This document shows positions 1 to 64,000 of a stretch of 64,000 bases of DNA, one piece after another. The DNA is taken from contig WGFM01000021.1 in assembly GCA_015492245.1 (NCBI GenBank), positions 1 through 64,000 on the forward strand, read 5' to 3'. A program made the translations under genes and the position numbers. Below the pieces are notes generated by a model. That model searched no databases and was not told where the DNA came from. It was given only the letters and a program-made list of their open reading frames with translations. Within the stretch, counting starts at the first letter, position 1, and each line of letters begins with the position of its first letter. This stretch comes from Deltaproteobacteria bacterium. GTDB lineage: Bacteria; Desulfobacterota; GWC2-55-46; DRQE01.

Positions 1-351
1 CCTTATGATGAAGAAGGCTGCCACATAGAAGGAGGCCACAACAAGGTGCATCCACATGAAGTTGTATCCAGCCATGGTGTATACCATACTCAGAAGGAGG
101 GGAAAGAGCGGCGGAGGGTAGTCCACAGGGGCCAGGCTGCCTGATACGAAGAAATCTGTGTATCCATGGCCCTCTGCGATGGACCTTGCAAGAAGCACAT
201 ATCTTGCATGGTCTGCCCCCACGGTGTAGGAGAATACCCTGTCCACCATCTCGATGGCAAGAACGAAGGGTATGGCAAGGAGCAGCCCCCTGAGCCATCT
301 TCTCTCAAGGATTGATGAAGACCTCTCTTCCATGGTGGGTAAGTTTAACAT
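1..351 (-). CDS. GT39-like polytopic membrane protein, N-terminal part
   Basis: Incomplete gene running off the left edge; about 117 residues are visible. After a short basic N-terminus there is a first membrane segment (LLLAIPFVLAIEMV), then an ArnT/PMT-like first loop with DHARYV, a Gly-rich turn and VDYPPPLFPLLL, followed by a second hydrophobic stretch. The early acidic residue and the YPP.P loop are typical of GT39/ArnT-like glycosyltransferases that use lipid-linked sugars. That family is an inference because the rest is missing. ATG codons at 351 and 333 are both in frame and neither has a clear Shine-Dalgarno site. The gene lies downstream of pilA behind a strong terminator, so it may be expressed separately. 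A role in pilin or cell-surface glycosylation is possible from position only. Confidence 0.6.
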   Translation of the reverse strand, partial: MLNLPTMEERSSSILERRWLRGLLLAIPFVLAIEMVDRVFSYTVGADHARYVLLARSIAEGHGYTDFFVSGSLAPVDYPPPLFPLLLSMVYTMAGYNFMWMHLVVASFYVAAFFIIR

Positions 352-382
352 ACCTGCAGAGTCTATGGAATGGGAAATAGAA

Positions 383-422
383 AAACAAGAAAGGGGAGGC
401 AAGTGCCTCCCCTTTCTTGTTT
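383..422 (-). terminator. Intrinsic terminator after pilA
   Basis: Perfect 18 bp stem (383-400 with 405-422) and a four-base loop. Read on the minus strand it is followed by a T-rich tail, which suits termination of the pilin transcript. Confidence 0.85.
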
Positions 423-431
423 GTGCAATCT

Positions 432-830
432 TTACTGATAGGTTATCGCACCATCGAAGGTTATTACAGCCTCGTTGTTGTCCTGAGCGGCTGTATTGAG
501 CGGTGTGCTGTAGAGTACTATGTTGCCAGCACTCAGGGTCATGGTGGTCTTTTTGACCTCTACATTGGTCGACTTCCTGTAACCGTTGTTCGTGAGTGTG
601 GTCAGAGAATCGACTGTGCCTGTTGGATTGTCTGACAGATATGCCTGGGCTGCTGTAAAGGCGTTCTTTGCATCAGATGAGAGCTCGCCCCTCCATGCCC
701 TGTAACGATACTTCTGGAACTGGGGTATGGCTATCGCTGCAAGTATGGCGATGATTGCCACCACTATGAGCAGCTCAACCAGTGTGAAACCCCGTTCATC
801 CTTCTTTTTGCCAATCTTCTGGAGTATCAT
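432..830 (-). CDS. pilA: Type IV pilin (major pilin candidate)
   Basis: A 132-residue prepilin. The short basic leader ends in ERG and is followed by FTLVELLIVVAIIAILAAIA, the class III signal/N-terminal helix. The prepilin peptidase PilD would cut after Gly14 and N-methylate Phe15, and Glu5 of the mature protein is present. The mature protein is about 118 residues with no cysteines, so it lacks the C-terminal disulfide loop of Pseudomonas pilins. The first half (F24, Y27, W32, SSD at 37-39) resembles the short Geobacter pilin, followed by an extra domain of about 60 residues. A strong SD (GGAGG) precedes the ATG. A sigma-54 promoter lies at 893-908 and a strong terminator at 383-422. The pilS/pilR genes nearby are the expected regulators. 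Confidence 0.93.
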   Translation of the reverse strand: MILQKIGKKKDERGFTLVELLIVVAIIAILAAIAIPQFQKYRYRAWRGELSSDAKNAFTAAQAYLSDNPTGTVDSLTTLTNNGYRKSTNVEVKKTTMTLSAGNIVLYSTPLNTAAQDNNEAVITFDGAITYQ

Positions 831-892
831 CGTCCACCCTCCTTTCTTTAAATAATTAAGCCGTCAAAAGTTTTATTTGTTGATATTACAGA

Positions 893-908
893 TGCAATAC
901 CCATGCCA
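893..908 (-). promoter_or_regulatory. Sigma-54 promoter of pilA
   Basis: On the minus strand the sequence reads TGGCATGGGTATTGCA: GG and GC dinucleotides separated by exactly 10 bases, matching the -24/-12 consensus TGGCAC-N5-TTGCA except for one position. It points toward pilA, about 60 bp upstream of the ATG. PilR-type activators work with sigma-54, and pilR lies in the same cluster. Confidence 0.8.
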
Positions 909-971
909 TATATTGAAATCTTTAAAAATCAATACCTTGGGGAGACGGGATCACGCTGGTTGGACAATTTT

Positions 972-997
972 TGTCATATCTGGTGTCAATTTTTGTC
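972..997. promoter_or_regulatory. Candidate PilR enhancer: three TGTC boxes
   Basis: TGTC occurs at 972-975, 984-987 and 994-997 in the same orientation, spaced 12 and 10 bp (about one helical turn). The boxes sit roughly 65-105 bp upstream of the pilA -24/-12 element. Known PilR sites in Pseudomonas contain spaced TGTC motifs at a similar distance. The last box overlaps the stop codon of the upstream gene. Confidence 0.5.
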
Positions 998-3254
998 AAT
1001 GGATGGAGTTCAATATCTTCTCGAGCCTTCTTGCCCTTTCTGGCATGTTCTTTCTTTTGAATATCTCCACAAGTTCAAGGAGGCCATTTCTGTAGTCTGG
1101 TTTTGTTTTTATTGCATTGGAGTAGTAGTGGGCTGCCTTTCCTTCCTGGCCGAGCTCGAGGTAGATACTGCCAAGGTAGTAGTAGACCTCTGCCAGCCTG
1201 TCTGGTTCTGTAAGGACGAACTCTGCCCTCTCGAGGTAATACATTGCACATCCGGTGTCTTTGAGCTCGAAACAGCTTATCCCGGCAAGCCTGTAGGCAT
1301 CTGGTTCTGTGTGGTCTCCCTTCTCTTCCATGTATCCTGCGAGCACCTCGAGGGCGTCCTCATGGCGTTTCATCCTGTGGTATGCTCTACCAAGGCCAAC
1401 GAGGGCCTTTGGAAACTCCCTTGCATTGAGGAAGTGTTCCTCTGCCTCATCGAGCCTTCCGAGCTCAAGGGCCACAAGCCCCAGGTCATACTCTATGTAG
1501 GGGTCTTCGCCCCTTATCTCGAGGGCTCTTGTGAGCTCTTCCTTTGCATCCTCGAGTCTACCTTCCATCCTCATGTATACAAGCCCTGATAGTCTGTAGA
1601 GTGTGGCGAATCTTTCGCTCATTCCATGGTCAGAATAGAATGTCTTCATCCTTTCAAGCTCCTCCTCTATGGTCTTGAGTTTTTCAGGGTCTTCAGGAAG
1701 TTTGTAGCGCCCGGGTTTGTAGCAGGGTGGGGTCTCCCTGAGCGCCCATTGGTCTGTTATCTGTGGAAAGACATCCTCTTTCAGGAAGAGCACAGCTACA
1801 TCGTCGAAGATGACGGGCACCCAGTCTTCACGGGCTACAAGGTCCTCACACAATCCGTCCCCCCGTTTCAGGAGTGCCATGTTTATGGAATACTCCTCTG
1901 CAAGCCTGTCCCATCGTCTTCTCATCTCTGCCACCCTGGTCTTCCAGAAAAATAGGGGGCTGTAGAGGGTGGGGGTTCTGCCGTCTATGAACACCTTTAT
2001 GTCGTTGTATATCAGGTATCCACCGAATATGTACTTGTTGTACAGGTTGCCGGAAAGGTGCATGGCCCGGATGAACCTTACCGTGCCTTCTGGAAACCTT
2101 CCCTTCTTTATGCCCAGCCCGTAGTCTCTCTTGATGTAAAGATTATAGGCGAGCAGCCCCACAGAGAGTGGTATTATGGCCACCATTATCACTTTGAATA
2201 GATTCCCCCGTGAGATCTTCATCTTTGTATACTCTGTGATGTTGGAGGCAACAAGTGCCACCGTGAAGAGGGGAAAGATGGCAGCCCACCTTACATGTTT
2301 CATCGCCATATAGGTGGCCACGGCAAGGAATATCGCATCCCTTGTCCTCATGGAGCCGCTCATGAAGATGGCTATTACTGACAGGGCCAGCAGTATCTTC
2401 AGAAACAGCCAGCCTGGCGGAACTGGATAGAATTCGAAGAGGAACTTGTTTATGGGAACACTCTGCCACTCCTGTATGTAACGCAGGGCCTCTGCATTCT
2501 CGCCCATCTGGTGGATGAATGGGAAGACAACGAGTTTCCATCCATAGGGGTTTATGAAGGAGACCCCGATGAGCAGCAGTGTCAAGCCTCCATATAGCCA
2601 TGTCTGCGGGGGCGGGGCGGTGAGGCTTCTTTCCTCCCTGCATCCATCGAGCCAGCTGCCAATGGCCCACACACCGGCTATGAATATGCCGAGAACGAAG
2701 CTCGAATGGATGTTGGTCCAGAGAATCTGTAATAGAGGCAACAACAGAAGATACCTTCCAGGGGGGTTCTTCTCGGAAAGGGTGAATATGTAGAAGTAAG
2801 AGACCATGAATAGATAGCCAAAGAGGTGTGGCCTTATGAAAAAACGATTCTCCATTATAGTGAAGGTAATGTAGATGAGCCCCACTATGAGCCAGTATCT
2901 ATCGCCTGCTATTGTGCGGACAAGGAAGAACAGTACAACGAATGTGGCCAGCAATACAAGACACTGGAGCACAAAGAGTCCCCACCAGCCACCAAGGTAG
3001 GTGTAGAAGAGGTAGGCTATCACCTGAAAGCCCCAGGTGAAGTCTATCCACTCTCTGCCTGCAAAGGTGTATGAGAAGGGGTCGGTCTGTGGCACGCTCA
3101 TGTTGGCAAGTATCCACTCGCCCGTCCTGAGTGCCCAGAATATGTCCGTGTCCCAGCGCTGTTTCTTGAAAGAGCTAAGTATTGTAAATACCCCGAGGAG
3201 GGCCAGAAGGGATACATACCAGACCCTTTCGAGCTGATTATTCCTTGTCTCCAT
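996..3254 (-). CDS. Polytopic membrane protein with C-terminal TPR domain
   Basis: A 752-residue protein. The N-terminal half has about ten hydrophobic segments (first at about residues 12-29), with an early DTDIFWALRTGEWIL loop and a large extramembrane loop after about residue 400. The C-terminal third (about 540-750) is built of TPR repeats, for example VYYYLGSIYLELGQEGKAAH. This layout resembles GT-C-like or O-antigen-ligase-like membrane proteins fused to TPRs, but no catalytic motif can be named with confidence. Its ATG lies inside the end of pilR (17 bp overlap), so it is translationally coupled to the pilus regulators and immediately precedes pilA. A role in pilus or surface-glycan modification is an inference from that position. 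Confidence 0.75.
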   Translation of the reverse strand: METRNNQLERVWYVSLLALLGVFTILSSFKKQRWDTDIFWALRTGEWILANMSVPQTDPFSYTFAGREWIDFTWGFQVIAYLFYTYLGGWWGLFVLQCLVLLATFVVLFFLVRTIAGDRYWLIVGLIYITFTIMENRFFIRPHLFGYLFMVSYFYIFTLSEKNPPGRYLLLLPLLQILWTNIHSSFVLGIFIAGVWAIGSWLDGCREERSLTAPPPQTWLYGGLTLLLIGVSFINPYGWKLVVFPFIHQMGENAEALRYIQEWQSVPINKFLFEFYPVPPGWLFLKILLALSVIAIFMSGSMRTRDAIFLAVATYMAMKHVRWAAIFPLFTVALVASNITEYTKMKISRGNLFKVIMVAIIPLSVGLLAYNLYIKRDYGLGIKKGRFPEGTVRFIRAMHLSGNLYNKYIFGGYLIYNDIKVFIDGRTPTLYSPLFFWKTRVAEMRRRWDRLAEEYSINMALLKRGDGLCEDLVAREDWVPVIFDDVAVLFLKEDVFPQITDQWALRETPPCYKPGRYKLPEDPEKLKTIEEELERMKTFYSDHGMSERFATLYRLSGLVYMRMEGRLEDAKEELTRALEIRGEDPYIEYDLGLVALELGRLDEAEEHFLNAREFPKALVGLGRAYHRMKRHEDALEVLAGYMEEKGDHTEPDAYRLAGISCFELKDTGCAMYYLERAEFVLTEPDRLAEVYYYLGSIYLELGQEGKAAHYYSNAIKTKPDYRNGLLELVEIFKRKNMPERARRLEKILNSIH

Positions 3255-4617
3255 GGTATTTGCTCAGCTTGTACCGCATTGATCTGAAGCTTATCCCCAG
3301 AAGTCTTGCGGCCTCTTTCTTTACCCCCCCGGTCTTTCTGAGGGCCTCCATTATTATGCCCTTCTCGTATTCTTCCACCAGTCTTTCGAGGTCCACCCCT
3401 TCATGGGGTATTTCCACATGAGGATGCATGCCGGTCTCCATCTTTCTGTGAGACCTTGTGCTCTCTCGTATGGCAGGTGGCAGGGAAGTCGGCGAGATGA
3501 GGCTATCCATCTCCAGGGCCACGGCCCTCTCTATGGCATTCTCCAGTTCCCTCACATTTCCGGGGTAGTGGTATTCCACGAGACAGTTCATGGCCTCTTC
3601 CGATATGCCCGTTATGTTCTTCCCGAGCTCCTTGTTGTATTTTTCCACGAAGTGCATGGCTATGTGGGGGATGTCCTCTTTTCTCTCCCTCAGGGGAGGA
3701 ATATCTATTCTTATTACATTTATACGGTAGTAGAGGTCTTCACGGAACCTGCCCTCTCTGACCTCTCTGTCTATATCGCGGTTGGTTGCGGCTATGAGCC
3801 TTATATCCACCTGTTTTTCCTCTCTTCCACCGATACGGCGGATGTAGCGGTCCTGTATGAATCTCAGAAGCTTTACCTGGAGGTTGAGGGGGAGCTCTGT
3901 AATCTCGTCGAGGAAGAGGGTGCCACCGTCTGCGAGCTCCACGAGCCCTTCCTTTGGAGAGTGTGCCCCTGTGAAGGCACCCTTCTCATAGCCGAACAGT
4001 TCACTCTCTATCAAGTTTTCTGGTATGGCCCCACAGTTCACGGCCACGAAGGGGCTGCCTTTCCTGGGGCTTTCGGTGTGTATGGCCCTTGCCACAAGTT
4101 CCTTACCCGTGCCACTCTCACCTGTAATGAGGATATTGGTCTTTGCAGGGGCGACATTCATTATGAGCCGGTAGAGTTCGCGCATCCTGTGGCTGGTGCC
4201 AACAAGGCCGTTGAACCCGTATTTCAGCTTCAGGTCCCTGTTCTCCTCCTCAAGCCTTCTCTGTTTCAGTGCACGCTTTATGTGGAGTTTTATCTCCTCC
4301 ACATTGAAGGGTTTTATGAAGTAGTCGTACGCTCCTGCCTTCATGGCCTCTACGGCGCTCTCGACGGAGGCATAGGCGGTAATGACGATGACTATCGTTT
4401 CGGGATTAAGTTTTTTTATCTTCTTTAACAGCTCTATCCCACCCATGCCCGGCATCTTGAGGTCTACTATGGCAAGGTCATAGCTCTCTTTTATGAACGA
4501 CTCCAGGGCATTCTCTGCGCTACCAAAGGTTGAGACCCCGTAGCCCTCCTTCCTGAGCAGTATCTCCAGAAACTCCCGCATGCTCCTTTCGTCATCTACC
4601 ACCATTATTCTCGTCAT
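3238..4617 (-). CDS. pilR: Sigma-54 response regulator PilR-like
   Basis: A 459-residue NtrC-family activator. It has an N-terminal receiver domain with the phospho-acceptor Asp in IVDLKMPGMGG, and a central AAA+ sigma-54 interaction domain with Walker A GESGTGKE and the sigma-54 contact loop GAFTGA. It ends in a Fis-type helix-turn-helix (GGVKKEAARLLGISFRSMRYKL). The ATG overlaps the end of pilS by 4 bp, so the pair is a two-component system. With the sigma-54 promoter in front of pilA, the expected job is transcription activation of the pilin gene. Assigning PilR rather than another NtrC relative rests on the cluster. Confidence 0.88.
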   Translation of the reverse strand: MTRIMVVDDERSMREFLEILLRKEGYGVSTFGSAENALESFIKESYDLAIVDLKMPGMGGIELLKKIKKLNPETIVIVITAYASVESAVEAMKAGAYDYFIKPFNVEEIKLHIKRALKQRRLEEENRDLKLKYGFNGLVGTSHRMRELYRLIMNVAPAKTNILITGESGTGKELVARAIHTESPRKGSPFVAVNCGAIPENLIESELFGYEKGAFTGAHSPKEGLVELADGGTLFLDEITELPLNLQVKLLRFIQDRYIRRIGGREEKQVDIRLIAATNRDIDREVREGRFREDLYYRINVIRIDIPPLRERKEDIPHIAMHFVEKYNKELGKNITGISEEAMNCLVEYHYPGNVRELENAIERAVALEMDSLISPTSLPPAIRESTRSHRKMETGMHPHVEIPHEGVDLERLVEEYEKGIIMEALRKTGGVKKEAARLLGISFRSMRYKLSKYHGDKE

Positions 4618-6293
4618 AGGCCACCTCTTTGTTCTTTAATCTTCTGAGGTGTGTGCAGGGGTAGATATATCTTGAAGATGGTGCCCCTGCCGGGTGTGGA
4701 GCTCACATCTATTAGCCCACCATGGCTCTCTATTATCCTGTAGGCGATAGAGAGCCCCAGCCCTGTTCCTGTAGGTTTTGTGGAAAAAAAGGGGTCGAAT
4801 ATCCTCTCAAGGTTTTCCGGCTCTATCCCCTTGCCGGTGTCTTCTATGGATACCACTACGAACCTTCCCTTCTCCCTCAGGGGCAGAGGCAGAGAGTCGT
4901 CTTTGCAACTGGCACTCTCTATGACAAGCCTGCCCCTGCCGTCCATGGAGTGAACCGCGTTCAGCATGAGATTCCATATCACCTGTGATAGTTGCCGCTG
5001 GTTGCCGTCTATGTATAGAGAATCTCCGAGGGAGCTCTCTATCTCCACGTCCTCTGCCTCTGGATTGTGTCTCAATACATCGACTATATCGCTTACCAGA
5101 AGAGAAAGGTTGAGTTTTTCCATCTTCTCTGCAGGGGGACGTGCAAAGAGGAGAAAGTCCGTTATGAGAGAGTTGAGCCTTTTTGTCTCCCTGAGGATTA
5201 TGTCCATGAGGTTGCTCTTGTAACCAATGGGTTTCAGCTCATCTTTCATCACCTGTATGGAACCACTTATCGAGGCAAGGGGGTTTCTTATCTCATGGGC
5301 AAGTGAGGCAGACAGCTCCCCAAGGGCACGCAGTTTCTCACTGCGTCGTAGTTCCTCTTCGAGGGATTTGAGCTGTGTAAGATCCTGGAATATTACCACC
5401 CAGGCCATGTCATCTCCCTGTCCCCTGGACACACTGAATCCCAGCATCAACATGTCCTTGCCATTGGTCTGTAGCTCCATTTCACTTCTTATGCCAGGGT
5501 TGTCGAACTTTCTGGTTATACCCGGGAACAGGCTTTCCACATCCCTGTGGTAGACATCCTTGAGGGTGTAGCCTGTTATCTCTGTGGCCGCCCTGTTGAA
5601 AGAGGTTATCCTCTTGTGTTCGTTGAGTGTCATGACACCTGCCGGTATGTTGTCCACAATGAGCTGGTTGAGCTCCTTGAGTCTGCCAAAGTCTATCTCC
5701 TTTTCCTCGAGCTCTCTTTCCACCTCTGTGGTCTTCTGTGCCAGATAGCCCGTAAGGTATGCCACGGTGAAAAAGGATAGTATGTTTATGGCTATGGTGG
5801 TCAGCACATCGTCCCAGATGGGCTCTGTCTGTGGATGGAACAATTTATAGGACTGTGGCAGTATGTGATAGAAGTCCAGGTCCAGCAGCACCGCATACCC
5901 TGCGGAAGAGAGGCTTGCTGCAAATATTCCACCGTTTCTTCCAAGCAGTATGGTGGCCGCTATTATGGATAGATGATAGAGTATGGACAGGTAGCTCGTT
6001 ACCCCTCCTGTTATGTAGACCACAAAGGTTATGATGACTATATCTATGGAGAGCTGCACCCTGGCGAATCTTCTGAGATCCTTTACGCGGTGCATGAGAA
6101 AGGCATATAGTATTGTGGCCATTCCTGTGGTTATAACCACCATGTAGAGCGGGTAGAACCTGTAGTGCGTGGGAGAGATACTCTTCAGCTGGAAGTATAC
6201 TATTATACCGAGGAAGGCAATGGCCACCACGACCCTTGCCATCATGAGTGTGAGCAACTTACCTTTGATGGCATCTTGCAAGGGAGTCTTCAT
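4614..6293 (-). CDS. pilS: Sensor histidine kinase PilS-like
   Basis: A 559-residue membrane kinase. About six transmembrane segments occupy residues 1-185, followed by a short coiled coil, a PAS domain (about 205-315) and a HisKA domain with the phospho-accepting His in LAHEIRNPLASISG. The HATPase domain carries the N box NLMLNAVHSM, G1 DTGKGI and G2 TGTGLGLSI. The six-helix sensor plus PAS is the PilS architecture. It is encoded between pilC and pilR and overlaps pilR by 4 bp. In Pseudomonas, PilS senses pilin levels in the membrane; whether that holds here is inferred. Confidence 0.88.
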   Translation of the reverse strand: MKTPLQDAIKGKLLTLMMARVVVAIAFLGIIVYFQLKSISPTHYRFYPLYMVVITTGMATILYAFLMHRVKDLRRFARVQLSIDIVIITFVVYITGGVTSYLSILYHLSIIAATILLGRNGGIFAASLSSAGYAVLLDLDFYHILPQSYKLFHPQTEPIWDDVLTTIAINILSFFTVAYLTGYLAQKTTEVERELEEKEIDFGRLKELNQLIVDNIPAGVMTLNEHKRITSFNRAATEITGYTLKDVYHRDVESLFPGITRKFDNPGIRSEMELQTNGKDMLMLGFSVSRGQGDDMAWVVIFQDLTQLKSLEEELRRSEKLRALGELSASLAHEIRNPLASISGSIQVMKDELKPIGYKSNLMDIILRETKRLNSLITDFLLFARPPAEKMEKLNLSLLVSDIVDVLRHNPEAEDVEIESSLGDSLYIDGNQRQLSQVIWNLMLNAVHSMDGRGRLVIESASCKDDSLPLPLREKGRFVVVSIEDTGKGIEPENLERIFDPFFSTKPTGTGLGLSIAYRIIESHGGLIDVSSTPGRGTIFKIYLPLHTPQKIKEQRGGL

Positions 6294-6302
6294 CTTTCAG
6301 GT

Positions 6303-7532
6303 TCAGCCTGTAACAGCTCCTGCGAGCTGGAAGATAGGCAGATAAAGGGCGATAACAAGCCCACCGACTACCACACCAAGGAATGCCATGAGCATTGGCT
6401 CTATAAGGGATGTGAGAGCCTCCACTGCTGCGTCCACCTCGTCCTCGTAGAAGTCTGCGATCTTACTGAGCATGGTATCCATGGCACCTGTGGACTCACC
6501 AACGGTTATCATCTGTGTAACCATGGGAGGAAAGACCTTTGTCTGTGCAAGTGGTTCCGCAAGGGTCTTGCCCTCGCTTATGCTCGCCCTCGCCCTCATC
6601 ACCGCTTCTTCTACAACCACATTGCCTGCTGTCTTTGCCACTATCTCGAGTGCCTCGAGAATCGGCACACCACTTGAGAGCATGGTTCCAAGGGTTCTTG
6701 TAAACCTTGCAACAGCGGTCTTTCTCAGAAGGTCTCCAAAGACAGGCATCTTGAGGAACAGGCCATCCATGACTCTTCTGCCCTTCCTTGTTTTGTAGAG
6801 CTGTGAGAGTCCTACCACTGTTACTGCCAGAACGCCAAGTATTATGTACCATGAGGAGCGCAGGAAATCACTCATGTTGACAACAAGCTGGGTGGGTGCT
6901 GGCAGGGCCTTTCCGAAGCCCGAGAACATATCTTCGAATATGGGCACAACCCATATGAGAAGCCCTGATACCACCAGTGCGGCTATGACGATGACAACTA
7001 CAGGATAGGTGAGCGCCCCCTTTATCTTGCTCTTCAGTTTCTCCGCCTTTTCCATGAAGGCAGAAAGTCTGTTAAGTATGGTGTCCAGTATACCGCCCAC
7101 CTCACCTGCGGCGATGAGGTTTACGAACAGAGCGTCGAATACCTTTGGATGTTTCCTCAATGCATCTGCAAGGGTGGAGCCCTCCTCGACACTGGCCTTT
7201 ACATCGAACAGTACTTTCTGGAACTCCTTGTTCTGCTGCTGGCTTGCCAGTATGTCCAGACACTGTACGAGCGGAAGCCCGGCATCTATCATGGTTGCAA
7301 ACTGTCTGGTGAATACCACCAGTTCCTTTGTCTTTATACCACCAAGGCCTGGAATCTTTATTTCCAGCCCTTTCTGTAGTGAGGAGAGTCCCCCCTTCTT
7401 TTCCGTTATGGAGGAGGGAACGATGCGCTGGCGGCGCAGTATCATGGCTGCCTGGTTTATGTTTGGCGCCTCTATCTCTCCCTTTGTAACCTGACCACCA
7501 ACGGTCTTTCCTGTATATTCGAACTTCGGCAT
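6303..7532 (-). CDS. pilC: Type IV pilus inner-membrane platform protein
   Basis: A 409-residue PilC/GspF-family protein. It begins MPKFEYTGKTVGGQ and has two repeated T2SF domains (about residues 72-195 and 275-397), each ending in a hydrophobic segment, plus the conserved FTRQFATMIDAGLPL helix. It forms the inner-membrane platform on which the PilB and PilT motors act. It lies 19 bp downstream of pilT and 9 bp upstream of pilS. Confidence 0.95.
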   Translation of the reverse strand: MPKFEYTGKTVGGQVTKGEIEAPNINQAAMILRRQRIVPSSITEKKGGLSSLQKGLEIKIPGLGGIKTKELVVFTRQFATMIDAGLPLVQCLDILASQQQNKEFQKVLFDVKASVEEGSTLADALRKHPKVFDALFVNLIAAGEVGGILDTILNRLSAFMEKAEKLKSKIKGALTYPVVVIVIAALVVSGLLIWVVPIFEDMFSGFGKALPAPTQLVVNMSDFLRSSWYIILGVLAVTVVGLSQLYKTRKGRRVMDGLFLKMPVFGDLLRKTAVARFTRTLGTMLSSGVPILEALEIVAKTAGNVVVEEAVMRARASISEGKTLAEPLAQTKVFPPMVTQMITVGESTGAMDTMLSKIADFYEDEVDAAVEALTSLIEPMLMAFLGVVVGGLVIALYLPIFQLAGAVTG

Positions 7533-7551
7533 AGGCTGACTTGTTTAACTC

Positions 7552-8676
7552 TTAATACGGAGAAAACCTCGGGTTTACAAGCCCTGCGCGTATGAGCATC
7601 TGTTTCAGTTCGTCTGGTTCAGGGCTTCTACCGAAGGCCTCCTCTATGGTGATCTGTTTTCGTGCACAGAGGTTCATAAGGCTCTGGTTCATGGTCTGCA
7701 TGCCGAACTTGGACTGGCCGACCTGCATCTGCGAGTATATCTGGTGTATCTTGTCTTCCCTTATGAGGTTTCTTATGGCAGCGTTTGGCACCATTATCTC
7801 GAGTGCCAGCACCCTGCCCCTGCCACCTGCCTTTGGTATGAGAAGCTGCGACAGGACTCCCTCGAGCACAAAGGAGAGCTGTGCCCTTACCTGTGGCTGC
7901 TGGTGAGAAGGGAAGACATCCACAATCCTGTTTATGGTCTGCACACATGAGTTTGTGTGCAGGGTAGCGAGACAGAGGTGGCCTGTTTCTGCTATGGTAA
8001 GGGCTGTCTCTATGGTCTCCATGTCTCTGAGCTCACCGAGGAGCACCACATCGGGGTCCTGCCTCAACACACTCTTTATGGCCTTCTTGAAGTTGTGCGT
8101 GTCTGCACCCACCTCTCTCTGGTTCACAAGGGCCATCTTGGAAGAGTGGAGATACTCTATGGGATCCTCTATGGTAACTATATGTTCCTGCCTTTCACGG
8201 TTTATCTTGTCTATTATGGCCGCAAGGGTTGTGGATTTTCCGCTTCCAGTAGGCCCTGTAACGAGCACCAGTCCCCTCGGTTTTTTTGCAAGCTCTTCCA
8301 CAACCTGGGGCAAGCCAAGCTCCGAAAAACTCTTTATCTTGTAGGGTATGACCCTGAAGACCCCTGCCACTGTGCCACGCTGCATGAATATGTTGGCACG
8401 AAACCTGCTCAACCCCTTCATGCCGAAAGAGAAGTCAAGCTCGTTGTCTTCCTCGAACTTGTGCCGCTGTGCCTCGGTGAGCACGGAGTAGCACAGCTGT
8501 TTCGTGTCTATTCCCGTAAGAGGTGGGCCATCGATTGGTGTCAGCCTGCCATATACCCTCATCCTCGGCGGAGAGCCCGCGGTAAGATGCAGGTCAGAGC
8601 CCTCTCTCTCTATCAGAAGCCTGAGAAGGGATTGCATATCGTATCTTTTTTGTGGTCCTGCTGTTTCTTCACCCAT
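7552..8676 (-). CDS. pilT: Pilus retraction ATPase
   Basis: A 374-residue secretion ATPase. It has the N-terminal PAS-like region (GSDLHLTAGSPPRMRVYG), Walker A GPTGSGKST, an Asp box (TIEDPIEY) and Walker B (VVLLGELRD). The C-terminal PilT signature AIRNLIRE separates it from PilB. It powers pilus depolymerisation and twitching. It sits between pilB (42 bp upstream) and pilC. Confidence 0.95.
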   Translation of the reverse strand: MGEETAGPQKRYDMQSLLRLLIEREGSDLHLTAGSPPRMRVYGRLTPIDGPPLTGIDTKQLCYSVLTEAQRHKFEEDNELDFSFGMKGLSRFRANIFMQRGTVAGVFRVIPYKIKSFSELGLPQVVEELAKKPRGLVLVTGPTGSGKSTTLAAIIDKINRERQEHIVTIEDPIEYLHSSKMALVNQREVGADTHNFKKAIKSVLRQDPDVVLLGELRDMETIETALTIAETGHLCLATLHTNSCVQTINRIVDVFPSHQQPQVRAQLSFVLEGVLSQLLIPKAGGRGRVLALEIMVPNAAIRNLIREDKIHQIYSQMQVGQSKFGMQTMNQSLMNLCARKQITIEEAFGRSPEPDELKQMLIRAGLVNPRFSPY

Positions 8677-8718
8677 CTTGTTGTGTCTCCTGCAATGTTT
8701 TTGTCAGGTTTTGCTATC

Positions 8719-10428
8719 TCAATCCTGCATGGTAACCCTCAGGACCTCCTCGATGGTTGTAACCCCTTCTTTCATCTTGGTCAGCCCACTCATCCTGAGG
8801 GTCTTCATTCCATCCTTTATGGCCTGCCGCTTTATCTCTGCTGCCGATGCACCATTGAGGACCAGCTCCTTTATGGCCTCTGTAAAGGGCATGACCTCGT
8901 AGAGTGCTATTCTGCCCCTGTAGCCCGTTCCATTGCATTCGGAACAGCCACTGCCCCTGTAGCACTTTGTCTTCTTTGTCTCCTCTGGAGGAATACCTAT
9001 ATCGAGCAGGGCCTTCTCCGTAACATTGGCCTCTGTCTTGCACTTTGTGCATATCTTTCTTGCCAGCCTCTGGGCGAGTATAAGGTTGCATGCAGAAGCC
9101 ACAAGGAATGGCTCAACACCCATGTTGAGGAGCCTGTTCACTGTAGATGGAGCATCGTTTGTATGGAGGGTAGAGAGCACAAGGTGCCCCGTAAGGGCTG
9201 CCTTTATGGCAATCTCTGCGGTCTCGTAGTCTCGTATCTCACCAACCATTATTATGTCGGGGTCCTGTCTCAGGAAACTGCGCAGTGCGCCTGCAAAGGA
9301 TAAACCTATCTCTTCCTTTATCTGGACCTGGTTTATCCCCATGAAGTTGAACTCCACAGGGTCTTCGGCTGTGGATATGTTTGTTTCCACCTCGTTGAGC
9401 TCTGAGAGCGCAGAGTACAGGGTGGTGGTCTTTCCACTTCCAGTAGGCCCTGTAACGAGCACCATGCCCCAGGGTTTGTGTATGGCATCCTGGAAGTCTT
9501 TAAGGGCCTTCTTCTCGAAGCCCAGCCTGGTCATATCGAGCTGCAGATTGCTCTTGTCGAGAAGCCTCAGGACCACCTTTTCACCGAACAGCGTGGGTAG
9601 CACACTTACACGGAAGTCCATCTCCCTGTTCTTGCCGAGTTTGAGTTTTATTCTGCCATCCTGGGGAAGCCTTCTTTCTGCTATATCGAGGCTGCTCATT
9701 ATCTTTATCCTCGATACTATGGCATTCTTGAGCTTCATTGGTGGGCGCATGACCTCCTGCAGTACGCCGTCTATCCTGTAGCGCACCCTGAAGGCCTTCT
9801 CGTAGGGTTCTATGTGTATATCACTTGCCTTCTTCTTTATGGCATCGGTCAGGATGAAGTTGACCAGTTTCACCACAGGTGCATCTTCTACCGCCTTCTT
9901 AAGATCCCCTATGTCTATCTCTTCTTCTTCCTGGACCACCTCCATGTCCTCTTCATCGAACTCTGCTATAACATCTTCAATCTCCATCTCGAGCTCTGCC
10001 TTCTCGTATACCTTCTCTATGGCCCCTTTTATGGCACCTTCGCTGGAAATCACGGTCTCTATGTTGTAGCCTGTGAGGAACTTTATATCGTCTATTGCAA
10101 ATATGTTGGAAGGGTCTGCCATTGCAACAACAAGGGTTGAACCAGTCCTTTTCAGTGGAAGGGCAAGATATTTCTTTGCCACATCCTCTGGAATAAGCTT
10201 TATGACCTCAGGGTCTATCTCTTCGGTGGAGAGATCTATGGTGGGAATACCATACTGTTTGCTCAGAAAATTGGTGAGGTCCTGCTCCGATATATAACCC
10301 AGTTTGGTTAGATTATACCCCAGCCTTCCACCACTGCGCTTCTGCTCCTCTATTGCTCGCTGAAGCTGTTCCGGTGTTATAAGCCGTTCCTTTAGTAACA
10401 ATTCACCTATTCTTTCAACCATAAACAT
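8719..10428 (-). CDS. pilB: Pilus extension ATPase
   Basis: A 569-residue GspE/PilB ATPase. It has an N-terminal MshEN-type domain (about 8-150), an acidic linker, then the motor domain with Walker A GPTGSGKTT, the Asp box TAEDPVEF, Walker B IIMVGEIRD and a His box. A Cys-rich zinc-binding element follows (CTKC ... CSEC, about 472-520). MshEN domains can bind c-di-GMP, so extension may respond to that messenger. Two ATGs (10428, 10422) are close together and no strong SD decides between them. It is the first gene of the pilus operon. Confidence 0.95.
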   Translation of the reverse strand: MFMVERIGELLLKERLITPEQLQRAIEEQKRSGGRLGYNLTKLGYISEQDLTNFLSKQYGIPTIDLSTEEIDPEVIKLIPEDVAKKYLALPLKRTGSTLVVAMADPSNIFAIDDIKFLTGYNIETVISSEGAIKGAIEKVYEKAELEMEIEDVIAEFDEEDMEVVQEEEEIDIGDLKKAVEDAPVVKLVNFILTDAIKKKASDIHIEPYEKAFRVRYRIDGVLQEVMRPPMKLKNAIVSRIKIMSSLDIAERRLPQDGRIKLKLGKNREMDFRVSVLPTLFGEKVVLRLLDKSNLQLDMTRLGFEKKALKDFQDAIHKPWGMVLVTGPTGSGKTTTLYSALSELNEVETNISTAEDPVEFNFMGINQVQIKEEIGLSFAGALRSFLRQDPDIIMVGEIRDYETAEIAIKAALTGHLVLSTLHTNDAPSTVNRLLNMGVEPFLVASACNLILAQRLARKICTKCKTEANVTEKALLDIGIPPEETKKTKCYRGSGCSECNGTGYRGRIALYEVMPFTEAIKELVLNGASAAEIKRQAIKDGMKTLRMSGLTKMKEGVTTIEEVLRVTMQD

Positions 10429-10455
10429 GCCACAGATGACATAAGTATAAATTTT

Positions 10456-10484
10456 ATCTTATAAAAATTTATCCATCAGGTCAA
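10456..10484 (-). promoter_or_regulatory. Sigma-70 promoter of pilB operon
   Basis: On the minus strand: TTGACC (10484-10479), 17 bp spacer, TAAGAT (10461-10456), in an AT-rich stretch 28 bp before pilB. Position and spacing are right; the hexamers are imperfect. Confidence 0.5.
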
Positions 10485-10584
10485 GCATAACTATTTTAAC
10501 ATAATCTCTGGATAGATGGTTAGTGGAATCGGGCTTTCTGTATTCTTTGTGCTGGCAGGTATTGGCAGGCTTCTGGCATGGAAC

Positions 10585-10611
10585 TAAAGTTTTCGAGGTA
10601 GACTCCGAAAA
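10585..10611 (+). promoter_or_regulatory. Sigma-28 (FliA-type) promoter of the chemoreceptor gene
   Basis: TAAAGTTT at 10585-10592 is an exact match to the sigma-28 -35 element. After an 11 bp spacer comes TCCGAAAA (10604-10611), matching GCCGATAA at six of eight positions. It points to the chemoreceptor gene about 100 bp downstream. Chemotaxis genes are classic sigma-28 targets. Confidence 0.6.
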
Positions 10612-10710
10612 GAAAAGGGAGCAGGTGTGAGGACGGTGTTTTCATGCCCCTTTTGGGGAGGATATTTGAGAAGATAAAAGAATCGGTCAGAAGATCACAA
10701 GGAGGTTGTT

Positions 10711-12516
10711 ATGAATCTTGGAATAAAGACAAAGCTTGGCGTTATACTGGGCGTGTTTGTGTTCCTCATCATCGCCTCTGTGGCGGTTACATACTGGACT
10801 ATAAGTTCTGTGAGTGACGACAGTGTTATAATCAACATGGCCGGCAGGGAGAGGATGCTCGCACAGAAATATACGAAGGAGGTGTTGGACGAGCTGTTTC
10901 CGGCACAGGTGCGTTCCAGTGCATTGAAGGGTGCCGAGATAGCCAGGGTGCAGACCAGGGAGGGCAGGACGAACTATGCCAAGGACACTGTGGGAAAGCT
11001 GAAGAAGGGTGGAACTGCCTACGAGAAGACCGCAGAGGTGTTTGAGACGACCCTGGATGCACTGATAAATGGTGGAAATGTGCCGCTGGACCTCGAAATG
11101 AAGGAATTTCGCTATATTGAGGCAACCTCTGACCAGGCCATCATGGCTCAGCTCAATGTGGTAAAGAAGCTCTGGGATAAGATGACATCCAGTGTGCAGA
11201 GACTTATGACCCTCAAGGTGAATTCTCCAGAGTACATGAGGGCATATCTGGAGCTTAAGAGGGTGAACATGGAGGTTACCAGAGAGATGAACAAGGCTGT
11301 CAAGATGTACGAGGCCGCATCCACTGCCAAACTGGACAGGATGTTCAATATCATGGTGGTCTTTCTCATGGTTGCCATAGTGGTGGCAATAGGTGGCTGG
11401 TGGTTCGCCAACAGGGTTGTCGTCAGGCCTGTAAGAGAGGTGGTTGAACTTGCCGAGGCAGTTGCCGGTGGAGACCTGACAGCAACGGATGTAAAGGTGA
11501 ACAGCCACGATGAGATGGGTGCCCTCGCCTCGGCCATAAACAGGATGAAGGCCAATCTCAAGGATATAATAAGCAGGATGAGAGCCACCAGTGAGAACAT
11601 AGCCTCTGCATCACACCAGCTTGCCGCATCGAGTTCCCAGATAGTCAAGGGTGCGGATAAACAGTCTGCCCAGACGAATCAGGTTGCGAACGCCATGGAG
11701 GAGATGAGTGCCTCCGTAATAGAGGTGGCGAAGAACTCCCAGGATGCGAGCCAGTATGCATCCAGAACCCATGACATAGCACAGAAGGGCGGAGAGATTG
11801 TGGAGAAGGCCGTAGATGGTATGCTCAATGTGGCAGACACGGTCAAAAAGAGTGCAACCACCGTGGAGGTGCTGGGCAAGAGCTCTGAGGAGATAGGACA
11901 CATAATTGCGGTTATAAACGACATAGCAGACCAGACCAACCTTCTTGCCCTCAATGCCGCCATAGAGGCCGCAAGGGCAGGCGAGCAGGGCCGTGGTTTC
12001 GCAGTGGTTGCAGACGAGGTGAGAAAACTTGCCGAGAAGACCACAAAGGCAACAAAAGAGATAAGAGACATGATAGCCTCCATACAGAAAGAGACCGGTG
12101 AGGCAATAAGATCCATGCACAATGGCACAAAACAGGTTGAAGAGGGAGTAGCCCTTGCCAAAGAGGCAGGTGAGGCACTCAGAAGTATTGTGGCAAGTGT
12201 TGAGAAGGTCTCTGATATGGTGCGCCAGATAGCCACCGCCGCAGAAGAGCAGAGTGCCACAACAGAAGAGATTTCACAGAACATATCCACAATAGCAGGT
12301 ATATCGGTAGAGACCGCAGACGGGGTAAAGCAGATTTCCAACGCAACCGATGAAATGAGCCGTATAGCAGAACAGCTGCGCAAACTCGTTGAGACCTTCC
12401 GCCTGGAAAATACAACCGAAGAGGTATCCATACTCACAGACAGGAAGGAATACGATAAGGGACAGAAGGAGGGAGAGCCAGACTCTCCAGAGATAATAAA
12501 AGTCGTGGGAGGTTGA
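10711..12516 (+). CDS. Methyl-accepting chemotaxis protein with PilJ-type sensor domain
   Basis: A 601-residue chemoreceptor. TM1 is at about 8-30 and an extracytoplasmic domain at 31-208 carries [13 protein letters not shown], the signature of the type IV pili methyl-accepting (PilJ/NIT-like) sensor fold. TM2 is at about 211-233, followed by HAMP and a long MA signalling domain with the CheA/CheW hairpin tip ([20 protein letters not shown]). No C-terminal CheR-docking pentapeptide is seen. A good SD (AAGGAGG) precedes the ATG. cheW follows after 4 bp. The sensor domain suggests nitrate/nitrite-like or pilus-linked sensing, while the sigma-28 promoter suggests flagellar chemotaxis; the ligand is unknown. 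Confidence 0.92.
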
Positions 12517-12520
12517 GGAG

Positions 12521-13000
12521 ATGAAGGAGTTCGATACGAAAGGAATAATACAACTCGTTACATTCAGCCTTGGAACCGAGGAGTTCTCTATAGACATCCT
12601 GAAGGTTCAGGAGATTATACGCCCCATGGATATAACACGGGTTCCAGGGGCACCGGAGTTCATAGAAGGGGTGATAAACCTGAGGGGAAGGGTCATACCC
12701 GTGATGGACCTCAGAAGAAGACTCGGCATGCAGGCCCAGGAAGAGACAAGAGATACCAGAATAGTTGTAGTAGAGGTGGGCGGAAAGACCGTGGGACTGA
12801 AGGTGGATAGTGTCTCAGAGGTGCTCAGGCTGTCCACCGACAGGATAGAGCCACCACCATCTTTCGACAATGTGCAGAATACAGACTGTATACGGGGTGT
12901 TGGCAAGCTGGAGGATAGACTCATAATACTGCTCGATGTGGAAAAGGTGCTGAGTCCCGAGGAAAGAAGCACCCTTGACGCCATGTTTCAGACACATTAA
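12521..13000 (+). CDS. cheW: Chemotaxis coupling protein
   Basis: A 159-residue protein, the usual size for CheW. It has LVTFSLGTEEFSIDILKVQEI, then the GVINLRGRVIPVMDLR core that couples receptors to CheA, and a second beta-barrel subdomain (VGLKVDSVSEVLRL). A GGAGG SD lies just after the receptor stop codon. No cheA or cheY is in this window, so the receptor and CheW must serve a kinase encoded elsewhere. Confidence 0.93.
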   Translation: MKEFDTKGIIQLVTFSLGTEEFSIDILKVQEIIRPMDITRVPGAPEFIEGVINLRGRVIPVMDLRRRLGMQAQEETRDTRIVVVEVGGKTVGLKVDSVSEVLRLSTDRIEPPPSFDNVQNTDCIRGVGKLEDRLIILLDVEKVLSPEERSTLDAMFQTH

Positions 13001-13032
13001 CATGCCTCCTCAAGCCTCGGGCTGCTTACATA

Positions 13033-13083
13033 CAGAAGGGCAGGACTGCCTCCCCTTGCCTGACAAAGGACCCTGCCCTTCTG
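13033..13083. other. Stem-loop downstream of cheW
   Basis: A perfect 12 bp inverted repeat (13033-13044 with 13072-13083) and a 27-base loop, without a T-run on either side. It could protect the 3' end of the transcript or aid Rho-dependent termination. The rest of 13001-13150 shows no reading frame I can support. Confidence 0.45.
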
Positions 13084-13152
13084 ACCAGCCCATCTCTTTG
13101 GCCCAACGGCAAAGGAACCTCAACAACAGGGCTTTGACATGGTAGAGAAACA

Positions 13153-13177
13153 AAAAGGCTGGCTCGAAAGCCAGCCC
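13153..13177 (-). terminator. Intrinsic terminator after serS/tRNA-Ser
   Basis: An 8 bp perfect stem (13158-13165 with 13170-13177), loop CGAA. Read on the minus strand it is followed by a run of five T. It lies about 95 bp beyond the tRNA and would end the ubiX-serS-tRNA transcript. Confidence 0.75.
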
Positions 13178-13216
13178 CCTCTTTGATTGCGGTTTTGTGG
13201 ACGCTCTGGGGGGTGT

Positions 13217-13246
13217 AAAAAAAGAGAGGTTGGTCCTATTCTGACC
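13217..13246 (-). terminator. Possible first terminator after tRNA-Ser
   Basis: Seven T on the minus strand (13223-13217), preceded by a weak 4 bp stem (13232-13235 with 13243-13246). Much weaker than the stem-loop at 13158. Confidence 0.3.
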
Positions 13247-13269
13247 CCTTGACTTCCCTGCTGAATGGC

Positions 13270-13355
13270 TGGCGGAGGGTGAGGGACTCGAACCCCCAAG
13301 GGCGTAAGCCCGGCGGTTTTCAAGACCGCTGCCTTACCAGTTAGGCTAACCCTCC
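13270..13355 (-). tRNA. tRNA-Ser (anticodon UGA)
   Basis: An 86-nt tRNA. The acceptor stem GGAGGGT pairs with ACCCTCC, followed by discriminator G and an encoded CCA (13272-13270). The anticodon loop CTTGAAA between GCGGT and ACCGC gives anticodon TGA. The long variable arm (GGGCTTACGCCC) is typical of class II serine tRNAs, and the T loop TTCGAGT is present. It lies 21 bp downstream of serS, the gene for its own synthetase. Confidence 0.96.
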
Positions 13356-13376
13356 GGCAATCAGGGTGTATATAAT

Positions 13377-14657
13377 TTACCCTTTTTTCTCTATCTTTTC
13401 AAGCCCTCCCATGTAGGGTCTCAGCGCTTCCGGTATGGTTACAGAGCCGTCTTCTGTCTGGAAGTTCTCAAGTATTGCCACTATGGTTCTTCCCACGGCG
13501 AGCCCTGAGCCGTTGAGGGTGTGCACGAACCCTGGTTTACCACCGCCTCTGGGGCGGTACCGTATGAGAGCCCTTCTTGCCTGGAAGTCATCGAAGTTGG
13601 AGCATGAGGATATTTCCATGTAGCGAGCCTGTGAGGGCAGCCATACCTCTATGTCGTAGGTCTTTGCCGCTGAAAATCCGAGATCCCCTGTGCAAAGTGC
13701 CATCACCCTGTAGTGTAGCCCCAGCCTTTTGAGAACCTCTTCTGCATGGCCGGTGAGTGTTTCAAGCTCCTGGTAGCTCCTCTCCGGGGTTGTGAACATT
13801 ACGAGTTCCACCTTGTTGAACTGGTGCACCCTTATGAGTCCCCTGGTCTCCTTACCGTAAGAGCCGGCCTCTCTCCTGAAACAGGGTGTATAGGCCGTAT
13901 AAAGGATGGGGAGTTGGTCCTCTTTGAGTATCTCTTCGCGGTGTATGTTGGTTACAGGGACCTCTGCGGTGGGCACGAGATAGTAATCCATCGAGTCTAT
14001 CTTGAAGAGGTCTTCCTTGAACTTCGGTAGCTGGCCTGTTCCTATGAAGGTATCGCTTCTGGTGATAAATGGAGGAAAGACCTCTGTATAGCCGTGCTCA
14101 CCGGTGTGGAGGTCGAGCATGAAGTTTATAAGGGCCCGCTCAAGGAGGGCCCCCTCTTTTTTCATCAGTGCGAACCTTGCCCCTGACAGCTTGCCTGCCC
14201 GCTCGAAGTCTATTATGTCGAGCATCTCGCCAAGTTCGGCATGGTCCTTCGGCGTGAACCCAAACTCAGGGGGTATGCCATGGGTTCTTACAACCACATT
14301 TTCTGTGGCATCCATGCCCGGGGGTACATCAGGGTGGGGGAGGTTGGGGAGCTCAAGAAGGAGGCTGTGGAGTCGGGCCTCGCAGCTGGCTATCTCATCA
14401 TCGAGGGCCCTTATCCTTTCTGCCACCTTCTGCATGGCCTCTATGAGTGTGTCTGCTGGTCTCCCATCCTTTCTGAGCCTGCCTATCTCCCTGGATACAC
14501 GGTTTCTCTCTTCTTTAAGGGACTCCGATTCCTTTATAAGGGTTCTTCTTTTCTCATCGAGCCTTACCACCTGCTCTATACCGAATGTATCACCCCTTGC
14601 AAGGAGCCTTCTCTTTACCTCTTCGTGGTTTTCCCTGATGTATTTTATATCGAGCAT
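13377..14657 (-). CDS. serS: Seryl-tRNA synthetase
   Basis: A 426-residue class II synthetase of normal length. The N-terminal coiled-coil arm (about 28-100), which reads the tRNA-Ser long arm, is followed by the catalytic core. Motif 2 is around [23 protein letters not shown] and motif 3 around [17 protein letters not shown]. It charges tRNA-Ser with serine in the cytoplasm. A GAGGG SD precedes the ATG. It is 4 bp downstream of ubiX, and tRNA-Ser follows directly. Confidence 0.97.
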
Positions 14658-14661
14658 GCCA

Positions 14662-15261
14662 TCAATCCCTCTTCCATCTTTTGTAGAGCGAGTTCTCTAT
14701 ACCCAGTATGTCGAGAATCTTTCCAACAACAAAGTTCACCATATCATCTATTGACCTGGGTTTGTGGTAGAACCCTGGCATGGCAGGAAGTATTACAGCG
14801 CCTGCCTGTGATAGTTTGAGCATGTTCTCTATATGTATGGAGTTCAGCGGTGTCTCCCTTGGAACCACAACCAGAGTCCTCCTCTCTTTTAGCATACAGT
14901 CTGCCACCCTTTCGACGAGGTTGGTCGAGGCCCCGCAGGCTATCCTTCCGAGGGTTCCCATGGAGCAGGGGCATATTATCATGGCCTTGAGCCCGTATGA
15001 GCCACTTGCGAGCGGGCTTGTGAGCTGATTGTGGGGTGTAACTGTAAGCAGAGGGGAACCTTCCTTAAGCCCTGCACGCTCGAGTATCTGCCGGGCCGCA
15101 TCTTTTTCAGGCTCTATATGGCATTCTTCCTTGAGTATCTCAAGCCCGGTGGGAGATACTATGAGCTCGCAGCTTTTCTGCCTTCTTACAAGTTCCTCTA
15201 TGAGCCTTATGCCATAGGGTGCTCCACTTGCGCCTGTAAGTGCTACCGCGTATTCTGTCAA
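14662..15261 (-). CDS. ubiX: Flavin prenyltransferase UbiX
   Basis: A 199-residue flavoprotein. It begins [19 protein letters not shown], has a central [25 protein letters not shown] segment and ends in the conserved PGFYHKP region. UbiX makes prenylated FMN for UbiD-type decarboxylases (ubiquinone, menaquinone or aromatic acid pathways). The likely start is TTG, preceded by AGGAG. No ubiD is in the window. Confidence 0.93.
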
Positions 15262-15283
15262 GGCCAGAGGGTCTCCTGCCGGG

Positions 15284-16762
15284 TTATTTAAGCCTTATGG
15301 CCCTGTAGAGGAGGGTGTCCCTCCTCTTTATCCATACCATTATGACCTCTTTATCCTCTGCTTCCTTCAGTGCCCTGCGCAGATCCTCTTTATTCCTTAC
15401 GGGCTTTCCATCCACCTCTTTTATTATGTCGCCCCTCCTTATGCCTGCCCTGTGTGCGGGGCTGTCGGGTGTAACATTGTAGACCAGGACCCCATCTTTT
15501 TCGTCTATGTTGTATCTTTCCATGAGCTCGGGGGTTATGTCTCTTACCGCTATGCCCAGCTTTCCAGCAGGGGTCTTTCTATCGCGGGTGTCTACCTTCG
15601 CCGTCTCTTCCTCTCTCTTCTCCTTTACGGTTAGTGCAAGGGTAAGGGTCTTGCCACCTCTTATTACTTTAAGTTTTACCTTCTTGCCAGGTGGTGTTGC
15701 GGCAACTATCCTTGGAAGATCATTCATCTCCTCGATGGGTTTGCCATCGAACTCCACTATAATATCCCCTGGCTTTATGCCCGCCTTGTCTGCAGGGTCT
15801 CCTGGCAGGACCGAGGAGACCAGCGCACCCCCTGGCTCCTTGAGTCCCATGGCAAGGGCTATATCAGGTGTTATCTGCTGGATGGTTACACCTATCCAGC
15901 CCCTTACGACCCTGCCCTTCTCTTTAAGCTGAATCAGCACATCCTTTACCATGTTGATCGGGATGGCAAACCCTATGCCCTGTCCACCTGCAATTATTGC
16001 GGTGTTTATACCCACCACCTCTCCACGCACATTGAAAAGCGGGCCACCAGAGTTGCCCGGGTTTATGGACGCATCGGTCTGTATGAAGTTGTCATAGGGG
16101 CCTGCCCCAATGACTCTACCTTTCTGGCTTACTATACCTGCTGTTACGGTGCCACCGAGGCCAAAGGGGTTGCCTATGGCTATCACCCACTCACCTATCT
16201 GGAGTTCATCCGAGTCCCCGAGCACTGCCACCGGCAGGTCATCCTTTGCGTCTATCTTTACGAGGGCAAGGTCAAGCTTTTTGTCCTTCCCTATGGGTTC
16301 TGCCCTGTACTCCTTCTTTTCTTCGGAGAGGGTTACGATAATTTCTGTTGCATTCTCTATGACATGATAGTTGGTCAGTATGTAACCTTCCTTGTTTATG
16401 ATGAATCCTGAACCAAGGCTGTGCCTTTTGAACTCCCTTGGAGGGCCGTTGTAGAATTTTTTGAAGAACTCGTCGCCAAAGAACTCGTCAAAGGGGGTTC
16501 TGAACTCTGGGAACGGCACAAGGGGCCTTTCCTTTACGACCTGTGTGGTGGATATGTTTACCACCGGAGGCATGAGCTTTTTTGCAAGCTCTGCAAAAGA
16601 GGGTGGCCCAATGGGCTCCTCTCTGCCCGTGGCATCTTTCCAGAAATCTCCCGCACTTGTGGTGTTGGTAATATCCAGCCTGCCGGTGATGAATACACCA
16701 ACAAGAAGGGACATGAAAGATACAACAACAAGAGCCTTGAGTCCAAATCTCTTCCTTTTCAT
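15284..16762 (-). CDS. degP: Periplasmic serine protease HtrA/DegP family
   Basis: A 492-residue protein. It has an N-terminal membrane/signal segment (about 8-26), a trypsin-like domain with the triad H133 (TNYHVIEN), D164 (LDLALVKI) and S238 (GNSGGPL), and two PDZ domains (about 285-375 and 395-485). It degrades or refolds misfolded envelope proteins. The SD GGGAG is 8 bp before the ATG. It is followed by ubiX and preceded by a DUF1844 gene and hsp20, so it sits in a proteostasis neighbourhood. Confidence 0.94.
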   Translation of the reverse strand: MKRKRFGLKALVVVSFMSLLVGVFITGRLDITNTTSAGDFWKDATGREEPIGPPSFAELAKKLMPPVVNISTTQVVKERPLVPFPEFRTPFDEFFGDEFFKKFYNGPPREFKRHSLGSGFIINKEGYILTNYHVIENATEIIVTLSEEKKEYRAEPIGKDKKLDLALVKIDAKDDLPVAVLGDSDELQIGEWVIAIGNPFGLGGTVTAGIVSQKGRVIGAGPYDNFIQTDASINPGNSGGPLFNVRGEVVGINTAIIAGGQGIGFAIPINMVKDVLIQLKEKGRVVRGWIGVTIQQITPDIALAMGLKEPGGALVSSVLPGDPADKAGIKPGDIIVEFDGKPIEEMNDLPRIVAATPPGKKVKLKVIRGGKTLTLALTVKEKREEETAKVDTRDRKTPAGKLGIAVRDITPELMERYNIDEKDGVLVYNVTPDSPAHRAGIRRGDIIKEVDGKPVRNKEDLRRALKEAEDKEVIMVWIKRRDTLLYRAIRLK

Positions 16763-16793
16763 GGTTACTGCTCCCTTATAAGGTAGTTTAATA

Positions 16794-17106
16794 TTACTCT
16801 ACGGCCCTGCGACACTTCATTCGAAGGTCATAGAGGATATTGTCAAGGAGTGCCTGTTCGTCTTTTGTGAGGTTTCCACAGGTCTTTTCCCTGAGGATAG
16901 CCAGTACATCTATAGTGTGTCCTGCCATGGCAAGGTCTTTTTCGACCCTGCCTGTCCGGGGATTCTTTGTCTCTCCAGGGTGCATGAGGACAGAAGCGGA
17001 AAGTGAAAGCACATAATGTTGAGAAGTCTGGAGACAGAAGGGCCATTCCCTTCTCTTCTTCCCTGTCCTCATTGGGTGTCTTGTTTGAAGGAGTCTTCTC
17101 CTCCAT
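16794..17106 (-). pseudogene. DUF1844 family gene with a frameshift
   Basis: Two overlapping frames together make one DUF1844 protein. The frame from the ATG at 17106 gives an acidic N-terminus ending MALLSPDFST. The second frame continues YVLSLSASVLMHPGE and then the conserved TGRVEKDLAMAGHTIDVLAI / REKTCGNLTKDEQALLDNIL. Removing one A/T pair near 17015 joins them into about 103 residues, the usual family size. The function of DUF1844 is unknown. Either the gene is broken by a one-base insertion or the assembly has an indel here. Confidence 0.75.
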
Positions 17107-17122
17107 CTCTTACAGGCACTCT

Positions 17123-17566
17123 CTACTTTGCCTCCACCCTTACATGGATGAGCTTTTCCTTCTCTATCTTGGGCACCACTATGGTAAGGACCCCCTCACT
17201 CAGGGTTGCCTGTATACGGGTTCTGTCTATCACCACAGGAAGGCTGAATATACGCTGGAATGTGCCGTAGAAGCACTCCATCCTGTGGTAGTATTCGTTG
17301 TTTGGGACACGCTGTCTTTTGTCCCCCTTGACCACAAGGAAGGTGTCCTTTACATCTATCTCCACATCCTCTATCTCTATCCCTGGCAGTTCTACCTTCA
17401 GGATCACCTTTGTCTGCGTTTCATACATGTCTGCAGGCGGAGACCATGCTGCGCCAGAAGGAACCTCGAGCCCCATGTATTTGGCTATGGTTTCTTCAAA
17501 GACCCTGCGCATGCGCTCCTGCAGAAAGAGGAGTTCCCTGTAGGGTATCCACTTCAAGAGGGCCAA
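17123..17566 (-). CDS. Small heat shock protein Hsp20
   Basis: About 147 residues. The alpha-crystallin domain spans about 45-140, with KVILKVELPGIEIEDVEIDV and the closing LSEGVLTIVVPK (G.L motif). Small Hsps are ATP-independent holdases. A TTG at 17566 gives ALLKWIPYRELLFLQERM, the normal Hsp20 N-terminus, with GGAGG at a proper 9 bp spacing; the TTG at 17575 abuts that SD and is less likely. A good promoter is at 17601-17629. Neighbours are the DUF1844 gene and htrA. Confidence 0.92.
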   Translation of the reverse strand: MALLKWIPYRELLFLQERMRRVFEETIAKYMGLEVPSGAAWSPPADMYETQTKVILKVELPGIEIEDVEIDVKDTFLVVKGDKRQRVPNNEYYHRMECFYGTFQRIFSLPVVIDRTRIQATLSEGVLTIVVPKIEKEKLIHVRVEAK

Positions 17567-17600
17567 ACCCTTCAACCTCCGTAAAAAAAGACTAATAGAT

Positions 17601-17629
17601 ATATTATTTTATTATCCCCCTCTTGTCAA
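17601..17629 (-). promoter_or_regulatory. Promoter of hsp20
   Basis: On the minus strand: TTGACA (17629-17624), exactly 17 bp, then TAATAT (17606-17601), about 35 bp before the hsp20 start. No CIRCE element is seen. Confidence 0.65.
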
Positions 17630-17741
17630 GTAATCGGCAGCTCTGTTGAATACCTTGAGCACCACCCGATGTGCTTGACCCCAGGGGATGTTTGCTGATA
17701 GAATCGAACTTGACTACAGACCCTGTGAGGAGATCGTCCTT

Positions 17742-18401
17742 ATGGAAGGCTTACATCTTTTTCCCACCATGGAGGTGAGGGCATATGTGGTTGGCCCGCT
17801 CGAGGTGAACTGTTATGTGATATGGGACAAAGAGAGCCGTGAGGCTGTAATAATAGACCCCGGGGGTGATGGGGAAAGGCTCGTCAATCTCATAGAGGGG
17901 CTCGATGTGAGGCTCGGCCATCTTGTAAACACCCACGGACATTTTGATCATGTGGGGGCAAACCATGTTATAGCCAGGGCATTCTCACCGGAGCGTGTTC
18001 TACACAGAGAGGATCTCGAGCTTTTAAGGAATGCCCATCTTCAGGCAGAATACTTTGGTCTTGCCGCCACACCCCAGCCAGAGCCCACACTCCTTGCAGA
18101 AGATGGCATGGTTGTTAAGACAGAGAACATAACCCTCGAGCTCATCCATACCCCGGGGCATACGCCTGGCAGCATGTCCATATATGTTGAAACCGAAGGG
18201 GTGCTCTTCAGCGGGGACACACTGTTCCATGGCTCTGTGGGCAGGACTGATCTGCCCGGTGGTTCCCACGATGAACTTGTAAGCTCCATACAGGAAAAAC
18301 TCCTTCCCCTTGGCGACGAGGTGCGTGTTTTCTGCGGCCATGGCCCACCCACAACCATAGGAGAGGAGAGGCTCTCCAATCCATTCATAGCAGGAGCGTA
18401 G
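17742..18401 (+). CDS. MBL-fold hydrolase, glyoxalase II-like
   Basis: About 219 residues of metallo-beta-lactamase fold. The metal-binding THGHFDHVG motif, the later HTPGHTPGSM His and the FSGDTLFHGSVGRTDL Asp are all present, ending with CGHGP. These are the binuclear-metal ligands of glyoxalase II-like thioesterases. The substrate cannot be told from sequence. The start at 17742 has a GAGGAG SD with 9 bp spacing; an in-frame ATG at 17688 has none at a normal distance. It is followed closely by coaBC. Confidence 0.88.
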   Translation: MEGLHLFPTMEVRAYVVGPLEVNCYVIWDKESREAVIIDPGGDGERLVNLIEGLDVRLGHLVNTHGHFDHVGANHVIARAFSPERVLHREDLELLRNAHLQAEYFGLAATPQPEPTLLAEDGMVVKTENITLELIHTPGHTPGSMSIYVETEGVLFSGDTLFHGSVGRTDLPGGSHDELVSSIQEKLLPLGDEVRVFCGHGPPTTIGEERLSNPFIAGA

Positions 18402-18405
18402 AACG

Positions 18406-19590
18406 GTGATACTCAGGGACAGAAGGATAATCATAGGTATTACAGGTGGCATAGCCGCATACAAGGTGGCAGAGCTGGTGAGGCTGCTCAAGAAGGAAGG
18501 TATGGAGGTGCAGGTGGTTATGACAGAGGCTGCCACGAGGTTTGTAACACCCCTTACCTTCGAGGTTCTCTCTGGCAGGCCGGTTCTTTGTGACCAGTTC
18601 GCCGCCACAGGTGGGCCAGCCCATATAGAGCTTAGCGACTGGGCAGACCTTGTGCTCATAGCCCCTGCCACGGCAAATACCATAGGGAAGCTTGCCTCCG
18701 GCATTGCAGACAACCTTCTCACCACGATGGTCATGGCATCCCGTGGCCCTGTTGTTGTGGCACCTGCCATGAACCACAGGATGTACGAGAACCCCATGGT
18801 AAGGGAGAACATAAAGAGGATTTCGGGGCTTGGCTATGTATTTGTGGGTCCTGAGGAGGGCGAGCTCGCCTGCGGATGGAGCGGCAGGGGTAGACTCGTT
18901 GAGCCCCCATGCATGCTCGAGGCCATAAAGGATGTGCTCACACCGAAGGACCTAAAGGACGAAAGGCTCCTTGTAACCGCAGGGCCCACCCGTGAGCCCA
19001 TAGACCCTGTAAGGTTCATATCGAACCGCTCATCTGGAAGGATGGGTTACGAGCTTGCAAAAGAGGGCAGAAGACGGGGTGCCGAGGTGGTGCTCATAAC
19101 AGGCCCAACACACCTTAAGCAACCCTATGGGGTTACCACAGTGAGGGTCTGGTCAGCCGAGGAGATGCACAATGCCGTTACGAGCTACTTCCCGCAGTCA
19201 ACCATCGTGGTGATGGCATCTGCAGTGGCAGACTACAGGCCAAAGACCATACACACCGAAAAGATGAAAAAAAAGGATGCTTCCCTTACCCTTGAGCTCG
19301 AGAGAACGGTGGATATACTCTATGAGCTCGGAAGGAGCAGGGCAGGCAAACTCCTTGTGGGCTTTGCCCTGGAGACAGAGGACCTCATAGAGAACACAAA
19401 GAAGAAGCTCAAGGAGAAGAACCTCGACCTTATCGTTGCAAACACCCCTGCCTCCATGGATAGCGAGGTAAGTAGCGTAACCCTTGTAGACAGAGACCTT
19501 AACACACAGACCATAGAGGAGTGCACGAAGGAAGAACTGGCTGGCAGAATATTCTCCCGGATAGTGGAATTGAAGAAGCTGGCAGGATAG
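18406..19590 (+). CDS. coaBC: Bifunctional CoaBC (coenzyme A biosynthesis)
   Basis: A 394-residue Dfp protein. The N-terminal flavoprotein CoaC domain (about 1-180) has GITGGIAAYK, the conserved His in HIELSDWAD, the PAMNHRMYENP loop and the substrate Cys near EGELACGWSGRGRL. The C-terminal CoaB domain (about 188-394) has TAGPTREPIDPVRFISNRSSG and AVADYRP. It makes 4'-phosphopantetheine from phosphopantothenate and cysteine. The start is GTG, with AGGAG 8 bp upstream, 4 bp after the MBL gene stop. Confidence 0.96.
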   Translation: MILRDRRIIIGITGGIAAYKVAELVRLLKKEGMEVQVVMTEAATRFVTPLTFEVLSGRPVLCDQFAATGGPAHIELSDWADLVLIAPATANTIGKLASGIADNLLTTMVMASRGPVVVAPAMNHRMYENPMVRENIKRISGLGYVFVGPEEGELACGWSGRGRLVEPPCMLEAIKDVLTPKDLKDERLLVTAGPTREPIDPVRFISNRSSGRMGYELAKEGRRRGAEVVLITGPTHLKQPYGVTTVRVWSAEEMHNAVTSYFPQSTIVVMASAVADYRPKTIHTEKMKKKDASLTLELERTVDILYELGRSRAGKLLVGFALETEDLIENTKKKLKEKNLDLIVANTPASMDSEVSSVTLVDRDLNTQTIEECTKEELAGRIFSRIVELKKLAG

Positions 19591-19593
19591 GGC

Positions 19594-20457
19594 TTATCTT
19601 ATCACTATATCACGCAGCATGTCCTCCATAACAGGTTCCCAGCTCTTGCCACTCTTTTTGAGTGTTATGAGCCTCTTTTTGAATTTTTTTGCCTGCTCCA
19701 GGTTTTTCTTTCCCGTTGGATCGGCGTTGAGGCAATGTGCCCTCCTGCCGTGGGTGAGTATGTCTATTACAGAATCCATACACAGGTTGAGGTAGCGTTC
19801 TCTGTCCGCTCTTTTGAGCTTCCACCGCGATGAGGTCGAGAGAAGGTCCAGCATGGTATGCCACCGTCTCATGCGCTGGAGGGTGAGGAGGCTTGAGAAT
19901 ATGGTCTTGTTGGTCTTGAAGGACAGGGGGGTATTGCCCTCAAGTGTTGCCTTGAGGAGGGTATCGCACTCGGGGTGCACCTTTCTCACCATCTTTTCCG
20001 GAAGCCGCCATACCTCCTTGTTTATCAGGGCATCGAAGCGCAGCTCCCAGTATATGTGGCGCAGTATCCTGGCAGAAAAGCTCTTCACCATCATCTCCGG
20101 TATGAATATGTTGTGGGCAACTGTGTCCGCTGCAAGATGGCTCATGTATCCATAGGAGAATGCCCTCTGCTGTGGGGTATTCGCCTCTTTAAGCAGCCTG
20201 AAACCGAAGCGCCAGTTGTGGCAGTGCTTGAGCTCCTTCACGAAGTTTTTGCCTACTACTATGTCGGCACTGATGTTGCCATAGAGAAAGTCATACCTGT
20301 ATTTCTCTATTACACTCACTATGGCAGGGCTCAGGATGTCGGTATGATGCAGTAGCCTCAAGCCTATTTCAAGATGTGTCGCAGGTCCCCAGGCAAGAGC
20401 ATCTTGCGTTGAGAAGAGAATTATTATAAAAAGAGAGATAAGGAGCACTGAAAACAT
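19594..20457 (-). CDS. Secreted zinc-dependent phospholipase C-like protein
   Basis: A 287-residue protein with a hydrophobic signal peptide ending near DALAWG. The fold resembles the alpha-helical zinc-dependent phospholipase C/S1-P1 group: an N-terminal Trp after processing (WGPATHLEIG), HNWRFG, and the metal-binding YMSHLAADTVAHN segment. The substrate is unknown; many relatives in this group are uncharacterised envelope proteins. It converges on coaBC (3 bp between stops) and diverges from the UDG-like gene. Confidence 0.72.
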   Translation of the reverse strand: MFSVLLISLFIIILFSTQDALAWGPATHLEIGLRLLHHTDILSPAIVSVIEKYRYDFLYGNISADIVVGKNFVKELKHCHNWRFGFRLLKEANTPQQRAFSYGYMSHLAADTVAHNIFIPEMMVKSFSARILRHIYWELRFDALINKEVWRLPEKMVRKVHPECDTLLKATLEGNTPLSFKTNKTIFSSLLTLQRMRRWHTMLDLLSTSSRWKLKRADRERYLNLCMDSVIDILTHGRRAHCLNADPTGKKNLEQAKKFKKRLITLKKSGKSWEPVMEDMLRDIVIR

Positions 20458-20498
20458 CCCTAATATGTTAGCTCAACAAAGAAAGGGTGTAAAGAAAA

Positions 20499-21116
20499 AT
20501 GAGCAGGAGAGAGTTCCTCAGGGCCATTATGGGCGAGCTCGAATACCTTAAGTCCATAGGCGTGGATTACATGTTGCTGCCGCAAGGAAGACCATGGCTC
20601 GAAGGGTTGAGGGAGAGCCTTGAGGGGTGTAGAAGCTGTGCCTCCTCGATGGGCACTGTCTGGCCGCAGGGTTCGGAAGGGGCAAAGGTTGTATTCATAA
20701 CAGGCCTGCCAGGTGATAATACCAGAGAGGGCAGCTTTTTCAGCCCACAGGAAGATGAACTTTTCTCGAAGATACTAAGGGCGATGGGGCTTGACAGGGA
20801 AGACTACTACATTACAGCCCTCCTGAAGTGCCGTGTAGAGCCAGAACAGCTCGATGAGGCAATATCAAACTGTGTGAAATACCTGGATGAAGAGCTCAAA
20901 AGGCTGGAACCTGTTGCCATAGTTACCCTCGGGGGGCTTCCACTCAGGGTGCTCACAGGTGAGCTCGAACCCGTGGAGAGGGTTACAGGAAGGTTCTACA
21001 CCTACGGTGGTATAAGGGTTATGCCAGTGGTGCATCCTGGTGTCATGCTCGAAAGAGAGGAATTGAAGAAAGGCTGCTGGATGGCACTCAAGAAGGTTAT
21101 GGCACTATACAGATAA
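20499..21116 (+). CDS. Uracil-DNA glycosylase family 4-like protein
   Basis: A 205-residue protein of UDG superfamily fold. Cysteines C44, C47, C111 and C125 match the [4Fe-4S] ligands of family 4 enzymes. The HP motif is present (VVHPGVML, H179). The usual motif A, GEAPG with a nearby catalytic acidic residue, reads TGLPGD, so the active site is diverged and uracil excision is not assured. It stands alone, with weak translation signals. Confidence 0.78.
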   Translation: MSRREFLRAIMGELEYLKSIGVDYMLLPQGRPWLEGLRESLEGCRSCASSMGTVWPQGSEGAKVVFITGLPGDNTREGSFFSPQEDELFSKILRAMGLDREDYYITALLKCRVEPEQLDEAISNCVKYLDEELKRLEPVAIVTLGGLPLRVLTGELEPVERVTGRFYTYGGIRVMPVVHPGVMLEREELKKGCWMALKKVMALYR

Positions 21117-21174
21117 CAGCTTGTGGAATCTTGCAATAAGGGGGAAAGCCTGTTAGACTTGAAATCAAGACAAT

Positions 21175-22482
21175 ATGAGACGACCAGCAATCAGCATACT
21201 CCTTCTTCTATCCCTTTTCTGTAGCCTATCCGCTGCAAGCTCGCCTGCCACAGGAGCAGAGGTCCATTTAGTCAGGGTAGATGGGGTCATAAACCCTGTG
21301 ATGGCCGAGTACATAGGCAAGGGCATAGAAGAGGCAGAGAAGGGTGCCACGGCCCTTATTATCCAGCTCGATACCCCCGGGGGGCTCGATCCGTCGATGC
21401 GTGATATAGTAAAGGCCATTCTCTCGAGCAGGGTGCCCGTGGTGGTCCATGTGGCCCCTTCAGGGGCGAGGGCTGCCTCTGCAGGGGTCTTCATAACCTA
21501 TGCAGCCCACCTGGCCGCCATGGCACCTGGCACGAACATAGGCTCTGCACATCCTGTGCCCATGGGTGGTGGAGAGATGGACGAGGTTATGATGAAGAAG
21601 GTAGAGAACGATGCCGTGGCATATATAAAGAGCATAGCATCCAAACGGGGCAGGAACGCAGAATGGGCCGAGAAGGCGGTAAGAGAGAGTGTGAACATAA
21701 CCGCGCGGGAGGCCCTCGAACTCGGTGTCATAGAGTTTGTGGTAGACTCCACAGAAGAGTTGCTCAACAGGGTAGACTCGAAGAAGGTGGAGACAGTGGC
21801 TGGCACCAGGACACTTGACACAAAGGGTGCCACCGTCAAGGAGGTGGAGATGGGGTTGAGGCTCAAGATACTCAATGCCATATCCAACCCCAATGTGGCA
21901 TACATACTGATGATGATAGGGCTTGTTGGTATCTACTTCGAGCTCTCGAACCCAGGCACCATATTCCCGGGGGTGATCGGTGCCATAAGCCTCATACTGG
22001 CATTCTATGCCTTCCAGACCCTGCCTGTGAACTATGCAGGGCTTGCACTCATAGGACTTTCACTCATCTTCTTTATAGCAGAGACACAGGTCATAAGCTT
22101 CGGCCTGCTCACCATAGGAGGGATAATATCCCTTGTTCTGGGCTCTCTAATGCTATTCGAGTCTCCTCTGCCATTCATGAGGGTATCTCTGGGGGTACTC
22201 CTTCCCACTGTTTTCATCGTGAGTCTGGCAATAGTGTTCATGATGTATTATGCCGTGAGGCTCCATAAGAAAAGGCCGGTGAGCGGATTGGAAGGCATCG
22301 TAGGTGAAGAGGGTGTTGTGGTGGAAAGAGTGGATGAGAAAGGAGGAAAGGTGTTCGTTGATGGAGAGTACTGGTACGCCTTGTCAGAGGAGCCACTTAA
22401 AAAAGGCACAAGAGTAAAGGTTGTGGATGTAAAGGGGTTCAGACTAAGGGTTGAGAGGATAAAGAAAGAGGACGAACAATAA
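21175..22482 (+). CDS. nfeD: NfeD-like membrane serine protease
   Basis: A 435-residue long-form NfeD. It has a signal peptide (about 1-24), then a ClpP/SppA-like domain with the nucleophile region PSGARAASAGVFI and a downstream Lys. Four to five membrane helices follow (about 240-365), and a C-terminal OB-fold NfeD domain (GLEGIVGEEGVVVERV). Long NfeD proteins cleave stomatin-like partners and act on membrane microdomains. The slipin gene directly follows (18 bp), the classic pair. Confidence 0.93.
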   Translation: MRRPAISILLLLSLFCSLSAASSPATGAEVHLVRVDGVINPVMAEYIGKGIEEAEKGATALIIQLDTPGGLDPSMRDIVKAILSSRVPVVVHVAPSGARAASAGVFITYAAHLAAMAPGTNIGSAHPVPMGGGEMDEVMMKKVENDAVAYIKSIASKRGRNAEWAEKAVRESVNITAREALELGVIEFVVDSTEELLNRVDSKKVETVAGTRTLDTKGATVKEVEMGLRLKILNAISNPNVAYILMMIGLVGIYFELSNPGTIFPGVIGAISLILAFYAFQTLPVNYAGLALIGLSLIFFIAETQVISFGLLTIGGIISLVLGSLMLFESPLPFMRVSLGVLLPTVFIVSLAIVFMMYYAVRLHKKRPVSGLEGIVGEEGVVVERVDEKGGKVFVDGEYWYALSEEPLKKGTRVKVVDVKGFRLRVERIKKEDEQ

Positions 22483-22500
22483 AAAAGGAGGTCTTGTATC

Positions 22501-23274
22501 ATGCTGGGTATAAGTACGGGTATGTTGTTGCTCCTGATAGTAGCGGTGTTGTTTCTGTGGTCGGCGGTACACATACTGCCAGAATACGAGAGGGGTGTGG
22601 TGTTCTTTCTGGGCAGATACCAGTCGGTCAAGGGCCCCGGGCTTGTTATCATAATTCCAGGGATACAGCGTATGGTCAGGATAAGCCTGCGCACCATAAC
22701 CCTCGATGTGCCAACCCAGGAGGTCATAACCAAGGACAATGTCTCTGTAACGGTCAATGCGGTGGTCTACTTCAGGGTGATGTCTGCGGACAAGTCGGTG
22801 ATAGCCGTGGAGAACTACCTCTATGCCACAAGCCAGCTCGCCCAGACAACACTGAGGAGTGTGTGTGGCCAGGCAGATCTCGATGAGCTGCTCTCGGAGA
22901 GGGAGAAGCTCAATGTGAGACTGCAGGAGATACTGGACCGCCAGACGGACCCCTGGGGGGTGAAGGTAACCCTGGTGGAACTCAAGGCCATAGACCTTCC
23001 CGAGGAGATGAAAAGGGCCATGGCAAAGCAGGCAGAGGCAGAGAGGGAGAAGAGGGCAAAGATTATACACGCAGAGGGCGAGCTCTTGGCAGCCCAGAAG
23101 ATGCTCGAGGCCGCACAACTTCTTTCCAAGAACCCCATGTCCCTGCAGTTGCGCTATCTACAGACACTGGTCGAGGTTGCCTCCGAAAGGAACTCCACCA
23201 CCATATTCCCCATACCCATAGACCTGGTGAAACCGTTACTCTCCCGCGAGGAGAAAAAGGAGGGAGGCAGCTAA
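22501..23274 (+). CDS. Stomatin-like SPFH protein (slipin)
   Basis: A 257-residue protein with one N-terminal membrane segment (about 4-24). An SPFH/Band 7 domain ([20 protein letters not shown] ... [20 protein letters not shown]) is followed by a charged coiled coil. It is the usual partner and likely substrate of the NfeD protease upstream, in membrane microdomain organisation. A strong AGGAGG SD is present. Confidence 0.94.
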
Positions 23275-23315
23275 GATAACAGCCCCTTAGATGGAGCTTA
23301 CAGTGTTGAACAACA

Positions 23316-24041
23316 ATGCGTGGAGATGACTACAGAGGACACAGGAAAAGGCTGAGGCAGAGGTTCCTGAAGGGTTCCCTTGAGGGGTTTCACGATTACG
23401 AGGTGCTCGAGCTCCTTCTGACCTTTGCCATACCAAGAAGGGATGTCAAACCTCTTGCAAAGCGGCTCATAAGAAGATTCGGCGGGTTGCGTGGTGTGTT
23501 CGATGCCACCGTGGAGGAGCTGAAGTCTGTAGAGGGGATGGGCGAGCACTCGAGTGTGCTCACCCATCTCGTAAAGGAGATAGGCAAGGAGTACCTCAAA
23601 GAGAGGATGCGGCAGAGAGACATCGTGAAGTCTCCACAGGATGTGCTCGACTACCTTGAGTTCGCCCTGTCCGGCGAGAGGGTGGAAAAGTTCATAGCCC
23701 TGTATCTGGATACAAAGAACCATGTGCTTGCCGTTGAGACCCTGCACGAGGGCACCATAGACCAGACATTCGTCTACCCAAGGAAGATTATAGAGCATGC
23801 CTTCAGGTACAATGCAAGAAGCGTGATATTCGTCCACAACCACCCAAGTGGGGACCCCACGCCATCACGCACAGACTACAAACTCACGAAAGAGCTCGAG
23901 AGGGCTGCCCACAGCGTGGACATCATGGTGCACGACCACATAATAGTGGGAAGAGGCGGATACTTCAGCGCCCGACAGAGGGGCTGGCTTACAGAGCCTG
24001 TGGAGGGCTCACTCAAGGTGGGCGAAGACGAGGATGACTGA
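23316..24041 (+). CDS. radC: RadC family JAMM-domain protein
   Basis: A 241-residue protein. An N-terminal helix-hairpin-helix region (LLTFAIPRRDVKPLAKRL) is followed by a JAMM/MPN+ domain with the metal signature HNHPSGDPTPSRTD. The family is widespread; an actual role in DNA repair is doubtful. The C-terminal tail is acidic. It follows the slipin gene in the same direction. Confidence 0.93.
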   Translation: MRGDDYRGHRKRLRQRFLKGSLEGFHDYEVLELLLTFAIPRRDVKPLAKRLIRRFGGLRGVFDATVEELKSVEGMGEHSSVLTHLVKEIGKEYLKERMRQRDIVKSPQDVLDYLEFALSGERVEKFIALYLDTKNHVLAVETLHEGTIDQTFVYPRKIIEHAFRYNARSVIFVHNHPSGDPTPSRTDYKLTKELERAAHSVDIMVHDHIIVGRGGYFSARQRGWLTEPVEGSLKVGEDEDD

Positions 24042-24057
24042 TGTACAGTGCCAGCGG

Positions 24058-24810
24058 CTAAAGGCTGCCCATGAGTTTACGCCTTCCGAGAACCTTCAGA
24101 AGATAGCTCCTTGCCCTGTCTACGGCCTCTGCCATCGGTAGTCCTGCTGCCAGGTGGCAGGCTATGGCCGTAGAAAGGATGCAGCCCGTGCCGTGTAAAA
24201 GCCCATCAGGAAGGGTGATGCGTTTCGAGGGAAAGCGGTAGACCCTTTCTCCATCGAAGAGGGTATCCACAGGGTCTCCCTTGAGATGTCCACCCTTTAT
24301 GAGCACATGGCGGCAGCCGGCAGAAAGAAGCCTCCCGGCCGCCTCCCTCATGCTCGCCTCATCCCTTATGTCCACCCCTGTGAGAAGAGCTGCCTCGTAT
24401 AGATTGGGGGTTACGAGCGTTGCCAGAGAGAAGAGCCTCCTGAGTGCCTCGATGCCCCTTCCTCTTACCAACCTGTAGCCACAGGTTGCCCTTATGACGG
24501 GGTCGAGGACGATGTTTCTTGTCGCCCTTTCGTCCAACAGCTGGTATATGGCATCCATGGCCCGGGGGCTGCCTGCAAGCCCTATCTTTACGGCATGGGG
24601 AGAGAATCTTTCCAGCAAGGCCTCGAGCTGTTGCCTTACAAGAGCTGGCCCGAGGCTTCGGGCGGTTGCCACACGGACGGGGCTCTGCACCGTAATGGAT
24701 GTAACCACACTCAGGGGTCTTGCATCGAGGGCAAGGATGGTCTCGATGTCCCGCTGAAGGCCCGCACCACCTGTTGGGTCGGAGCCTGCTATGGTGAGCA
24801 CACACCTCAT
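24058..24810 (-). CDS. thiD: Hydroxymethylpyrimidine (phosphate) kinase
   Basis: A 250-residue ribokinase-fold enzyme. It starts with TIAGSDPTGGAGLQRDI (substrate binding), has VLDPVIRATCGYRL, and ends with the anion-hole and catalytic motif LHGTGCILSTAIA (GTGC). It phosphorylates HMP in thiamine biosynthesis. The MK after the usual GSDSSGGAG is PT here. It overlaps the DUF445 gene by 4 bp, so the two are coupled. Confidence 0.9.
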   Translation of the reverse strand: MRCVLTIAGSDPTGGAGLQRDIETILALDARPLSVVTSITVQSPVRVATARSLGPALVRQQLEALLERFSPHAVKIGLAGSPRAMDAIYQLLDERATRNIVLDPVIRATCGYRLVRGRGIEALRRLFSLATLVTPNLYEAALLTGVDIRDEASMREAAGRLLSAGCRHVLIKGGHLKGDPVDTLFDGERVYRFPSKRITLPDGLLHGTGCILSTAIACHLAAGLPMAEAVDRARSYLLKVLGRRKLMGSL

Positions 24811-25406
24811 CTGAGAAGATAGACCAGCACAGATTGTGCCATACCTATGAGAAACCCCATGACCCCGCCGAGTATCTCTATGTATCTGAGTTCCTTTGCT
24901 ATGAAGGTGGTCAGCAGGTTCTCGAACCTTACAAGGTCAAGCCTGTCGATACGGTCAGTAAGAAGCCCCTTCACATCCACATTCTCTGTAACCCGTTTCA
25001 GAAGGGTGGGCTTTTTCTTCTCCACCTCCTCGAGTATGTCCCGGGTTATTATGTACTTTATGTGGTATATGAGGTTTTCAGAGACAAGCCCGAGGAGAGG
25101 TATCTTCTTTATCCTGGAGGCGGAGAAGCGGTGCTCTATTAGTCCTTCCACGGCCCTTTCCACATCCTCTTTCCAGTTTACAGAGTCGAGCACCGTGGCT
25201 ATGTCCTTGGAAGAGATGAGCTCACGCTCTATGGTCTGTGCTATGCTCTTTGCTATCTCCTGGCGCCTTTTCGGTATGAGCCCCTGTATGGTGAATCCCA
25301 TAAGTGATAGGGGCCTGTGGGGCCTGAAGAGGAGCTTTATGGCAACATAGTTGGTGAGATACCCTATGAAGGCCCCTATTATGGGTGGTAAAATGTATCT
25401 ATACAT
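24807..25406 (-). CDS. DUF445 family membrane protein
   Basis: A 199-residue protein with an N-terminal segment (about 5-26: PPIIGAFIGYLTNYVAIKLL) followed by the PHRPLSLMGFTIQGLIPKR box of the DUF445/YheB family. A helical soluble region follows, and a C-terminal hydrophobic helix (GVMGFLIGMAQSVLVYLL). The function is unknown. It overlaps thiD by 4 bp. Confidence 0.83.
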   Translation of the reverse strand: MYRYILPPIIGAFIGYLTNYVAIKLLFRPHRPLSLMGFTIQGLIPKRRQEIAKSIAQTIERELISSKDIATVLDSVNWKEDVERAVEGLIEHRFSASRIKKIPLLGLVSENLIYHIKYIITRDILEEVEKKKPTLLKRVTENVDVKGLLTDRIDRLDLVRFENLLTTFIAKELRYIEILGGVMGFLIGMAQSVLVYLLR

Positions 25407-25434
25407 CCACGCCTCTGCAGAGGTATTAATGTAA

Positions 25435-25452
25435 GGGTTCTCTGCAGAACCC
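25435..25452. other. Small stem-loop between DUF507 and DUF445 genes
   Basis: A perfect 7 bp stem GGGTTCT/AGAACCC with a 4-base loop and no T-run. A second short palindrome, CCTCTGCAGAGG, lies at 25412-25423. Possibly a terminator remnant or operator; nothing more can be said. Confidence 0.3.
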
Positions 25453-25524
25453 CTTATAGTATAGTATGTAAAGGGGAGATAATCAAACAGTAGTGTGAGG
25501 GGGTTCTCGACAGTGGGTTGTTTG

Positions 25525-25797
25525 TCAGAACCTGCGTTTTGCCATCTCCTCTTCGAAGTATTTCTTGTACAGTACCTCCCACTCCCTGCTTCCCTCGGCT
25601 ATCGGCCTCGAAAGGGAGCGTATCTTCTCTCTTGCAGCTGTGTCTGCCCGGTCCTCCACCATGAGGTAGTCCCTTATGGTGCGCTTTATCTCCTGGAGTG
25701 CCCTCTCGTCGTCGGTAAAGTCCACAAGGTCATCCTTCCATATACCGTCGCATATTAAATGGGCTATATGGGATATTCTGTCTTCAGAGAGCCTCAC
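25525..25797 (-). CDS. DUF507 family protein (second copy)
   Basis: A 90-residue helical protein: MRLSEDRISHIAHLICDGIW at the N-terminus and an EWEVLYKKYFEEE C-terminus, the pattern of DUF507. The function is unknown. It overlaps the upstream paralogue by 4 bp, so the two are translated together and may form a heteromer. Confidence 0.85.
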   Translation of the reverse strand: MRLSEDRISHIAHLICDGIWKDDLVDFTDDERALQEIKRTIRDYLMVEDRADTAAREKIRSLSRPIAEGSREWEVLYKKYFEEEMAKRRF

Positions 25798-26096
25798 AGC
25801 ACTATACCCCTTTCCCTTGCGAGCTTGTGTTTTATCATGTTGAACATCTTGCGATAGTCTATTCGTCCGCTCTCTATCTCGCCTGTGTGCTGGCTGAGTA
25901 TCTTCTCAACCTCTCTATCCAGCTCGTCCTCTTTACGGATGTCTGCGGTGAATATCTCTATGATCCTTTCGAGCACCACGGCCTCCTGGACCTTGAAGAC
26001 CACGAGCCCCTTCTTCTTCAGATTGTCCAGCATCTGGCGGGCTATCCTCTCTATCTGTTCCTTCGAAAGCCTCATCATAGATAAAGGTGGTAACAT
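25794..26096 (-). CDS. DUF507 family protein (first copy)
   Basis: A 100-residue (or 94 from the internal MMRLSKEQ start) helical protein with MRLSKEQIERIARQMLDNLK and an RKMFNMIKHKLARERGI end. It is paralogous to the gene just downstream. No SD is seen for either start; the family's usual N-terminus, MRLSKEQ, favours the internal one (around 26078). Confidence 0.83.
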   Translation of the reverse strand: MLPPLSMMRLSKEQIERIARQMLDNLKKKGLVVFKVQEAVVLERIIEIFTADIRKEDELDREVEKILSQHTGEIESGRIDYRKMFNMIKHKLARERGIVL

Positions 26097-26131
26097 AATT
26101 TCTAAAACTAATCAAGTCCTATGATGAAGAT

Positions 26132-26187
26132 ACAGAGATGGCCACAACGGGTGCACAAAAAATTGTGCAACCACAGGCCATCTCTGT
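26132..26187. promoter_or_regulatory. Nested palindrome upstream of spoVG, NtrC-like site
   Basis: A 12 bp outer inverted repeat (26132-26143 with 26176-26187) encloses an 18 bp palindrome, TGCACAA-AAAA-TTGTGCA (26152-26169). The inner palindrome resembles the NtrC site TGCAC(C)-N-(G)GTGCA. A further half site GTGCAACC lies at about 26186. It is 108-145 bp upstream of the sigma-54 promoter at 26277, the usual place for an enhancer. The remainder of 26097-26276 shows no supported gene. Confidence 0.6.
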
Positions 26188-26276
26188 GCAACCCCCCAGG
26201 ATGAACAGGTGGAGTATTTACCCTCCCTATGTATAACTCACTGTAATTGCATGTTTTTACTGTCATACAGGGAGTG

Positions 26277-26292
26277 TGGCACATTTGTTGCA
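26277..26292 (+). promoter_or_regulatory. Sigma-54 promoter of spoVG
   Basis: TGGCACATTTGTTGCA matches the -24/-12 consensus TGGCAC-N5-TTGCA at all conserved positions, with GG and GC 10 bases apart. It points to spoVG, whose ATG is 49 bp downstream. Confidence 0.8.
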
Positions 26293-26340
26293 ATAGTGTA
26301 AGGGATGGTGTTGTAACCTTAAAGCAGGGAGGTGTGGGAT

Positions 26341-26634
26341 ATGCGTATAACAGAAATCAATGTATTGCCCGTCGAGGGAGACGAACGGCTCAAGGCATTC
26401 GTAACCATCAAGTTCGATGGTTGCTTCATCGTGCGGGATGTCAAGGTCATAAAGGGCAACAAGGGCTACTTCGTTGCCATGCCTGCAAAGAAGATGAAAG
26501 ATGGCACCTACAAGGACCTCGTTCATCCCCTCGACAGGCGCACAAGAGAGATGCTCGAAGAGCATGTGCTCGGTGCATACAGGAAGGTTCTTCAGGAGAA
26601 CGGCAAGTTCGAGGATGTGGTAAGCAACTGTTGA
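26341..26634 (+). CDS. spoVG: SpoVG family RNA/DNA-binding regulator
   Basis: About 97 residues, beginning MRITEINVLPVEGDERLKAF. The central IRD.KVI.G..G.FVAMP-type core (VRDVKVIKGNKGYFVAMPAK) and HPLDRRTRE are diagnostic of SpoVG. In Firmicutes and spirochaetes it is a nucleic-acid-binding regulator; outside sporulating bacteria its role is unclear. GGAGG lies 8 bp before the ATG at 26341; a GTG at 26332 overlaps that SD and is unlikely. Transcription is probably sigma-54 dependent. Confidence 0.95.
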   Translation: MRITEINVLPVEGDERLKAFVTIKFDGCFIVRDVKVIKGNKGYFVAMPAKKMKDGTYKDLVHPLDRRTREMLEEHVLGAYRKVLQENGKFEDVVSNC

Positions 26635-26712
26635 GTAACCTCAGGGATACGGCCAGGTGGGCCGTCTATCCTCAAACAGGTCTTATGCCTCCCCTTATCC
26701 TGACCACAGTAG

Positions 26713-26763
26713 AGCGAACCCTTCACCTGGCAGCTTTTCTCATGCTCAAGGGTTCGCTTTCTT
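26713..26763 (+). terminator. Terminator of spoVG
   Basis: An 11 bp stem, AGCGAACCCTT/AAGGGTTCGCT (26713-26723 with 26748-26758), with a 24-base loop followed by a T-rich tail. Confidence 0.7.
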
Positions 26764-26770
26764 GTCCGAT

Positions 26771-26820
26771 AAAAAAAGCTTAAAAAAAGGCTTGACACAG
26801 ATATTAAAATCTGTTAATCT
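26771..26820 (+). promoter_or_regulatory. Strong promoter of the first hexaheme cytochrome gene
   Basis: TTGACA (26792-26797), 17 bp, TAATCT (26815-26820). Two A-tracts (26771-26777 and 26782-26788) lie directly upstream like an UP element, suggesting strong transcription. Confidence 0.7.
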
Positions 26821-26826
26821 TTAAAT

Positions 26827-26911
26827 AAGCAAGGCGCTGAGGAGGGTGCCAGTAGGAGGTGATGGCTGCCTCAGGGGAAAGGAGAAGGCTTTTCCCTACT
26901 GGGGCTTTTTT
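26827..26911 (+). promoter_or_regulatory. Attenuator-like leader of the first hexaheme cytochrome gene
   Basis: The predicted 5' leader can fold CCAGTAGG (26849-26856) with CCTACTGG (26895-26902) just before a run of six T (26906-26911), an intrinsic terminator. An alternative stem, CTGAGG/CCTCAG (26837-26842 with 26869-26874), encloses one arm and cannot coexist with it except as a pseudoknot. Inner hairpins (GAGG/CCTC, GGGAAA/TTTCCC) are also possible. No known riboswitch class is recognised. From 26912 to the SD at 26965 nothing else is seen. Confidence 0.5.
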
Positions 26912-26975
26912 AATGCCCATGGAGTAGCTTTTAAATGATGTGAAGACAACATTTTAGAAGAAGGGAGGTAAGGGT

Positions 26976-28274
26976 ATGAAGAGGACTTTTCTACAACTTC
27001 TGTGTTTAACCGCTGTATTCGTGCTGGCGATTGCTGTCGCGCCTTCGTTCGCGGTTCACAAGAACTATGGTGATCTTGCCTGCGGCAGCTGTCATACCAT
27101 GCACAACAGCCAGGGTGGAACCACCGCAAGTCCTGACAACCTGGGTGGTGCAACCGGTGGAAGCATAGTGCTTCTGAGGGGTAATGTTGGAAGCCGCGCA
27201 GATATACAGAACCTGTGTCTGCAGTGCCACGCAGACAACGGTGCACAGGCTGATGCCACCTTCGGGACAGACCTCCATCCGGCACCCAAGGTCTACTTCG
27301 ATGGTAAGGCTGGAGCCGGAACAGACACTAACACTGCAGACGGTATCAACCTGAGCCTTCTCGGTGCAGGTGGAGACTTCTCTGCAGAGATTTCAGGTGA
27401 TTCCGCAACAGGATGGACACCAACTGGAGCAGGTGCAAACTATGCACTCGGTTATGGCCACTCGGTTGGCTTCGGCGACACGGTTCTTAACGGCAAGAAT
27501 CCCCCTGGTGGTGATGCCGCGTTTGGTCCAGGCTCCTATTTTACCTGTACAAGCTGTCATGACCCCCATGGAACAGACGCAACAGGTGGTATGGATGCAA
27601 ACAACATAAACGCCTACAGGAACCTGAAGGGTATACCTGCAGGCAGTGGTGCGACAACTGCAGTTGGGCTTTCCACCTACACAACAAGCTATGTGGGTAT
27701 GGCAGGTGGCACCACCTGGAGTGGTGATGGCACGGCACAGAACCACATCTGGCCCGTGTACAGGTCAACGGCTGCATTCGATGAGACAGATGTATGTACC
27801 GATGGTGGAACGGTCAACTGCTACGGTGTGACGGCAGCAGGCAACAACAATGCAACAGACGGCATGTCCAACTGGTGTGCCCAGTGCCATGACAACTGGC
27901 ACGAGGACATAGCCACAGGAAATGTGAGCGGAGACGACTGGAAACGCCACCCTGTGGACAATGTGCTCATAGACTCTACACCAGACTCCGGTGGTGGTGT
28001 GGACATAGTGAGGCTCGACAACTATGTGGTGAGCACCATTGGGGACCTGTCCCTGCCACTTGCAAAGTCAAGCGATGCGAGCAAAGCCATAGCATACCGC
28101 ACCACAGGCGATGATGGTGCATCGAGGGTGTTCTGTCTGAGCTGCCACTTTGCACATGGTGGTCCGTTCTACGATGCACTGAGGTGGGACTACCTCTCGG
28201 CAGTGGGTGCAGGCTCACAGAATGCAAACTCCGTACCTTCGAATGTGGGTTGCCAGCTCTGCCACAACAGGTAA
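26976..28274 (+). CDS. OmcS-like secreted hexaheme cytochrome c (copy A)
   Basis: A 432-residue precursor with a signal peptide cut after SFA (about residue 26). It has six CXXCH sites: CGSCHTMHN (36-40), CLQCH (81-85), CTSCHDPHG (191-195), CAQCH (301-305), CLSCHFAHG (387-391) and CQLCHNR (426-430, at the very end). The order, the neighbouring TMHN, DPHG, RHP (324-326) and AHG tags and the total length match Geobacter OmcS, whose subunits polymerise into extracellular heme filaments. It is otherwise rich in Gly, Ser, Thr and Asn. A CX7C pair (274/282) may form a disulfide. The SD is GGGAGG. A filament-forming role is inferred from this resemblance. Confidence 0.9.
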   Translation: MKRTFLQLLCLTAVFVLAIAVAPSFAVHKNYGDLACGSCHTMHNSQGGTTASPDNLGGATGGSIVLLRGNVGSRADIQNLCLQCHADNGAQADATFGTDLHPAPKVYFDGKAGAGTDTNTADGINLSLLGAGGDFSAEISGDSATGWTPTGAGANYALGYGHSVGFGDTVLNGKNPPGGDAAFGPGSYFTCTSCHDPHGTDATGGMDANNINAYRNLKGIPAGSGATTAVGLSTYTTSYVGMAGGTTWSGDGTAQNHIWPVYRSTAAFDETDVCTDGGTVNCYGVTAAGNNNATDGMSNWCAQCHDNWHEDIATGNVSGDDWKRHPVDNVLIDSTPDSGGGVDIVRLDNYVVSTIGDLSLPLAKSSDASKAIAYRTTGDDGASRVFCLSCHFAHGGPFYDALRWDYLSAVGAGSQNANSVPSNVGCQLCHNR

Positions 28275-28298
28275 TCCTGTGATGCCTTGAATACAGAG

Positions 28299-28329
28299 GG
28301 GAGGGGATGAACATCCCCTCCCTTTTTTT
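28299..28329 (+). terminator. Terminator after hexaheme cytochrome A
   Basis: A near-perfect stem GGGAGGGGATG/CATCCCCTCCC (28299-28309 with 28312-28322), followed by seven T. It separates the cytochrome from the genes downstream, so those are expressed at a lower level or from another promoter. Confidence 0.85.
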
Positions 28330-28399
28330 GTTTCTATCGTCCAGAGGTTTTTATTACAATACACAGACAGAGATAAAACGGTCCAGAGGGTCGGGTGCC

Positions 28400-29764
28400 A
28401 TGAACATGGGACTTGTTACAACGATAGTGGCTGTTGTTGCCATGCTCTTTCTTTCCGGCGGTGTGGCCCAGTGTCAGGAAGACTACAGGGGACCACTCAA
28501 GGTAAGGCTCAAATACCTTGGTGGTTTCGATGCAAAGCTGAGCGGAGCCCCCCTTGGCTGGGTAGACCAGATGGTGATAGACGAGGAGAACGAGGAGCTC
28601 TACCTTTTGGACAGGAGCAGGAAGAGGATAGTGGTTACCACCAAGGATGGAATATACCTGTATCATTTCAGATACACACTTGCAGGGGTTGGGCAGGTGT
28701 GCTGTTTCTCTCTGGATACTCGAAGTGGCGACATATACATTGCAGAACCCGGAAGGATAGTGGTGCTCAACTACAGGGGTGAATACAAGAAAGAAGTGCC
28801 TCTGGATGACATACCCGAAAGAGAGGTGCTCGAGATACAATCCATACATGTGGCTGATGACGGGAATATATACATAGGAGACTCCAGGAGAGGACGCATA
28901 GTGGCACTCGATTCCGCAGGGAAGGTGGTAAGGATACTGGACAGGAAGACGACCATGGCGAGTAACTTCAAGGGATTGACCGTGAAGGGAGATGAGGTCG
29001 TTTTTCTCGATTCGGGAAGGGCAAGGGTGCACAGACTAACCATGGATGGCAGGGTGCACAGGATATTCGGCCGTCTTTCGAGCCTTCTTGGCGGGTTCAG
29101 CCTGCCAGTCACCCTCAGGGTGGACTGGGACAGAAGAAGGATAATAGTGGTGGATACCAACAGGATGATGGTCATAGCCTTCGATATGAACGGAAACCCA
29201 CTCTACGAGTTCGGTGGCCCCAGGGTGTTCCGCTGGCCAAGGTCTCTTGCGGTATCACGGGAGGGTAATATCTATGTCGCCGACATGAGCGGGGTGATAC
29301 GGATGTTCGAGGTCGTAGAGGTGAAAGAAGAGTCTCCACCACCTGAACCGGCCAGGGTCACGCCACCTCCAGAGCCAGAGGCCGAAAAGAAGAAGGAACC
29401 AACCCTCGAGGATGTGGAAGAGATGGTGAAGGAAGAAGAAAGGCTTCTGCCTGTCTACTTTGCATTCGACAGCGCCGAGCTGACTCCCCATATGAAGAGC
29501 ATACTCGACAGGGATGCGGAATACCTCGGGAAGAACCCTGCTTCAAGGATAAAGATACGGGGCTATACGGACGAGATAGGCTCGGAGGAATACAACCTGA
29601 GGCTTTCGGAGAAGAGGGCAAAGGCCGTATACGACTATCTCGTGGAAAAGGGGATAGAGCCCGAAAGACTCGAGATAGTGCCCATGGGAGTGGTAAGAAC
29701 AGAAGAGAAGACAGAAGAGGCCATGGCAAGGGCAAGAAGGGTGGACTTCCTCGTGGTGAAGTGA
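28400..29764 (+). CDS. NHL beta-propeller protein with C-terminal OmpA peptidoglycan-binding domain
   Basis: About 454 residues. A signal peptide (about 1-23) is followed by six NHL-type repeats (about 45-325; e.g. VDQMVIDEENEELYLLDRS, SLAVSREGNIYVADMSG) that should form a beta-propeller. A Pro/Glu-rich linker leads to an OmpA-C domain (about 350-454) with the peptidoglycan contacts GYTDEIGSEEYNLRLSEKRA. An in-frame ATG at 28307 lies inside the terminator stem and is rejected. A propeller fixed to the cell wall next to a filament cytochrome could anchor or guide it; that is inference. Confidence 0.85.
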   Translation: MNMGLVTTIVAVVAMLFLSGGVAQCQEDYRGPLKVRLKYLGGFDAKLSGAPLGWVDQMVIDEENEELYLLDRSRKRIVVTTKDGIYLYHFRYTLAGVGQVCCFSLDTRSGDIYIAEPGRIVVLNYRGEYKKEVPLDDIPEREVLEIQSIHVADDGNIYIGDSRRGRIVALDSAGKVVRILDRKTTMASNFKGLTVKGDEVVFLDSGRARVHRLTMDGRVHRIFGRLSSLLGGFSLPVTLRVDWDRRRIIVVDTNRMMVIAFDMNGNPLYEFGGPRVFRWPRSLAVSREGNIYVADMSGVIRMFEVVEVKEESPPPEPARVTPPPEPEAEKKKEPTLEDVEEMVKEEERLLPVYFAFDSAELTPHMKSILDRDAEYLGKNPASRIKIRGYTDEIGSEEYNLRLSEKRAKAVYDYLVEKGIEPERLEIVPMGVVRTEEKTEEAMARARRVDFLVVK

Positions 29765-29797
29765 GTGCAAGATGGCTCTTAAAATATACACAGACCA

Positions 29798-30652
29798 ATG
29801 ACCCTGCGAGGCCATAACCTTTCGACCACAGAGGTTGTGCTATTCCTGTCGTTGATACTGGTTCTGTCTGCTGCTACCCTTATGAGAAACAGCCTGTGGA
29901 AGGATGGTATCACCCTATGGAAGGAGACCATCAGAAAGTCTCCTTCGAAGGCACGCCCCTACAACAATCTTGCCATGGAATACTACAGAAATGGACATGT
30001 AGATGAAGCGATAGACAACTACCTGAAGGCCCTGTCCCTTGCCGATCTTTCGCAGATACACGCAAACCTCGGGATGGCCTATCTCGAAAAGGGGTTTGTG
30101 GACATGGCAGTTGAGGAGGAGAAGAAGGCCATAGCGCAGAATCCTTACTATGCCCCTGCATACTCGAACCTCGGTATAGCCTACAGTATGAAGGGTATGC
30201 ATCAGGAGGCGATAGAGTCGTTCAAGAAGGCACTTGCCTTGAGCCCCCGTCCCTTCACACGGCACAACCTTGCCAGGGCGCTGAGAAGGGCTGGAAGGTT
30301 TGAAGAGGCAATGAAGGAGGTCGACGCCCTGCTGAGGGTTTCGGAAACAGCAGAGTTGAGAAACGAGCGCGGGCTTACACTCATGGCGATGGGCAGGCTC
30401 GATGCCTCGCTTGAAGAGTTCGAGAGGGCGAAGAGACTGAACCCCCTCTATGTGCCACCATATCTGAACACAGGACTTGTATACATGAAAATGGGCATGC
30501 TCGGGGAGGCAGAAAGAGAATACGAGCAGGCATCGAGAATAGAACCCGATTATCCACTGCTCCATAAACATCTTGAGATACTCTACAACAGACTGGGCAG
30601 ACCAGGGGCTGCAGAAAAGGAAAGAAAGAGGTTTGAAGAGCTCTCGAAATAA
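29798..30652 (+). CDS. Membrane-anchored TPR protein (A)
   Basis: A 284-residue protein with one N-terminal membrane helix (about 12-29), then LWKDGITLWKETIRKSPSKA RPYNNLA and about six TPR repeats (e.g. AYSNLGIAYSMKGMHQEAIE). The W.D...LWK..i.KSP.kaRp.NNL junction is typical of large membrane proteins with C-terminal TPRs (TMTC-like), yet here only one helix precedes it, so it looks like a cut-down version. Likely a periplasm- or cytoplasm-facing scaffold of the cytochrome locus. No clear SD. Confidence 0.82.
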   Translation: MTLRGHNLSTTEVVLFLSLILVLSAATLMRNSLWKDGITLWKETIRKSPSKARPYNNLAMEYYRNGHVDEAIDNYLKALSLADLSQIHANLGMAYLEKGFVDMAVEEEKKAIAQNPYYAPAYSNLGIAYSMKGMHQEAIESFKKALALSPRPFTRHNLARALRRAGRFEEAMKEVDALLRVSETAELRNERGLTLMAMGRLDASLEEFERAKRLNPLYVPPYLNTGLVYMKMGMLGEAEREYEQASRIEPDYPLLHKHLEILYNRLGRPGAAEKERKRFEELSK

Positions 30653-30710
30653 AGGTCCGACTGCCGAATGGCAGGTGATTGATGACAAGTAAGAGATATG
30701 CTGGTAGAAG

Positions 30711-30975
30711 ATGGCACCACTCAAGCCGAGTGGATATGTGGACGCTGGTTTCATCTACCATGAAAAGAAGGAGTTCAACAAGGCCATGTATGTGTTCACG
30801 AAGGCGCTCTCTCTCAACCCATATCACAGCAGTGCCCACTATGGGCTCGCACTGGTGCTGGAGGAACTCGAAAGATACACACACTGGCAGGAATAGCTGA
30901 GGACATCAGTGCCTGATTCACCTGTACAGAAGGGATGTCATAAGACATCTTGAGAGGCTTATAGATGAAAGACAA
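30711..30975 (+). pseudogene. Remnant of a TPR gene
   Basis: A short frame (30711-30896) contains one clear TPR unit, GFIYHEKKEFNKAMYVFTKA followed by HYGLALVLEELERY, then stops. After a frame change, the stretch to about 30975 encodes DVIRHLERLIDERQRKR, a typical TPR C-terminal helix. The two parts together look like the end of a TPR protein broken by an indel. It lies between two intact TPR genes of the same style, so it is probably a decayed third copy. Confidence 0.55.
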
Positions 30976-31618
30976 CGGAAGAGAGGCTTCTGGCAGGCTG
31001 GAGATAGCCCTGTTTGCAGTGATTATCTTCATCATGGGCACCCTTTCCTACAGCCGTAACATGAGCTGGCAGGACGGTGTTACACTCTGGAAGGATACTT
31101 TCGGGAAGTCTCCTGGCAAGGTGAGGCCTGCAAACAACCTTGCAAGGGGGTTGCTTGAGAGGGACAGGTGCCAGGAGGCGATAGTATTCCTCAAGATGGC
31201 CATAGAGAAAGACCCCTACTATGCAGAACCACATTACAACCTGGGGGTGTGTTATACAAACTATGGAAGATACGATGAGGCACTCGAAGAGTTCAGGGAG
31301 GTGGTGCGCATAATGGGGGTGCTCCTTAAGGGCCACTATGGAGAGATACCCCGCCTGACTCTCCTTGTGGCAAGCCACGGTTACATGGCAAACATATATG
31401 CAACAAGGGGTGAGTACGAAAGGGCGATAGAACACTTTCGCAGGGCAATGGAGTATGCCCCTTCAAGTGCTGCCCTGCACTACAACCTCGCCCTTACACT
31501 GAAGAGGGCAGGCAGACTCGATGAGGCCATCGAAGAGTTCAAGAAGGTGCTCGAAATCAAACCAGACGATGAGGCGGCAAGATGGAACCTTATGATGCTG
31601 GAAGGGGCAGGAAGATAG
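30965..31618 (+). CDS. Membrane-anchored TPR protein (B)
   Basis: A 217-residue protein with one membrane helix (about 12-29), then the same junction as copy A (SWQDGVTLWKDTFGKSPGKV) and about four TPRs (e.g. HYNLALTLKRAGRLDEAIEE). It is paralogous to the TPR gene at 29798. Its start overlaps the TPR remnant and its end overlaps the start of the next NHL gene by 37 bp, suggesting coupled translation. Confidence 0.82.
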   Translation: MKDNGREASGRLEIALFAVIIFIMGTLSYSRNMSWQDGVTLWKDTFGKSPGKVRPANNLARGLLERDRCQEAIVFLKMAIEKDPYYAEPHYNLGVCYTNYGRYDEALEEFREVVRIMGVLLKGHYGEIPRLTLLVASHGYMANIYATRGEYERAIEHFRRAMEYAPSSAALHYNLALTLKRAGRLDEAIEEFKKVLEIKPDDEAARWNLMMLEGAGR

Positions 31619-32490
31619 CCCTTGTCATGGTGTGTTGCCTTGTGGCACTCATTGGCTACAGCGAGGCATCGAGGCTTGCACCCAAATTCAAGTTTGCCAT
31701 AGGGGGCTATTACAACGACAGGTTTCAGAACCCCTCTGCCATATTCATCGACAGGAAGGAAGAGGAGCTCTATGTGGCAGACAACGCAAGAGGAGAGATC
31801 ATGATATTCACCCTCGAGGGTGCCCCGGTCTACCGCTTTGGCAAAAGAAAGGGTATCAGCGCACCAAAGGATGTGGCTGTAAGAGATGGCAACATATATG
31901 TGGTGGAAGAGGGAAGCCCCAATATCTTTGTGTATAACTACAGGGGTGAGCTTGTAAAGAGGCTTGAACCCCCAGGAGATGAGGACTTCATGCCAGGCAC
32001 ACTGGATATGGATGAGAGGGGCTACCTCTACATAACAGATATTCTCAATGGCGGCTGTATAGTGCTCGATAGAGAAGACAGGCCTGCAGGAAGGATAGCC
32101 AGGGGGCTCAAGCCCGTCTCCTCTGTGGCCGTGGGCAGAAAAATAGTATATTTCATCACACCCTTCCACAGAGGCAAAGTCATACATCTTTATACAAGAG
32201 AGGGTAAGCATCTGAGGAGCTTCGAGGCCATAGAGGGCAGGGGCGGAAACCTGGGGCTGCCTGTGGCAGGAAGGGTGGATGAAGAGGAGAATCTGTGGCT
32301 TGTGGATTCCCTCAGGGGGGTTATGGTATACACCCCCGAGGGCAAGAGGATAATGGAGTTCGGGGGTTCACCACCTTTGAGGGAACTGCTTGAATTTCCT
32401 ATAGATATTGACTTTTTTGGCAATAATGTGGTATATATATTAGAAAAGGGAAAAAAGAGGATTGGTGTGTTCAGACTGATGACCTTTTAG
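31582..32490 (+). CDS. Secreted NHL beta-propeller protein
   Basis: A 302-residue protein with a signal-like N-terminus (RGRKIALVMVCCLVALIGYS) followed by NHL repeats (PSAIFIDRKEEELYVADNAR; PKDVAVRDGNIYVVEEG; DIDFFGNNVVYILEKGKKR). It resembles the propeller part of the NHL-OmpA protein upstream but lacks the OmpA domain. The 31582 ATG gives a proper basic n-region and has GAGGCGG upstream; an ATG at 31627 would avoid the overlap with the TPR gene but loses the basic residues. Directly followed by the second hexaheme cytochrome. Confidence 0.8.
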   Translation: MEPYDAGRGRKIALVMVCCLVALIGYSEASRLAPKFKFAIGGYYNDRFQNPSAIFIDRKEEELYVADNARGEIMIFTLEGAPVYRFGKRKGISAPKDVAVRDGNIYVVEEGSPNIFVYNYRGELVKRLEPPGDEDFMPGTLDMDERGYLYITDILNGGCIVLDREDRPAGRIARGLKPVSSVAVGRKIVYFITPFHRGKVIHLYTREGKHLRSFEAIEGRGGNLGLPVAGRVDEEENLWLVDSLRGVMVYTPEGKRIMEFGGSPPLRELLEFPIDIDFFGNNVVYILEKGKKRIGVFRLMTF

Positions 32491-32511
32491 GTTCGAAGGG
32501 ATTGGCGGAAG

Positions 32512-33726
32512 GTGAGAAAGCATAGAGAGAGAAAATCCTTGGACGGGAGCCGTTCTTTCAGAATATCCTGTATTCTTCTCTCCCTTCTTTTTATCCTTCT
32601 GACCATCCAATCGGGCAAAGCCGGCCTTTATCATGCATCGGGCGATGAGACCATAACAGGTGAAGAGACCCTTGCCTGCAGCCAGTGCCATACCATGCAT
32701 GGCACCCAGGGAGGCCAGTCTCTCATATATGGTGGAACGGCAGCGGTGTATCCCAAGCTTCTCAGGGCCTCGAGCATATTGAACCTCTGTCTTTACTGTC
32801 ATCAGGACAACTCGGTTGGCATGACCAACCCAACCCCACCTGATATATGGAACAACACCCTTGGTTACATACCCTCTGGAGGGGACTTCGCACATCTCAA
32901 CTACACCAACGAGTCCAACCGCCACAGTGTCGGCACCGATGTGTCCATCATTACACCACCGGGGTCAGACACCACTGTGGACTGGACAGCCGTAACCACA
33001 AGGTATGGTATCATCTTCAATTGTCTCTATTGCCATGACCAGCACGGAAACAGAAACTACAGAAACCTGAGATATGATCCTGGAAACCCGACAAACGACA
33101 CAGAAGCAGCAGGGGTCAAGGTAAGCTACAGTCTGGACGGAGGAGTATGCTCAACAGGGGAGCTTGCCCCCTGTGACATAGACAACACCACCGATGTAAA
33201 CGACAGTCTTTTCAAGTACAACAGGAACAGCGTGAAGTTCTACAAGCCCGGGGCTACAGACTACAACAGGCTTGCCCAGTGGTGTGGTAGATGCCATGCG
33301 AACTTCTTCGGCCAGAGCGGTGATACCAACCTTGGAGGCACCCCGGCAGTGGGCGTGGGCGCAGGGGACGACAATACAGGTTCCCCATGGGTAAGGCATC
33401 CTGTGGGAGACATAAACATGACCATTGCAGGAGGCAACCTCCATGTAGATACAGCCACCTGGCTTGATACAGCCATGACAGGCAGACCCCGCTATGTGGA
33501 GCCAGACAGCTACGGCACAGAGACCATAGATGGTAACGAGCAGCCCTTCTGCCTGAGCTGCCATTATGCCCATGGTGGTGGAAATCCAAACAACGCCACA
33601 GACCCCACACTGGATCACTCCAACCTCGTCTATGTAGACGCAGGAGGTAACCTCAACATGGATACCACTTATGACACAGCAACAGGCATGCTCAGAAATA
33701 CCTGCCAGAAATGCCACAACCAATAA
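32512..33726 (+). CDS. OmcS-like secreted hexaheme cytochrome c (copy B)
   Basis: A 404-residue precursor with a GTG start and a signal peptide to about residue 37. It has six CXXCH sites: CSQCHTMHG (56-60), CLYCH (93-97), CLYCHDQHG (171-175), CGRCH (258-262), CLSCHYAHG (347-351) and CQKCHNQ (398-402, at the C-terminus). The order and tags (TMH, D.HG, RHP at 295-297, AHG) are the same as copy A and OmcS. A CX7C pair (213/221) sits between hemes 3 and 4, as in copy A. It lies 21 bp after the NHL gene, in one transcript with it and the next TPR gene. Confidence 0.9.
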   Translation: MRKHRERKSLDGSRSFRISCILLSLLFILLTIQSGKAGLYHASGDETITGEETLACSQCHTMHGTQGGQSLIYGGTAAVYPKLLRASSILNLCLYCHQDNSVGMTNPTPPDIWNNTLGYIPSGGDFAHLNYTNESNRHSVGTDVSIITPPGSDTTVDWTAVTTRYGIIFNCLYCHDQHGNRNYRNLRYDPGNPTNDTEAAGVKVSYSLDGGVCSTGELAPCDIDNTTDVNDSLFKYNRNSVKFYKPGATDYNRLAQWCGRCHANFFGQSGDTNLGGTPAVGVGAGDDNTGSPWVRHPVGDINMTIAGGNLHVDTATWLDTAMTGRPRYVEPDSYGTETIDGNEQPFCLSCHYAHGGGNPNNATDPTLDHSNLVYVDAGGNLNMDTTYDTATGMLRNTCQKCHNQ

Positions 33727-33748
33727 AGTAGAGAGTGATGGGTAGACG

Positions 33749-34525
33749 ATGAAGAAGGTTATCCTTGCAACACTGCTGGCCTCTTTCATGGCCATGTTCG
33801 TTATAGCTGTGTGGCACTTCATGCCGCAGAAAGAGTCTACACCAGAGATCATACGATATGCCACCCTGGATGAACTGAGAACGAAGGTGGAAGAACTCAA
33901 CAAGAGGTTCCAAAGAGGTGAGCAGAACTGGCAACTTGCATACAAACTTGGTGTTGGCTACCTCCACCTTGGGCGCCCAGAGGACGCCATACCCCTGCTC
34001 GAGACTGGTATCAACCTGAACCCCGAATTCTACAAGATGTATGAGACCCTGGGTATGGCATACTATAGACTGGATAGACTCGATGACGCCATGGAAGTGT
34101 GGCAGAAGGCCATGATGCTCTCACCACAGGCAGCCCACCTCAAGGACATGGTAAGCCGCGTAAAGTTCAGGGTGGAGACAAGAAGACGCATAAAGGAGAT
34201 GGAAAAACTGCCTGAAGACAAGAAGAACTGGCTCAAGAGATACGAGCTCGCCACCCTGTATATGGTGGTTAAAGAATACGACAATGCAAGAAGGGAGATG
34301 GAGAAGGCCATAGAGGAAAGACCCGACAGTGCAGACCTCTATGATACCCTTGCAAATATTTATGCACTGAAGGGAGACTTCGATAAGGCCGTGGAAAACC
34401 AGGAGAAGGCATACAACCTGCGTCCAGATGATGAGATGATGAAAAAGAGGCTCGAGGAGATGAAACGCATAAAAGATGCTCTCGAGAAAGGAGAATATCA
34501 CAAAACACCACCCGATAACCCTTGA
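33749..34525 (+). CDS. Membrane-anchored TPR protein (C)
   Basis: A 258-residue protein with one N-terminal membrane helix (about 3-23) and TPR repeats over about 60-240 (YLHLGRPEDAIPLLETGINL; TLANIYALKGDFDKAVENQE), with a basic/acidic helical middle. It resembles NrfG/CcmH-like TPR proteins that assist c-type cytochrome maturation, but that link is only by context. It is 22 bp downstream of cytochrome B. Its stop codon is inside the -35 box of the next promoter. Confidence 0.8.
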   Translation: MKKVILATLLASFMAMFVIAVWHFMPQKESTPEIIRYATLDELRTKVEELNKRFQRGEQNWQLAYKLGVGYLHLGRPEDAIPLLETGINLNPEFYKMYETLGMAYYRLDRLDDAMEVWQKAMMLSPQAAHLKDMVSRVKFRVETRRRIKEMEKLPEDKKNWLKRYELATLYMVVKEYDNARREMEKAIEERPDSADLYDTLANIYALKGDFDKAVENQEKAYNLRPDDEMMKKRLEEMKRIKDALEKGEYHKTPPDNP

Positions 34526-34551
34526 CATTTATGCCATGACAATATTATAAA
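34522..34551 (+). promoter_or_regulatory. Promoter of the kelch-like lipoprotein gene
   Basis: TTGACA (34522-34527), 18 bp, TATAAA (34546-34551). The -35 hexamer contains the stop codon of the TPR gene. Confidence 0.65.
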
Positions 34552-34576
34552 TATACCATCTTGTTGGACACTGTTA

Positions 34577-34635
34577 CCCTTGCAGGGGGTGATGATGCCC
34601 CGGGTTGAAGCACCATTAAGGCCCGGGGTTTTTTT
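34577..34635 (+). promoter_or_regulatory. Attenuator-like leader with mutually exclusive hairpins
   Basis: Four segments can pair in two ways. CCCT (34577-34580) pairs with AGGG (34584-34587), and CCCCGGG (34598-34604) with CCCGGGG (34622-34628), which is followed by seven T and is an intrinsic terminator. Alternatively GGGG (34585-34588) pairs with CCCC (34598-34601), which destroys the terminator stem. This 1:2/3:4 versus 2:3 logic is that of a transcription attenuator. The effector is unknown and no leader peptide is evident. Confidence 0.55.
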
Positions 34636-34671
34636 GTCTCAAGTCAGGTTTTATCAGGAGGATGTCTCGAC

Positions 34672-35667
34672 ATGGTGGGAACGAGACAGTATTGTGTGTC
34701 TGTTGTGGTGGTTCTGCTCGCCGGACTTCTCCATGGGTGTTCCCAGCCTATGGATGCAGGGGACTGGAAGAGGTTGGAGCCTCTTGTCGGGGCGCGTAGC
34801 GGGTTCTCTGCAATAGTCAGGGGAAACAAGATATATGTGATAGGTGGTATCGGAGAGGCCGGCTACCTTAAAGGGTGCGAGTGGACCACCATCAACCCCA
34901 ACGGCACCATAGAGGAGTGGAGACAGGCGAGTCCACTAAATACAGAACGGGTGCATGCAGGGGTGGCGGCATTCAACAGATATGTATATGTCATAGGTGG
35001 GGCAGGGGGAAGAAAGGGTAGACCCCTCCATACGGTGGAGAGGGCACGGATAAATCCTGATGGAAGCCTCGATGGGTGGGTTATGGAAGAGAGCAGGCTT
35101 ACCACCCCAAGGTTCGGGGCAGCAACGATAGTGTCAGGTGGCTATATATACGCAATCGGCGGATACGCAGAAAGACCCCTCCGCACCATAGAGAGGGCAC
35201 GAATAAATCCTGACGGAAGCCTTGGCAGGTGGCAGCTTGTGGGAGAACTTCCACACCCATCCTATATGCACGCAACAATTGTGGTAAGAGACCATATATA
35301 CCTTGTAGGAGGTAGAACACCTGAAGGAGCATCAAGGGATGTGTTCGTTGCAGAGCTGGAAAGGGATGGCACAATCAAAAGCTGGCACAGGGTGCAACCA
35401 CTTAACACGCCAAGATACGGAGCATCTGCGATAGTTCTGGAAGACAGGATATATGTGGGTGGAGGACACGGGAGTGAAGACGTATATACCATAGAGGCTG
35501 CCTCTGTTACGGATGATGCCTCTCTTTCAGAATGGAAAAAGGTGCTCGAGCTTCCCCTTAAGGCAGGAGGAGCCACCATGGTAGCCTACAGGGATGTAAT
35601 ATACATCATAGGCGGAGTGTACAACAACGAATACATCAGTGATGTATACAAAACAAGGATGGAATAA
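34672..35667 (+). CDS. Kelch-repeat-like lipoprotein
   Basis: A 331-residue protein. The signal peptide ends in a lipobox (LLHGCS, Cys23), so it is probably lipid-anchored. It contains about six kelch-like blades, each with NKIYVIGGIG / RYVYVIGGAG / GYIYAIGGYA-type strands and INPDGSLGRW-like turns. A beta-propeller on the outer membrane surface or in the periplasm is likely. AGGAGG lies about 10 bp before the ATG. It follows the cytochrome locus and has its own attenuator-like leader; a part in the same surface structure is possible. Confidence 0.85.
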   Translation: MVGTRQYCVSVVVVLLAGLLHGCSQPMDAGDWKRLEPLVGARSGFSAIVRGNKIYVIGGIGEAGYLKGCEWTTINPNGTIEEWRQASPLNTERVHAGVAAFNRYVYVIGGAGGRKGRPLHTVERARINPDGSLDGWVMEESRLTTPRFGAATIVSGGYIYAIGGYAERPLRTIERARINPDGSLGRWQLVGELPHPSYMHATIVVRDHIYLVGGRTPEGASRDVFVAELERDGTIKSWHRVQPLNTPRYGASAIVLEDRIYVGGGHGSEDVYTIEAASVTDDASLSEWKKVLELPLKAGGATMVAYRDVIYIIGGVYNNEYISDVYKTRME

Positions 35668-35700
35668 CCCCCCCACATACCACCATCCTTTTTCTTTAAA

Positions 35701-35729
35701 TTGCAAACCATCTCCACATGTGATATAAA
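35701..35729 (+). promoter_or_regulatory. Promoter of aspS
   Basis: TTGCAA (35701-35706), 17 bp, TATAAA (35724-35729), about 43 bp before the aspS ATG. Confidence 0.5.
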
Positions 35730-35771
35730 GACCTAATCTTTTCAGAAAAGACAGAGGCTTAAGGAGGTGCC

Positions 35772-37589
35772 ATGAATCTCGAAGGGCTTGGAGAATGGAG
35801 GAGGACCCTCTACTGCGGGGAGGTTACGAAAGAGCATGCAGGTAGAGAGCTTACCCTCATGGGGTGGGTCCAGAGAAGGCGTGACCACGGTGGGCTTGTC
35901 TTTGTAGACCTCAGGGACAGGGAAGGTGTGGTTCAGCTTGTCTTCAGCCCTGACGATGCACCCCATGTGCACCAGAAGGCAGGCGGGCTGAGGAACGAGT
36001 TCGTCATAGCCGTAAAGGGTGTGGTAACCGAAAGACCCGAGGGCACAGTAAACCCTGCCATAAGAACAGGCGAGGTGGAGGTAAGGGTAAGGGAGTTGAG
36101 GATACTCAATGAGTCCGAGGTGCCACCCTTCGTGATAGAAGATGAGACCGATGCCGGTGAAGAGATAAGGCTTAAGTACAGGTATCTGGACATAAGGAGG
36201 CCATCCCTTATGAGAAACCTCGTCCTCAGACACCATGTATGTATGAGTGCAAGGCGGTATCTCTCTGAAGATGGTTTCATAGAGGTAGAGACTCCTGTTC
36301 TTACAAAGAGCACGCCCGAGGGAGCAAGGGACTTCCTTGTGCCCAGCAGGCTCAACCCGGGCTCGTTCTACGCACTGCCACAGAGCCCCCAGCTTTTCAA
36401 GCAGATACTCATGGTGGCAGGGCTCGACAGATACTTTCAGATTACCCGCTGCTTCAGAGACGAGGACCTCAGAAGGGACCGCCAGCCCGAGTTCACCCAG
36501 ATAGATGTGGAGACGAGCTTTGCAGACAGAGACCAGATTATGAGCACAATGGAAGGGCTCCTGCAGAACATCTTCAGGGATACACTGGGGGTGGAGCTTA
36601 CCCTGCCATTTCCTGTGATCACCTACAAGGAGGCAATCTCCCGTTACGGCACCGATACGCCTGATGTGAGGTTCGCACTCGAACTCAAGGATATAACAGG
36701 TGTGGTAAAGAAATCTGGGTTCAAGGTCTTCAGGGATACCCTGGAGAAGGGTGGTATAGTCAAGGCCATGAATGTGGAGGGTGGTGCAGGGTTCACCAGA
36801 AAGGAGCTGGATGAATTTGTAGAGCTGGCACAGAGCCTGGGTGGCAAGGGGCTTGCATGGGTCAGGCTCACAGAGGAGGGCTGGCAATCACCTATAGCAA
36901 AATTCCTCTCTGACGAAGAAAAAGGGGGCATAACCACAATGCTTGAGGCAAAAAGGGGAGACCTTCTTCTCTTCTCATCTGACAAAGAGGGGGTTGTAAA
37001 CCATGTGCTCTCAAGGGTGAGGCTTGAGGTGGCAAGAAGGTGCGGGCTTGTGCCAAAAGAGGGCTATAGTTTCCTCTGGGTGGTGGACTTTCCCATGTTC
37101 GAATACGATGAGACCGAAAAGAGGCTGGTTGCCATGCACCATCCATTCACCGCCCCGGTGGACGAGGATGTAGAAAAACTCTCCACAACACCACTCGATG
37201 TCAGGGCAAAGGCATACGATATAGTGCTCAACGGCGAGGAGATAGGCGGGGGAAGCATAAGGATACACTCAACAGCCTTACAGCAGAAGATATTTGATCT
37301 ACTCGGTATATCGAAAGAGGAGGCAGAGGAGAAGTTCGGGTTCCTCCTTACAGCCCTCTCATACGGTGCACCTCCACATGGTGGGATAGCCTTCGGGCTC
37401 GACAGGCTGGTGTCCATAATGGCAGGCACAGAGTCCATAAGGGATGTAATAGCCTTTCCCAAGACCCAGAGGGCATATTGCCCCATGACAGGGGCTCCTT
37501 CAGAGGTGGGTAGAACCCAGCTCGAGGAACTCTTCATAAGGGTCATAAGACCACGCAAAGAAGAACCTGGATCAGGAAGGTCTGCATAA
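35772..37589 (+). CDS. aspS: Aspartyl-tRNA synthetase
   Basis: A 605-residue bacterial-type AspRS. It has an N-terminal OB-fold anticodon domain (about 15-115; LMGWVQRRRDHGGLVFVDLR), the class II core with motif 2 CFRDEDLRRDRQPEFTQID, the bacterial GAD insertion (about 295-420), and motif 3 GGIAFGLDRLVSIMAG near the end. AAGGAGG precedes the ATG. Whether it also charges tRNA-Asn cannot be settled by eye; no gatCAB genes are in the window. Confidence 0.97.
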   Translation: MNLEGLGEWRRTLYCGEVTKEHAGRELTLMGWVQRRRDHGGLVFVDLRDREGVVQLVFSPDDAPHVHQKAGGLRNEFVIAVKGVVTERPEGTVNPAIRTGEVEVRVRELRILNESEVPPFVIEDETDAGEEIRLKYRYLDIRRPSLMRNLVLRHHVCMSARRYLSEDGFIEVETPVLTKSTPEGARDFLVPSRLNPGSFYALPQSPQLFKQILMVAGLDRYFQITRCFRDEDLRRDRQPEFTQIDVETSFADRDQIMSTMEGLLQNIFRDTLGVELTLPFPVITYKEAISRYGTDTPDVRFALELKDITGVVKKSGFKVFRDTLEKGGIVKAMNVEGGAGFTRKELDEFVELAQSLGGKGLAWVRLTEEGWQSPIAKFLSDEEKGGITTMLEAKRGDLLLFSSDKEGVVNHVLSRVRLEVARRCGLVPKEGYSFLWVVDFPMFEYDETEKRLVAMHHPFTAPVDEDVEKLSTTPLDVRAKAYDIVLNGEEIGGGSIRIHSTALQQKIFDLLGISKEEAEEKFGFLLTALSYGAPPHGGIAFGLDRLVSIMAGTESIRDVIAFPKTQRAYCPMTGAPSEVGRTQLEELFIRVIRPRKEEPGSGRSA

Positions 37590-37599
37590 AAAAGAGGGT

Positions 37600-38673
37600 C
37601 TACTCCCTTACATATCCGAACATGAACACCCCGATGGCGAGAAAGAGCAGATCAGGAAACAGGGCACACACTATGGGAGGAAGGGTGCCGGTCTCACCGA
37701 GGGTTCGGGCAATACCTGTAACTATCCAGTAGGAAAACCCTATAAGAACACTCAGGACAACACCAACCGCAAGGCCACCTTCTCTTCCGGTTCTCAGGGA
37801 AAAGGGGATACCCAGGAGCACCATGACGAGATTTGCAAAGGGCAGGCTGAAGCGCATGTAGAGCTCCGTCCTGTAACGGGAGGTATCGTAGCCATCCATG
37901 GCAAGTGAGTTGATGTAGGCTCTGAGCTCCCCGATGGTCATCCTCTCATAGCTGTGTTCAAGGGGTATGAGCTCATCGGGGTTGCGCAGGGCTACGGTTC
38001 CCGTGGGCGAGTACTCCTTGATGACCCTTCCATCCTCTGTAAAGTGCCAGGTGGTTATGTCCTCTGCCTGCCAGAACCCATCCTGCCATAGGAGCCTCTT
38101 GATTGCGCTGTTCTTTACGAGTCTGAAGGGTCTGTCGAGGGTGTATATGTTCACACCTTCAAGCACCCCTTCTGTTATATCGAGCTTGCGAATGTTGTAT
38201 ATACTGTCAGACTCCCTGAACCATGCCCCCTCGGTGCCAAAGTGGGCTATGCTGTGTCTTGCCAGCCATTTTCTCTCTATGGAGAAGACCTTCTTCTGGG
38301 TTGCCGGTAGAACCGTCTCTCCAGCAAGCAATACCACAAGGGCCGTAACGAGACCGAAGCCCATAAGCGGGGTGAATACACTTATTAGCCTTACGCCACA
38401 GGTCCTTGTTGCCGTAAGCTCTGAGTTCCTGCTCAGTATCCCCAGTGAGATGAATACCGAAAGGAGCACACACACAGGCAGTATCTGTATAAGGATCTGG
38501 GGTGCCTTGAGGAAAAAGTATGTAACCACAACATCCGTGGGAACCGCTCTGTTCAGGAATTCGTCTGCCTTCTCAAGGACATCAACAACCATTGAAAGGG
38601 ACAGAAGAAACAGGGTTGTAAGCACGAATACGCGCAGAAACTCTGTTAATATGTATCGCTTGAGTATCTTCAT
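37600..38673 (-). CDS. lptG: LPS export permease LptG
   Basis: About 357 residues of the YjgP/YjgQ family. Three membrane helices lie in the N-terminal part (about 10-115) and three near the C-terminus, flanking a periplasmic beta-jellyroll domain. MKILKRYILTEFLRVFVLTT is the normal N-terminus; the ATG at 38673 has GAGGA 9 bp upstream, so an upstream in-frame start is rejected. LptF/LptG form the inner-membrane part of the Lpt LPS transporter with LptB. LptG versus LptF is assigned from gene order only. It lies 4 bp after the paralogue. Confidence 0.9.
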   Translation of the reverse strand: MKILKRYILTEFLRVFVLTTLFLLSLSMVVDVLEKADEFLNRAVPTDVVVTYFFLKAPQILIQILPVCVLLSVFISLGILSRNSELTATRTCGVRLISVFTPLMGFGLVTALVVLLAGETVLPATQKKVFSIERKWLARHSIAHFGTEGAWFRESDSIYNIRKLDITEGVLEGVNIYTLDRPFRLVKNSAIKRLLWQDGFWQAEDITTWHFTEDGRVIKEYSPTGTVALRNPDELIPLEHSYERMTIGELRAYINSLAMDGYDTSRYRTELYMRFSLPFANLVMVLLGIPFSLRTGREGGLAVGVVLSVLIGFSYWIVTGIARTLGETGTLPPIVCALFPDLLFLAIGVFMFGYVRE

Positions 38674-38677
38674 GGTT

Positions 38678-39847
38678 CTATATCCTCGTGAGTTTCGATA
38701 TACGCTCCCACAGGTTGAGCATTGCTCCCTCAATGACCGTTACCACCCCGATGGGCCTTTCCTTTACCGCCCTCAAGAATATCCACACCCCCAGCCCCCC
38801 GAGCACCGTGTTGGCACCCCACAGTGCCACAAGGGCCGGAATCGCTCCTGTAAGGGCACCAGCCTCAAAGACCTTTACAAGCAGATAATACACCATCAGC
38901 ACGCCTATGGATATGCCAAACCCCGTAAACCTTGCAGACCTTACCCTCTGTATACCCAGGGGCAGACCTATTATGGCGAATACAAACACAGAGGCAGGCA
39001 GAGAGAACATCCTGTGGAACTCTATCTCAAACTTTACCGTGGGCTCGCCTCTGAGTCTTTTCTCCCTTATGGTCTTAAGGAGCTCTCCAGGGAAGAGTTC
39101 CTTACCCCTTCTGGCCTTCTTGAGGAGACCCTCTTTGAGCTCAAGTTCTATGGTATAGGTTGAGAAGTTGGCCATGTTGTATCCACCCTCTGCCAGGGTT
39201 CTGTGGATTGCCCCCCCTTTGAGCTCGAAGAGGAGCTTCATCTCCTCTTCAAGATGGAGAAACCTGCCCTCCCTTGCAACGACCACCAGGTGGGAGCCAT
39301 CCCCCTCTCTTTCCATAAGAAATATACCCATAAGCTTGCTTCTGCCCGCAGGGATGTGGTCTACATAGAGGACCATATCCTGAAAGTGGTTGTAGAACTT
39401 CTTTTCCTTCAGCGCCTGGGTGGTCTTTCTGGTTGTAAGCTCGTAGGCGAGCCTCTTCAGGTTGCTGTTGCCCCATGGGTATAGGTAGAGGTGCACCACA
39501 AGGGTTACCGCATATATGACAAAGGCAAAGAGGAAGACGGCCCTGGCTATCCTCAAGAGACTTATGCCAGAGGACTTCATGGCCACGATCTCGTTATCGA
39601 AGCTCATCCTGGTGAATGTGGCAAGAACCGCCACAAGAAGCGAGGCAGGCATGGTGTATATCAGGAAAGAGGGCAGTATATAGGCCACAAATGAGAGGGC
39701 GAAACCCACTCCGAAGCCGTATTCCAGGACGAGCCTTGTTATGGTCATGGCACGCCCGAGAAGGAAGGTGAGGGTGAGCACAAGGATTGATAGTGTAAAG
39801 TTTACAGCAAGTTCTTTCAGTATGTAGCGTGTCAGAACCCTTGGCAT
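38678..39847 (-). CDS. lptF: LPS export permease LptF
   Basis: About 389 residues of the YjgP/YjgQ family: PRVLTRYILKELAVNFTLSI at the start, helices at about 15-40, 50-75 and 90-115, a periplasmic jellyroll, and three C-terminal helices (SVFVFAIIGLPLGIQ). The conserved MSFDNEIVAMKSSGIS coupling segment contacts the ABC subunit LptB. ATG 39847 is chosen over an upstream TTG because it gives the usual N-terminus. Its presence with LptG shows that the cell makes LPS-like outer membrane lipids. Confidence 0.9.
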   Translation of the reverse strand: MPRVLTRYILKELAVNFTLSILVLTLTFLLGRAMTITRLVLEYGFGVGFALSFVAYILPSFLIYTMPASLLVAVLATFTRMSFDNEIVAMKSSGISLLRIARAVFLFAFVIYAVTLVVHLYLYPWGNSNLKRLAYELTTRKTTQALKEKKFYNHFQDMVLYVDHIPAGRSKLMGIFLMEREGDGSHLVVVAREGRFLHLEEEMKLLFELKGGAIHRTLAEGGYNMANFSTYTIELELKEGLLKKARRGKELFPGELLKTIREKRLRGEPTVKFEIEFHRMFSLPASVFVFAIIGLPLGIQRVRSARFTGFGISIGVLMVYYLLVKVFEAGALTGAIPALVALWGANTVLGGLGVWIFLRAVKERPIGVVTVIEGAMLNLWERISKLTRI

Positions 39848-39927
39848 AGGGATAATCTTACTATAAACTATGGACCACGGCAACTTAAAGACTTGTAATA
39901 GGTGGTATTTGCTGATAAGTTTTAGGT

Positions 39928-41115
39928 ATGAGTGGGCGTGTCATAGTGCTCGTTGTGGACGGTCTCGGGGTGGGAGCCCTGCCGGATGCCCACCTCTATG
40001 GAGACCAGGGCAGCCACACGCTGGACAATACCGCACAGGCAGTGGGCGGGATGAATATCAGAAACCTTGCCCGCCTGGGGCTTGGCAACATAGAGGGAGT
40101 GGGTTCTGTGGAGCCTTCGGAAGAACCGGTAGCCTCATTTGGAAGGATGATGCCCCTTTCACCTGCAAAGGATACCACCGCAGGACACTGGGAGCTGATG
40201 GGTGTGCCGGTAGAGAGAGCCTTTGCCACCTTTCCAGATGGTTTTCCTGCTGAAATCATGGAGAGATTCAGGAAAGAGACAGGCTATGACCACCTGTGGG
40301 CAAGGCCGGCCTCTGGCACAGAGATAATAGAAAGACTCGGAAAAGAACATCTTAAGACAGGTAAACTCATCGTCTATACCTCTGCAGACAGTGTCTTCCA
40401 GATAGCTGCCCATGAAGAGCTCATCCCGCCAGAAGAACTCTACTGGGTATGCCGCAGGGCGAGGGCCTTCCTGAACGAGTACAATGTGGGCAGGGTCATA
40501 GCACGGCCTTTCGTTACAAAGGATGGCAGGTTCGTAAGGACCGAAAGAAGAAAGGACTTTTCCATGCCCCCGCCTGAAGACACTCTGCTGGACATACTCA
40601 AGAAGGATGGAATAGATGTTGTCGGGGTGGGAAAGGTGGATGACATATTCGCCCACAGGGGTTTTGTCCATACCATAAGGGCCTACAGCAACAGGGATAT
40701 ACTCAACTATCTCAGAGAAGCCCTGTTGGGGTTCGAAGAGGGCTTCTTACTTGCAACCCTTGGTGAGTTCGACACCATCTATGGACACAGAAACGACCCC
40801 GCAGGCTATGCCCGTGCCCTTGAAGAGGTGGATGGCCTTTTGCCCTCCGTGATGGAAAGACTGGGCAAGGAGGACATCTTCATCATAACCGCTGACCATG
40901 GATGCGATCCCACAACCCCTTCTACAGACCACTCGAGGGAGTATGTGCCCCTTGTGGTCTATGGAAGGGGGCTTAGAAGGGGTGTTGCGCTTGGCACAAG
41001 GGCCGCACTGGCAGATGTGGCAAGAACGGTTGCCCAGTACTTCGGTATCAGCGGTGTAAACAGGGGGGAGTCATTCCTCACAGAACTCCTGCAGGCAAAG
41101 GATACAGGCCTGTAG
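39928..41115 (+). CDS. deoB: Phosphopentomutase
   Basis: A 395-residue alkaline-phosphatase-superfamily enzyme. The N-terminal metal site VLVVDGLGVGALPDA, the phospho-acceptor Thr in AKDTTAGHWE, the metal ligands in GEFDTIYGHRNDP and TADHGCDPTTPSTDHSRE, and the cap domain in the middle are all present. It interconverts ribose-1- and ribose-5-phosphate in nucleoside salvage. No other nucleoside-catabolism gene is adjacent. Confidence 0.94.
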   Translation: MSGRVIVLVVDGLGVGALPDAHLYGDQGSHTLDNTAQAVGGMNIRNLARLGLGNIEGVGSVEPSEEPVASFGRMMPLSPAKDTTAGHWELMGVPVERAFATFPDGFPAEIMERFRKETGYDHLWARPASGTEIIERLGKEHLKTGKLIVYTSADSVFQIAAHEELIPPEELYWVCRRARAFLNEYNVGRVIARPFVTKDGRFVRTERRKDFSMPPPEDTLLDILKKDGIDVVGVGKVDDIFAHRGFVHTIRAYSNRDILNYLREALLGFEEGFLLATLGEFDTIYGHRNDPAGYARALEEVDGLLPSVMERLGKEDIFIITADHGCDPTTPSTDHSREYVPLVVYGRGLRRGVALGTRAALADVARTVAQYFGISGVNRGESFLTELLQAKDTGL

Positions 41116-41171
41116 GGCAGGATGGGTAGAAAGATTATAGGGTCTCGTCTGTCAGGAACTTTACGAAATAC

Positions 41172-41200
41172 TTGCCCCTGAGGGGTATATACTTTATACT
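41172..41200 (+). promoter_or_regulatory. Promoter of the Lon-like protease gene
   Basis: TTGCCC (41172-41177), 17 bp, TATACT (41195-41200), about 43 bp before the start codon. Confidence 0.5.
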
Positions 41201-41242
41201 ACCAACAGATGACCTTACATCCAACTGAGGGTATAGTAAAGG

Positions 41243-43660
41243 ATGGCAGAACCTCTCAAACCAGAAGAGCTTGCAAGAAGATGCAACCCCGAGGAGCTTG
41301 GCTTCACCACCACAGAGGAGGTGCCCATACTCCATGATGTGATAGGACAGGAGCGAGCCATGAGGGCCCTCGACTTTGGGCTCGGCCTTGTGGAGCACGG
41401 CTACAACATATATGTGCTCGGTGATAGTGGGACGGGAAGAACATCCATAGTCAAGGCACGGCTCGAGGAGAAGGCAAAAGGCGAGAAGGTGCCAGATGAC
41501 TGGTGCTATGTCTACAACTTTCATGACCCCGATAGACCCCGTGCCATAAACCTGCCCCCTGGAAAGGGCAGTGCCATAAGGGACGACATGGACGAACTCA
41601 TCGAGGCGGTGCGTAGAAACATACCACGGGTGTTCGAGAGCAAGGACTACGAAAGACACCGGGACGAAATCCTCGAAGGCCAGCAGGAACGCACGAGGGC
41701 GCTCTTCCAGAGGGTCGAGAAACTTGCAGCAGAGAGGGGATTCCTCCTCAAGAAAACACCTGCAGGGCTTGCGGTGGTGCCTGCAGGAAAGGAAGGAAGG
41801 CCCCTGAGTCAGAAGGAATACGAAGAACTGCCCAGAGAGAAGAAACACGAGATAGATGAGAACACAAGGTTCCTCCAGGAAAGACTGAACGATGCCGTAA
41901 GAGAGGCAAGAAACATAGAGAAAGAGACCAAAGAACGCATAGATGCACTGGACAGAGAGGTGGCTCAATATGTTGTAAACCCGCTTATAAACGAACTCAT
42001 AGAGAAGTATCGAGAGTTTGATAACCTTACAGGCTATCTTGAAGAAGTGCGTGAAGATATACTTAGAAACATAGAGGCCTTCAGGCCAAAAGAAGAGTTA
42101 TCGCCCTTCGGGATAAAGCTGCCCAGGCCAGAACCTTCGTTCGAGCGCTACAAGATAAACCTCATAGTGAACCACAGGGACACAAGGGGTGCTCCTGTGG
42201 TGGTGGAGACCAACCCCACATACTACAACCTCTTTGGGAAGATAGAGTACAGGTTTCAGTACGGTGTGGCCGTTACAGACTTTACGATGATAAAGGCAGG
42301 CTCCATACACAGGGCGAACGGTGGATACCTGGTGGTCAATGCGCTCGATATTCTGAGGAACATATTCGTCTACGATGCTCTCAAGAGAACCATAAAGAAC
42401 AGAGAGGTGAGGATTGAGGATGTGTGGGAACAATACAGGCTTGTGTCTGCCACCACGCTGAAGCCAAGCCCCATACCACTGGATGTGAAGGTGGTGATAA
42501 TAGGCGAGCCCCTGTTCTACTACCTGCTCTACAACTATGACCCTGAGTACAGAAAACTCTTCAAGGTCAAGGCAGACTTCGAGAGCCTGCTTCCCCGAAC
42601 GGTAGAGACCACATCGAGGTATGCCCAGTTCGTTGCCGAAAAGTGTAAGGAAAAGTCCCTCATGCCATTCCACAAGGAGGCCGTGGCAAGGGTCATAGAA
42701 TACGGCGGCCGTATCGCACAGGACAAAGAAAAGCTTACCGCAAAGTTCAGCATGATAGAGGACCTCGTTGTGGAGGCCAGCTACTGGGCAAGACAGAGCG
42801 GCAGGGATGTGGTAACCGCAGAGGATGTGGTAAAGGCAAGGGAAGAGATGGAGTTCCGCCACTCCAGGATAGAAGACCGCCTGCGTGAGCTCATAACAGA
42901 AGATACCATAATGATAACCACCGATGGCACAGAGACCGGGCAGGTAAACGGCATAGCCGTCATAGACCTGGGTGATTACGCCTTTGGCAAACCCTCCAGG
43001 ATTACCGCCCGTATATTCACAGGTGATGAGGGTGTGGTTGGCATAGAGCGAGAGGTGAAGATGAGCGGCAGGATTCACAACAAGGCGCAGATGATACTGA
43101 AGAGTTTCCTGGGCGAACGCTTTGCCACAGACTTCCCCCTGACACTTTCGGCCTCCATATGCTTCGAACAGCTTTACGAGGAAGTGGAGGGCGACAGTGC
43201 CACATGCACAGAGCTCTATGCCCTTTACTCAAGCCTTGCAGACATACCACTTAACCAGGGTATAGCCGTTACAGGCTCCATGAACCAGAAAGGAGAGGTT
43301 CAGCCCGTGGGTGGAATAAACGAGAAGATAGAGGGTTTCTTCCATGTATGCAAGGAAAAGGGGCTTACAGGCAGGCAGGGTGTTATAATACCGAAGAGGA
43401 ATGTTAAAAACCTCATGCTAAAGGACGAGGTGGTGGAGGCAGTAAGAGAAGGCAGGTTCGCCATATATCCCATAGAGCATGTGGACGAGGGTATGGAGAT
43501 ACTCGCCTCCATGCCGGCAGGCACAAGGGGTGTGGATGGAAAGTTTCCTGAAGGCACAATAAACAGGCTTGTGGAAGACAGGCTCCGCCAGCTTGCAACA
43601 AGTTACAAGGAGTTTGGAAGAAGAAAACACCCAGAGGAGAAAGGAGACAACAGGGGTTGA
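41243..43660 (+). CDS. Lon-family ATP-dependent protease (AAA_32/LonB-like)
   Basis: An 805-residue protein. The N-terminal part has a Walker A-like GDSGTGRTS (about 62-70; Arg replaces the usual Lys), then a coiled-coil insertion (about 120-260). The AAA_32-type region follows, and a C-terminal Lon protease domain with the Ser-Lys dyad S652 (GDSAT) and K695 (GGINEKIEGF), 43 residues apart as in E. coli Lon. It lacks the classical Lon N domain. It presumably degrades damaged cytoplasmic proteins; the Walker Lys-to-Arg change makes ATPase activity uncertain. Confidence 0.9.
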   Translation: MAEPLKPEELARRCNPEELGFTTTEEVPILHDVIGQERAMRALDFGLGLVEHGYNIYVLGDSGTGRTSIVKARLEEKAKGEKVPDDWCYVYNFHDPDRPRAINLPPGKGSAIRDDMDELIEAVRRNIPRVFESKDYERHRDEILEGQQERTRALFQRVEKLAAERGFLLKKTPAGLAVVPAGKEGRPLSQKEYEELPREKKHEIDENTRFLQERLNDAVREARNIEKETKERIDALDREVAQYVVNPLINELIEKYREFDNLTGYLEEVREDILRNIEAFRPKEELSPFGIKLPRPEPSFERYKINLIVNHRDTRGAPVVVETNPTYYNLFGKIEYRFQYGVAVTDFTMIKAGSIHRANGGYLVVNALDILRNIFVYDALKRTIKNREVRIEDVWEQYRLVSATTLKPSPIPLDVKVVIIGEPLFYYLLYNYDPEYRKLFKVKADFESLLPRTVETTSRYAQFVAEKCKEKSLMPFHKEAVARVIEYGGRIAQDKEKLTAKFSMIEDLVVEASYWARQSGRDVVTAEDVVKAREEMEFRHSRIEDRLRELITEDTIMITTDGTETGQVNGIAVIDLGDYAFGKPSRITARIFTGDEGVVGIEREVKMSGRIHNKAQMILKSFLGERFATDFPLTLSASICFEQLYEEVEGDSATCTELYALYSSLADIPLNQGIAVTGSMNQKGEVQPVGGINEKIEGFFHVCKEKGLTGRQGVIIPKRNVKNLMLKDEVVEAVREGRFAIYPIEHVDEGMEILASMPAGTRGVDGKFPEGTINRLVEDRLRQLATSYKEFGRRKHPEEKGDNRG

Positions 43661-43662
43661 CC

Positions 43663-44313
43663 ATGCTCCATGTAAGTGAGATATTCCTGAGCATCCAGGG
43701 TGAGTCCACATATGTGGGTATACCCTGTGTGTTCGTAAGGCTTGCAGGATGCAACCTCAAGTGCAGATGGTGTGATACCACCTATGCAAGGGAGATTAAA
43801 GACGCAAGAGAGATGACGACAGAAGAGGTTGTAAAAGAGGTGAGGAGTTTCAAGGCATGGCTTGCAGAGGTTACAGGCGGAGAACCACTTCTTCAGGAAG
43901 AGACCCCAGAGCTTATAAGAAGGCTTCTCGATGAGAAATACACAGTACTCATAGAGACCAACGGAAGTGTGAGCCTTAAGGACCTGGACAAAAGGGTCAT
44001 AAAGGTGGTGGATGTGAAGTGTCCATCCAGTGGGGCATGTGGCTCCTTCCTCATGGAGAACCTCGATTACATAACCGAGGACGACGAAATCAAGTTTGTC
44101 GTGGAAGACAGGGCGGACTACGAGTTTGCAAAGAAGTTCGTGGAGGACTACATACAGGACAGAACCACCAAAGTGCTCTTTGCCCCTGTAAGACCTGTGC
44201 TTGAACCATCACAGCTTGCAGAGTGGATACTAATGGATGGGCTCAAGGTGAGGCTGCAGGTTCAGATGCATACCTACATATGGAAGAAAGGGGAGAAGAG
44301 TCCCTCGCACTGA
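43663..44313 (+). CDS. queE: 7-carboxy-7-deazaguanine synthase
   Basis: A 216-residue radical SAM enzyme. It begins LHVSEIFLSIQGESTYVG and carries the CX3CX2C cluster CNLKCRWCDTTY and the GGEPL SAM motif. It contracts carboxytetrahydropterin to CDG in queuosine biosynthesis. The ATG lies 3 bp after the protease stop codon. The other queuosine genes (queC, queD, queF) are not in this window. Confidence 0.92.
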   Translation: MLHVSEIFLSIQGESTYVGIPCVFVRLAGCNLKCRWCDTTYAREIKDAREMTTEEVVKEVRSFKAWLAEVTGGEPLLQEETPELIRRLLDEKYTVLIETNGSVSLKDLDKRVIKVVDVKCPSSGACGSFLMENLDYITEDDEIKFVVEDRADYEFAKKFVEDYIQDRTTKVLFAPVRPVLEPSQLAEWILMDGLKVRLQVQMHTYIWKKGEKSPSH

Positions 44314-45083
44314 TGAAGATACTCATTATAGCATCACTATCTCTCTATATAGCAGGTCTTGTAGACCTTATCACCCTGTATACGCGGGGAAAGAGGACAT
44401 CCCACAGGATAGCCACAGGGCTCATTTCCACGGGGCTTCTGCTCCATACCGTGGCCATACTGTGGCGTAGCTACGGGGCAGGCAGGCTACCCGTGGTTGG
44501 TATGGATGAAACGCTCATTTTCTACAGCTGGGTAACCGTGGGCACAACCCTTCTTCTTATCATACGCTATGGAAGGATATATGTAGAGTTGCTAACCCTG
44601 CCCATTGCATTCTTTGCCCTTTCTCTTGCCGCCATAATGCTTGAAGAGGTGAGACCTCTTCCGCTTATACTCCAGACCTACTGGTTCGAAGTCCATGTCA
44701 TAACATCGTTTGTGGCCTACTCGCTCTTTACGGTGGGCTTTTCAGGGGCTCTGTTCTACATGATGAAAAGGGACTGGCACGGCAGGGAGGATTTTCTCAG
44801 GGTGGCCAGAATATCGGTGCTCTGGGGTTTCATGTGCTTTTCTGCCTCCATGTTTTCAGGTGCAATATGGGCATACCTTGCATGGGGTATGTACTGGATG
44901 TGGGAGCCCAAGATACTCTGGTCTTTCATACTGTGGTTCTGGTATGCAGGGATGCTGCATCTGTTCTATGTGAAGGGTATGAGGGAGAAGAGCATATGTG
45001 TAACCGCCATAGTGGGTTTTTTCATCACCCTTTTTACATACCTCGGGGTGGGTCTCCTTATGGAGAGCTCACACAGCTTTTAG
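44313..45083 (+). CDS. ccsA: CcsA-like cytochrome c assembly protein
   Basis: About 256 residues with about eight membrane helices. The heme-handling WWD-like motif reads WGMYWMWEPKILW, a variant of WGxYWxWDPKETW. Conserved histidines are seen, such as H99-type YWFEVHVITSF. CcsA/CcsB of system II move heme out and attach it to CXXCH sites. The partner CcsB/ResB is not in the window. The ATG overlaps the queE stop (TGATG). It is needed in principle for the many c-type cytochromes encoded nearby; HemX is a less likely alternative. Confidence 0.8.
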   Translation: MKILIIASLSLYIAGLVDLITLYTRGKRTSHRIATGLISTGLLLHTVAILWRSYGAGRLPVVGMDETLIFYSWVTVGTTLLLIIRYGRIYVELLTLPIAFFALSLAAIMLEEVRPLPLILQTYWFEVHVITSFVAYSLFTVGFSGALFYMMKRDWHGREDFLRVARISVLWGFMCFSASMFSGAIWAYLAWGMYWMWEPKILWSFILWFWYAGMLHLFYVKGMREKSICVTAIVGFFITLFTYLGVGLLMESSHSF

Positions 45084-45832
45084 CCCCTCACCCTGCGCCA
45101 CCATATTATGGCACTTCTTTTGTGAAACCTTGCCAGAAGCCCGCCTTTTATGGGCTCAAGTTTTCTTGAGAGAAATTCCCTCAACCTCCCATCGAACTCC
45201 TCTGTAACTATACCAAGGTATTCCTTCCAGAACTCCATGGCCTCGTCCATGTCGTGGAAGGGCTGGTCGAAGTCATACTCTATTATCTCGACATTTGCAA
45301 ATATGCCCATCGAGTGGAGTGTGGTGTAGGTCTTAAGGTAGTCCGCCCTTTTCTCAAAGGGTTTGTTGAAAAGCAGTGGGTAGAGTTCCCTGTAGTAGAA
45401 CTTGTCCTGCTCAGTGCCAGCAGATGTTACAAGGAAGACAAACCTTCTGGAGAGGTCGTTGGCCTCGAGGGGAAACCTTTCGGAGCCTTTGAGCAGCTCT
45501 GGCACATTGGCGCATATGACCACATCGTGTGGGCAGAGTTTCTTCTCGCCCCATTGTGCAACGATGGGTCTTATGTTCTTTATCCCGAGCCTCTTCATGT
45601 CTTCCCTTAGTATCTCTATCATGTGTGGGGAGGCATCGATGGCTGTAACCTTCTTGCCTGCCCGTGCAAGGGGGATGCTGAGGGTTCCACAGCCAGAGCC
45701 CACATCGAGAAAGCTACGGCACTCCTCTGTGAGGGGCAGTATCTTTGTGAGCACCGTCTGTGCAAAGCTTGAGTAATCGAGCCCTCGCCTGTACCAGCGT
45801 GCCTTAATGCGGTTCCAGTAGTTTCTCTTCAT
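45080..45832 (-). CDS. Class I SAM-dependent methyltransferase
   Basis: A 250-residue protein. Motif I DVGSGCGTLSIPLA, post-I VTAIDASPHMIEIL, and a PxxW-type downstream region place it in class I methyltransferases. The substrate is unknown. The ATG lies 29 bp inside the end of the AsmA-like gene, so the two are coupled. It converges on ccsA (4 bp overlap of ends). Confidence 0.85.
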   Translation of the reverse strand: MKRNYWNRIKARWYRRGLDYSSFAQTVLTKILPLTEECRSFLDVGSGCGTLSIPLARAGKKVTAIDASPHMIEILREDMKRLGIKNIRPIVAQWGEKKLCPHDVVICANVPELLKGSERFPLEANDLSRRFVFLVTSAGTEQDKFYYRELYPLLFNKPFEKRADYLKTYTTLHSMGIFANVEIIEYDFDQPFHDMDEAMEFWKEYLGIVTEEFDGRLREFLSRKLEPIKGGLLARFHKRSAIIWWRRVRG

Positions 45833-48800
45833 CCTTCTTGTCTTCCCTGTTGAGAGGCTCCATGGCCTTTATGGGTGAGGTAAGCAGTCTCTGGAAGATA
45901 CCCAGGACCTTCTCTCCCAGCCCCTTGACAGGTACGGGTTCAACATGGGGGTTCTTAAGTGGCCCTGTTATCTCGTAGTACATGGTTATGGTGCTTTTGT
46001 CCTTGCCTGTTATTATCCATCCCACAAGGGGAATCTTGGAGATAATCTTATCTATGGTTACAAAAGGATGCAAGCCCAGTTTCGAATCCATCGTCTTTTC
46101 AGCAATGTCAATCTTGCCTATGGCAGACATACGCAGGGACTTGCTCTCAAGAAGGAGGTTGTCCGTGGAGATTACACCATTGCGTATGACAAAGTCCCCT
46201 GATATTTTCTTGTAGGGAAGCCCCTGCTCGAAGAGGTCTGTTATGGATATTATGTTCACTATAGAGAATATCTTGCTCAACACTATGAACTTCCACATCT
46301 TGCCATCCTTCGAGACCGCCTTTATTGTGCCGTTAAGTCCTCTGGTATATGGCTCCACCCTTTTGCAATCTATGTGGAAGTCTGCGGTGAAGCGTCCTGT
46401 CAGAACCTCTTTTTTGACCCCAAGGTCTTTCAGAAGGGACGAGAGCTTGAGCCTCGATGCCCTGAACACAAGCTCGAACCTCTTGTCGGTCAAATTGCTG
46501 AAAAGCACGGCCACGCCAGAGACCTGCCCCCCATGGGACGAAAAACTCAAGGGCTCGAACCTTATTGATGATGGATCTACCGACACATCTGAAGAGAGGT
46601 TCCAGAAAGATACCCCACGCACCCTGCCTGCCTTTGCGGTAAGCTTTCCCTGTGCCCTTACAGGATAGCCGTCTGGCGTAGAGGAGGTTTCATCCTTACC
46701 CTTTTTGTGGATTGCCATGAAATCACCTGTGTCCAGAAAGTCGGAGACGAGGGAGAATGTTGCGAGCCTCTTCCGTATATCCACAAGACCTATCTTGCCC
46801 GAAAGATGGGATTTTCCTATGTACATCTTCTCAAGAACCAGGTCTACGCCGTTGCCACCGAACCTTGCCACAAGGTTCAGGTCCCTTACAGAGTTCTTGA
46901 AAAAGGGTGTCTTAAAGAGGGTATCTTTTACCTCCACCTTGCCATAGGTCCCAGCCTCTCTCTGTGTATCCTTCAGAGAGAGACTTACCACCATGTAGCC
47001 CATGGCTGGCGAGTCTGTAAGTATGTGCCTGAACATACCCTTGATGTCATCTGTCCTGAGTCTTTCAGAATGGAGCCTCAAGGAGTAGTGCCCCTTCTCT
47101 ATGTATCCTTCCACATCGAGCCTTGAGGTGCCGGACACTATGGACCCATCTTTTATGGAGACCCTACCTCCTTCGATATTCACTGCAGAACGAACAACAA
47201 GGGGGTAACCCCTTTCCTTGTGGACTATCTCTCTGTAGAGAAGCCCGGAGTGTGTGAGGTCGAGCTCTGCCCCTATGTTGAGGGAATCCATCCTCCCCTT
47301 TATCTCCATCTTCAGTCTTGCCGGATAGGTGAGCACAGGTTCTTTCGTATACAGAGAGGTCAGTCCATAGCCTGCAAGCCCCTCTACACTTACCTTGAGG
47401 GTTGGCCTCTTCTTGTATCCCTCTATGGTGCCGTCTATCCTGAAGGAGCTGTCCTTGGACTTTGTGGTGAGCCCTTTTATCTCCAGCCTGTCCCTGTCGA
47501 ACTCCACGGTGCCAGAGGCCAGAAGGGACAGGGGACTAAGGGGCATGTAAGATGCCCTTATGGAATCGAACCTCACCCTTCCTGTGAACTCCATGGATGA
47601 GGGCTCTGTCGCAATACCCTCCATGTGGAGCTCAAGCCCTGCCCTTCCAGAAAGCTCTATGGACTTGAGCGGGTCCTCTGGCACGGCCTTTTTCACCTCT
47701 TCCAGTAACTGCTCTGTATCCACATCGGCAGAAACGGATAGCTTTATGCGGGGGACATCCTGTATGGATGTAAGGGTGCCATCTATCCTGTGGAAGAGTG
47801 TGTTGCCATAGCTGCCCTTTATGTTCTCGAGCTCTATGTTGCCAGCCCTGAAGGCAAGCCTTCCATTGAGCGAGGAGAAGGGATAGTCGAAGCGGCGGTG
47901 CTCAAAGGCCATATCCATCAGCTCTGCATCCACCACAAGGGAATCGAGATATGACCCCGCCTCCGAGGAAAACACAAGGCTGTTGAGTTTTAGAAACCCC
48001 CGTATGTTACGGAACTCTTCTATAACAGACTTTATGCCCTGGGGGAAGCTCTCTTCCCTGAAGAACCTCTTTATATGGGTGGGCATGAATGGTGTGGTGG
48101 AAAGTGAAAGGCTGAGGGTTCTTTCTGGCAGCCTCAGTCTCGCCCCACCGAGGATTACAAGGTCCTCTATGTTGAACCTGCCCTCTTCCACCGATATGGT
48201 GATGGAGTCCTTCTTCTTTGTAAGTTCCACAGAGGCAACCCCTGCCTTCGAGTATATGGGTTTTCTGAAGAGCGCTGGATAGTCGAGTGTGAGTTCTTTT
48301 ATCGATGATGTCCCCCTTATCACCATGTCTCCTGTGAGAAGGGCTTCGCCACTTATCTGGTATTCAAGATCAGCCGATATTGTGCCGCTCAAGTCCACCC
48401 CCTTGAGGTCATCCTTTATGTAGCTCAAAAATGTGGAGACCCTGAGCCTTTCGAAAAAAGCGGTGCCTGTAAGGAGCTTTTCATCCCCCTCCTTTCTCAT
48501 CTCGCCGGATATCTTGAAGGGGGTATGGGGTGTGAGCATCCCTGAGCCACTGTAGGTGATAACATCTGTGTATATGTCGAAGTAGAGGTATGTTTTTCTT
48601 AACTCGTAGCGTCTTTTCGTTGCAGGAAAGTTGTCTGCCACCGATATGGAGGCATCCCTTACCTTGAGCCCCCTCATCATCACATGGAATATCCTCTCCT
48701 TCCTTATCTTCTCGAGGTTTATGGTGCCGGTGGCATCTCTTCTTATGATGACTTCTGGTCTCTCAAGGTGTAGCTCCTTTATGACGAGCCTTTTGAAGAT

Positions 48801-49073
48801 GATGGGCAGTATGGATATGGTTGCCTCTGCCGAAGGTGCGCTGATTATGGGTTCATCCCTGTAGAGGAGCCTGAACCCTTCAAGCCTTATGGTAATGTGC
48901 GGGAGGAACTTGACATAGACCCTTTCCATATCCACCGTGCCGTTTATACGCTCTTCTATGCGGGCCTTTATGTCGCCTCTGTAGTCTGTAAGGTCTATTG
49001 GGATGGTGGAAAGCAGTATGACAGCCGCTGCCACTATCGATAGGATTATCGTCAAGAGTGCCTTTTTCAGCAT
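45804..49073 (-). CDS. AsmA/YhdP-like inter-membrane lipid transport protein
   Basis: A 1089-residue protein with one N-terminal membrane helix (about 5-25), then a long series of beta-strand repeats and a C-terminal AsmA-type region (about 900-1060: HIDCKRVEPYTRGLNGTIKA, LLLESKSLRMSAIGKIDIAE). The family (AsmA, YhdP, TamB) forms long beta-grooves that bridge inner and outer membranes and move phospholipids. The length fits YhdP. It is upstream of a methyltransferase. Confidence 0.82.
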   Translation of the reverse strand: MLKKALLTIILSIVAAAVILLSTIPIDLTDYRGDIKARIEERINGTVDMERVYVKFLPHITIRLEGFRLLYRDEPIISAPSAEATISILPIIFKRLVIKELHLERPEVIIRRDATGTINLEKIRKERIFHVMMRGLKVRDASISVADNFPATKRRYELRKTYLYFDIYTDVITYSGSGMLTPHTPFKISGEMRKEGDEKLLTGTAFFERLRVSTFLSYIKDDLKGVDLSGTISADLEYQISGEALLTGDMVIRGTSSIKELTLDYPALFRKPIYSKAGVASVELTKKKDSITISVEEGRFNIEDLVILGGARLRLPERTLSLSLSTTPFMPTHIKRFFREESFPQGIKSVIEEFRNIRGFLKLNSLVFSSEAGSYLDSLVVDAELMDMAFEHRRFDYPFSSLNGRLAFRAGNIELENIKGSYGNTLFHRIDGTLTSIQDVPRIKLSVSADVDTEQLLEEVKKAVPEDPLKSIELSGRAGLELHMEGIATEPSSMEFTGRVRFDSIRASYMPLSPLSLLASGTVEFDRDRLEIKGLTTKSKDSSFRIDGTIEGYKKRPTLKVSVEGLAGYGLTSLYTKEPVLTYPARLKMEIKGRMDSLNIGAELDLTHSGLLYREIVHKERGYPLVVRSAVNIEGGRVSIKDGSIVSGTSRLDVEGYIEKGHYSLRLHSERLRTDDIKGMFRHILTDSPAMGYMVVSLSLKDTQREAGTYGKVEVKDTLFKTPFFKNSVRDLNLVARFGGNGVDLVLEKMYIGKSHLSGKIGLVDIRKRLATFSLVSDFLDTGDFMAIHKKGKDETSSTPDGYPVRAQGKLTAKAGRVRGVSFWNLSSDVSVDPSSIRFEPLSFSSHGGQVSGVAVLFSNLTDKRFELVFRASRLKLSSLLKDLGVKKEVLTGRFTADFHIDCKRVEPYTRGLNGTIKAVSKDGKMWKFIVLSKIFSIVNIISITDLFEQGLPYKKISGDFVIRNGVISTDNLLLESKSLRMSAIGKIDIAEKTMDSKLGLHPFVTIDKIISKIPLVGWIITGKDKSTITMYYEITGPLKNPHVEPVPVKGLGEKVLGIFQRLLTSPIKAMEPLNREDKKDEEKLLEPH

Positions 49074-49113
49074 ATATATTCCTGCCTGATAGGGAGCTTA
49101 TTCTTCCTGAACA

Positions 49114-50247
49114 CTAACTTCTTCCTGAAAGAAGCCTCTTAAGCCAGCCCTCCCTGACATCTATGGCCTCTTCGGGGCAGACCTCCTGACAGCAGTAACA
49201 TCTTATACACCCCTCATAGTCTATGCGTATCCGCTCTTCTCTGGTCATTATCTTCGGTGGACACACATCCACACACACCCCACAGAGTGTGCACTTTCTG
49301 TGTTCTATCACAGGCCGGGTTGTGATGGCCTTCTTTACAACCCTTTTGACAGGCCCTGGCAGAAAGTAAGCAAAGTCTATGTTCACAAGGGGTGGAAAGC
49401 GAAAGTCCCGAGGCCTCAGCCTTTCCGGTCTCTCGCCGAGTATCCTTATCCTGTCTGGCCTGGCATCTTCCATGCCCCATGCCTGTGCGGTCCTTAATAT
49501 GGGCACCTGGTGGGCATCCTTACCAACGATTTGCGCACATACCGTATCAACAGCAAGTGCGGATCGAGAGATGGCGACAAAGCCTGTGCGCACGGGGTCT
49601 CCACCGCCAGGGCCGTTGCCCTCCATACTTACTATGGCATCCATCACGGTGAGCCTTGGTCTTATGTAGTCCTGGAGGTCGAGCAGCATCTGTGAGAAGT
49701 AGTCAATGTCTGTTCCTGCCTGAAGGTGCCACTGTGCCTTCCTCTTGCCCGGCACACAGCCGAAGATATTCTTTACCCCCATCGTGAGTAGCATCTGTGC
49801 ATGGGTCTTGAGCTTCGGAAGGTTGATGACCCCGTCAACTGTGGCAAGCTCTCTTGCCAGCTCGAACCTTTTGAAGCTTCTTCCCTGTGGGTTGTCCACC
49901 GTTATGGCATCCTTTATCTCCAGAAGTTCTGCAGAACTCTCTCCCACTACATCCATCACCCCACAGGCCCTTGCCACCTTGAGGGTGGTTCCAAGCCCTG
50001 GGCTGTCGCCCACAAGGGGTGTGGCGCCTGCCTCCTCTACGAGCCGTATCATGGCCCACACCATGTTAGGATGGGTTGTTACAGCCCTATGGGCTGGTTT
50101 TGCCGAAAGAAGGTTGGGCTTCAGGAGTATCCTCTCGCCGGGTTTTACAAACCTCCTGATGCCGCCTATCAGTTCAAGCCCCTTTCTAAGTGCCTCAAGG
50201 AGTGGTTCTCTCGAGTAGTCCTCCCATCTTATGAGTGAGACTTCCAT
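49114..50247 (-). CDS. DUF362 protein with two [4Fe-4S] ferredoxin motifs
   Basis: About 377 residues. The DUF362 domain (about 20-290; KPNLLSAKPAHRAVTTHP, NLPKLKTHAQMLLTMGVKN) is followed by a bacterial ferredoxin domain with CTLCGVCVDVCPPK and CIRCYCCQEVCPEEA. Such proteins are common in anaerobes; their electron-transfer role is unproven. The start at 50247 (MEVSLIRWE) avoids overlap with the upstream cpoB, whereas a start at 50286 would overlap it. Confidence 0.85.
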   Translation of the reverse strand: MEVSLIRWEDYSREPLLEALRKGLELIGGIRRFVKPGERILLKPNLLSAKPAHRAVTTHPNMVWAMIRLVEEAGATPLVGDSPGLGTTLKVARACGVMDVVGESSAELLEIKDAITVDNPQGRSFKRFELARELATVDGVINLPKLKTHAQMLLTMGVKNIFGCVPGKRKAQWHLQAGTDIDYFSQMLLDLQDYIRPRLTVMDAIVSMEGNGPGGGDPVRTGFVAISRSALAVDTVCAQIVGKDAHQVPILRTAQAWGMEDARPDRIRILGERPERLRPRDFRFPPLVNIDFAYFLPGPVKRVVKKAITTRPVIEHRKCTLCGVCVDVCPPKIMTREERIRIDYEGCIRCYCCQEVCPEEAIDVREGWLKRLLSGRS

Positions 50248-50269
50248 GGCACCATGGAGAGACACAGCT

Positions 50270-51151
50270 CTACTTGAGCTTTTCAAGATGTTTCTTTGCC
50301 AGCGCAGCTTCCTGCGAGTCGGGATGGTCTTTTATTATCTTCTTGAGCAGTATCCTGGCCTCCTTTACGGCACCGAGCTTTTCAAAGGAGTAGGCCTGTT
50401 TGAGAAGGGCTGCTGGCACCTTGTCTCCTTCGGGATAGTTCTTTATGACCTTGTTGAACTCCACTATGGCGCCTTCCCAGTCTCCACGGGCGTAATATAC
50501 CTCTCCTATCCAGTACTGGGCGTTGTCAGAGAGTTTGTGGTGGGGGTAGAGTGAGAGGAAGTCGCGAAGGACACCGAGCCCCTTGTCAAAATCCCTCTCC
50601 TCTCTTACAAGGTTCAGCCCCTCCATGTAGAGTTCTGCCGGACCGGGTTCTTCCTCTTTCTTCTCTACAGCAGGCGGGGGCTTCTCTTCGAGCCCCTTTA
50701 CCCTGTCTTCGAGACTCTTTATCGCTGTGCGCAGCTCTTCCAGTTCTGCTGCAAGCCTTGTGGTGGCAGGCTCTTCGGTCTCCTCTTTGTTGAGCTCCTC
50801 CTCTATCGCCTTCAGCCTTTCGTCCATGGCCTGTATGGACGAGGCGAGAAACTCTGTATTCTCCTTTACCCTTACGATATTGTATTGTTTCTCCTCTGCA
50901 AGCCCCCTTACCTGTGCAACCTCCTCACGCAGTGTGTCCATGTCTGCAGAGAGCCTTGCCGTAAGGGTTCTTGCCTCTTTTCTTGAGGCATCGAGCTCAT
51001 TCCTTATGGTCGCAAGTTCTTTCTCCATTGCCGATGTCTTCTTCTTGACTCTCTTTATGTCGCCCCGTAGGGGGTCATTCTTTGGGCTCACAAGAAGTGT
51101 GCAGCCTGTAAGCACTGTGGAAAGGACTATGAGAAGAAAGAGTCTTTTCAT
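50270..51151 (-). CDS. cpoB: Tol-Pal cell division coordinator CpoB/YbgF
   Basis: A 293-residue protein. The signal peptide ends in LTGC, a lipobox, so it may be a lipoprotein (E. coli CpoB is soluble). A long coiled coil (about 30-165), a Glu/Pro linker and three TPRs at the C-terminus (about 180-290; HHKLSDNAQYWIGEVYYARG) complete the CpoB layout. It tunes Tol and peptidoglycan synthesis at division. AGGAGG SD. It follows tolB directly, where pal would normally intervene. Confidence 0.88.
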   Translation of the reverse strand: MKRLFLLIVLSTVLTGCTLLVSPKNDPLRGDIKRVKKKTSAMEKELATIRNELDASRKEARTLTARLSADMDTLREEVAQVRGLAEEKQYNIVRVKENTEFLASSIQAMDERLKAIEEELNKEETEEPATTRLAAELEELRTAIKSLEDRVKGLEEKPPPAVEKKEEEPGPAELYMEGLNLVREERDFDKGLGVLRDFLSLYPHHKLSDNAQYWIGEVYYARGDWEGAIVEFNKVIKNYPEGDKVPAALLKQAYSFEKLGAVKEARILLKKIIKDHPDSQEAALAKKHLEKLK

Positions 51152-51187
51152 ATCGAAACCTCCTGAAGTGCGATATACGAGTTGAAC

Positions 51188-52507
51188 TTACCTGAAGGGA
51201 GACCATGAGGGCGCACCCTCGTTACCCTTTGTGGGGTCAACCCTTCTTTTGCCAGAGCCATCTCTTCGCATGAGGTATAGAGTGGTCCTGCCCCTTTGAT
51301 CCTTGCGTTCATACACTATGTATCTTCCATCAGGCGACCACGAGGGCTCGAGGTTGTCTCCTTCGAAGGTGAGCTGCCTGTGAACTCCGCTCTTTATATC
51401 CATGAGCCATATGTTGAACCTGCTGTCCTCTCTTCTGACATAGAGGATGCTACGGCCATCTGGCGACCACACCGGGGAAGTGTTGTATCTGCCCTCGAAG
51501 GTAATCCTCTGGGGTTTTTTGTCAATCAAGTCTAACACATATATCTGTGGTTTTCCAGCCATATCAGACACATAGACGAGCTTTCTCCCATCGGGCGACC
51601 AGGATGGCGATACATCTATGGAGTAGTTGCTGGTTAGCTGGTGGAGCTTTCCTGTCTCCCTGTCGAAAAGGAAGAGCTCGGGGCTCTTTTTGCCCTTCAT
51701 GGTCAGTGCCAGGTATCTCCCATCCGGAGACCATCCCCCGCCTATGTTTATACCATTCCTGCATGCAATGGTCTCAAGCCTGCCTGTTCTTAATGCCTGC
51801 CTGTACACACATGGGTAGCCCTTCATGTAGGATGTGTAGCTGAAGCTCTTGCCACGGGGTAGCCACTGTGGCGAGAGGTTTATCGAGCTGTTGCGTGTGA
51901 GTCTTGCCACATTCTTTCCATCGTAGTCTGATATGTATATCTGTTTTGTGCCAGCTGCGTCTGATACGAAGAGTATCTTCGTTGTGAACACACCCACTCT
52001 GCCGGTGAGCCTCTCTACAAGGTCGTCTGCAAAGGCATGTGCCAGCCTGCGTGCCGAGCCCTTTCCTACCACATAGCGCTTGCCGAATATCATAACCTCA
52101 TCGAGCACATCGAAGAGGCGAAATTCTGCCACTATCACATCTTCTCCTATCTTGAGCCCACCCTTCACTATAAGCTCGGTTCCGGTGGCCCGCCACAGGG
52201 AGAAGGGAATATTGTCTGTCTGTAGTCCCTTTAGCGATGGTGGCTCAGGATGGTAGGAGTCATCCACAAGTTCGAAAAAGCCAGAGAACTCGATGTCATC
52301 TATAAGGGTCTGCTCTATCTCCTCTTTTATGGTGGAAAACCCGACTCCCGTCCTTCCATCCTCCTTGAGGGGCACAAGCTCCACCACGGCAAGGGGCACC
52401 TTCCTCGAAGTTGGCGATGTGATGTCTATATAGACCTTGGAACAGACCATGTAGGGGTAGAGAACCATGGCCATAAAGAGTATGGAAGTGGTTAACCCTT
52501 TTATCAT
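51188..52507 (-). CDS. tolB: Tol system beta-propeller protein TolB
   Basis: A 439-residue periplasmic protein. It has a signal peptide (about 1-22), an N-terminal TolB domain (about 25-165) and a six-bladed propeller with repeated SWSPDGRKLVYVSD-type units (five or more copies). TolB links TolA to Pal in outer-membrane constriction. It lies 29 bp downstream of tolA. Confidence 0.94.
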   Translation of the reverse strand: MIKGLTTSILFMAMVLYPYMVCSKVYIDITSPTSRKVPLAVVELVPLKEDGRTGVGFSTIKEEIEQTLIDDIEFSGFFELVDDSYHPEPPSLKGLQTDNIPFSLWRATGTELIVKGGLKIGEDVIVAEFRLFDVLDEVMIFGKRYVVGKGSARRLAHAFADDLVERLTGRVGVFTTKILFVSDAAGTKQIYISDYDGKNVARLTRNSSINLSPQWLPRGKSFSYTSYMKGYPCVYRQALRTGRLETIACRNGINIGGGWSPDGRYLALTMKGKKSPELFLFDRETGKLHQLTSNYSIDVSPSWSPDGRKLVYVSDMAGKPQIYVLDLIDKKPQRITFEGRYNTSPVWSPDGRSILYVRREDSRFNIWLMDIKSGVHRQLTFEGDNLEPSWSPDGRYIVYERKDQRGRTTLYLMRRDGSGKRRVDPTKGNEGAPSWSPFR

Positions 52508-52536
52508 CTTCTCAGTGTTTCCTCCATTGTGTGTTT

Positions 52537-53376
52537 TTATTTACATTCTCTGAGGCAGAATCTTATGCCCACCTCGAGAGTGTTACCAAGCTGTGGGGGC
52601 AGGCCTGGAAAAGGGGTGGACTTTCTTACGGCCCTTACGGCAGAATTATCGAACAGTGCGTCGTTAGAACCCTTCTCCACTTCAATGCCAATAAGCCTGC
52701 CATCCTTTCCTATGGTTATTGAGAGCACCACCTCAGGGTTGTCTCTTTCCACCTCGGGGTATACCCAGTTGGAGTGTATCAGCCCCGCTATTGTATTGTA
52801 ATACTCCATGAGCTCCAGTTCAAAGGTTTTGGAAAGAGATGGTCTTTGCATCGGGATTTTTTCCCCTATCACTATGCGGTCGAACCTTTCGAGCTGGGCC
52901 CGTATCTCTTTTAGTGCCCTTTCCCTTTGTTCCTCTTCCTGCATGCGTTTTCTGGCTATCCTTTCTATGGTCTCCTCTATGGCCTCTTCTTCCTGCCTCT
53001 TCTTTACCCGCTCTTCTATTGCCTTTATGGTCTTTTCAACCTCTATGGTCTCATCCACTGCTGGCTTCTTTTCTGGAATCTTTTTTGGTCTCTTATCCAG
53101 GGGTGTCTTCCTTGCTGTCTCAGGTGGTTGCCGCTTTTTAGTCTTCTTTGCAGGGATTGCAACTTTTCTCCTCTTCTCCGTCTTCTTCTCGACCTTCTTT
53201 ACAATCTTCTTTTTTGCCACCTTCTTCTTTCGAGGCTTCTTTTCCAGACTCACAGGTGGGGGGACAAGTTCAACCGGGGTATATACCGGGGGGAGGAATA
53301 TCTTTCTTGGTTCTGTTCTTATGAGGAACAGGGCTGTGAGAATCGTTATATGCAGGGCAAAAGAGAGGGCGAGCAT
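52537..53376 (-). CDS. tolA: TolA/TonB-like energy transducer
   Basis: A 279-residue protein with a membrane helix at the very start (ALSFALHITILTALFLI), then PVELVPPPV, a Lys-rich stretch and a long charged helix (about 45-170). A TonB-C/TolA-C domain closes it (about 190-279; EVVLSITIGKDGRLIGIEVE). It transmits proton-motive force from TolQR to the periplasm. The ATG at 53376 has GAGG 9 bp upstream. The frame is open back to the tolR stop, so an upstream non-ATG start is conceivable. Confidence 0.88.
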   Translation of the reverse strand: MLALSFALHITILTALFLIRTEPRKIFLPPVYTPVELVPPPVSLEKKPRKKKVAKKKIVKKVEKKTEKRRKVAIPAKKTKKRQPPETARKTPLDKRPKKIPEKKPAVDETIEVEKTIKAIEERVKKRQEEEAIEETIERIARKRMQEEEQRERALKEIRAQLERFDRIVIGEKIPMQRPSLSKTFELELMEYYNTIAGLIHSNWVYPEVERDNPEVVLSITIGKDGRLIGIEVEKGSNDALFDNSAVRAVRKSTPFPGLPPQLGNTLEVGIRFCLRECK

Positions 53377-53443
53377 CTTTTTGAACCTCGAGTCTTCTTT
53401 CCACAGGTGGGACTGTAGTCTGCCCTCTCCACGATTTTTCTTG

Positions 53444-53842
53444 TTATCTTTTGCCGACAGGTTCGGTCACCATCCCTATCTTTTCTATGCCTGCGTTCCT
53501 TATCGCGCCCATCAGGCGGGCAACCCTGCCATAAGAGACATCTTTGTCTGCCCTCAGGTAGACCATCCTTGCACCTTTCTTTCTGTAGATGACCTTGAGC
53601 TTCTGTGTGAACTCGGCTTCTTTCACCTGTTTCCTGTTTACAAAGATTCTGCCCCTTTTGTCTATAGAGACTATCACCGGTTCCCTTGGCGTGGTGAGGG
53701 TTGATGTCTCTACCTCCGGTAGGTTCACATCTATGCCTGTCTCAAGAAGAGGTGCTGCTATTATGAATATGATCAGGAGCACCAGCATTACATCCACAAA
53801 AGGGGTTACATTTATTTCTGAAAGAAGCCTTCTGCGCGCCAT
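53444..53842 (-). CDS. tolR: TolR/ExbD proton channel subunit
   Basis: A 132-residue protein with one helix (about 16-35) containing the essential Asp in NVTPFVDVMLVLLIIFII, and a periplasmic ExbD domain. It is the channel partner of TolQ. The ATG is 1 bp after the tolQ stop. The Tol assignment rests on tolA and tolB downstream. Confidence 0.93.
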   Translation of the reverse strand: MARRRLLSEINVTPFVDVMLVLLIIFIIAAPLLETGIDVNLPEVETSTLTTPREPVIVSIDKRGRIFVNRKQVKEAEFTQKLKVIYRKKGARMVYLRADKDVSYGRVARLMGAIRNAGIEKIGMVTEPVGKR

Positions 53843-53843
53843 C

Positions 53844-54500
53844 TTATTCCTCGCGTTGCCCCTTTTTGCTGAGTCTGACCAGAAGATCCACAGAGAAACT
53901 CTCTGTTGCCTGCATGAGCCGTTCTATGCGTGCCTGCAGGTGGTTGTATCCTATAACCGCAGGGATTGCTGCAAAGAGTCCCATGGCTGTTGCCACAAGT
54001 GCCTCTGCTATCCCTGGGGCCACAACGGCAAGGTTTGCAGTTCCCTTGAGTCCTATGGAACGGAAGGTATTCATTATGCCCCATACAGTGCCAAAAAGTC
54101 CTATGAAGGGGGCTGTGTTGGCAGTTGTGGCCAGAAACTGCAAGGACCGCTCGAACCATACACGCTCGTTCTCTATCCTCTTCTGGATCACCCTGTTGAG
54201 ACCGGTATCTGCCACCGAAGAGCCCATGGCAGTGTATACATCCCTCATAAGACGAGAGAAGGGGGTGAATCCATAGTTTTTCGCAACGCTCATCACCTGC
54301 TGTGGATCAGATGTTTTTATAAAGAGGTTGAAGAAAGAGGAACTCTCCTTTTCGGCCTTCCTCAACATGCTTAGCTTGTAGAATATTATGGCCCATGTAA
54401 GCACCGACATTGCCAGTAATATGAGCAGAACCAGCTTTACCACAGGCCCTGCTCCCCACACCATCTCCCATAAATGGGTATTGCCTCCTGCACCAGCCAT
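53844..54500 (-). CDS. tolQ: TolQ/ExbB proton channel subunit
   Basis: About 218 residues with three membrane helices (about 15-37, 125-147 and 160-185). The conserved LATTANTAPFIGLFGTVWGI and ALVATAMGLFAAIPAVIGYN segments mark MotA/TolQ/ExbB proteins. The ATG at 54500 with GAGGAG 10 bp upstream is chosen; an earlier in-frame TTG has no SD. It heads the tolQRAB-cpoB operon. Confidence 0.93.
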   Translation of the reverse strand: MAGAGGNTHLWEMVWGAGPVVKLVLLILLAMSVLTWAIIFYKLSMLRKAEKESSSFFNLFIKTSDPQQVMSVAKNYGFTPFSRLMRDVYTAMGSSVADTGLNRVIQKRIENERVWFERSLQFLATTANTAPFIGLFGTVWGIMNTFRSIGLKGTANLAVVAPGIAEALVATAMGLFAAIPAVIGYNHLQARIERLMQATESFSVDLLVRLSKKGQREE

Positions 54501-54543
54501 GATCGATATACTCCTCAGTTTGTTTATATAGCTCAAAGACAAT

Positions 54544-54572
54544 AATTAACATTTTTGTGTTCCACAAGTCAA
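54544..54572 (-). promoter_or_regulatory. Promoter of the tol operon
   Basis: On the minus strand: TTGACT (54572-54567), 17 bp, TTAATT (54549-54544), about 44 bp before the tolQ start. Confidence 0.5.
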
Positions 54573-54614
54573 CAACTATGGATTCTTACCGATATAGATG
54601 TTGGTGCCAATAAC

Positions 54615-54648
54615 TTGACAGGGGGGCGTTTTATATTAAACTTGTCAA
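54615..54648 (+). promoter_or_regulatory. Possible promoter/operator of the cytochrome b561-like gene
   Basis: TTGACA (54615-54620), 16 bp, TAAACT (54637-54642). The -35 TTGACA and a TTGTCAA at 54642-54648 form an inverted repeat around the promoter, which could be an operator. Weak evidence. Confidence 0.3.
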
Positions 54649-54669
54649 AAGGAGGTCTACAGGGCGTCT

Positions 54670-55386
54670 ATGGAGAAGGAGAGAAGAGGGCTTGTAGAGA
54701 TTAAGGTATGGGACTGGCAGTTGAGACTACTCCACTGGGCCATGGCGCTACTGGTTATAACACTGCTTTTGCTTGTAGTGGGCTATGAGTGGCTCGAGGA
54801 CATGGGCGTAGAAGAAGAGGGGCTCGAGGCCGTCCACAAAATCCATGCCTACACAGGACACATACTTGCTGTTGTACTCATGCTTCGTGTGGTATGGGGG
54901 TTCGTTGGCAACCGATACGCAAGATGGTCCGATATAATAGGACTCAGGTGGTCCGATATATGGGGCCATATAAGGTGGATACTCGGTGGACTGAAGGGCG
55001 CGCCGCCAACAAGCATAGGACACAACCCCCTTGCCTCCCTTTTCTACATACCCCTCTTTGTGGTGCTCACCACCCAGGTCATCTCAGGTGTTATACTTGC
55101 AGGTGAGGAGTTCAAGATGTTTCCAGGAAACCTTGTCGTTGAGAATCGCATTGTTACACATACAGGTGAGGCCATGGCCCACGATGGCAATGAAGAAGAG
55201 GAAGAAGAAGGTATGGAGGAGTTCCTTGAGGCGATACACGAGTTCGGATTCTACTTTATCATATTCTATCTCGTGGCCCACCTTACTGGCCTCGTGCTCC
55301 ACGAGATAGGAGAAAGAAGAGGGCTTTTTTCCTCCATGATAAATGGCCGGAAATACTACCAGGAGGACGAGTTGGAGGGGGATTAG
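54670..55386 (+). CDS. Cytochrome b561 family membrane protein
   Basis: A 238-residue protein with four membrane helices. Heme-ligand histidines occur in RLLHWAMALL, VHKIHAYTGHILAV and FYLVAHLTGLVLHE, the pattern of the b561/Ni-Fe hydrogenase cytochrome b family. An unusual acidic run of eight Asp/Glu lies in the loop before the last helix. AAGGAGG is upstream. It precedes the nar operon with its own weak promoter and could pass quinol electrons to periplasmic c-type cytochromes; that is inference. Confidence 0.88.
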   Translation: MEKERRGLVEIKVWDWQLRLLHWAMALLVITLLLLVVGYEWLEDMGVEEEGLEAVHKIHAYTGHILAVVLMLRVVWGFVGNRYARWSDIIGLRWSDIWGHIRWILGGLKGAPPTSIGHNPLASLFYIPLFVVLTTQVISGVILAGEEFKMFPGNLVVENRIVTHTGEAMAHDGNEEEEEEGMEEFLEAIHEFGFYFIIFYLVAHLTGLVLHEIGERRGLFSSMINGRKYYQEDELEGD

Positions 55387-55472
55387 CGCCCCTGAATTGC
55401 CCAGGAAATGCCTTGAAAAACAATAGCTTGCCAGGTTGCTTAAAAAAACTTAATCCATCCCTACAATTTCTC

Positions 55473-55502
55473 TTGACAACTTTATGACAAAAATCATATA
55501 AT
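55473..55502 (+). promoter_or_regulatory. Promoter of the nar operon
   Basis: TTGACA (55473-55478), 18 bp, TATAAT (55497-55502), both perfect hexamers. No FNR-type palindrome is evident. Confidence 0.75.
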
Positions 55503-55527
55503 TCGCTCTAAATTTAAGGGGGCGGGA

Positions 55528-55619
55528 ATGGGAGCTAAACCCATCAACAGGCTCAACATTAAAATATGCCAGAGTGGGCAGCGCCTGGAGGCGTTGTTTC
55601 ATCTCTGGCATTATTTTTT
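55528..55619 (+). promoter_or_regulatory. Structured leader with terminator before the nar operon
   Basis: The leader has an H-type pseudoknot candidate: stem ATGGG/CCCAT (55528-55532 with 55540-55544), whose loop AGC (55533-55535) can pair with GCT (55551-55553). It is followed by an 8 bp stem TGCCAGAG/CTCTGGCA (55567-55574 with 55603-55610) and a T-rich tail (55611-55619), i.e. an intrinsic terminator. The SD of the first gene comes just after. This is consistent with regulated readthrough; no known riboswitch class is recognised. Confidence 0.5.
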
Positions 55620-55637
55620 AAAGAAAGGAGGTATATA

Positions 55638-56210
55638 ATGGTCCGTCATGTAACGAGGAGGCTTTTAGTTGTAAGGGTTCTCGTGCTCGTAGCACTGTTG
55701 TCTGCAGGATTGATCTTCATGATGCCTGCCCTTGGTTCTGCACAGGAGGTGGCTGGTTCTGGTGATGTTGAGGCCGGCAGGGCACTCTTTACAGGAGAGC
55801 GTGCGTTTAAAAACGGTGGTCCTTCATGTATATCCTGTCATAATGCTGGCAGGGTCGGTGCTCTCGGTGGTGGCACCCTTGGACCAGATCTTACAAAAGT
55901 ATGGGAACAGAAACCCTTCCTGATCGACTCTAACTGGCTTAACAGTGAGGGTGTGCCGGTGATGGGGCCTGTCTTCTCTCGACAAAAGCTCACAGACGAT
56001 GAGGTGGAAGACCTGAAGGCATTCTTCAGTGTTGTGGCAGCAGAGAGTCCTGTGGCAGGGGGAGGAAAGTTCTTCACAGGTGGAATAATAGGTTCTATAG
56101 TCATGCTTGTATTCTTCAGTATAATATGGGGTAACCGTTACAGAAAGAGGTGTCAGGGCACAGCACACGATGCCCTTTGGAGAAATTACGGTGGAAAAGG
56201 AGGGAGGTAA
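55638..56210 (+). CDS. Membrane-anchored monoheme cytochrome c of the nar operon
   Basis: About 190 residues. It has a signal/anchor (about 10-35), one heme site CISCH (64-68), a candidate axial Met109 (VPVMGP), and a C-terminal membrane helix (about 148-165) with a basic tail. The SD AAGGAGG before ATG 55638 is strong. It is 3 bp upstream of narG. Thermus has a cytochrome (NarC) at the same place in narCGHJI, and periplasm-facing Nxr complexes also use a c-type subunit. It should carry electrons on the outer face of the membrane. Confidence 0.9.
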   Translation: MVRHVTRRLLVVRVLVLVALLSAGLIFMMPALGSAQEVAGSGDVEAGRALFTGERAFKNGGPSCISCHNAGRVGALGGGTLGPDLTKVWEQKPFLIDSNWLNSEGVPVMGPVFSRQKLTDDEVEDLKAFFSVVAAESPVAGGGKFFTGGIIGSIVMLVFFSIIWGNRYRKRCQGTAHDALWRNYGGKGGR

Positions 56211-56213
56211 GAG

Positions 56214-59200
56214 ATGGCTACTTCATGGATACAGGATATAGTTAACCCTGTCAAACGCGGTTGGGAGGAGTTTTACCGCAACCGCTGGCAGTACGATAAG
56301 ACCGTAAGAAGCACCCATGGCAACAACTGCACGGGTGGGTGCAGCTGGTGGGTGTATGTGAAGGACGGGCTTGTAACATGGGAGCTCCAGGCAACAGATT
56401 ATCCTCTGCTCGATGAGAGCATACCACCTTACGAGCCCAGGGGTTGTCAGAGGGGTATATCCTCCTCATGGTATGTATACAGCCCTGTGAGGGTAAAATA
56501 TCCCTACATAAGAAGCACTCTTCTCGAGTACTGGAGAGAGGCAAGGAAGAAATACAGTGATCCCGTCCAGGCATGGGCAAGCATAGTAGAAGACCCCGAG
56601 AAGAGCAAGAAGGTCAAATGGTCAAGAGGAAAGGGTGGTTTCCGCAGGCACATCTGGGATGAGGTGTGCGAGATTATAGCAGCAGCCCAGATATATACCA
56701 TAAAGAATTATGGACCTGATCGTAACATAAGCTTCTCACCCATACCAGCCATGAGCCAGGTAAGTTATGCGGCTGGCGCAAGGTATCACCAGCTCATAGG
56801 CGGTGTGAGCATGAGTTTCTACGATTATTACACAGACCTTCCTCCATCATCCCCTGAGATATGGGGTGAGCAGACAGATGTTGCCGAGAGTGCAGACTGG
56901 TACAACGCAGGCTATGTCGTGGTGCTCGGTGCAACCCCCAACAGGACAAGGACCGCAGACTGCCATTTTATGTCAGAGTTAAGGTATGGTGGAGCGAAGG
57001 TGGTGGTGATGTCGCCAGACTATGCAGAGGTTACGAAGTATGCAGACCTGTGGCTGCCTGTTAAGACCGGCTCTGACGGTGCGTTCTGGATGAGTGTTAT
57101 CCATGTGATACTCAAAGAGTTCTATGTGGACAGACAGGTTCCATACTTCGTCCAGTACGTGAAGAACTATACGGACATGCCCCATCTGGTGAAGCTTCAG
57201 AAAGGTGAAGACGGCTGGGAGATGGGCAGGTATCTCAGGGCATGTGATCTTGCAGACTACCAGGATGATGACAACCCCGAGTGGAAGTTTGCAATGTGGG
57301 ATACCAGGAGCCAGAGGCCAAGGATTGTCTATGGAGGTATTGGCTACAGGTATCCGCAGAAAAAGGAGAACGAGGGCAAGTGGAATACCCTCATGAAAGA
57401 CGGCAAGACAGGTGAAGATATAGACCCGGCACTGTCTCTGCTCGATATGAAGGATGATGTGCTGGAGCTCAACACCTATGAGCTCGATACCGGCGAGGTC
57501 TACAAGAGGCAGGTTCCTGTAAAGTATGTTGAGACAGTTACAGAGGGCAGGGTGGCTGTAACCACCGTGTTTGATCTCCATATGGCACAGTTTGGTGTTG
57601 CAAGAGATGGCCTCAGTGGAGACTATGCAACAGGCTACGATGATGACAAGGGGTTCACACCCGCATGGCAGGAGAAATACACCGGTATAGGCAGAGACAC
57701 TGTCATACAGGTTGCAAGGGAGTTTGCCTCCAACGCAGAGGTTACAAGGGGTAGAAGCATGGTCATAGTTGGAGCCAGTATCAACCACTGGTACCATGCG
57801 GACCTTATCTATCGTGCCTTCACAGATGCCCTCATGCTCTGCGGATGTGTTGGCAGAAACGGTGGAGGCATGAATCACTATGTTGGGCAGGAAAGGCTTG
57901 CTCCGTTCGATGCATGGGGACAGGTGGCCTTTGCGCTGGACTGGGCAAGACCTCCACGCCAGCAGAACACACCAAGCTACTGGTACATATACACAGAGCA
58001 GTGGAAGTATGACTCTGCAATAACCGATTATCACAAGGTGCCTGACCCTGAAAAGCTGGATTACAAGCACACTGCAGACTACAATGTGAGGGCCGTAAGG
58101 ATGGGGCATCTGCCCTGGTATCCACAGTTCAACCAGAACAGCATCGCCCTTGCGGAAGAGGCACAGAAGAACGGGGCAAAGACAGATGCAGAGATAATAG
58201 ACTATGTGGTCAAAAAACTCAAGGATGGCTCACTCAGGTTCTCCGTAGAAGACCCCGATGCCCCGGAGAACTGGCCAAGGGTGTGGATGATATGGAGGGG
58301 CAATGCCCTGGGCTCGAGCGCAAGGGGACAGGAGTTCTTCTTCAAGTTCCTCCTTGGAACCCACCACAATGTGGGCGCAGAGGAGGCCGCAAAGCCCTAT
58401 GTCGAGGAGATAACCTACAGGGAAAGCCCCATAGGCAAGCTTGATCTGCTTGTGAGCATAGAGATGAGGATGAACACAACCCCTGTATATTGCGACATAG
58501 TGCTCCCTGCTGCACACTGGTACGAGAAGGAGGACATAAACACAACAGACCTCCATTCCTATATACTTCCCATGGGTGCTGCGGTGCCACCAAACTGGGA
58601 GGCAAAGAGCGACTGGGATGCATACAAGTTCCTTGCAAAGAAGTTCAGTGAGATAGCAAAGAACCATTTCTCAGGACCTGTGAAGGATGTGTTGGCGGCA
58701 CCACTGCAGCATGATACCCCGGCCGAGATAACACAGCCCGCCCTTGATGGCATAAAGGACTGGAAAAGGGGTGAATGTGATCCCATACCTGGCATAACCA
58801 TGCCGAATATGGTTGTGGCCCAAAGGGATTATCCCAATATCTACAACCGCTACATCTCACTGGGACCCCTTATGAAGAGTAAGTACGGCTTCCACGGTAT
58901 TATGACCGATGGTGGGCCAGTATACGAAGAATACATGAACAAGGAGCACACCAATGTGCTCGAATGGGGTGGCCAGAAGTATATCTCACTTAAAGAGGCC
59001 AAGGAAGTGGCCAATGTGATACTGTTCTTCTCGAGCCTCACCAACGGAGAGGTGAACTACAAACAGTGGAAGATAGAGGAGCACCATACAGGCCTCTACG
59101 GGGACAACTACCGGGAGGCAAAGAAGGCTGTGAAGGCCATCTACGGAGACGAGGTGAAGGAATACGAGGAGTACAATGGTGTGGCAGATGAAGTGGGGCT

Positions 59201-59942
59201 TCCAACCAGAGAGGTAAGGATGACCTACGATGACATAGCTGCCCAGCCCCGAAGGTGGCTCACCAGCCCGATGTGGAGTGGTGATACCCGTAGTGGCAGG
59301 GCCTACACAGGTTTTACCCTGCAGATAGACTACAGGCTGCCATGGAGAACCCTTACAGGCAGGCAGCACTTCTATCTGGACCACCCGACCTTCCTGGAGT
59401 TCGGTGAGGGTGTGGTAACCCACAAGTACAAGCTGGACCCCAGAAAGATGAACGAGATAGAGAAGAGCGACAAGACCGATGCCATAGTGTGTAACTACAT
59501 TACACCACATGGCAAGTGGCAGATCCATTCAACCCATTACGACAACCTGAGGATGCTCACACTCTCCAGGGGTGGTAACACCATATGGCTGAACGACAGG
59601 GATGCCGAAAGTGTGGGCATAAAGGACAACGACTGGGTGGAGGCCTACAACGACAACGGTATCTTCGTCTGCAGAGCCATAGTGAGCGCCAGAATACCCC
59701 AGGGTGTTGCCTTTGCATACCATTCGATGGAGAGAACCATAAACATACCCAAGTCCGAGCAGCGCAACAAGATAAGGGGTGGATTCCACAATAGCCTTAC
59801 AAGACAGCGTCTCAAACCAACCCTCATGTGTGGTGGATATGGACAGTTCTCCTACGGGTTCAATTCGTGGGGGCCAATTCCAATAATCAGGGATACAACC
59901 ATACTTGTAAGGAAAATGAGAAACCAGGAGGTGAAGTGGTAA
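56214..59942 (+). CDS. narG: Nitrate reductase / nitrite oxidoreductase alpha subunit (molybdopterin)
   Basis: A 1242-residue molybdopterin bis-MGD enzyme of the NarG/NxrA class. The FS0 cluster ligands are H35, C39, C43 (HGNNCTGGC) and C78 (EPRGCQRG). The conserved NYGPDR..SFSPIPAMSQVSYA, the Mo-coordinating Asp region YYTDLPP (D208) and IWGEQTDVAESADWYN follow. The protein starts MATSWIQDIVNPVKRGWEEF and has neither a Tat twin-Arg motif nor the vestigial NarG leader. Narrow similarity to Nitrospira NxrA at the N-terminus (RWEEFYRNRWQ-like) is from memory. It reduces nitrate or oxidises nitrite; direction cannot be read from sequence. Confidence 0.92.
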   Translation: MATSWIQDIVNPVKRGWEEFYRNRWQYDKTVRSTHGNNCTGGCSWWVYVKDGLVTWELQATDYPLLDESIPPYEPRGCQRGISSSWYVYSPVRVKYPYIRSTLLEYWREARKKYSDPVQAWASIVEDPEKSKKVKWSRGKGGFRRHIWDEVCEIIAAAQIYTIKNYGPDRNISFSPIPAMSQVSYAAGARYHQLIGGVSMSFYDYYTDLPPSSPEIWGEQTDVAESADWYNAGYVVVLGATPNRTRTADCHFMSELRYGGAKVVVMSPDYAEVTKYADLWLPVKTGSDGAFWMSVIHVILKEFYVDRQVPYFVQYVKNYTDMPHLVKLQKGEDGWEMGRYLRACDLADYQDDDNPEWKFAMWDTRSQRPRIVYGGIGYRYPQKKENEGKWNTLMKDGKTGEDIDPALSLLDMKDDVLELNTYELDTGEVYKRQVPVKYVETVTEGRVAVTTVFDLHMAQFGVARDGLSGDYATGYDDDKGFTPAWQEKYTGIGRDTVIQVAREFASNAEVTRGRSMVIVGASINHWYHADLIYRAFTDALMLCGCVGRNGGGMNHYVGQERLAPFDAWGQVAFALDWARPPRQQNTPSYWYIYTEQWKYDSAITDYHKVPDPEKLDYKHTADYNVRAVRMGHLPWYPQFNQNSIALAEEAQKNGAKTDAEIIDYVVKKLKDGSLRFSVEDPDAPENWPRVWMIWRGNALGSSARGQEFFFKFLLGTHHNVGAEEAAKPYVEEITYRESPIGKLDLLVSIEMRMNTTPVYCDIVLPAAHWYEKEDINTTDLHSYILPMGAAVPPNWEAKSDWDAYKFLAKKFSEIAKNHFSGPVKDVLAAPLQHDTPAEITQPALDGIKDWKRGECDPIPGITMPNMVVAQRDYPNIYNRYISLGPLMKSKYGFHGIMTDGGPVYEEYMNKEHTNVLEWGGQKYISLKEAKEVANVILFFSSLTNGEVNYKQWKIEEHHTGLYGDNYREAKKAVKAIYGDEVKEYEEYNGVADEVGLPTREVRMTYDDIAAQPRRWLTSPMWSGDTRSGRAYTGFTLQIDYRLPWRTLTGRQHFYLDHPTFLEFGEGVVTHKYKLDPRKMNEIEKSDKTDAIVCNYITPHGKWQIHSTHYDNLRMLTLSRGGNTIWLNDRDAESVGIKDNDWVEAYNDNGIFVCRAIVSARIPQGVAFAYHSMERTINIPKSEQRNKIRGGFHNSLTRQRLKPTLMCGGYGQFSYGFNSWGPIPIIRDTTILVRKMRNQEVKW

Positions 59943-61465
59943 TGGATATAAGAATACAGCTTTCAATGTGTTTCCATCTTGACAAGTGTATAGGGTGTCA
60001 TACATGTAGTGTGTCCTGCAAGAATGTGTGGACAACCCGCCAGGGTGCTGAATACATGTGGTGGAACAATGTTGAGACAAAGCCGGGTGCAGGGTATCCA
60101 CTTACATGGGAGGACCAGCAGCGCTACATGGGTGGCTGGGAGGTAACTGCCACAGGGGCGCTCAGGCTCAAGCTCCTTAAGGGTCCTGGAAAACTCAGGA
60201 CCCTTGCCAATATATTCTTCCAGCCCAATCTTCCAACGATAGATGACTACTACGAGCCATTTACCTTCGACTATGACAACCTTTTCAATGCTCCACTTGG
60301 GGATGACCAGCCCGTGGCGAGGCCAAAGAGCCTTATAACAGGTGAGTTCATGGACAAGGTTGCCCTGGGGCCAAACTGGGATGACGACTTCGGAGGCTCA
60401 CCACTTTACGCTGCAAATGATCCGAACCTCAAGGGCCTCAGTGAATCACAGAAGCAGATGCTCACACACTTCCACAGGCTCTTTTACTTCTACTTCCCCA
60501 GAATATGTAACCACTGTCTGAACCCTGCCTGTGTCGCATCCTGTCCATCAGGTGCAATATACAAGAGGGGTGAGGACGGCATAGTCCTTATAGATCAGGA
60601 TACCTGCAGGGCATGGCGTTTCTGTGTGAGTGCATGCCCCTACAAGAAACCATACTACAACTGGAACACAGGTAAGAGCGAGAAATGCATATTCTGTTAC
60701 CCCAGGCTCGAGGTTGGTGAGGTCAATGCATGCGCCCATGCCTGTACCGGAAGGATAAGGTTCGTGGGCGTGCTCTTCTATGACGCCGACAAGATAGAAG
60801 ATGTGGCAAAACAGCCCGATGACAGGGTCGTTGAGGCCATGCGCGAGATAGTGCTTGACCCCGAAGACCCCAAGGTTGTTGAGGCCGCTACAAAGAGTGG
60901 GGTTGAGGAGAACTGGATATGGGCTGCACAGAACTCTCCTGCCTACAAGCTCTTCAAGAAGTGGCGAATAGCTCTACCACATCACCCTGAGTTCAGAACC
61001 GTGCCCATGAACTTCTATCTGCCACCACTCTCTCCCATACTCCACCAGGCAAAGGGTGACGAGGGTGGCACATATGACCCTGAGAGCATGGAGTTCTTCA
61101 ACGATGTGGAACTGATGAGGATACCGGTGAAATATCTTGCAAACCTCCTTTCGGCAGGCAATGAGGAGCTGGTGATGGAGTCCCTCAAGAAGCAGATGGC
61201 AGTGAGGATGTATATAAGACAGCTCCGTGTCGGTGATGTGGGAGATGCAAAGGTGAAGAGTGCACTCGATGAGGTGGGTCTCACAGCCGAGGATGCATGG
61301 GAGATCTACAAGCTCGTATCCATTGCCACATTCACCGAGAGGTTTGTAATACCGAAGACACACCGTGAGATAAAGACAACCATAGATCCAAGAACCATGT
61401 ATGAGAAGAGAGGTTCCGTAGGGTTCGGTAGAAAAAGAAAAGAACTGGTAGCAAGAGAGTGGTAA
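59942..61465 (+). CDS. narH: Nitrate reductase / nitrite oxidoreductase beta subunit (Fe-S)
   Basis: About 507 residues with four Fe-S clusters. The first is C16-C19-C22-C26 (CIGCHTCSVSC). The second region is CNHCLNPACVASCPSG. The third is CRAWRFCVSACPY, with Trp in the position that makes the NarH [3Fe-4S] cluster, and the last includes CIFCYPR and CAHACTGR. It moves electrons between the alpha subunit and the membrane or cytochrome c subunit. The ATG overlaps the narG stop (TAATG). Confidence 0.95.
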   Translation: MDIRIQLSMCFHLDKCIGCHTCSVSCKNVWTTRQGAEYMWWNNVETKPGAGYPLTWEDQQRYMGGWEVTATGALRLKLLKGPGKLRTLANIFFQPNLPTIDDYYEPFTFDYDNLFNAPLGDDQPVARPKSLITGEFMDKVALGPNWDDDFGGSPLYAANDPNLKGLSESQKQMLTHFHRLFYFYFPRICNHCLNPACVASCPSGAIYKRGEDGIVLIDQDTCRAWRFCVSACPYKKPYYNWNTGKSEKCIFCYPRLEVGEVNACAHACTGRIRFVGVLFYDADKIEDVAKQPDDRVVEAMREIVLDPEDPKVVEAATKSGVEENWIWAAQNSPAYKLFKKWRIALPHHPEFRTVPMNFYLPPLSPILHQAKGDEGGTYDPESMEFFNDVELMRIPVKYLANLLSAGNEELVMESLKKQMAVRMYIRQLRVGDVGDAKVKSALDEVGLTAEDAWEIYKLVSIATFTERFVIPKTHREIKTTIDPRTMYEKRGSVGFGRKRKELVAREW

Positions 61466-62049
61466 TGGCAACGGCAGAGAGAAAGGGCCTGTATTATACA
61501 TTTGCACGGATGGTAGAGTATCCCTGGGAGGATATAGGGGGGATGGTGGATGAGTGCATAGAGATGCTCATGCACCATCCCGAGTATCCTCCGGAGGTAA
61601 GAGAGGAAATCGAAAAATTCAAGAAAGAGACCGAAGGCATGGCACTCGATGAGCTGCAGGAGCTCTATTCCTATACATTTGAGTTCTCATCTGACTACAC
61701 CATCGACATGGGTTACCACCTCTACGATGGGTTCAAGAGGGCGAACCACCTTCTCAAGATAAAGCAGATATACAGGGAATACGAGTTCCCATACGAAGAG
61801 GTGGCAAGGGGGGAGTTGCCCGATAATCTGGTGGTGGTGCTCAAGTTTATAGATGGTCTCAGTGATATGGAGGTGGAAAGGGATATAAAGGAGAATTTTC
61901 TCATCAAGGCCCTTGAGAAACTCAACAAGAACTTCGAGCTTACCAACAGCGATTGTCCCTACAGACACATCATAAAGGCTCTTCTCATGGTCATCGACAA
62001 GGATATAAAGATGACAGGGGAGATGGAAAAAGAAGGCCATAAAGCATAA
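61465..62049 (+). CDS. narJ: Nitrate reductase assembly chaperone
   Basis: About 194 residues of the NarJ/TorD all-helical family: YYTFARMVEYPWEDIGGMVD at the start and LYSYTFEFSSDYTIDMGYHL in the middle. It keeps the alpha subunit ready for cofactor insertion. The ATG overlaps the narH stop (TAATG); a GTG six bases upstream is less likely. Confidence 0.9.
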   Translation: MATAERKGLYYTFARMVEYPWEDIGGMVDECIEMLMHHPEYPPEVREEIEKFKKETEGMALDELQELYSYTFEFSSDYTIDMGYHLYDGFKRANHLLKIKQIYREYEFPYEEVARGELPDNLVVVLKFIDGLSDMEVERDIKENFLIKALEKLNKNFELTNSDCPYRHIIKALLMVIDKDIKMTGEMEKEGHKA

Positions 62050-62067
62050 ATTAAAGGAGGGTAAGAT

Positions 62068-62775
62068 ATGAACTGGGATTTCATGTTATTCGGCACATTG
62101 CCGTATGTGTTCATAACCATAGCGATAGTGGGTACCATATACAGGTACATGGTGAACAGATTCTCCTGGTCGAGTCTTTCCTCGCAGTTCCTCGAGAACA
62201 AGGTGCTGTTTTTTGGCTCCTTTCCGTGGCATTTTGGTATAATACTGGTGCTGCTTGGACACATAATAGCCATACTAATACCTGGCACCTTTCTTGCCTG
62301 GAATGCCGTGCCGGTAAGACTCTATCTACTTGAACTGAGTGGCCTCATACTTGGACTCCTGGCTCTCATAGGGCTGCTTATGTTCATATACAGAAGGCTT
62401 ACAGACAGCAGGGTAAGGGCTGTAACCAGCTCATGGGATGTGTTGATACTTATAATACTTGCGATACAGGTGCTTACAGGGCTTGGCAACGCCCTTCTTT
62501 ACAGGTGGGGTAGCAACTGGTATGCTTCATCTGCAGTACCCTGGATATGGTCAGTCATTACACTCAATCCTCAGGTTGAGTACATAGCATCCCTGCCACT
62601 TCTTGCAAAGATTCACATCTTTAACGCCCTTATATTTATACTGCTCATACCTTTCTCAAGGCTTGTGCACTTCCTGGCATTCATAGGGCCGCTGAAGTAT
62701 CTCACAAGGTCTTACCAGCTTGTCAGGTGGTATACGAGGGCACCAAGGACAGAGGCTATTCGCCAGTATAAATAA
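62068..62775 (+). CDS. narI: Nitrate reductase gamma subunit (cytochrome b)
   Basis: A 235-residue protein with five membrane helices. Heme-ligand histidines occur in FPWHFGIILVLLGHIIAI and near the end (KIHIFNALIF, RLVHFLAF), the NarI di-heme b pattern. It exchanges electrons with the quinone pool. AGGAGGG SD. It is the last gene of the operon and is followed by a strong terminator. Confidence 0.93.
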   Translation: MNWDFMLFGTLPYVFITIAIVGTIYRYMVNRFSWSSLSSQFLENKVLFFGSFPWHFGIILVLLGHIIAILIPGTFLAWNAVPVRLYLLELSGLILGLLALIGLLMFIYRRLTDSRVRAVTSSWDVLILIILAIQVLTGLGNALLYRWGSNWYASSAVPWIWSVITLNPQVEYIASLPLLAKIHIFNALIFILLIPFSRLVHFLAFIGPLKYLTRSYQLVRWYTRAPRTEAIRQYK

Positions 62776-62791
62776 ACGAAAAAAACAGAGA

Positions 62792-62847
62792 AGTGGGGCC
62801 GTCCATCTGTATTTAGTTTCTATGAGGCGGCTCCACTAAATTTTTTT
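62792..62847 (+). terminator. Terminator of the nar operon
   Basis: A 10 bp stem AGTGGGGCCG/CGGCTCCACT (62792-62801 with 62828-62837, one G-T pair), then AAA and seven T. Confidence 0.8.
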
Positions 62848-62859
62848 GTTGAACAATCC

Positions 62860-62887
62860 TTGACAAGTGCTCATTTGGGGTTAGAAT
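62860..62887 (+). promoter_or_regulatory. Promoter of the DUF2769 gene
   Basis: TTGACA (62860-62865), 16 bp, TAGAAT (62882-62887), about 30 bp before the start codon and directly behind the nar terminator. Confidence 0.6.
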
Positions 62888-62917
62888 CTCTTCAAATACA
62901 AGGGGGAGGTGAGCACG

Positions 62918-63229
62918 ATGCCGAAGGTAAGCGAGTTTGACAGATTTGGTATAGAGAATATGTCAAAGGAGGAATATGAGGAGCGGCAGCGATATGTATT
63001 AAAGAACTGCCTGTGTCCCGGTTGCCCCACATATGTGGAGGGCGACTATCCCTATGGATATTGCTTTCCCCCCATAGGAACGAGCAGGAAGATAATGCAT
63101 GAGAAGGAATGCATCTGCGAGACATGTTCTGTGTACAGTGAGTATGAACTCAACCATACATTCTACTGCACCCGCTGTTCACAGCTGTGCCAGACATATA
63201 AGCAGGAAGTGCCAGCAGGACACGAGTAA
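62918..63229 (+). CDS. DUF2769 cysteine-rich protein
   Basis: About 103 residues with eight or more cysteines in CLCPGCPTY, GYCFPP, CICETC and CTRCSQLC, the DUF2769 pattern seen mostly in anaerobes and archaea. The cysteines likely bind Zn or an Fe-S cluster. The ATG at 62918 has GGGAGG 8 bp upstream; a GTG at 62909 is inside the SD region. It has its own promoter. The function is unknown. Confidence 0.85.
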   Translation: MPKVSEFDRFGIENMSKEEYEERQRYVLKNCLCPGCPTYVEGDYPYGYCFPPIGTSRKIMHEKECICETCSVYSEYELNHTFYCTRCSQLCQTYKQEVPAGHE

Positions 63230-63300
63230 AGGCCGCCTTGTGGTATCTCTTGTGCCAGCCAGATGCTTTCTTGTTCCGTCTATTTTGAAACTGACTTCTG

Positions 63301-64000
63301 ATGTCAAATCTCCGGCGGGATAGCGTGGTGAGCATGATTCCACCGATACATACTATAATCATGGTCCTGTTGCTTGTGAGCCTTCCTGTGGTATCAGCAA
63401 CTGCTACCGAGATTCTGGTGCCCCAGCAGTATGGAACCATTGGCCAGGCAATAAAGAATGCCAGAAGTGGAGACAGGATAGTTGTAGGCAAAGGCACATA
63501 CAGGGAGAATATTGTTATAACGACACCTGTGGTGCTTCAGGCCCAAAGTGGTCCACAGGATACGGTGCTCGAGCCCCTTAACCCATCACTGCCTGTCATA
63601 AAGGTTGTGGATACAGAGAAGGTGGGGATAAAGGGGTTTACCATAAAGGGCTCCTCTGTGGCAGGGGTACATCTTCTAAGGACCAAGAGCAGCGAACTGA
63701 GAGATTCCCTCATAGAGGAGAACCTCCACGGTGTGCTCATAGAGTATTCCTCTTACAACATGATCTATGAGAATACCATCACCAGAAATACCGATGGCAT
63801 AAGTATCTACTATTCCAGTAACAACATGGTGGTGGGCAACAGTGTGGACAGAAACAGTGAGAAGGGGATCCTGCTCCTTTCTTCGCATCGCAATGTGATA
63901 AGGAACAACAGCTTCGATGCCAACTGGTGGAATGGCATAACCCTTCTTTCTTCGCACAATAACACGATAATCAACAACAGTGTGGTCCAGAACAGCTACG
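63301..64000 (+). CDS. Secreted right-handed beta-helix protein (NosD-like), N-terminal part
   Basis: Incomplete gene running off the right edge; about 233 residues are visible. A signal peptide (VLLLVSLPVVSA) is followed by the CASH/NosD start IGQAIKNARSGDRIVVGKGT and then parallel beta-helix rungs of about 22 residues, rich in Asn and Ser (NTITRNTDGISIYYSSNNMV, NNSFDANWWNGITLLSSHNN). NosD inserts copper into nitrous oxide reductase, but many relatives are surface proteins, and no nos gene is visible. Starts at 63301 (ATG), 63325 (GTG) or 63334 (ATG) are all in frame with weak SDs. Confidence 0.82.
   Translation, partial: MSNLRRDSVVSMIPPIHTIIMVLLLVSLPVVSATATEILVPQQYGTIGQAIKNARSGDRIVVGKGTYRENIVITTPVVLQAQSGPQDTVLEPLNPSLPVIKVVDTEKVGIKGFTIKGSSVAGVHLLRTKSSELRDSLIEENLHGVLIEYSSYNMIYENTITRNTDGISIYYSSNNMVVGNSVDRNSEKGILLLSSHRNVIRNNSFDANWWNGITLLSSHNNTIINNSVVQNSY

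Follow-up and report, generated by a model that had tools for sequence, protein, structure and literature searches.

The closest described parallels to the spoVG promoter considered here are the NtrC-activated sigma-54 promoters of the glnA and glnK type, in which a -24/-12 promoter is served by upstream palindromic activator sites with TGCAC half-sites and by a two-component bEBP. Excerpts of PMC8743547 give the NtrC consensus as a 17-bp sequence, TGCACCAnnnTGGTGCA, also found in part of PMC4987338, and the E. coli RpoN holoenzyme motif as TGGCACnnTTnTTGC. The spoVG upstream region shares these elements with NtrC promoters, its two-component bEBP being a candidate one. It departs from them in palindrome length (18 bp versus 17), in half-site position 6 (A/T here versus C/G), in its target, spoVG, and in a distribution that the presence of NtrC does not track. 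A further parallel is the NtrY/NtrX family, which according to part of PMC7240162 controls the cell envelope elsewhere. The candidate activator discussed below, a REC-AAA-HTH_8 protein, recalls this family in gene order, since its gene stands after an NtrX-type gene, recognized by the NtrX DNA-binding motif preceding the orthologs, in 23 of 30 loci; unlike NtrX, it belongs to a separate family in the tree, and its helix reads HRNTL against ERSHL in NtrX.

Control of spoVG itself has been described in other terms. In Clostridioides difficile the gene is listed as a target of SigH and not of SigL (sigma-54) in the accessible part of PMC7438776; an alternative sigma factor is thus common to both cases, whereas the C. 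difficile factor is of another class, with no enhancer or ATP-driven activator. In Borrelia burgdorferi SpoVG is a nucleic-acid-binding regulator, and the bacterium also possesses RpoN and a bEBP (sections of PMC12472547 and PMC6117026). The available text of the review PMC12472547 names rpoS as the sole known RpoN-dependent gene there, and that of PMC6117026 has spoVG RNA rising in badR and csrA mutants. The literature searched, from which subscription papers are mostly absent, yielded no account of spoVG being under sigma-54 control, and a term search of three papers on sigma-54 regulons (PMC2725144, PMC4641369 and PMC12316311) found no mention of spoVG in their main text.

The spoVG upstream region in the window

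The locus lies in a stretch of 64,000 nucleotides from a Deltaproteobacteria bacterium, referred to as the window. Its relevant features are as follows.

25525..25797, minus strand: C-terminal half of a DUF507 gene (PF04368)
25794..26096, minus strand: N-terminal half of the DUF507 gene (PF04368), divergent from spoVG, with the enhancer between the two
26132..26143, no strand assigned: left arm of an outer inverted repeat, ACAGAGATGGCC
26152..26169, no strand assigned: distal enhancer palindrome TGCACA-N6-TGTGCA, TGCACAAAAAATTGTGCA, 18 bp, ending 107 bp before the -24 element
26176..26187, no strand assigned: right arm of the outer inverted repeat, GGCCATCTCTGT
26185..26190, no strand assigned: lone half-site TGTGCA at register -86, where most relatives have a second palindrome
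26277..26292, plus strand: predicted sigma-54 (-24/-12) promoter, TGGCACATTTGTTGCA, fitting the E. coli RpoN motif and conserved 5' of spoVG across the order
26341..26634, plus strand: spoVG, 97 aa from ATG, with an alternative GTG start at 26332

The spoVG ORF matches PF04026 with an E-value of 8.2e-31 (106.4 bits against a cut-off of 29.6), and its product scores 107.5 bits against NF009749, slightly below the cut-off of 108. The divergent DUF507 gene (25525-26096) consists of two overlapping ORFs, one matching positions 1-93 and the other positions 95-180 of a Pfam model 182 positions long.

The initial annotation had placed a sigma-54 consensus 49 bp before spoVG, and such a sequence is indeed present, with 48 nt between the end of TGGCACATTTGTTGCA and the ATG at 26341. 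It fits the RpoN holoenzyme motif, with GG at -24 and GC at -12 in TGGCAC-N5-TTGCW. A sigma-54 start is expected about 12 bp downstream of the GC and needs rpoN, which the genome encodes together with 11 strong, plus two weak, bEBP matches; reckoned from the -12 element, transcription of spoVG is predicted to start near 26303. The pattern TGGCACN5TTGCW is frequent in the 1.88-Mb genome, where at most one mismatch yields 126 matches, against 37 for the reversed pattern, and exact matches number 14, several of them within long ORFs; the window site alone is therefore no proof.

The other half of the proposed pair, an 18-bp palindrome with TGCAC...GTGCA halves nested in a longer inverted repeat more than 100 bp upstream, is likewise found as described, at 26152-26169 inside ACAGAGATGGCC/GGCCATCTCTGT. 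In its exact form TGCACA-N6-TGTGCA occurs once in the genome, in the window, and a repeat element was accordingly rejected as its identity; weak copies are common, with 130 places at two mismatches or fewer (nine for the reversed pattern). None of these genome-wide counts is decisive alone; what is decisive is the conserved arrangement in relatives. The outer inverted repeat was not seen by eye in the displayed upstream regions of relatives. A structured RNA was also considered as the identity of the promoter and enhancer region and was rejected, as Rfam gave no match over 20000-34000 at gathering scores or over 26050-27000 at E-values up to 1.

Conservation of promoter and enhancer across the order

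PF04026 is present in 44 of the 48 genomes of the order. SpoVG was found at 53 places, of which 50 were read (G035:C45, G015:C34 and G018:C92 were left out), 49 located by script and one, in G044, by hand; eight of the 50 were treated as paralogues and excluded, among them each of the three copies in G003, leaving 42 main genes. A sigma-54 site with at most one mismatch lies within 700 bp upstream in 34 of 41 main spoVG promoters, whereas dinucleotide shuffles of these promoters (100 runs) left 0.29 with a site on average and never more than 3. The reverse strand of the same 41 regions holds none, nor does any of the eight paralogues. The hand-located gene also has no site upstream, which makes the total 34 of 42, and two further genomes (G032 and G005) have two-mismatch sites but good palindromes, bringing the number of sites to 36. 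The distance from site to ATG ranges from 64 to 606 bp, with G026 at 606 bp and G027 at 590 bp, so the length of the spoVG leader is not conserved.

With a threshold of at least 9 of 12 half-site letters matching, a palindrome lies upstream in 33 of the 36 loci with a sigma-54 site, with two palindromes in 26 of them; the loci lacking any at this threshold are those of G040, G041 and G046. The gap between half-sites is sharply defined: across 32 loci, a gap of 6 gives 41 matches at two mismatches or fewer, against two for a gap of 5 and between zero and six for each of the other gaps (2-5, 7-11). The palindromes also keep a register relative to the promoter. Among 34 loci from 20 genera (G040 and G041 being left out), 22 belong to a class with palindrome ends at -103 to -111 and -80 to -89 (the second at -75 in G037), and 12 to a class with ends at -93 to -96 and -73 to -74. 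The shift of about 11 bp between the classes corresponds to one helical turn, as expected of an activator facing the promoter. When any spacing is admitted, 27 of 34 loci have a best pair separated by 21-22 bp; the class tally gave 28 of 34, a count biased by its admitting only spacings of 19-23 and 32 bp. The window has a simpler layout: its full palindrome ends at -107, and at -86 there is a single TGTGCA half-site.

Most other positions upstream of spoVG carry little information, with the exception of an A/T-rich tract just before the promoter. It lies about 15-45 bp before the -24 element, contains T runs, is kept beside the palindromes and could be a DNA-bending (IHF-like) or polymerase-contact element.

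The same motif pair, which the initial annotation had suggested seeking in relatives, is therefore present upstream of spoVG in most of the order, and the GG and GC elements, whose loss in relatives it had named as a refutation, are retained in most of them; promoter or enhancer is missing in nine of the 42 genomes with a main spoVG gene. Judged by comparative sequence evidence, the promoter with its phased enhancer is real, conserved and nearly confined to spoVG within the order, and this conservation strongly supports the predicted sigma-54 control of spoVG through an upstream enhancer. We put the probability at roughly 85% that sigma-54 holoenzyme transcribes spoVG and that a bEBP acting at the upstream TGCACA-N6-TGTGCA sites activates it. 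The holoenzyme would act from the -24/-12 promoter, and the bEBP would bind on a preferred helix face about 75-110 bp upstream, usually at two sites and mostly 21-22 bp apart; in the window one site would be full and the second reduced to a half-site. That most of the order keeps this layout points to a signal-driven activator as the probable switch for SpoVG.

Candidate activators and competing explanations

The bEBPs of the window's genome and of seven others were read and placed in a tree of 89 proteins, 80 of 99 HTH_8 matches having been fetched (those omitted were 18 from G039 and a single weak one from G008). Of the 11 strong bEBPs of the window's genome, only two carry R-N at the corresponding position of the recognition helix, a pair that we take to be residues important for TGCAC recognition. 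One is an NtrC-like protein (L066), which scores 532.5 bits against TIGR01818, below the cut-off of 558.6; the other (L062) is a REC-AAA-HTH_8 protein with the recognition helix HRNTL, encoded directly after NtrY- and NtrX-like genes. The cognate activator is probably this second, response-regulator type of bEBP, to judge from its helix and its distribution among genomes, its gene usually following ntrX. It would be phosphorylated by NtrY or another kinase, and would then loop to the promoter and open the complex by ATP hydrolysis.

Co-occurrence was tabulated by hand, with kinship ignored, for 43 genomes, made up of G003, which has no site, and the 42 in which a main spoVG gene was identified. 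Among the matches listed, the HRNTL bEBP occurs in 29 of 33 genomes with the site and in three of 10 without it (Fisher p=0.0009, phylogeny uncorrected), while the corresponding figures for NtrC are 31 of 33 and eight of 10 (p=0.23, likewise uncorrected). For the HRNTL bEBP the difference is seen also, among the matches listed, in genomes at least 90% complete (24 of 25 versus three of seven, p=0.0044) and at genus level (18 of 19 versus three of eight, p=0.0037), and p is 0.02 if G045, where the gene is split by a frameshift, and G003, with an ambiguous score, are counted as present; the frameshift is perhaps an assembly error. Short ortholog fragments were possibly missed among the matches listed, and G002 was scored positive on a contig fragment of 322 positions. 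Exceptions exist in both directions. Four genomes have the site and no HRNTL bEBP among the matches listed: G043, which is 99% complete, has none at ortholog level and is a true exception, and G010, G027 and G029, which are less complete (79-88%) and belong to genera in which other members carry the gene. Conversely, the site is missing from three genomes that have the bEBP, namely G009 (at a contig edge, where 375 bp were read), G020 and G044. Even with these exceptions, the HRNTL bEBP appears to track the site better than NtrC does, a correlation uncorrected for phylogeny. The HRNTL helix is invariant in the 30 loci, which makes covariation of the DNA-binding helix with the site uninformative. 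In G013, G015, G019, G034, G038 and G039, spoVG and the HRNTL bEBP gene share a contig and are separated by about 52-66 kb.

The alternative that survives best, though we consider it unlikely, is that NtrC itself activates spoVG through an 18-bp variant site, which would place SpoVG in the nitrogen-starvation response. The half-site TGCAC matches the NtrC consensus in the excerpted text of PMC8743547. An NtrC-like protein is encoded in the window's genome and NtrC in most of the order, and the R-N pair is common to NtrC and the HRNTL protein. Against this, NtrC enhancers take the 17-bp form TGCACC-N5-GGTGCA, whereas the window site has 18 bp in the form TGCACA-N6-TGTGCA and the gap of 6 prevails throughout the relatives (41 matches versus two); the presence of NtrC does not track the site among the matches listed (p=0.23); G030, which is 94% complete, has the site and no ortholog-level NtrC among the matches listed; and a 17-bp palindrome at another locus of the window's genome (L130, see below) indicates that both spacings coexist. 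NtrC as the plain answer was rejected, since the half-site fits while spacing and distribution do not. The description of the enhancer as NtrC-like in the initial annotation thus holds for the TGCAC half-site but not for palindrome length, gap or co-occurrence, and any link between the spoVG switch and nitrogen is hypothetical.

Still less credence is given to activation by another conserved bEBP, such as the NRTTL or FlgR-like family, which may belong with flagella. In the eight-genome comparison these families go with the site, being present in all five genomes that have it and absent from two of the three that do not, but their recognition helices are without the R-N pair of NtrC and the HRNTL family.

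It is very improbable that the enhancer serves the divergent gene and not spoVG. One family, presumably purM, is the divergent neighbour in 29 genomes, as would suit such a role; however, the neighbour is different in the window (DUF507) and in another group of six genomes (a glgB-like gene, as we assume), several of which keep the spoVG sigma-54 site, and the promoter points at spoVG, with no reverse-strand site in 41 loci. This explanation was rejected because the neighbour changes while the promoter stays. Chance matches or an unrelated hairpin have a negligible likelihood, since position, spacing and phase are kept in 34 loci of 20 genera and the promoter site is absent at the eight paralogues, even though the exact sigma-54 pattern is as frequent in the genome, and as often inside long ORFs, as noted above.

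Near-confinement to spoVG and possible output

The predicted sigma-54 promoter and its palindromes were also sought as a combined pattern, which occurs in nine of 395 genomes sampled across the phylum. These comprise eight of the 14 order members drawn, every one at spoVG, and one of the 381 others (G395), not at spoVG; the window's own genome is among the six order members missed because its palindrome lies beyond the allowed gap. When 84,980 named species genomes were screened with a stricter pattern, 15 stretches matched; 10 of these are at spoVG, of which nine come from MAGs carrying the label Deltaproteobacteria and one from an entry labelled "bacterium". The matches away from spoVG (G395 and L105, L109, L114, L116 and L117) are taken as chance or as sites of other regulators. 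When palindromes of 17 or 18 bp were allowed, 16 of the 48 order genomes had the pattern, 14 at spoVG and two elsewhere, at the loci L130 and L141 described below. Among the other 13 exact sigma-54 matches of the window's genome (L002-L014), the 250 bp upstream contain a two-mismatch palindrome (at -136) in L002 alone, and palindromes with three or more mismatches, or none, in L003-L014.

Two loci outside spoVG deserve mention. In the window's genome (L130, G000:C17:54500-58500), a molybdopterin oxidoreductase gene has a sigma-54-like site preceded, at a distance of 75 bp, by the 17-bp palindrome TGCACAATATTTGTGCA, and is a candidate target with NtrC spacing. In G032 (L141, contig C313), a sugar transferase gene (PF02397, 2e-60) has an 18-bp-type enhancer and a sigma-54 site of its own and is a possible second target beside spoVG.

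The role of SpoVG, a widespread protein, is to our knowledge largely open outside Firmicutes and Borrelia. The genes around spoVG offer a hint. An ORF of one of three clusters lies within about 2 kb 3' of spoVG in 21 of 42 genomes, these clusters being of glycosyltransferase type (10), UDP-glucose dehydrogenase type (6) and nucleotidyl transferase type (5), with five representatives (L033, L040, L047, L035 and L087) checked by Pfam. Surface-polysaccharide genes are the likeliest output, as they stand near spoVG in about half of the genomes and a sugar-transferase gene has the same enhancer and promoter; an envelope role for the spoVG circuit is a guess with some support. Raised SpoVG would act on RNA or DNA targets. 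It is tempting to propose, if tentatively, that a bEBP subfamily adjacent to ntrYX is devoted almost wholly to spoVG through an 18-bp NtrC-related palindrome, forming a nearly single-target circuit in which an envelope or redox signal leads to a burst of SpoVG and then to surface polysaccharide.

If the promoter is activator-dependent, members of the order would produce SpoVG when a specific signal calls for it. Together with the candidate activator, the 18-bp palindrome provides a direct biochemical route to that signal, and because few targets were seen, the circuit allows a simple test.

On its 3' side, spoVG is followed in other genomes by a gene for a radical SAM or membrane protein, and in the window by a multihaem cytochrome gene (26976). 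Between spoVG and the cytochrome gene, an inverted repeat (AGCGAACCCTT / AAGGGTTCGCT, 26713-26758), whose loop is too long for the terminator scan to pick up, is perhaps a transcription end, which would make spoVG monocistronic in the window. The leader of the cytochrome gene (26837-26902), for which Rfam gave no match and the fold z-score is just -1.2, contains CTGAGG/CCTCAG and CCAGTAGG/CCTACTGG, complementary segments that interleave and have a T run after them, and is a possible attenuator or riboswitch.

Follow-up and report, generated by a model that had tools for sequence, protein, structure and literature searches.

Within the stretch of DNA analyzed here (64,000 nucleotides, hereafter the window), we identified two genes for hexaheme c-type cytochromes, cytA and cytB, and we tentatively read their locus as encoding an extracellular wire of the OmcS superfamily (cytA) together with a dedicated end or junction subunit (cytB), with a probability of roughly 0.45. 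This reading draws on the homology of the two proteins to OmcS, the clades into which they fall, their copy number, the synteny of their genes, and their histidine patterns. An earlier interpretation made from the nucleotide sequence alone (the sequence-only reading) had proposed that the locus makes one or two filament types. Because cytA and cytB are unlike in both copy number and the region around heme 5, that proposal is not the likeliest reading for cytB.

Gene Content and Order of the Locus

The genes of the locus, all on the plus strand, are arranged in the order cytA, NHL+OmpA, TPR1, TPR2, NHL2, cytB, and TPR3. The candidate wire subunit, cytA (26976..28274), starts with ATG and encodes 432 amino acids with six CXXCH motifs. 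It is followed by its partner gene (28307..29764), which encodes an NHL beta-propeller with a C-terminal OmpA peptidoglycan-binding domain (Pfam NHL, 7.1e-13; OmpA, 4e-21), and it is possible that this protein serves as an envelope anchor. The real start of this ORF possibly lies more internally. Two genes for membrane-anchored TPR proteins come next, TPR1 (29798..30652; Pfam TPR), for which gene number is variable among relatives, and TPR2 (30965..31618; Pfam TPR), which has homologs in several relatives. The cytB partner gene, NHL2 (31582..32490), encodes another NHL beta-propeller (Pfam NHL, 8.3e-7) and lies directly upstream of cytB (32512..33726), the second hexaheme cytochrome gene and candidate end or junction subunit, which starts with GTG and encodes 404 amino acids, also with six CXXCH motifs. 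A third gene for a membrane-anchored TPR protein, TPR3 (33749..34525; Pfam TPR), follows cytB directly here and in most relatives. Located 3' of TPR3 are a kelch-repeat gene on the same strand (34672..35667; Pfam kelch), which encodes a lipoprotein-like signal (LHGC) and is loosely associated with the cluster, and then an ORF that by eye resembles aspartyl-tRNA synthetase. Nitrate reductase genes are also present within the window, so that electron uptake by such a system is as possible as electron disposal.

A search for the same neighborhood in other genomes, as the sequence-only reading had suggested, recovered a conserved cluster with NHL propellers: relatives from the same class share the order cytA, NHL, (TPR), NHL2, cytB, TPR3, with some variation. 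NHL2 is found immediately 5' of cytB in the window, as it is in 14/14 relative loci where the contig permits a view. This adjacency persists in loci that have no cytA close by (L086 and L090), and it is found in other phyla as well (L117, L120, L150, and L152). An NHL gene likewise adjoins cytA in relatives, and the OmpA domain on this cytA-partner protein is optional, being present in three of the eight relatives tested. By contrast, a homolog of the kelch gene occurs near the cluster only in L087 among the relative loci examined, and we rejected the kelch gene as a conserved member of the block. The block originally delimited as 26976-33726 is real, but it extends to the end of TPR3 (34525) and perhaps to that of the kelch gene (35667). 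Similarly, the suggestion that the NHL, TPR, and kelch proteins are all dedicated factors holds up in part: the NHL genes are consistently linked to the cytochrome genes, but the number of TPR genes varies and the kelch gene accompanies the cluster in one relative locus only.

Homology of cytA and cytB to OmcS

Both ORFs (432 and 404 amino acids) bear out their initial description, with six CXXCH sites each in the order CHTMH / CH / CHDxHG / CH...RHP / CH.AHG / C-terminal CH, and with a heme motif at the C-terminus, which reads CQLCHNR in cytA (P0001) and CQKCHNQ in cytB (P0002). A Sec signal is plausible by eye in both proteins (SFA|VHK and SGKA|GLYH, respectively), and the predicted signal peptide of cytA comprises residues 1-26. 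In a phmmer search against the PDB, the sole match of either protein was OmcS (6ef8/6nef), with E-values of 2.6e-5 for cytA and 3.8e-5 for cytB. A profile built from 25 proteins of the OmcS clade scored 83.6 bits against cytA and 34.1 bits against cytB. As a control, we shuffled the linkers of each protein 200 times with the CXXCH motifs held fixed, and the highest scores among these versions were 14.0 bits (cytA) and 13.8 bits (cytB). The real scores are well above these values, so that the homology to OmcS goes beyond the heme motifs alone. Together with the sole PDB match and the retention of all 12 conserved histidines (see below), this result upholds the OmcS likeness noted earlier, in the form of superfamily membership.

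Overall sequence similarity is low. The two cytochromes share only 27% identity, and cytA-type proteins are about 24-28% identical to OmcS. In NCBIfam and Pfam, no specific nanowire family exceeded its curated cut-off, and only the generic paired-CXXCH domain passed; a search of viral contigs with cytA gave no match. AlphaFold2 monomer models of the two proteins, based on two alignments of 46 and 32 sequences, both had a pLDDT of 38, a confidence too low for the models to be usable.

In a phylogenetic tree of 133 proteins (quick IQ-TREE, SH-aLRT support), an OmcS side of 63 proteins from Geobacteraceae, Nitrospirota, Krumholzibacteria, and others is split off with a support of 100. The opposite side holds a five-heme Desulfobacterota family along with cytA and cytB. 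The cytA clade has a support of 81, which rises to 99 when its Elusimicrobia member is left out, and the cytB clade has a support of 98 with two distant members included. The two are sister clades with a joint support of 95. Since cytA and cytB form separate clades outside the OmcS clade, neither is an ortholog of OmcS.

Invariant Histidines and the Heme-5 Signature of cytB

Across 95 sequences of four subfamilies, 12 histidines are invariant, and all 12 are kept in cytA and cytB. They comprise the six CXXCH histidines and those at OmcS positions H2, H16, H110, H147, H257, and H335; the lone exception is at the H2 position, which is conserved in 95% of cytB proteins, with one N-terminally truncated cytB sequence. 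In OmcS, there are 12 axial heme ligands, and heme 5 takes one of them from the neighboring molecule (PMC6584659, PMC7096707). The invariant histidines thus equal the axial ligands of OmcS in number. We take His16 of OmcS to be the inter-subunit donor to heme 5 of the neighboring subunit. Its equivalent in cytA is His43 (codon 27102..27104, plus strand), invariant in 95/95 sequences and presumed to ligate heme 5 in the neighbor, and in cytB it is His63 (codon 32698..32700, plus strand), invariant in all cytB sequences.

The cytB proteins depart from the rest of the superfamily on both sides of heme motif 5. An Arg-aromatic pair after this motif is present in all 74 OmcS-side and cytA proteins but in none of the 21 cytB proteins. 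Conversely, a cytB-specific histidine between heme motifs 4 and 5, His311 (codon 33442..33444, plus strand), has an equivalent in 21/21 cytB proteins, members from other phyla included (by motif count), vs. 1/74 others. After heme motif 5, His369 (codon 33616..33618, plus strand) lies in an HSNL-like motif, HS[NMG][LM], that occurs in 18/21 cytB proteins vs. 0/74 others. These counts were made in the same sequences in which the signature was discovered, with an outside check of n=3, namely the newly fetched cytB sequences L208, L212, and L045, which carry the same extra histidines. In addition, the signature traces to one clade, having arisen once on the tree, and the counts are therefore not independent events. 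In OmcS, the heme bracketed by these differences is the only one that receives its sixth ligand from across the subunit boundary.

Copy Number and Distribution

Among 59 genomes (the window's own and relatives), strong cytA matches are present in 19, with 1 to 7 matches per genome, and the window's genome has two further full-length cytA copies on another contig (C30). Strong cytB matches are present in 18 of the 59, with one full-length copy in each. Both genes occur in 17 genomes (17 of the 20 having either), while 39 genomes have neither. A wider search of the class contributed two more genomes, one carrying a full cytB and the other a cytB fragment, and found a second full-length cytB in no genome. 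Outside the class, cytB is clearly present in Nitrospinota and Elusimicrobia, and more distant forms are present in Poribacteria and Abyssobacteria. In two loci (L117 and L120), the partner of cytB is an OmcS-side protein rather than cytA. When genomes with true OmcS were searched for cytB, only weak matches were obtained (E about 1e-9 or worse), and a close cytB ortholog in Geobacteraceae was rejected at the search sensitivity used. Because true OmcS systems are without a clear cytB, an end-piece of this kind would not be a general need of such wires.

Conduit and Companion Genes Elsewhere in the Genome

On a separate contig of the window's genome (C12), we found genes for 26-heme and 15-heme proteins similar in type to those encoded next to omcS, and these make up the large multiheme cluster expected of an OetABI-type conduit. 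The same contig also encodes a SurA-like PPIase, LpoB-like lipoproteins, a YncE-like propeller, and further genes, and these C12 genes are homologous to true omcS companions in Geobacteraceae and Nitrospirota loci. The PPIase, lipoproteins, and propeller are likely dedicated assembly genes. The SurA-like PPIase was at first taken for the porin or barrel of the conduit, an assignment that we rejected, and no porin was identified in the C12 cluster. Assembly genes of the osc type (PPIase chaperone, channel-like proteins, and propeller) are absent beside the wire gene in the window locus.

In three related genomes (G007, G002, and G036), a multiheme conduit cluster lies next to the cytA/cytB cluster; it includes a 15-heme protein, and a 26-heme protein too where the contig stretch shows it. 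Matches to the 26-heme protein at E < 1e-150 were identified in 16 of the 19 genomes having a strong cytA match, and the three genomes without such a match (G006, G047, and G053) are less than 90% complete.

Proposed Mechanism and Alternatives

From these patterns we infer polymerization, heme ligation, export and a cell-surface location, and an end or junction role for cytB. In this scheme, cytA would be exported, fold around six bis-His hemes, and polymerize head to tail, with His43 of the CHTMH motif ligating heme 5 of the preceding subunit, as His16 does in OmcS. The cytB protein would join the same chain via its own CHTMH histidine, His63. At its heme-5 end, however, the Arg-aromatic pair is lost and His311 is gained, usually along with His369; given this change, the sixth ligand of heme 5 in cytB most likely comes from cytB itself, which would either end the chain or link it to a non-wire partner, e.g., an outer-membrane conduit. 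The two NHL propellers would be the matched partners of cytA and cytB, and the export and conduit functions would be supplied by the osc/oet-like cluster elsewhere in the genome.

A more specific form of this scheme concerns the ends of the wire. The capping of OmcS wire ends has been named as an open question (PMC7096707), and because heme 5 of OmcS needs a ligand from the next subunit, the terminal subunit would have a five-coordinate heme. As a natural end cap, cytB would dock onto the final wire subunit via its CHTMH histidine and supply heme 5 from within, through His311 or His369, allowing the wire to terminate or be anchored with no five-coordinate heme left; we regard this version as a possibility that is somewhat unlikely. 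His311 could also be structural, or a ligand of another metal.

Several features of cytB may be accommodated without an end or junction role. The protein retains the 12 invariant histidines, including that at the H16 position, and could by ligand logic donate to a neighbor of its own kind, and a separate NHL gene is partnered with each cytochrome. Both features are consistent with cytA and cytB each forming a homopolymeric wire independently of the other, in which case the extra cytB histidines would be structural. Such an arrangement is unlikely, as cytB is strictly single copy beside a multicopy cytA with which it strongly co-occurs, and no other superfamily member has a heme-5 region like that of cytB. 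A mixed wire in which cytA and cytB copolymerize, and in which cytB would be a tuning subunit, either regular or minor, would suit the conserved pairing and the shared ligand set. The variable copy number of cytA beside one cytB and the altered heme-5 end argue against such a mixed wire, and we consider it the least probable of the arrangements discussed here.

It is also conceivable that neither protein forms a filament, and that both are soluble or surface-bound hexaheme cytochromes that pass electrons individually, the conservation of the H16 position then reflecting fold or heme packing. The cytA-type proteins do share little identity with OmcS, and the AlphaFold models, with their pLDDT of 38, lend polymerization no support. 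Yet the CHTMH histidine, the published inter-subunit ligand, is invariant in the entire set of aligned sequences, heme 5 of a monomeric cytA would lack its sixth ligand, and the C12 companion and conduit genes are homologous to those at true OmcS loci, which together make a filament-free role rather improbable. A cytA wire with cytB at its end or at a junction is thus the reading that we prefer. The locus would then extend OmcS-type wires, as a candidate known from its genes, to another uncultured lineage. For the end-capping question, cytB provides a named protein with named residues, one that is single-copy and occurs alongside the wire gene in several phyla, and its signature may offer a sequence-based means of telling wire subunits from their partners in genomes.

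Comparison with Known Systems

The closest characterized relative of both proteins is OmcS of Geobacter sulfurreducens (6EF8/6NEF), which they resemble in having six hemes, the same motif order, the 12 histidines, and a similar length. They differ from it in that OmcS has RAHAS after motif 5 where cytA and cytB have AHG, in forming distinct clades, and in the heme-5 region of cytB. An osc (omcS-companion) assembly cluster was reportedly described by Shen and colleagues (2025, Cell Chem Biol). The osc cluster of Shen et al. 2025 is cited in PMC12307469. The YncE-like propeller, SurA-like PPIase, and LpoB-like lipoproteins on C12 are homologous to genes beside omcS and may be counterparts of its members, whereas the companions at the window locus are NHL, TPR, and OmpA-domain proteins. 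The OetABI conduit is encoded with OmcS-like, OmcX, and Apc2a cytochromes (Murali et al., 2023; PMC10553843). The window's genome is similar in possessing a large multiheme, putatively outer-membrane conduit, represented by the 26- and 15-heme proteins on C12, of the sort encoded with OmcS-like cytochromes, but here the conduit and the wire genes are not linked.

OmcT and other tandem OmcS paralogs also provide two related hexaheme genes per locus. However, tandem OmcS-type copies (e.g., L094, L096, and L103) fall inside the OmcS clade, whereas cytA and cytB are deep, separate clades; moreover, OmcS-type proteins keep the Arg-aromatic pair that cytB is without. A description of the cytA and cytB clades, their pairing, or the signature was not found in the papers that could be searched, a set that leaves most subscription journals outside. 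Overall, OmcS wires, the osc cluster, and the coupling of an OmcS-like cytochrome to a large conduit are already known, and the cytA and cytB clades, their conserved pairing, and the cytB heme-5 signature are apparently new.

Cytochrome, nitrate reductase and pilin genes in the window and other genomes

Among the paralogues of cytA, the hexaheme candidate wire subunit of the OmcS superfamily, those at L091:6531-7886 (on contig C30 of the window's own genome, G000), L082:499-1848 and L089:6204-7532 carry seven CXXCH motifs. The seventh motif is located within a loop inserted after heme 3, and these paralogues form a separate subclade. It is possible that they form wires bearing a side heme. At L089, one such paralogue shares a cluster with the 26/15-heme conduit. 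The 26-heme conduit protein, at 79% identity, is also present in G001, a congener of the window's organism; neither cytA nor cytB, the second hexaheme cytochrome, was found in the G001 genome (92% complete, 200 contigs), where loss and an assembly gap are indistinguishable.

Respiratory nitrate reductase genes were identified on the forward strand of the window (56214-62775), with both narG (TIGR01580) and narH (TIGR01660) scoring above the cut-off, followed by ORFs that occupy the narJ and narI positions. The organism may respire nitrate, so extracellular electron flow could run in either direction. A type IV pilin is encoded on the reverse strand at 432-830 (prepilin N-terminal domain above the cut-off), in a stretch probably extending to 10428, and the ORFs after it, judging by their starts, resemble genes for pilus machinery and for a two-component system.

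Loci L107, L108, L110 and L115, the last being a Gemmatimonadales record, encode very large cytochromes near their OmcS-like genes; these cytochromes contain 42 CXXCH motifs and resemble the 26-heme protein. In Thermodesulfobacteriota, a five-heme OmcS-like family (L145, L147, L149, L151, L155, L157-L161, L164-L166 and L170), encoded directly downstream of 26-heme, 16-heme and NHL genes, forms a clade of its own within the superfamily.
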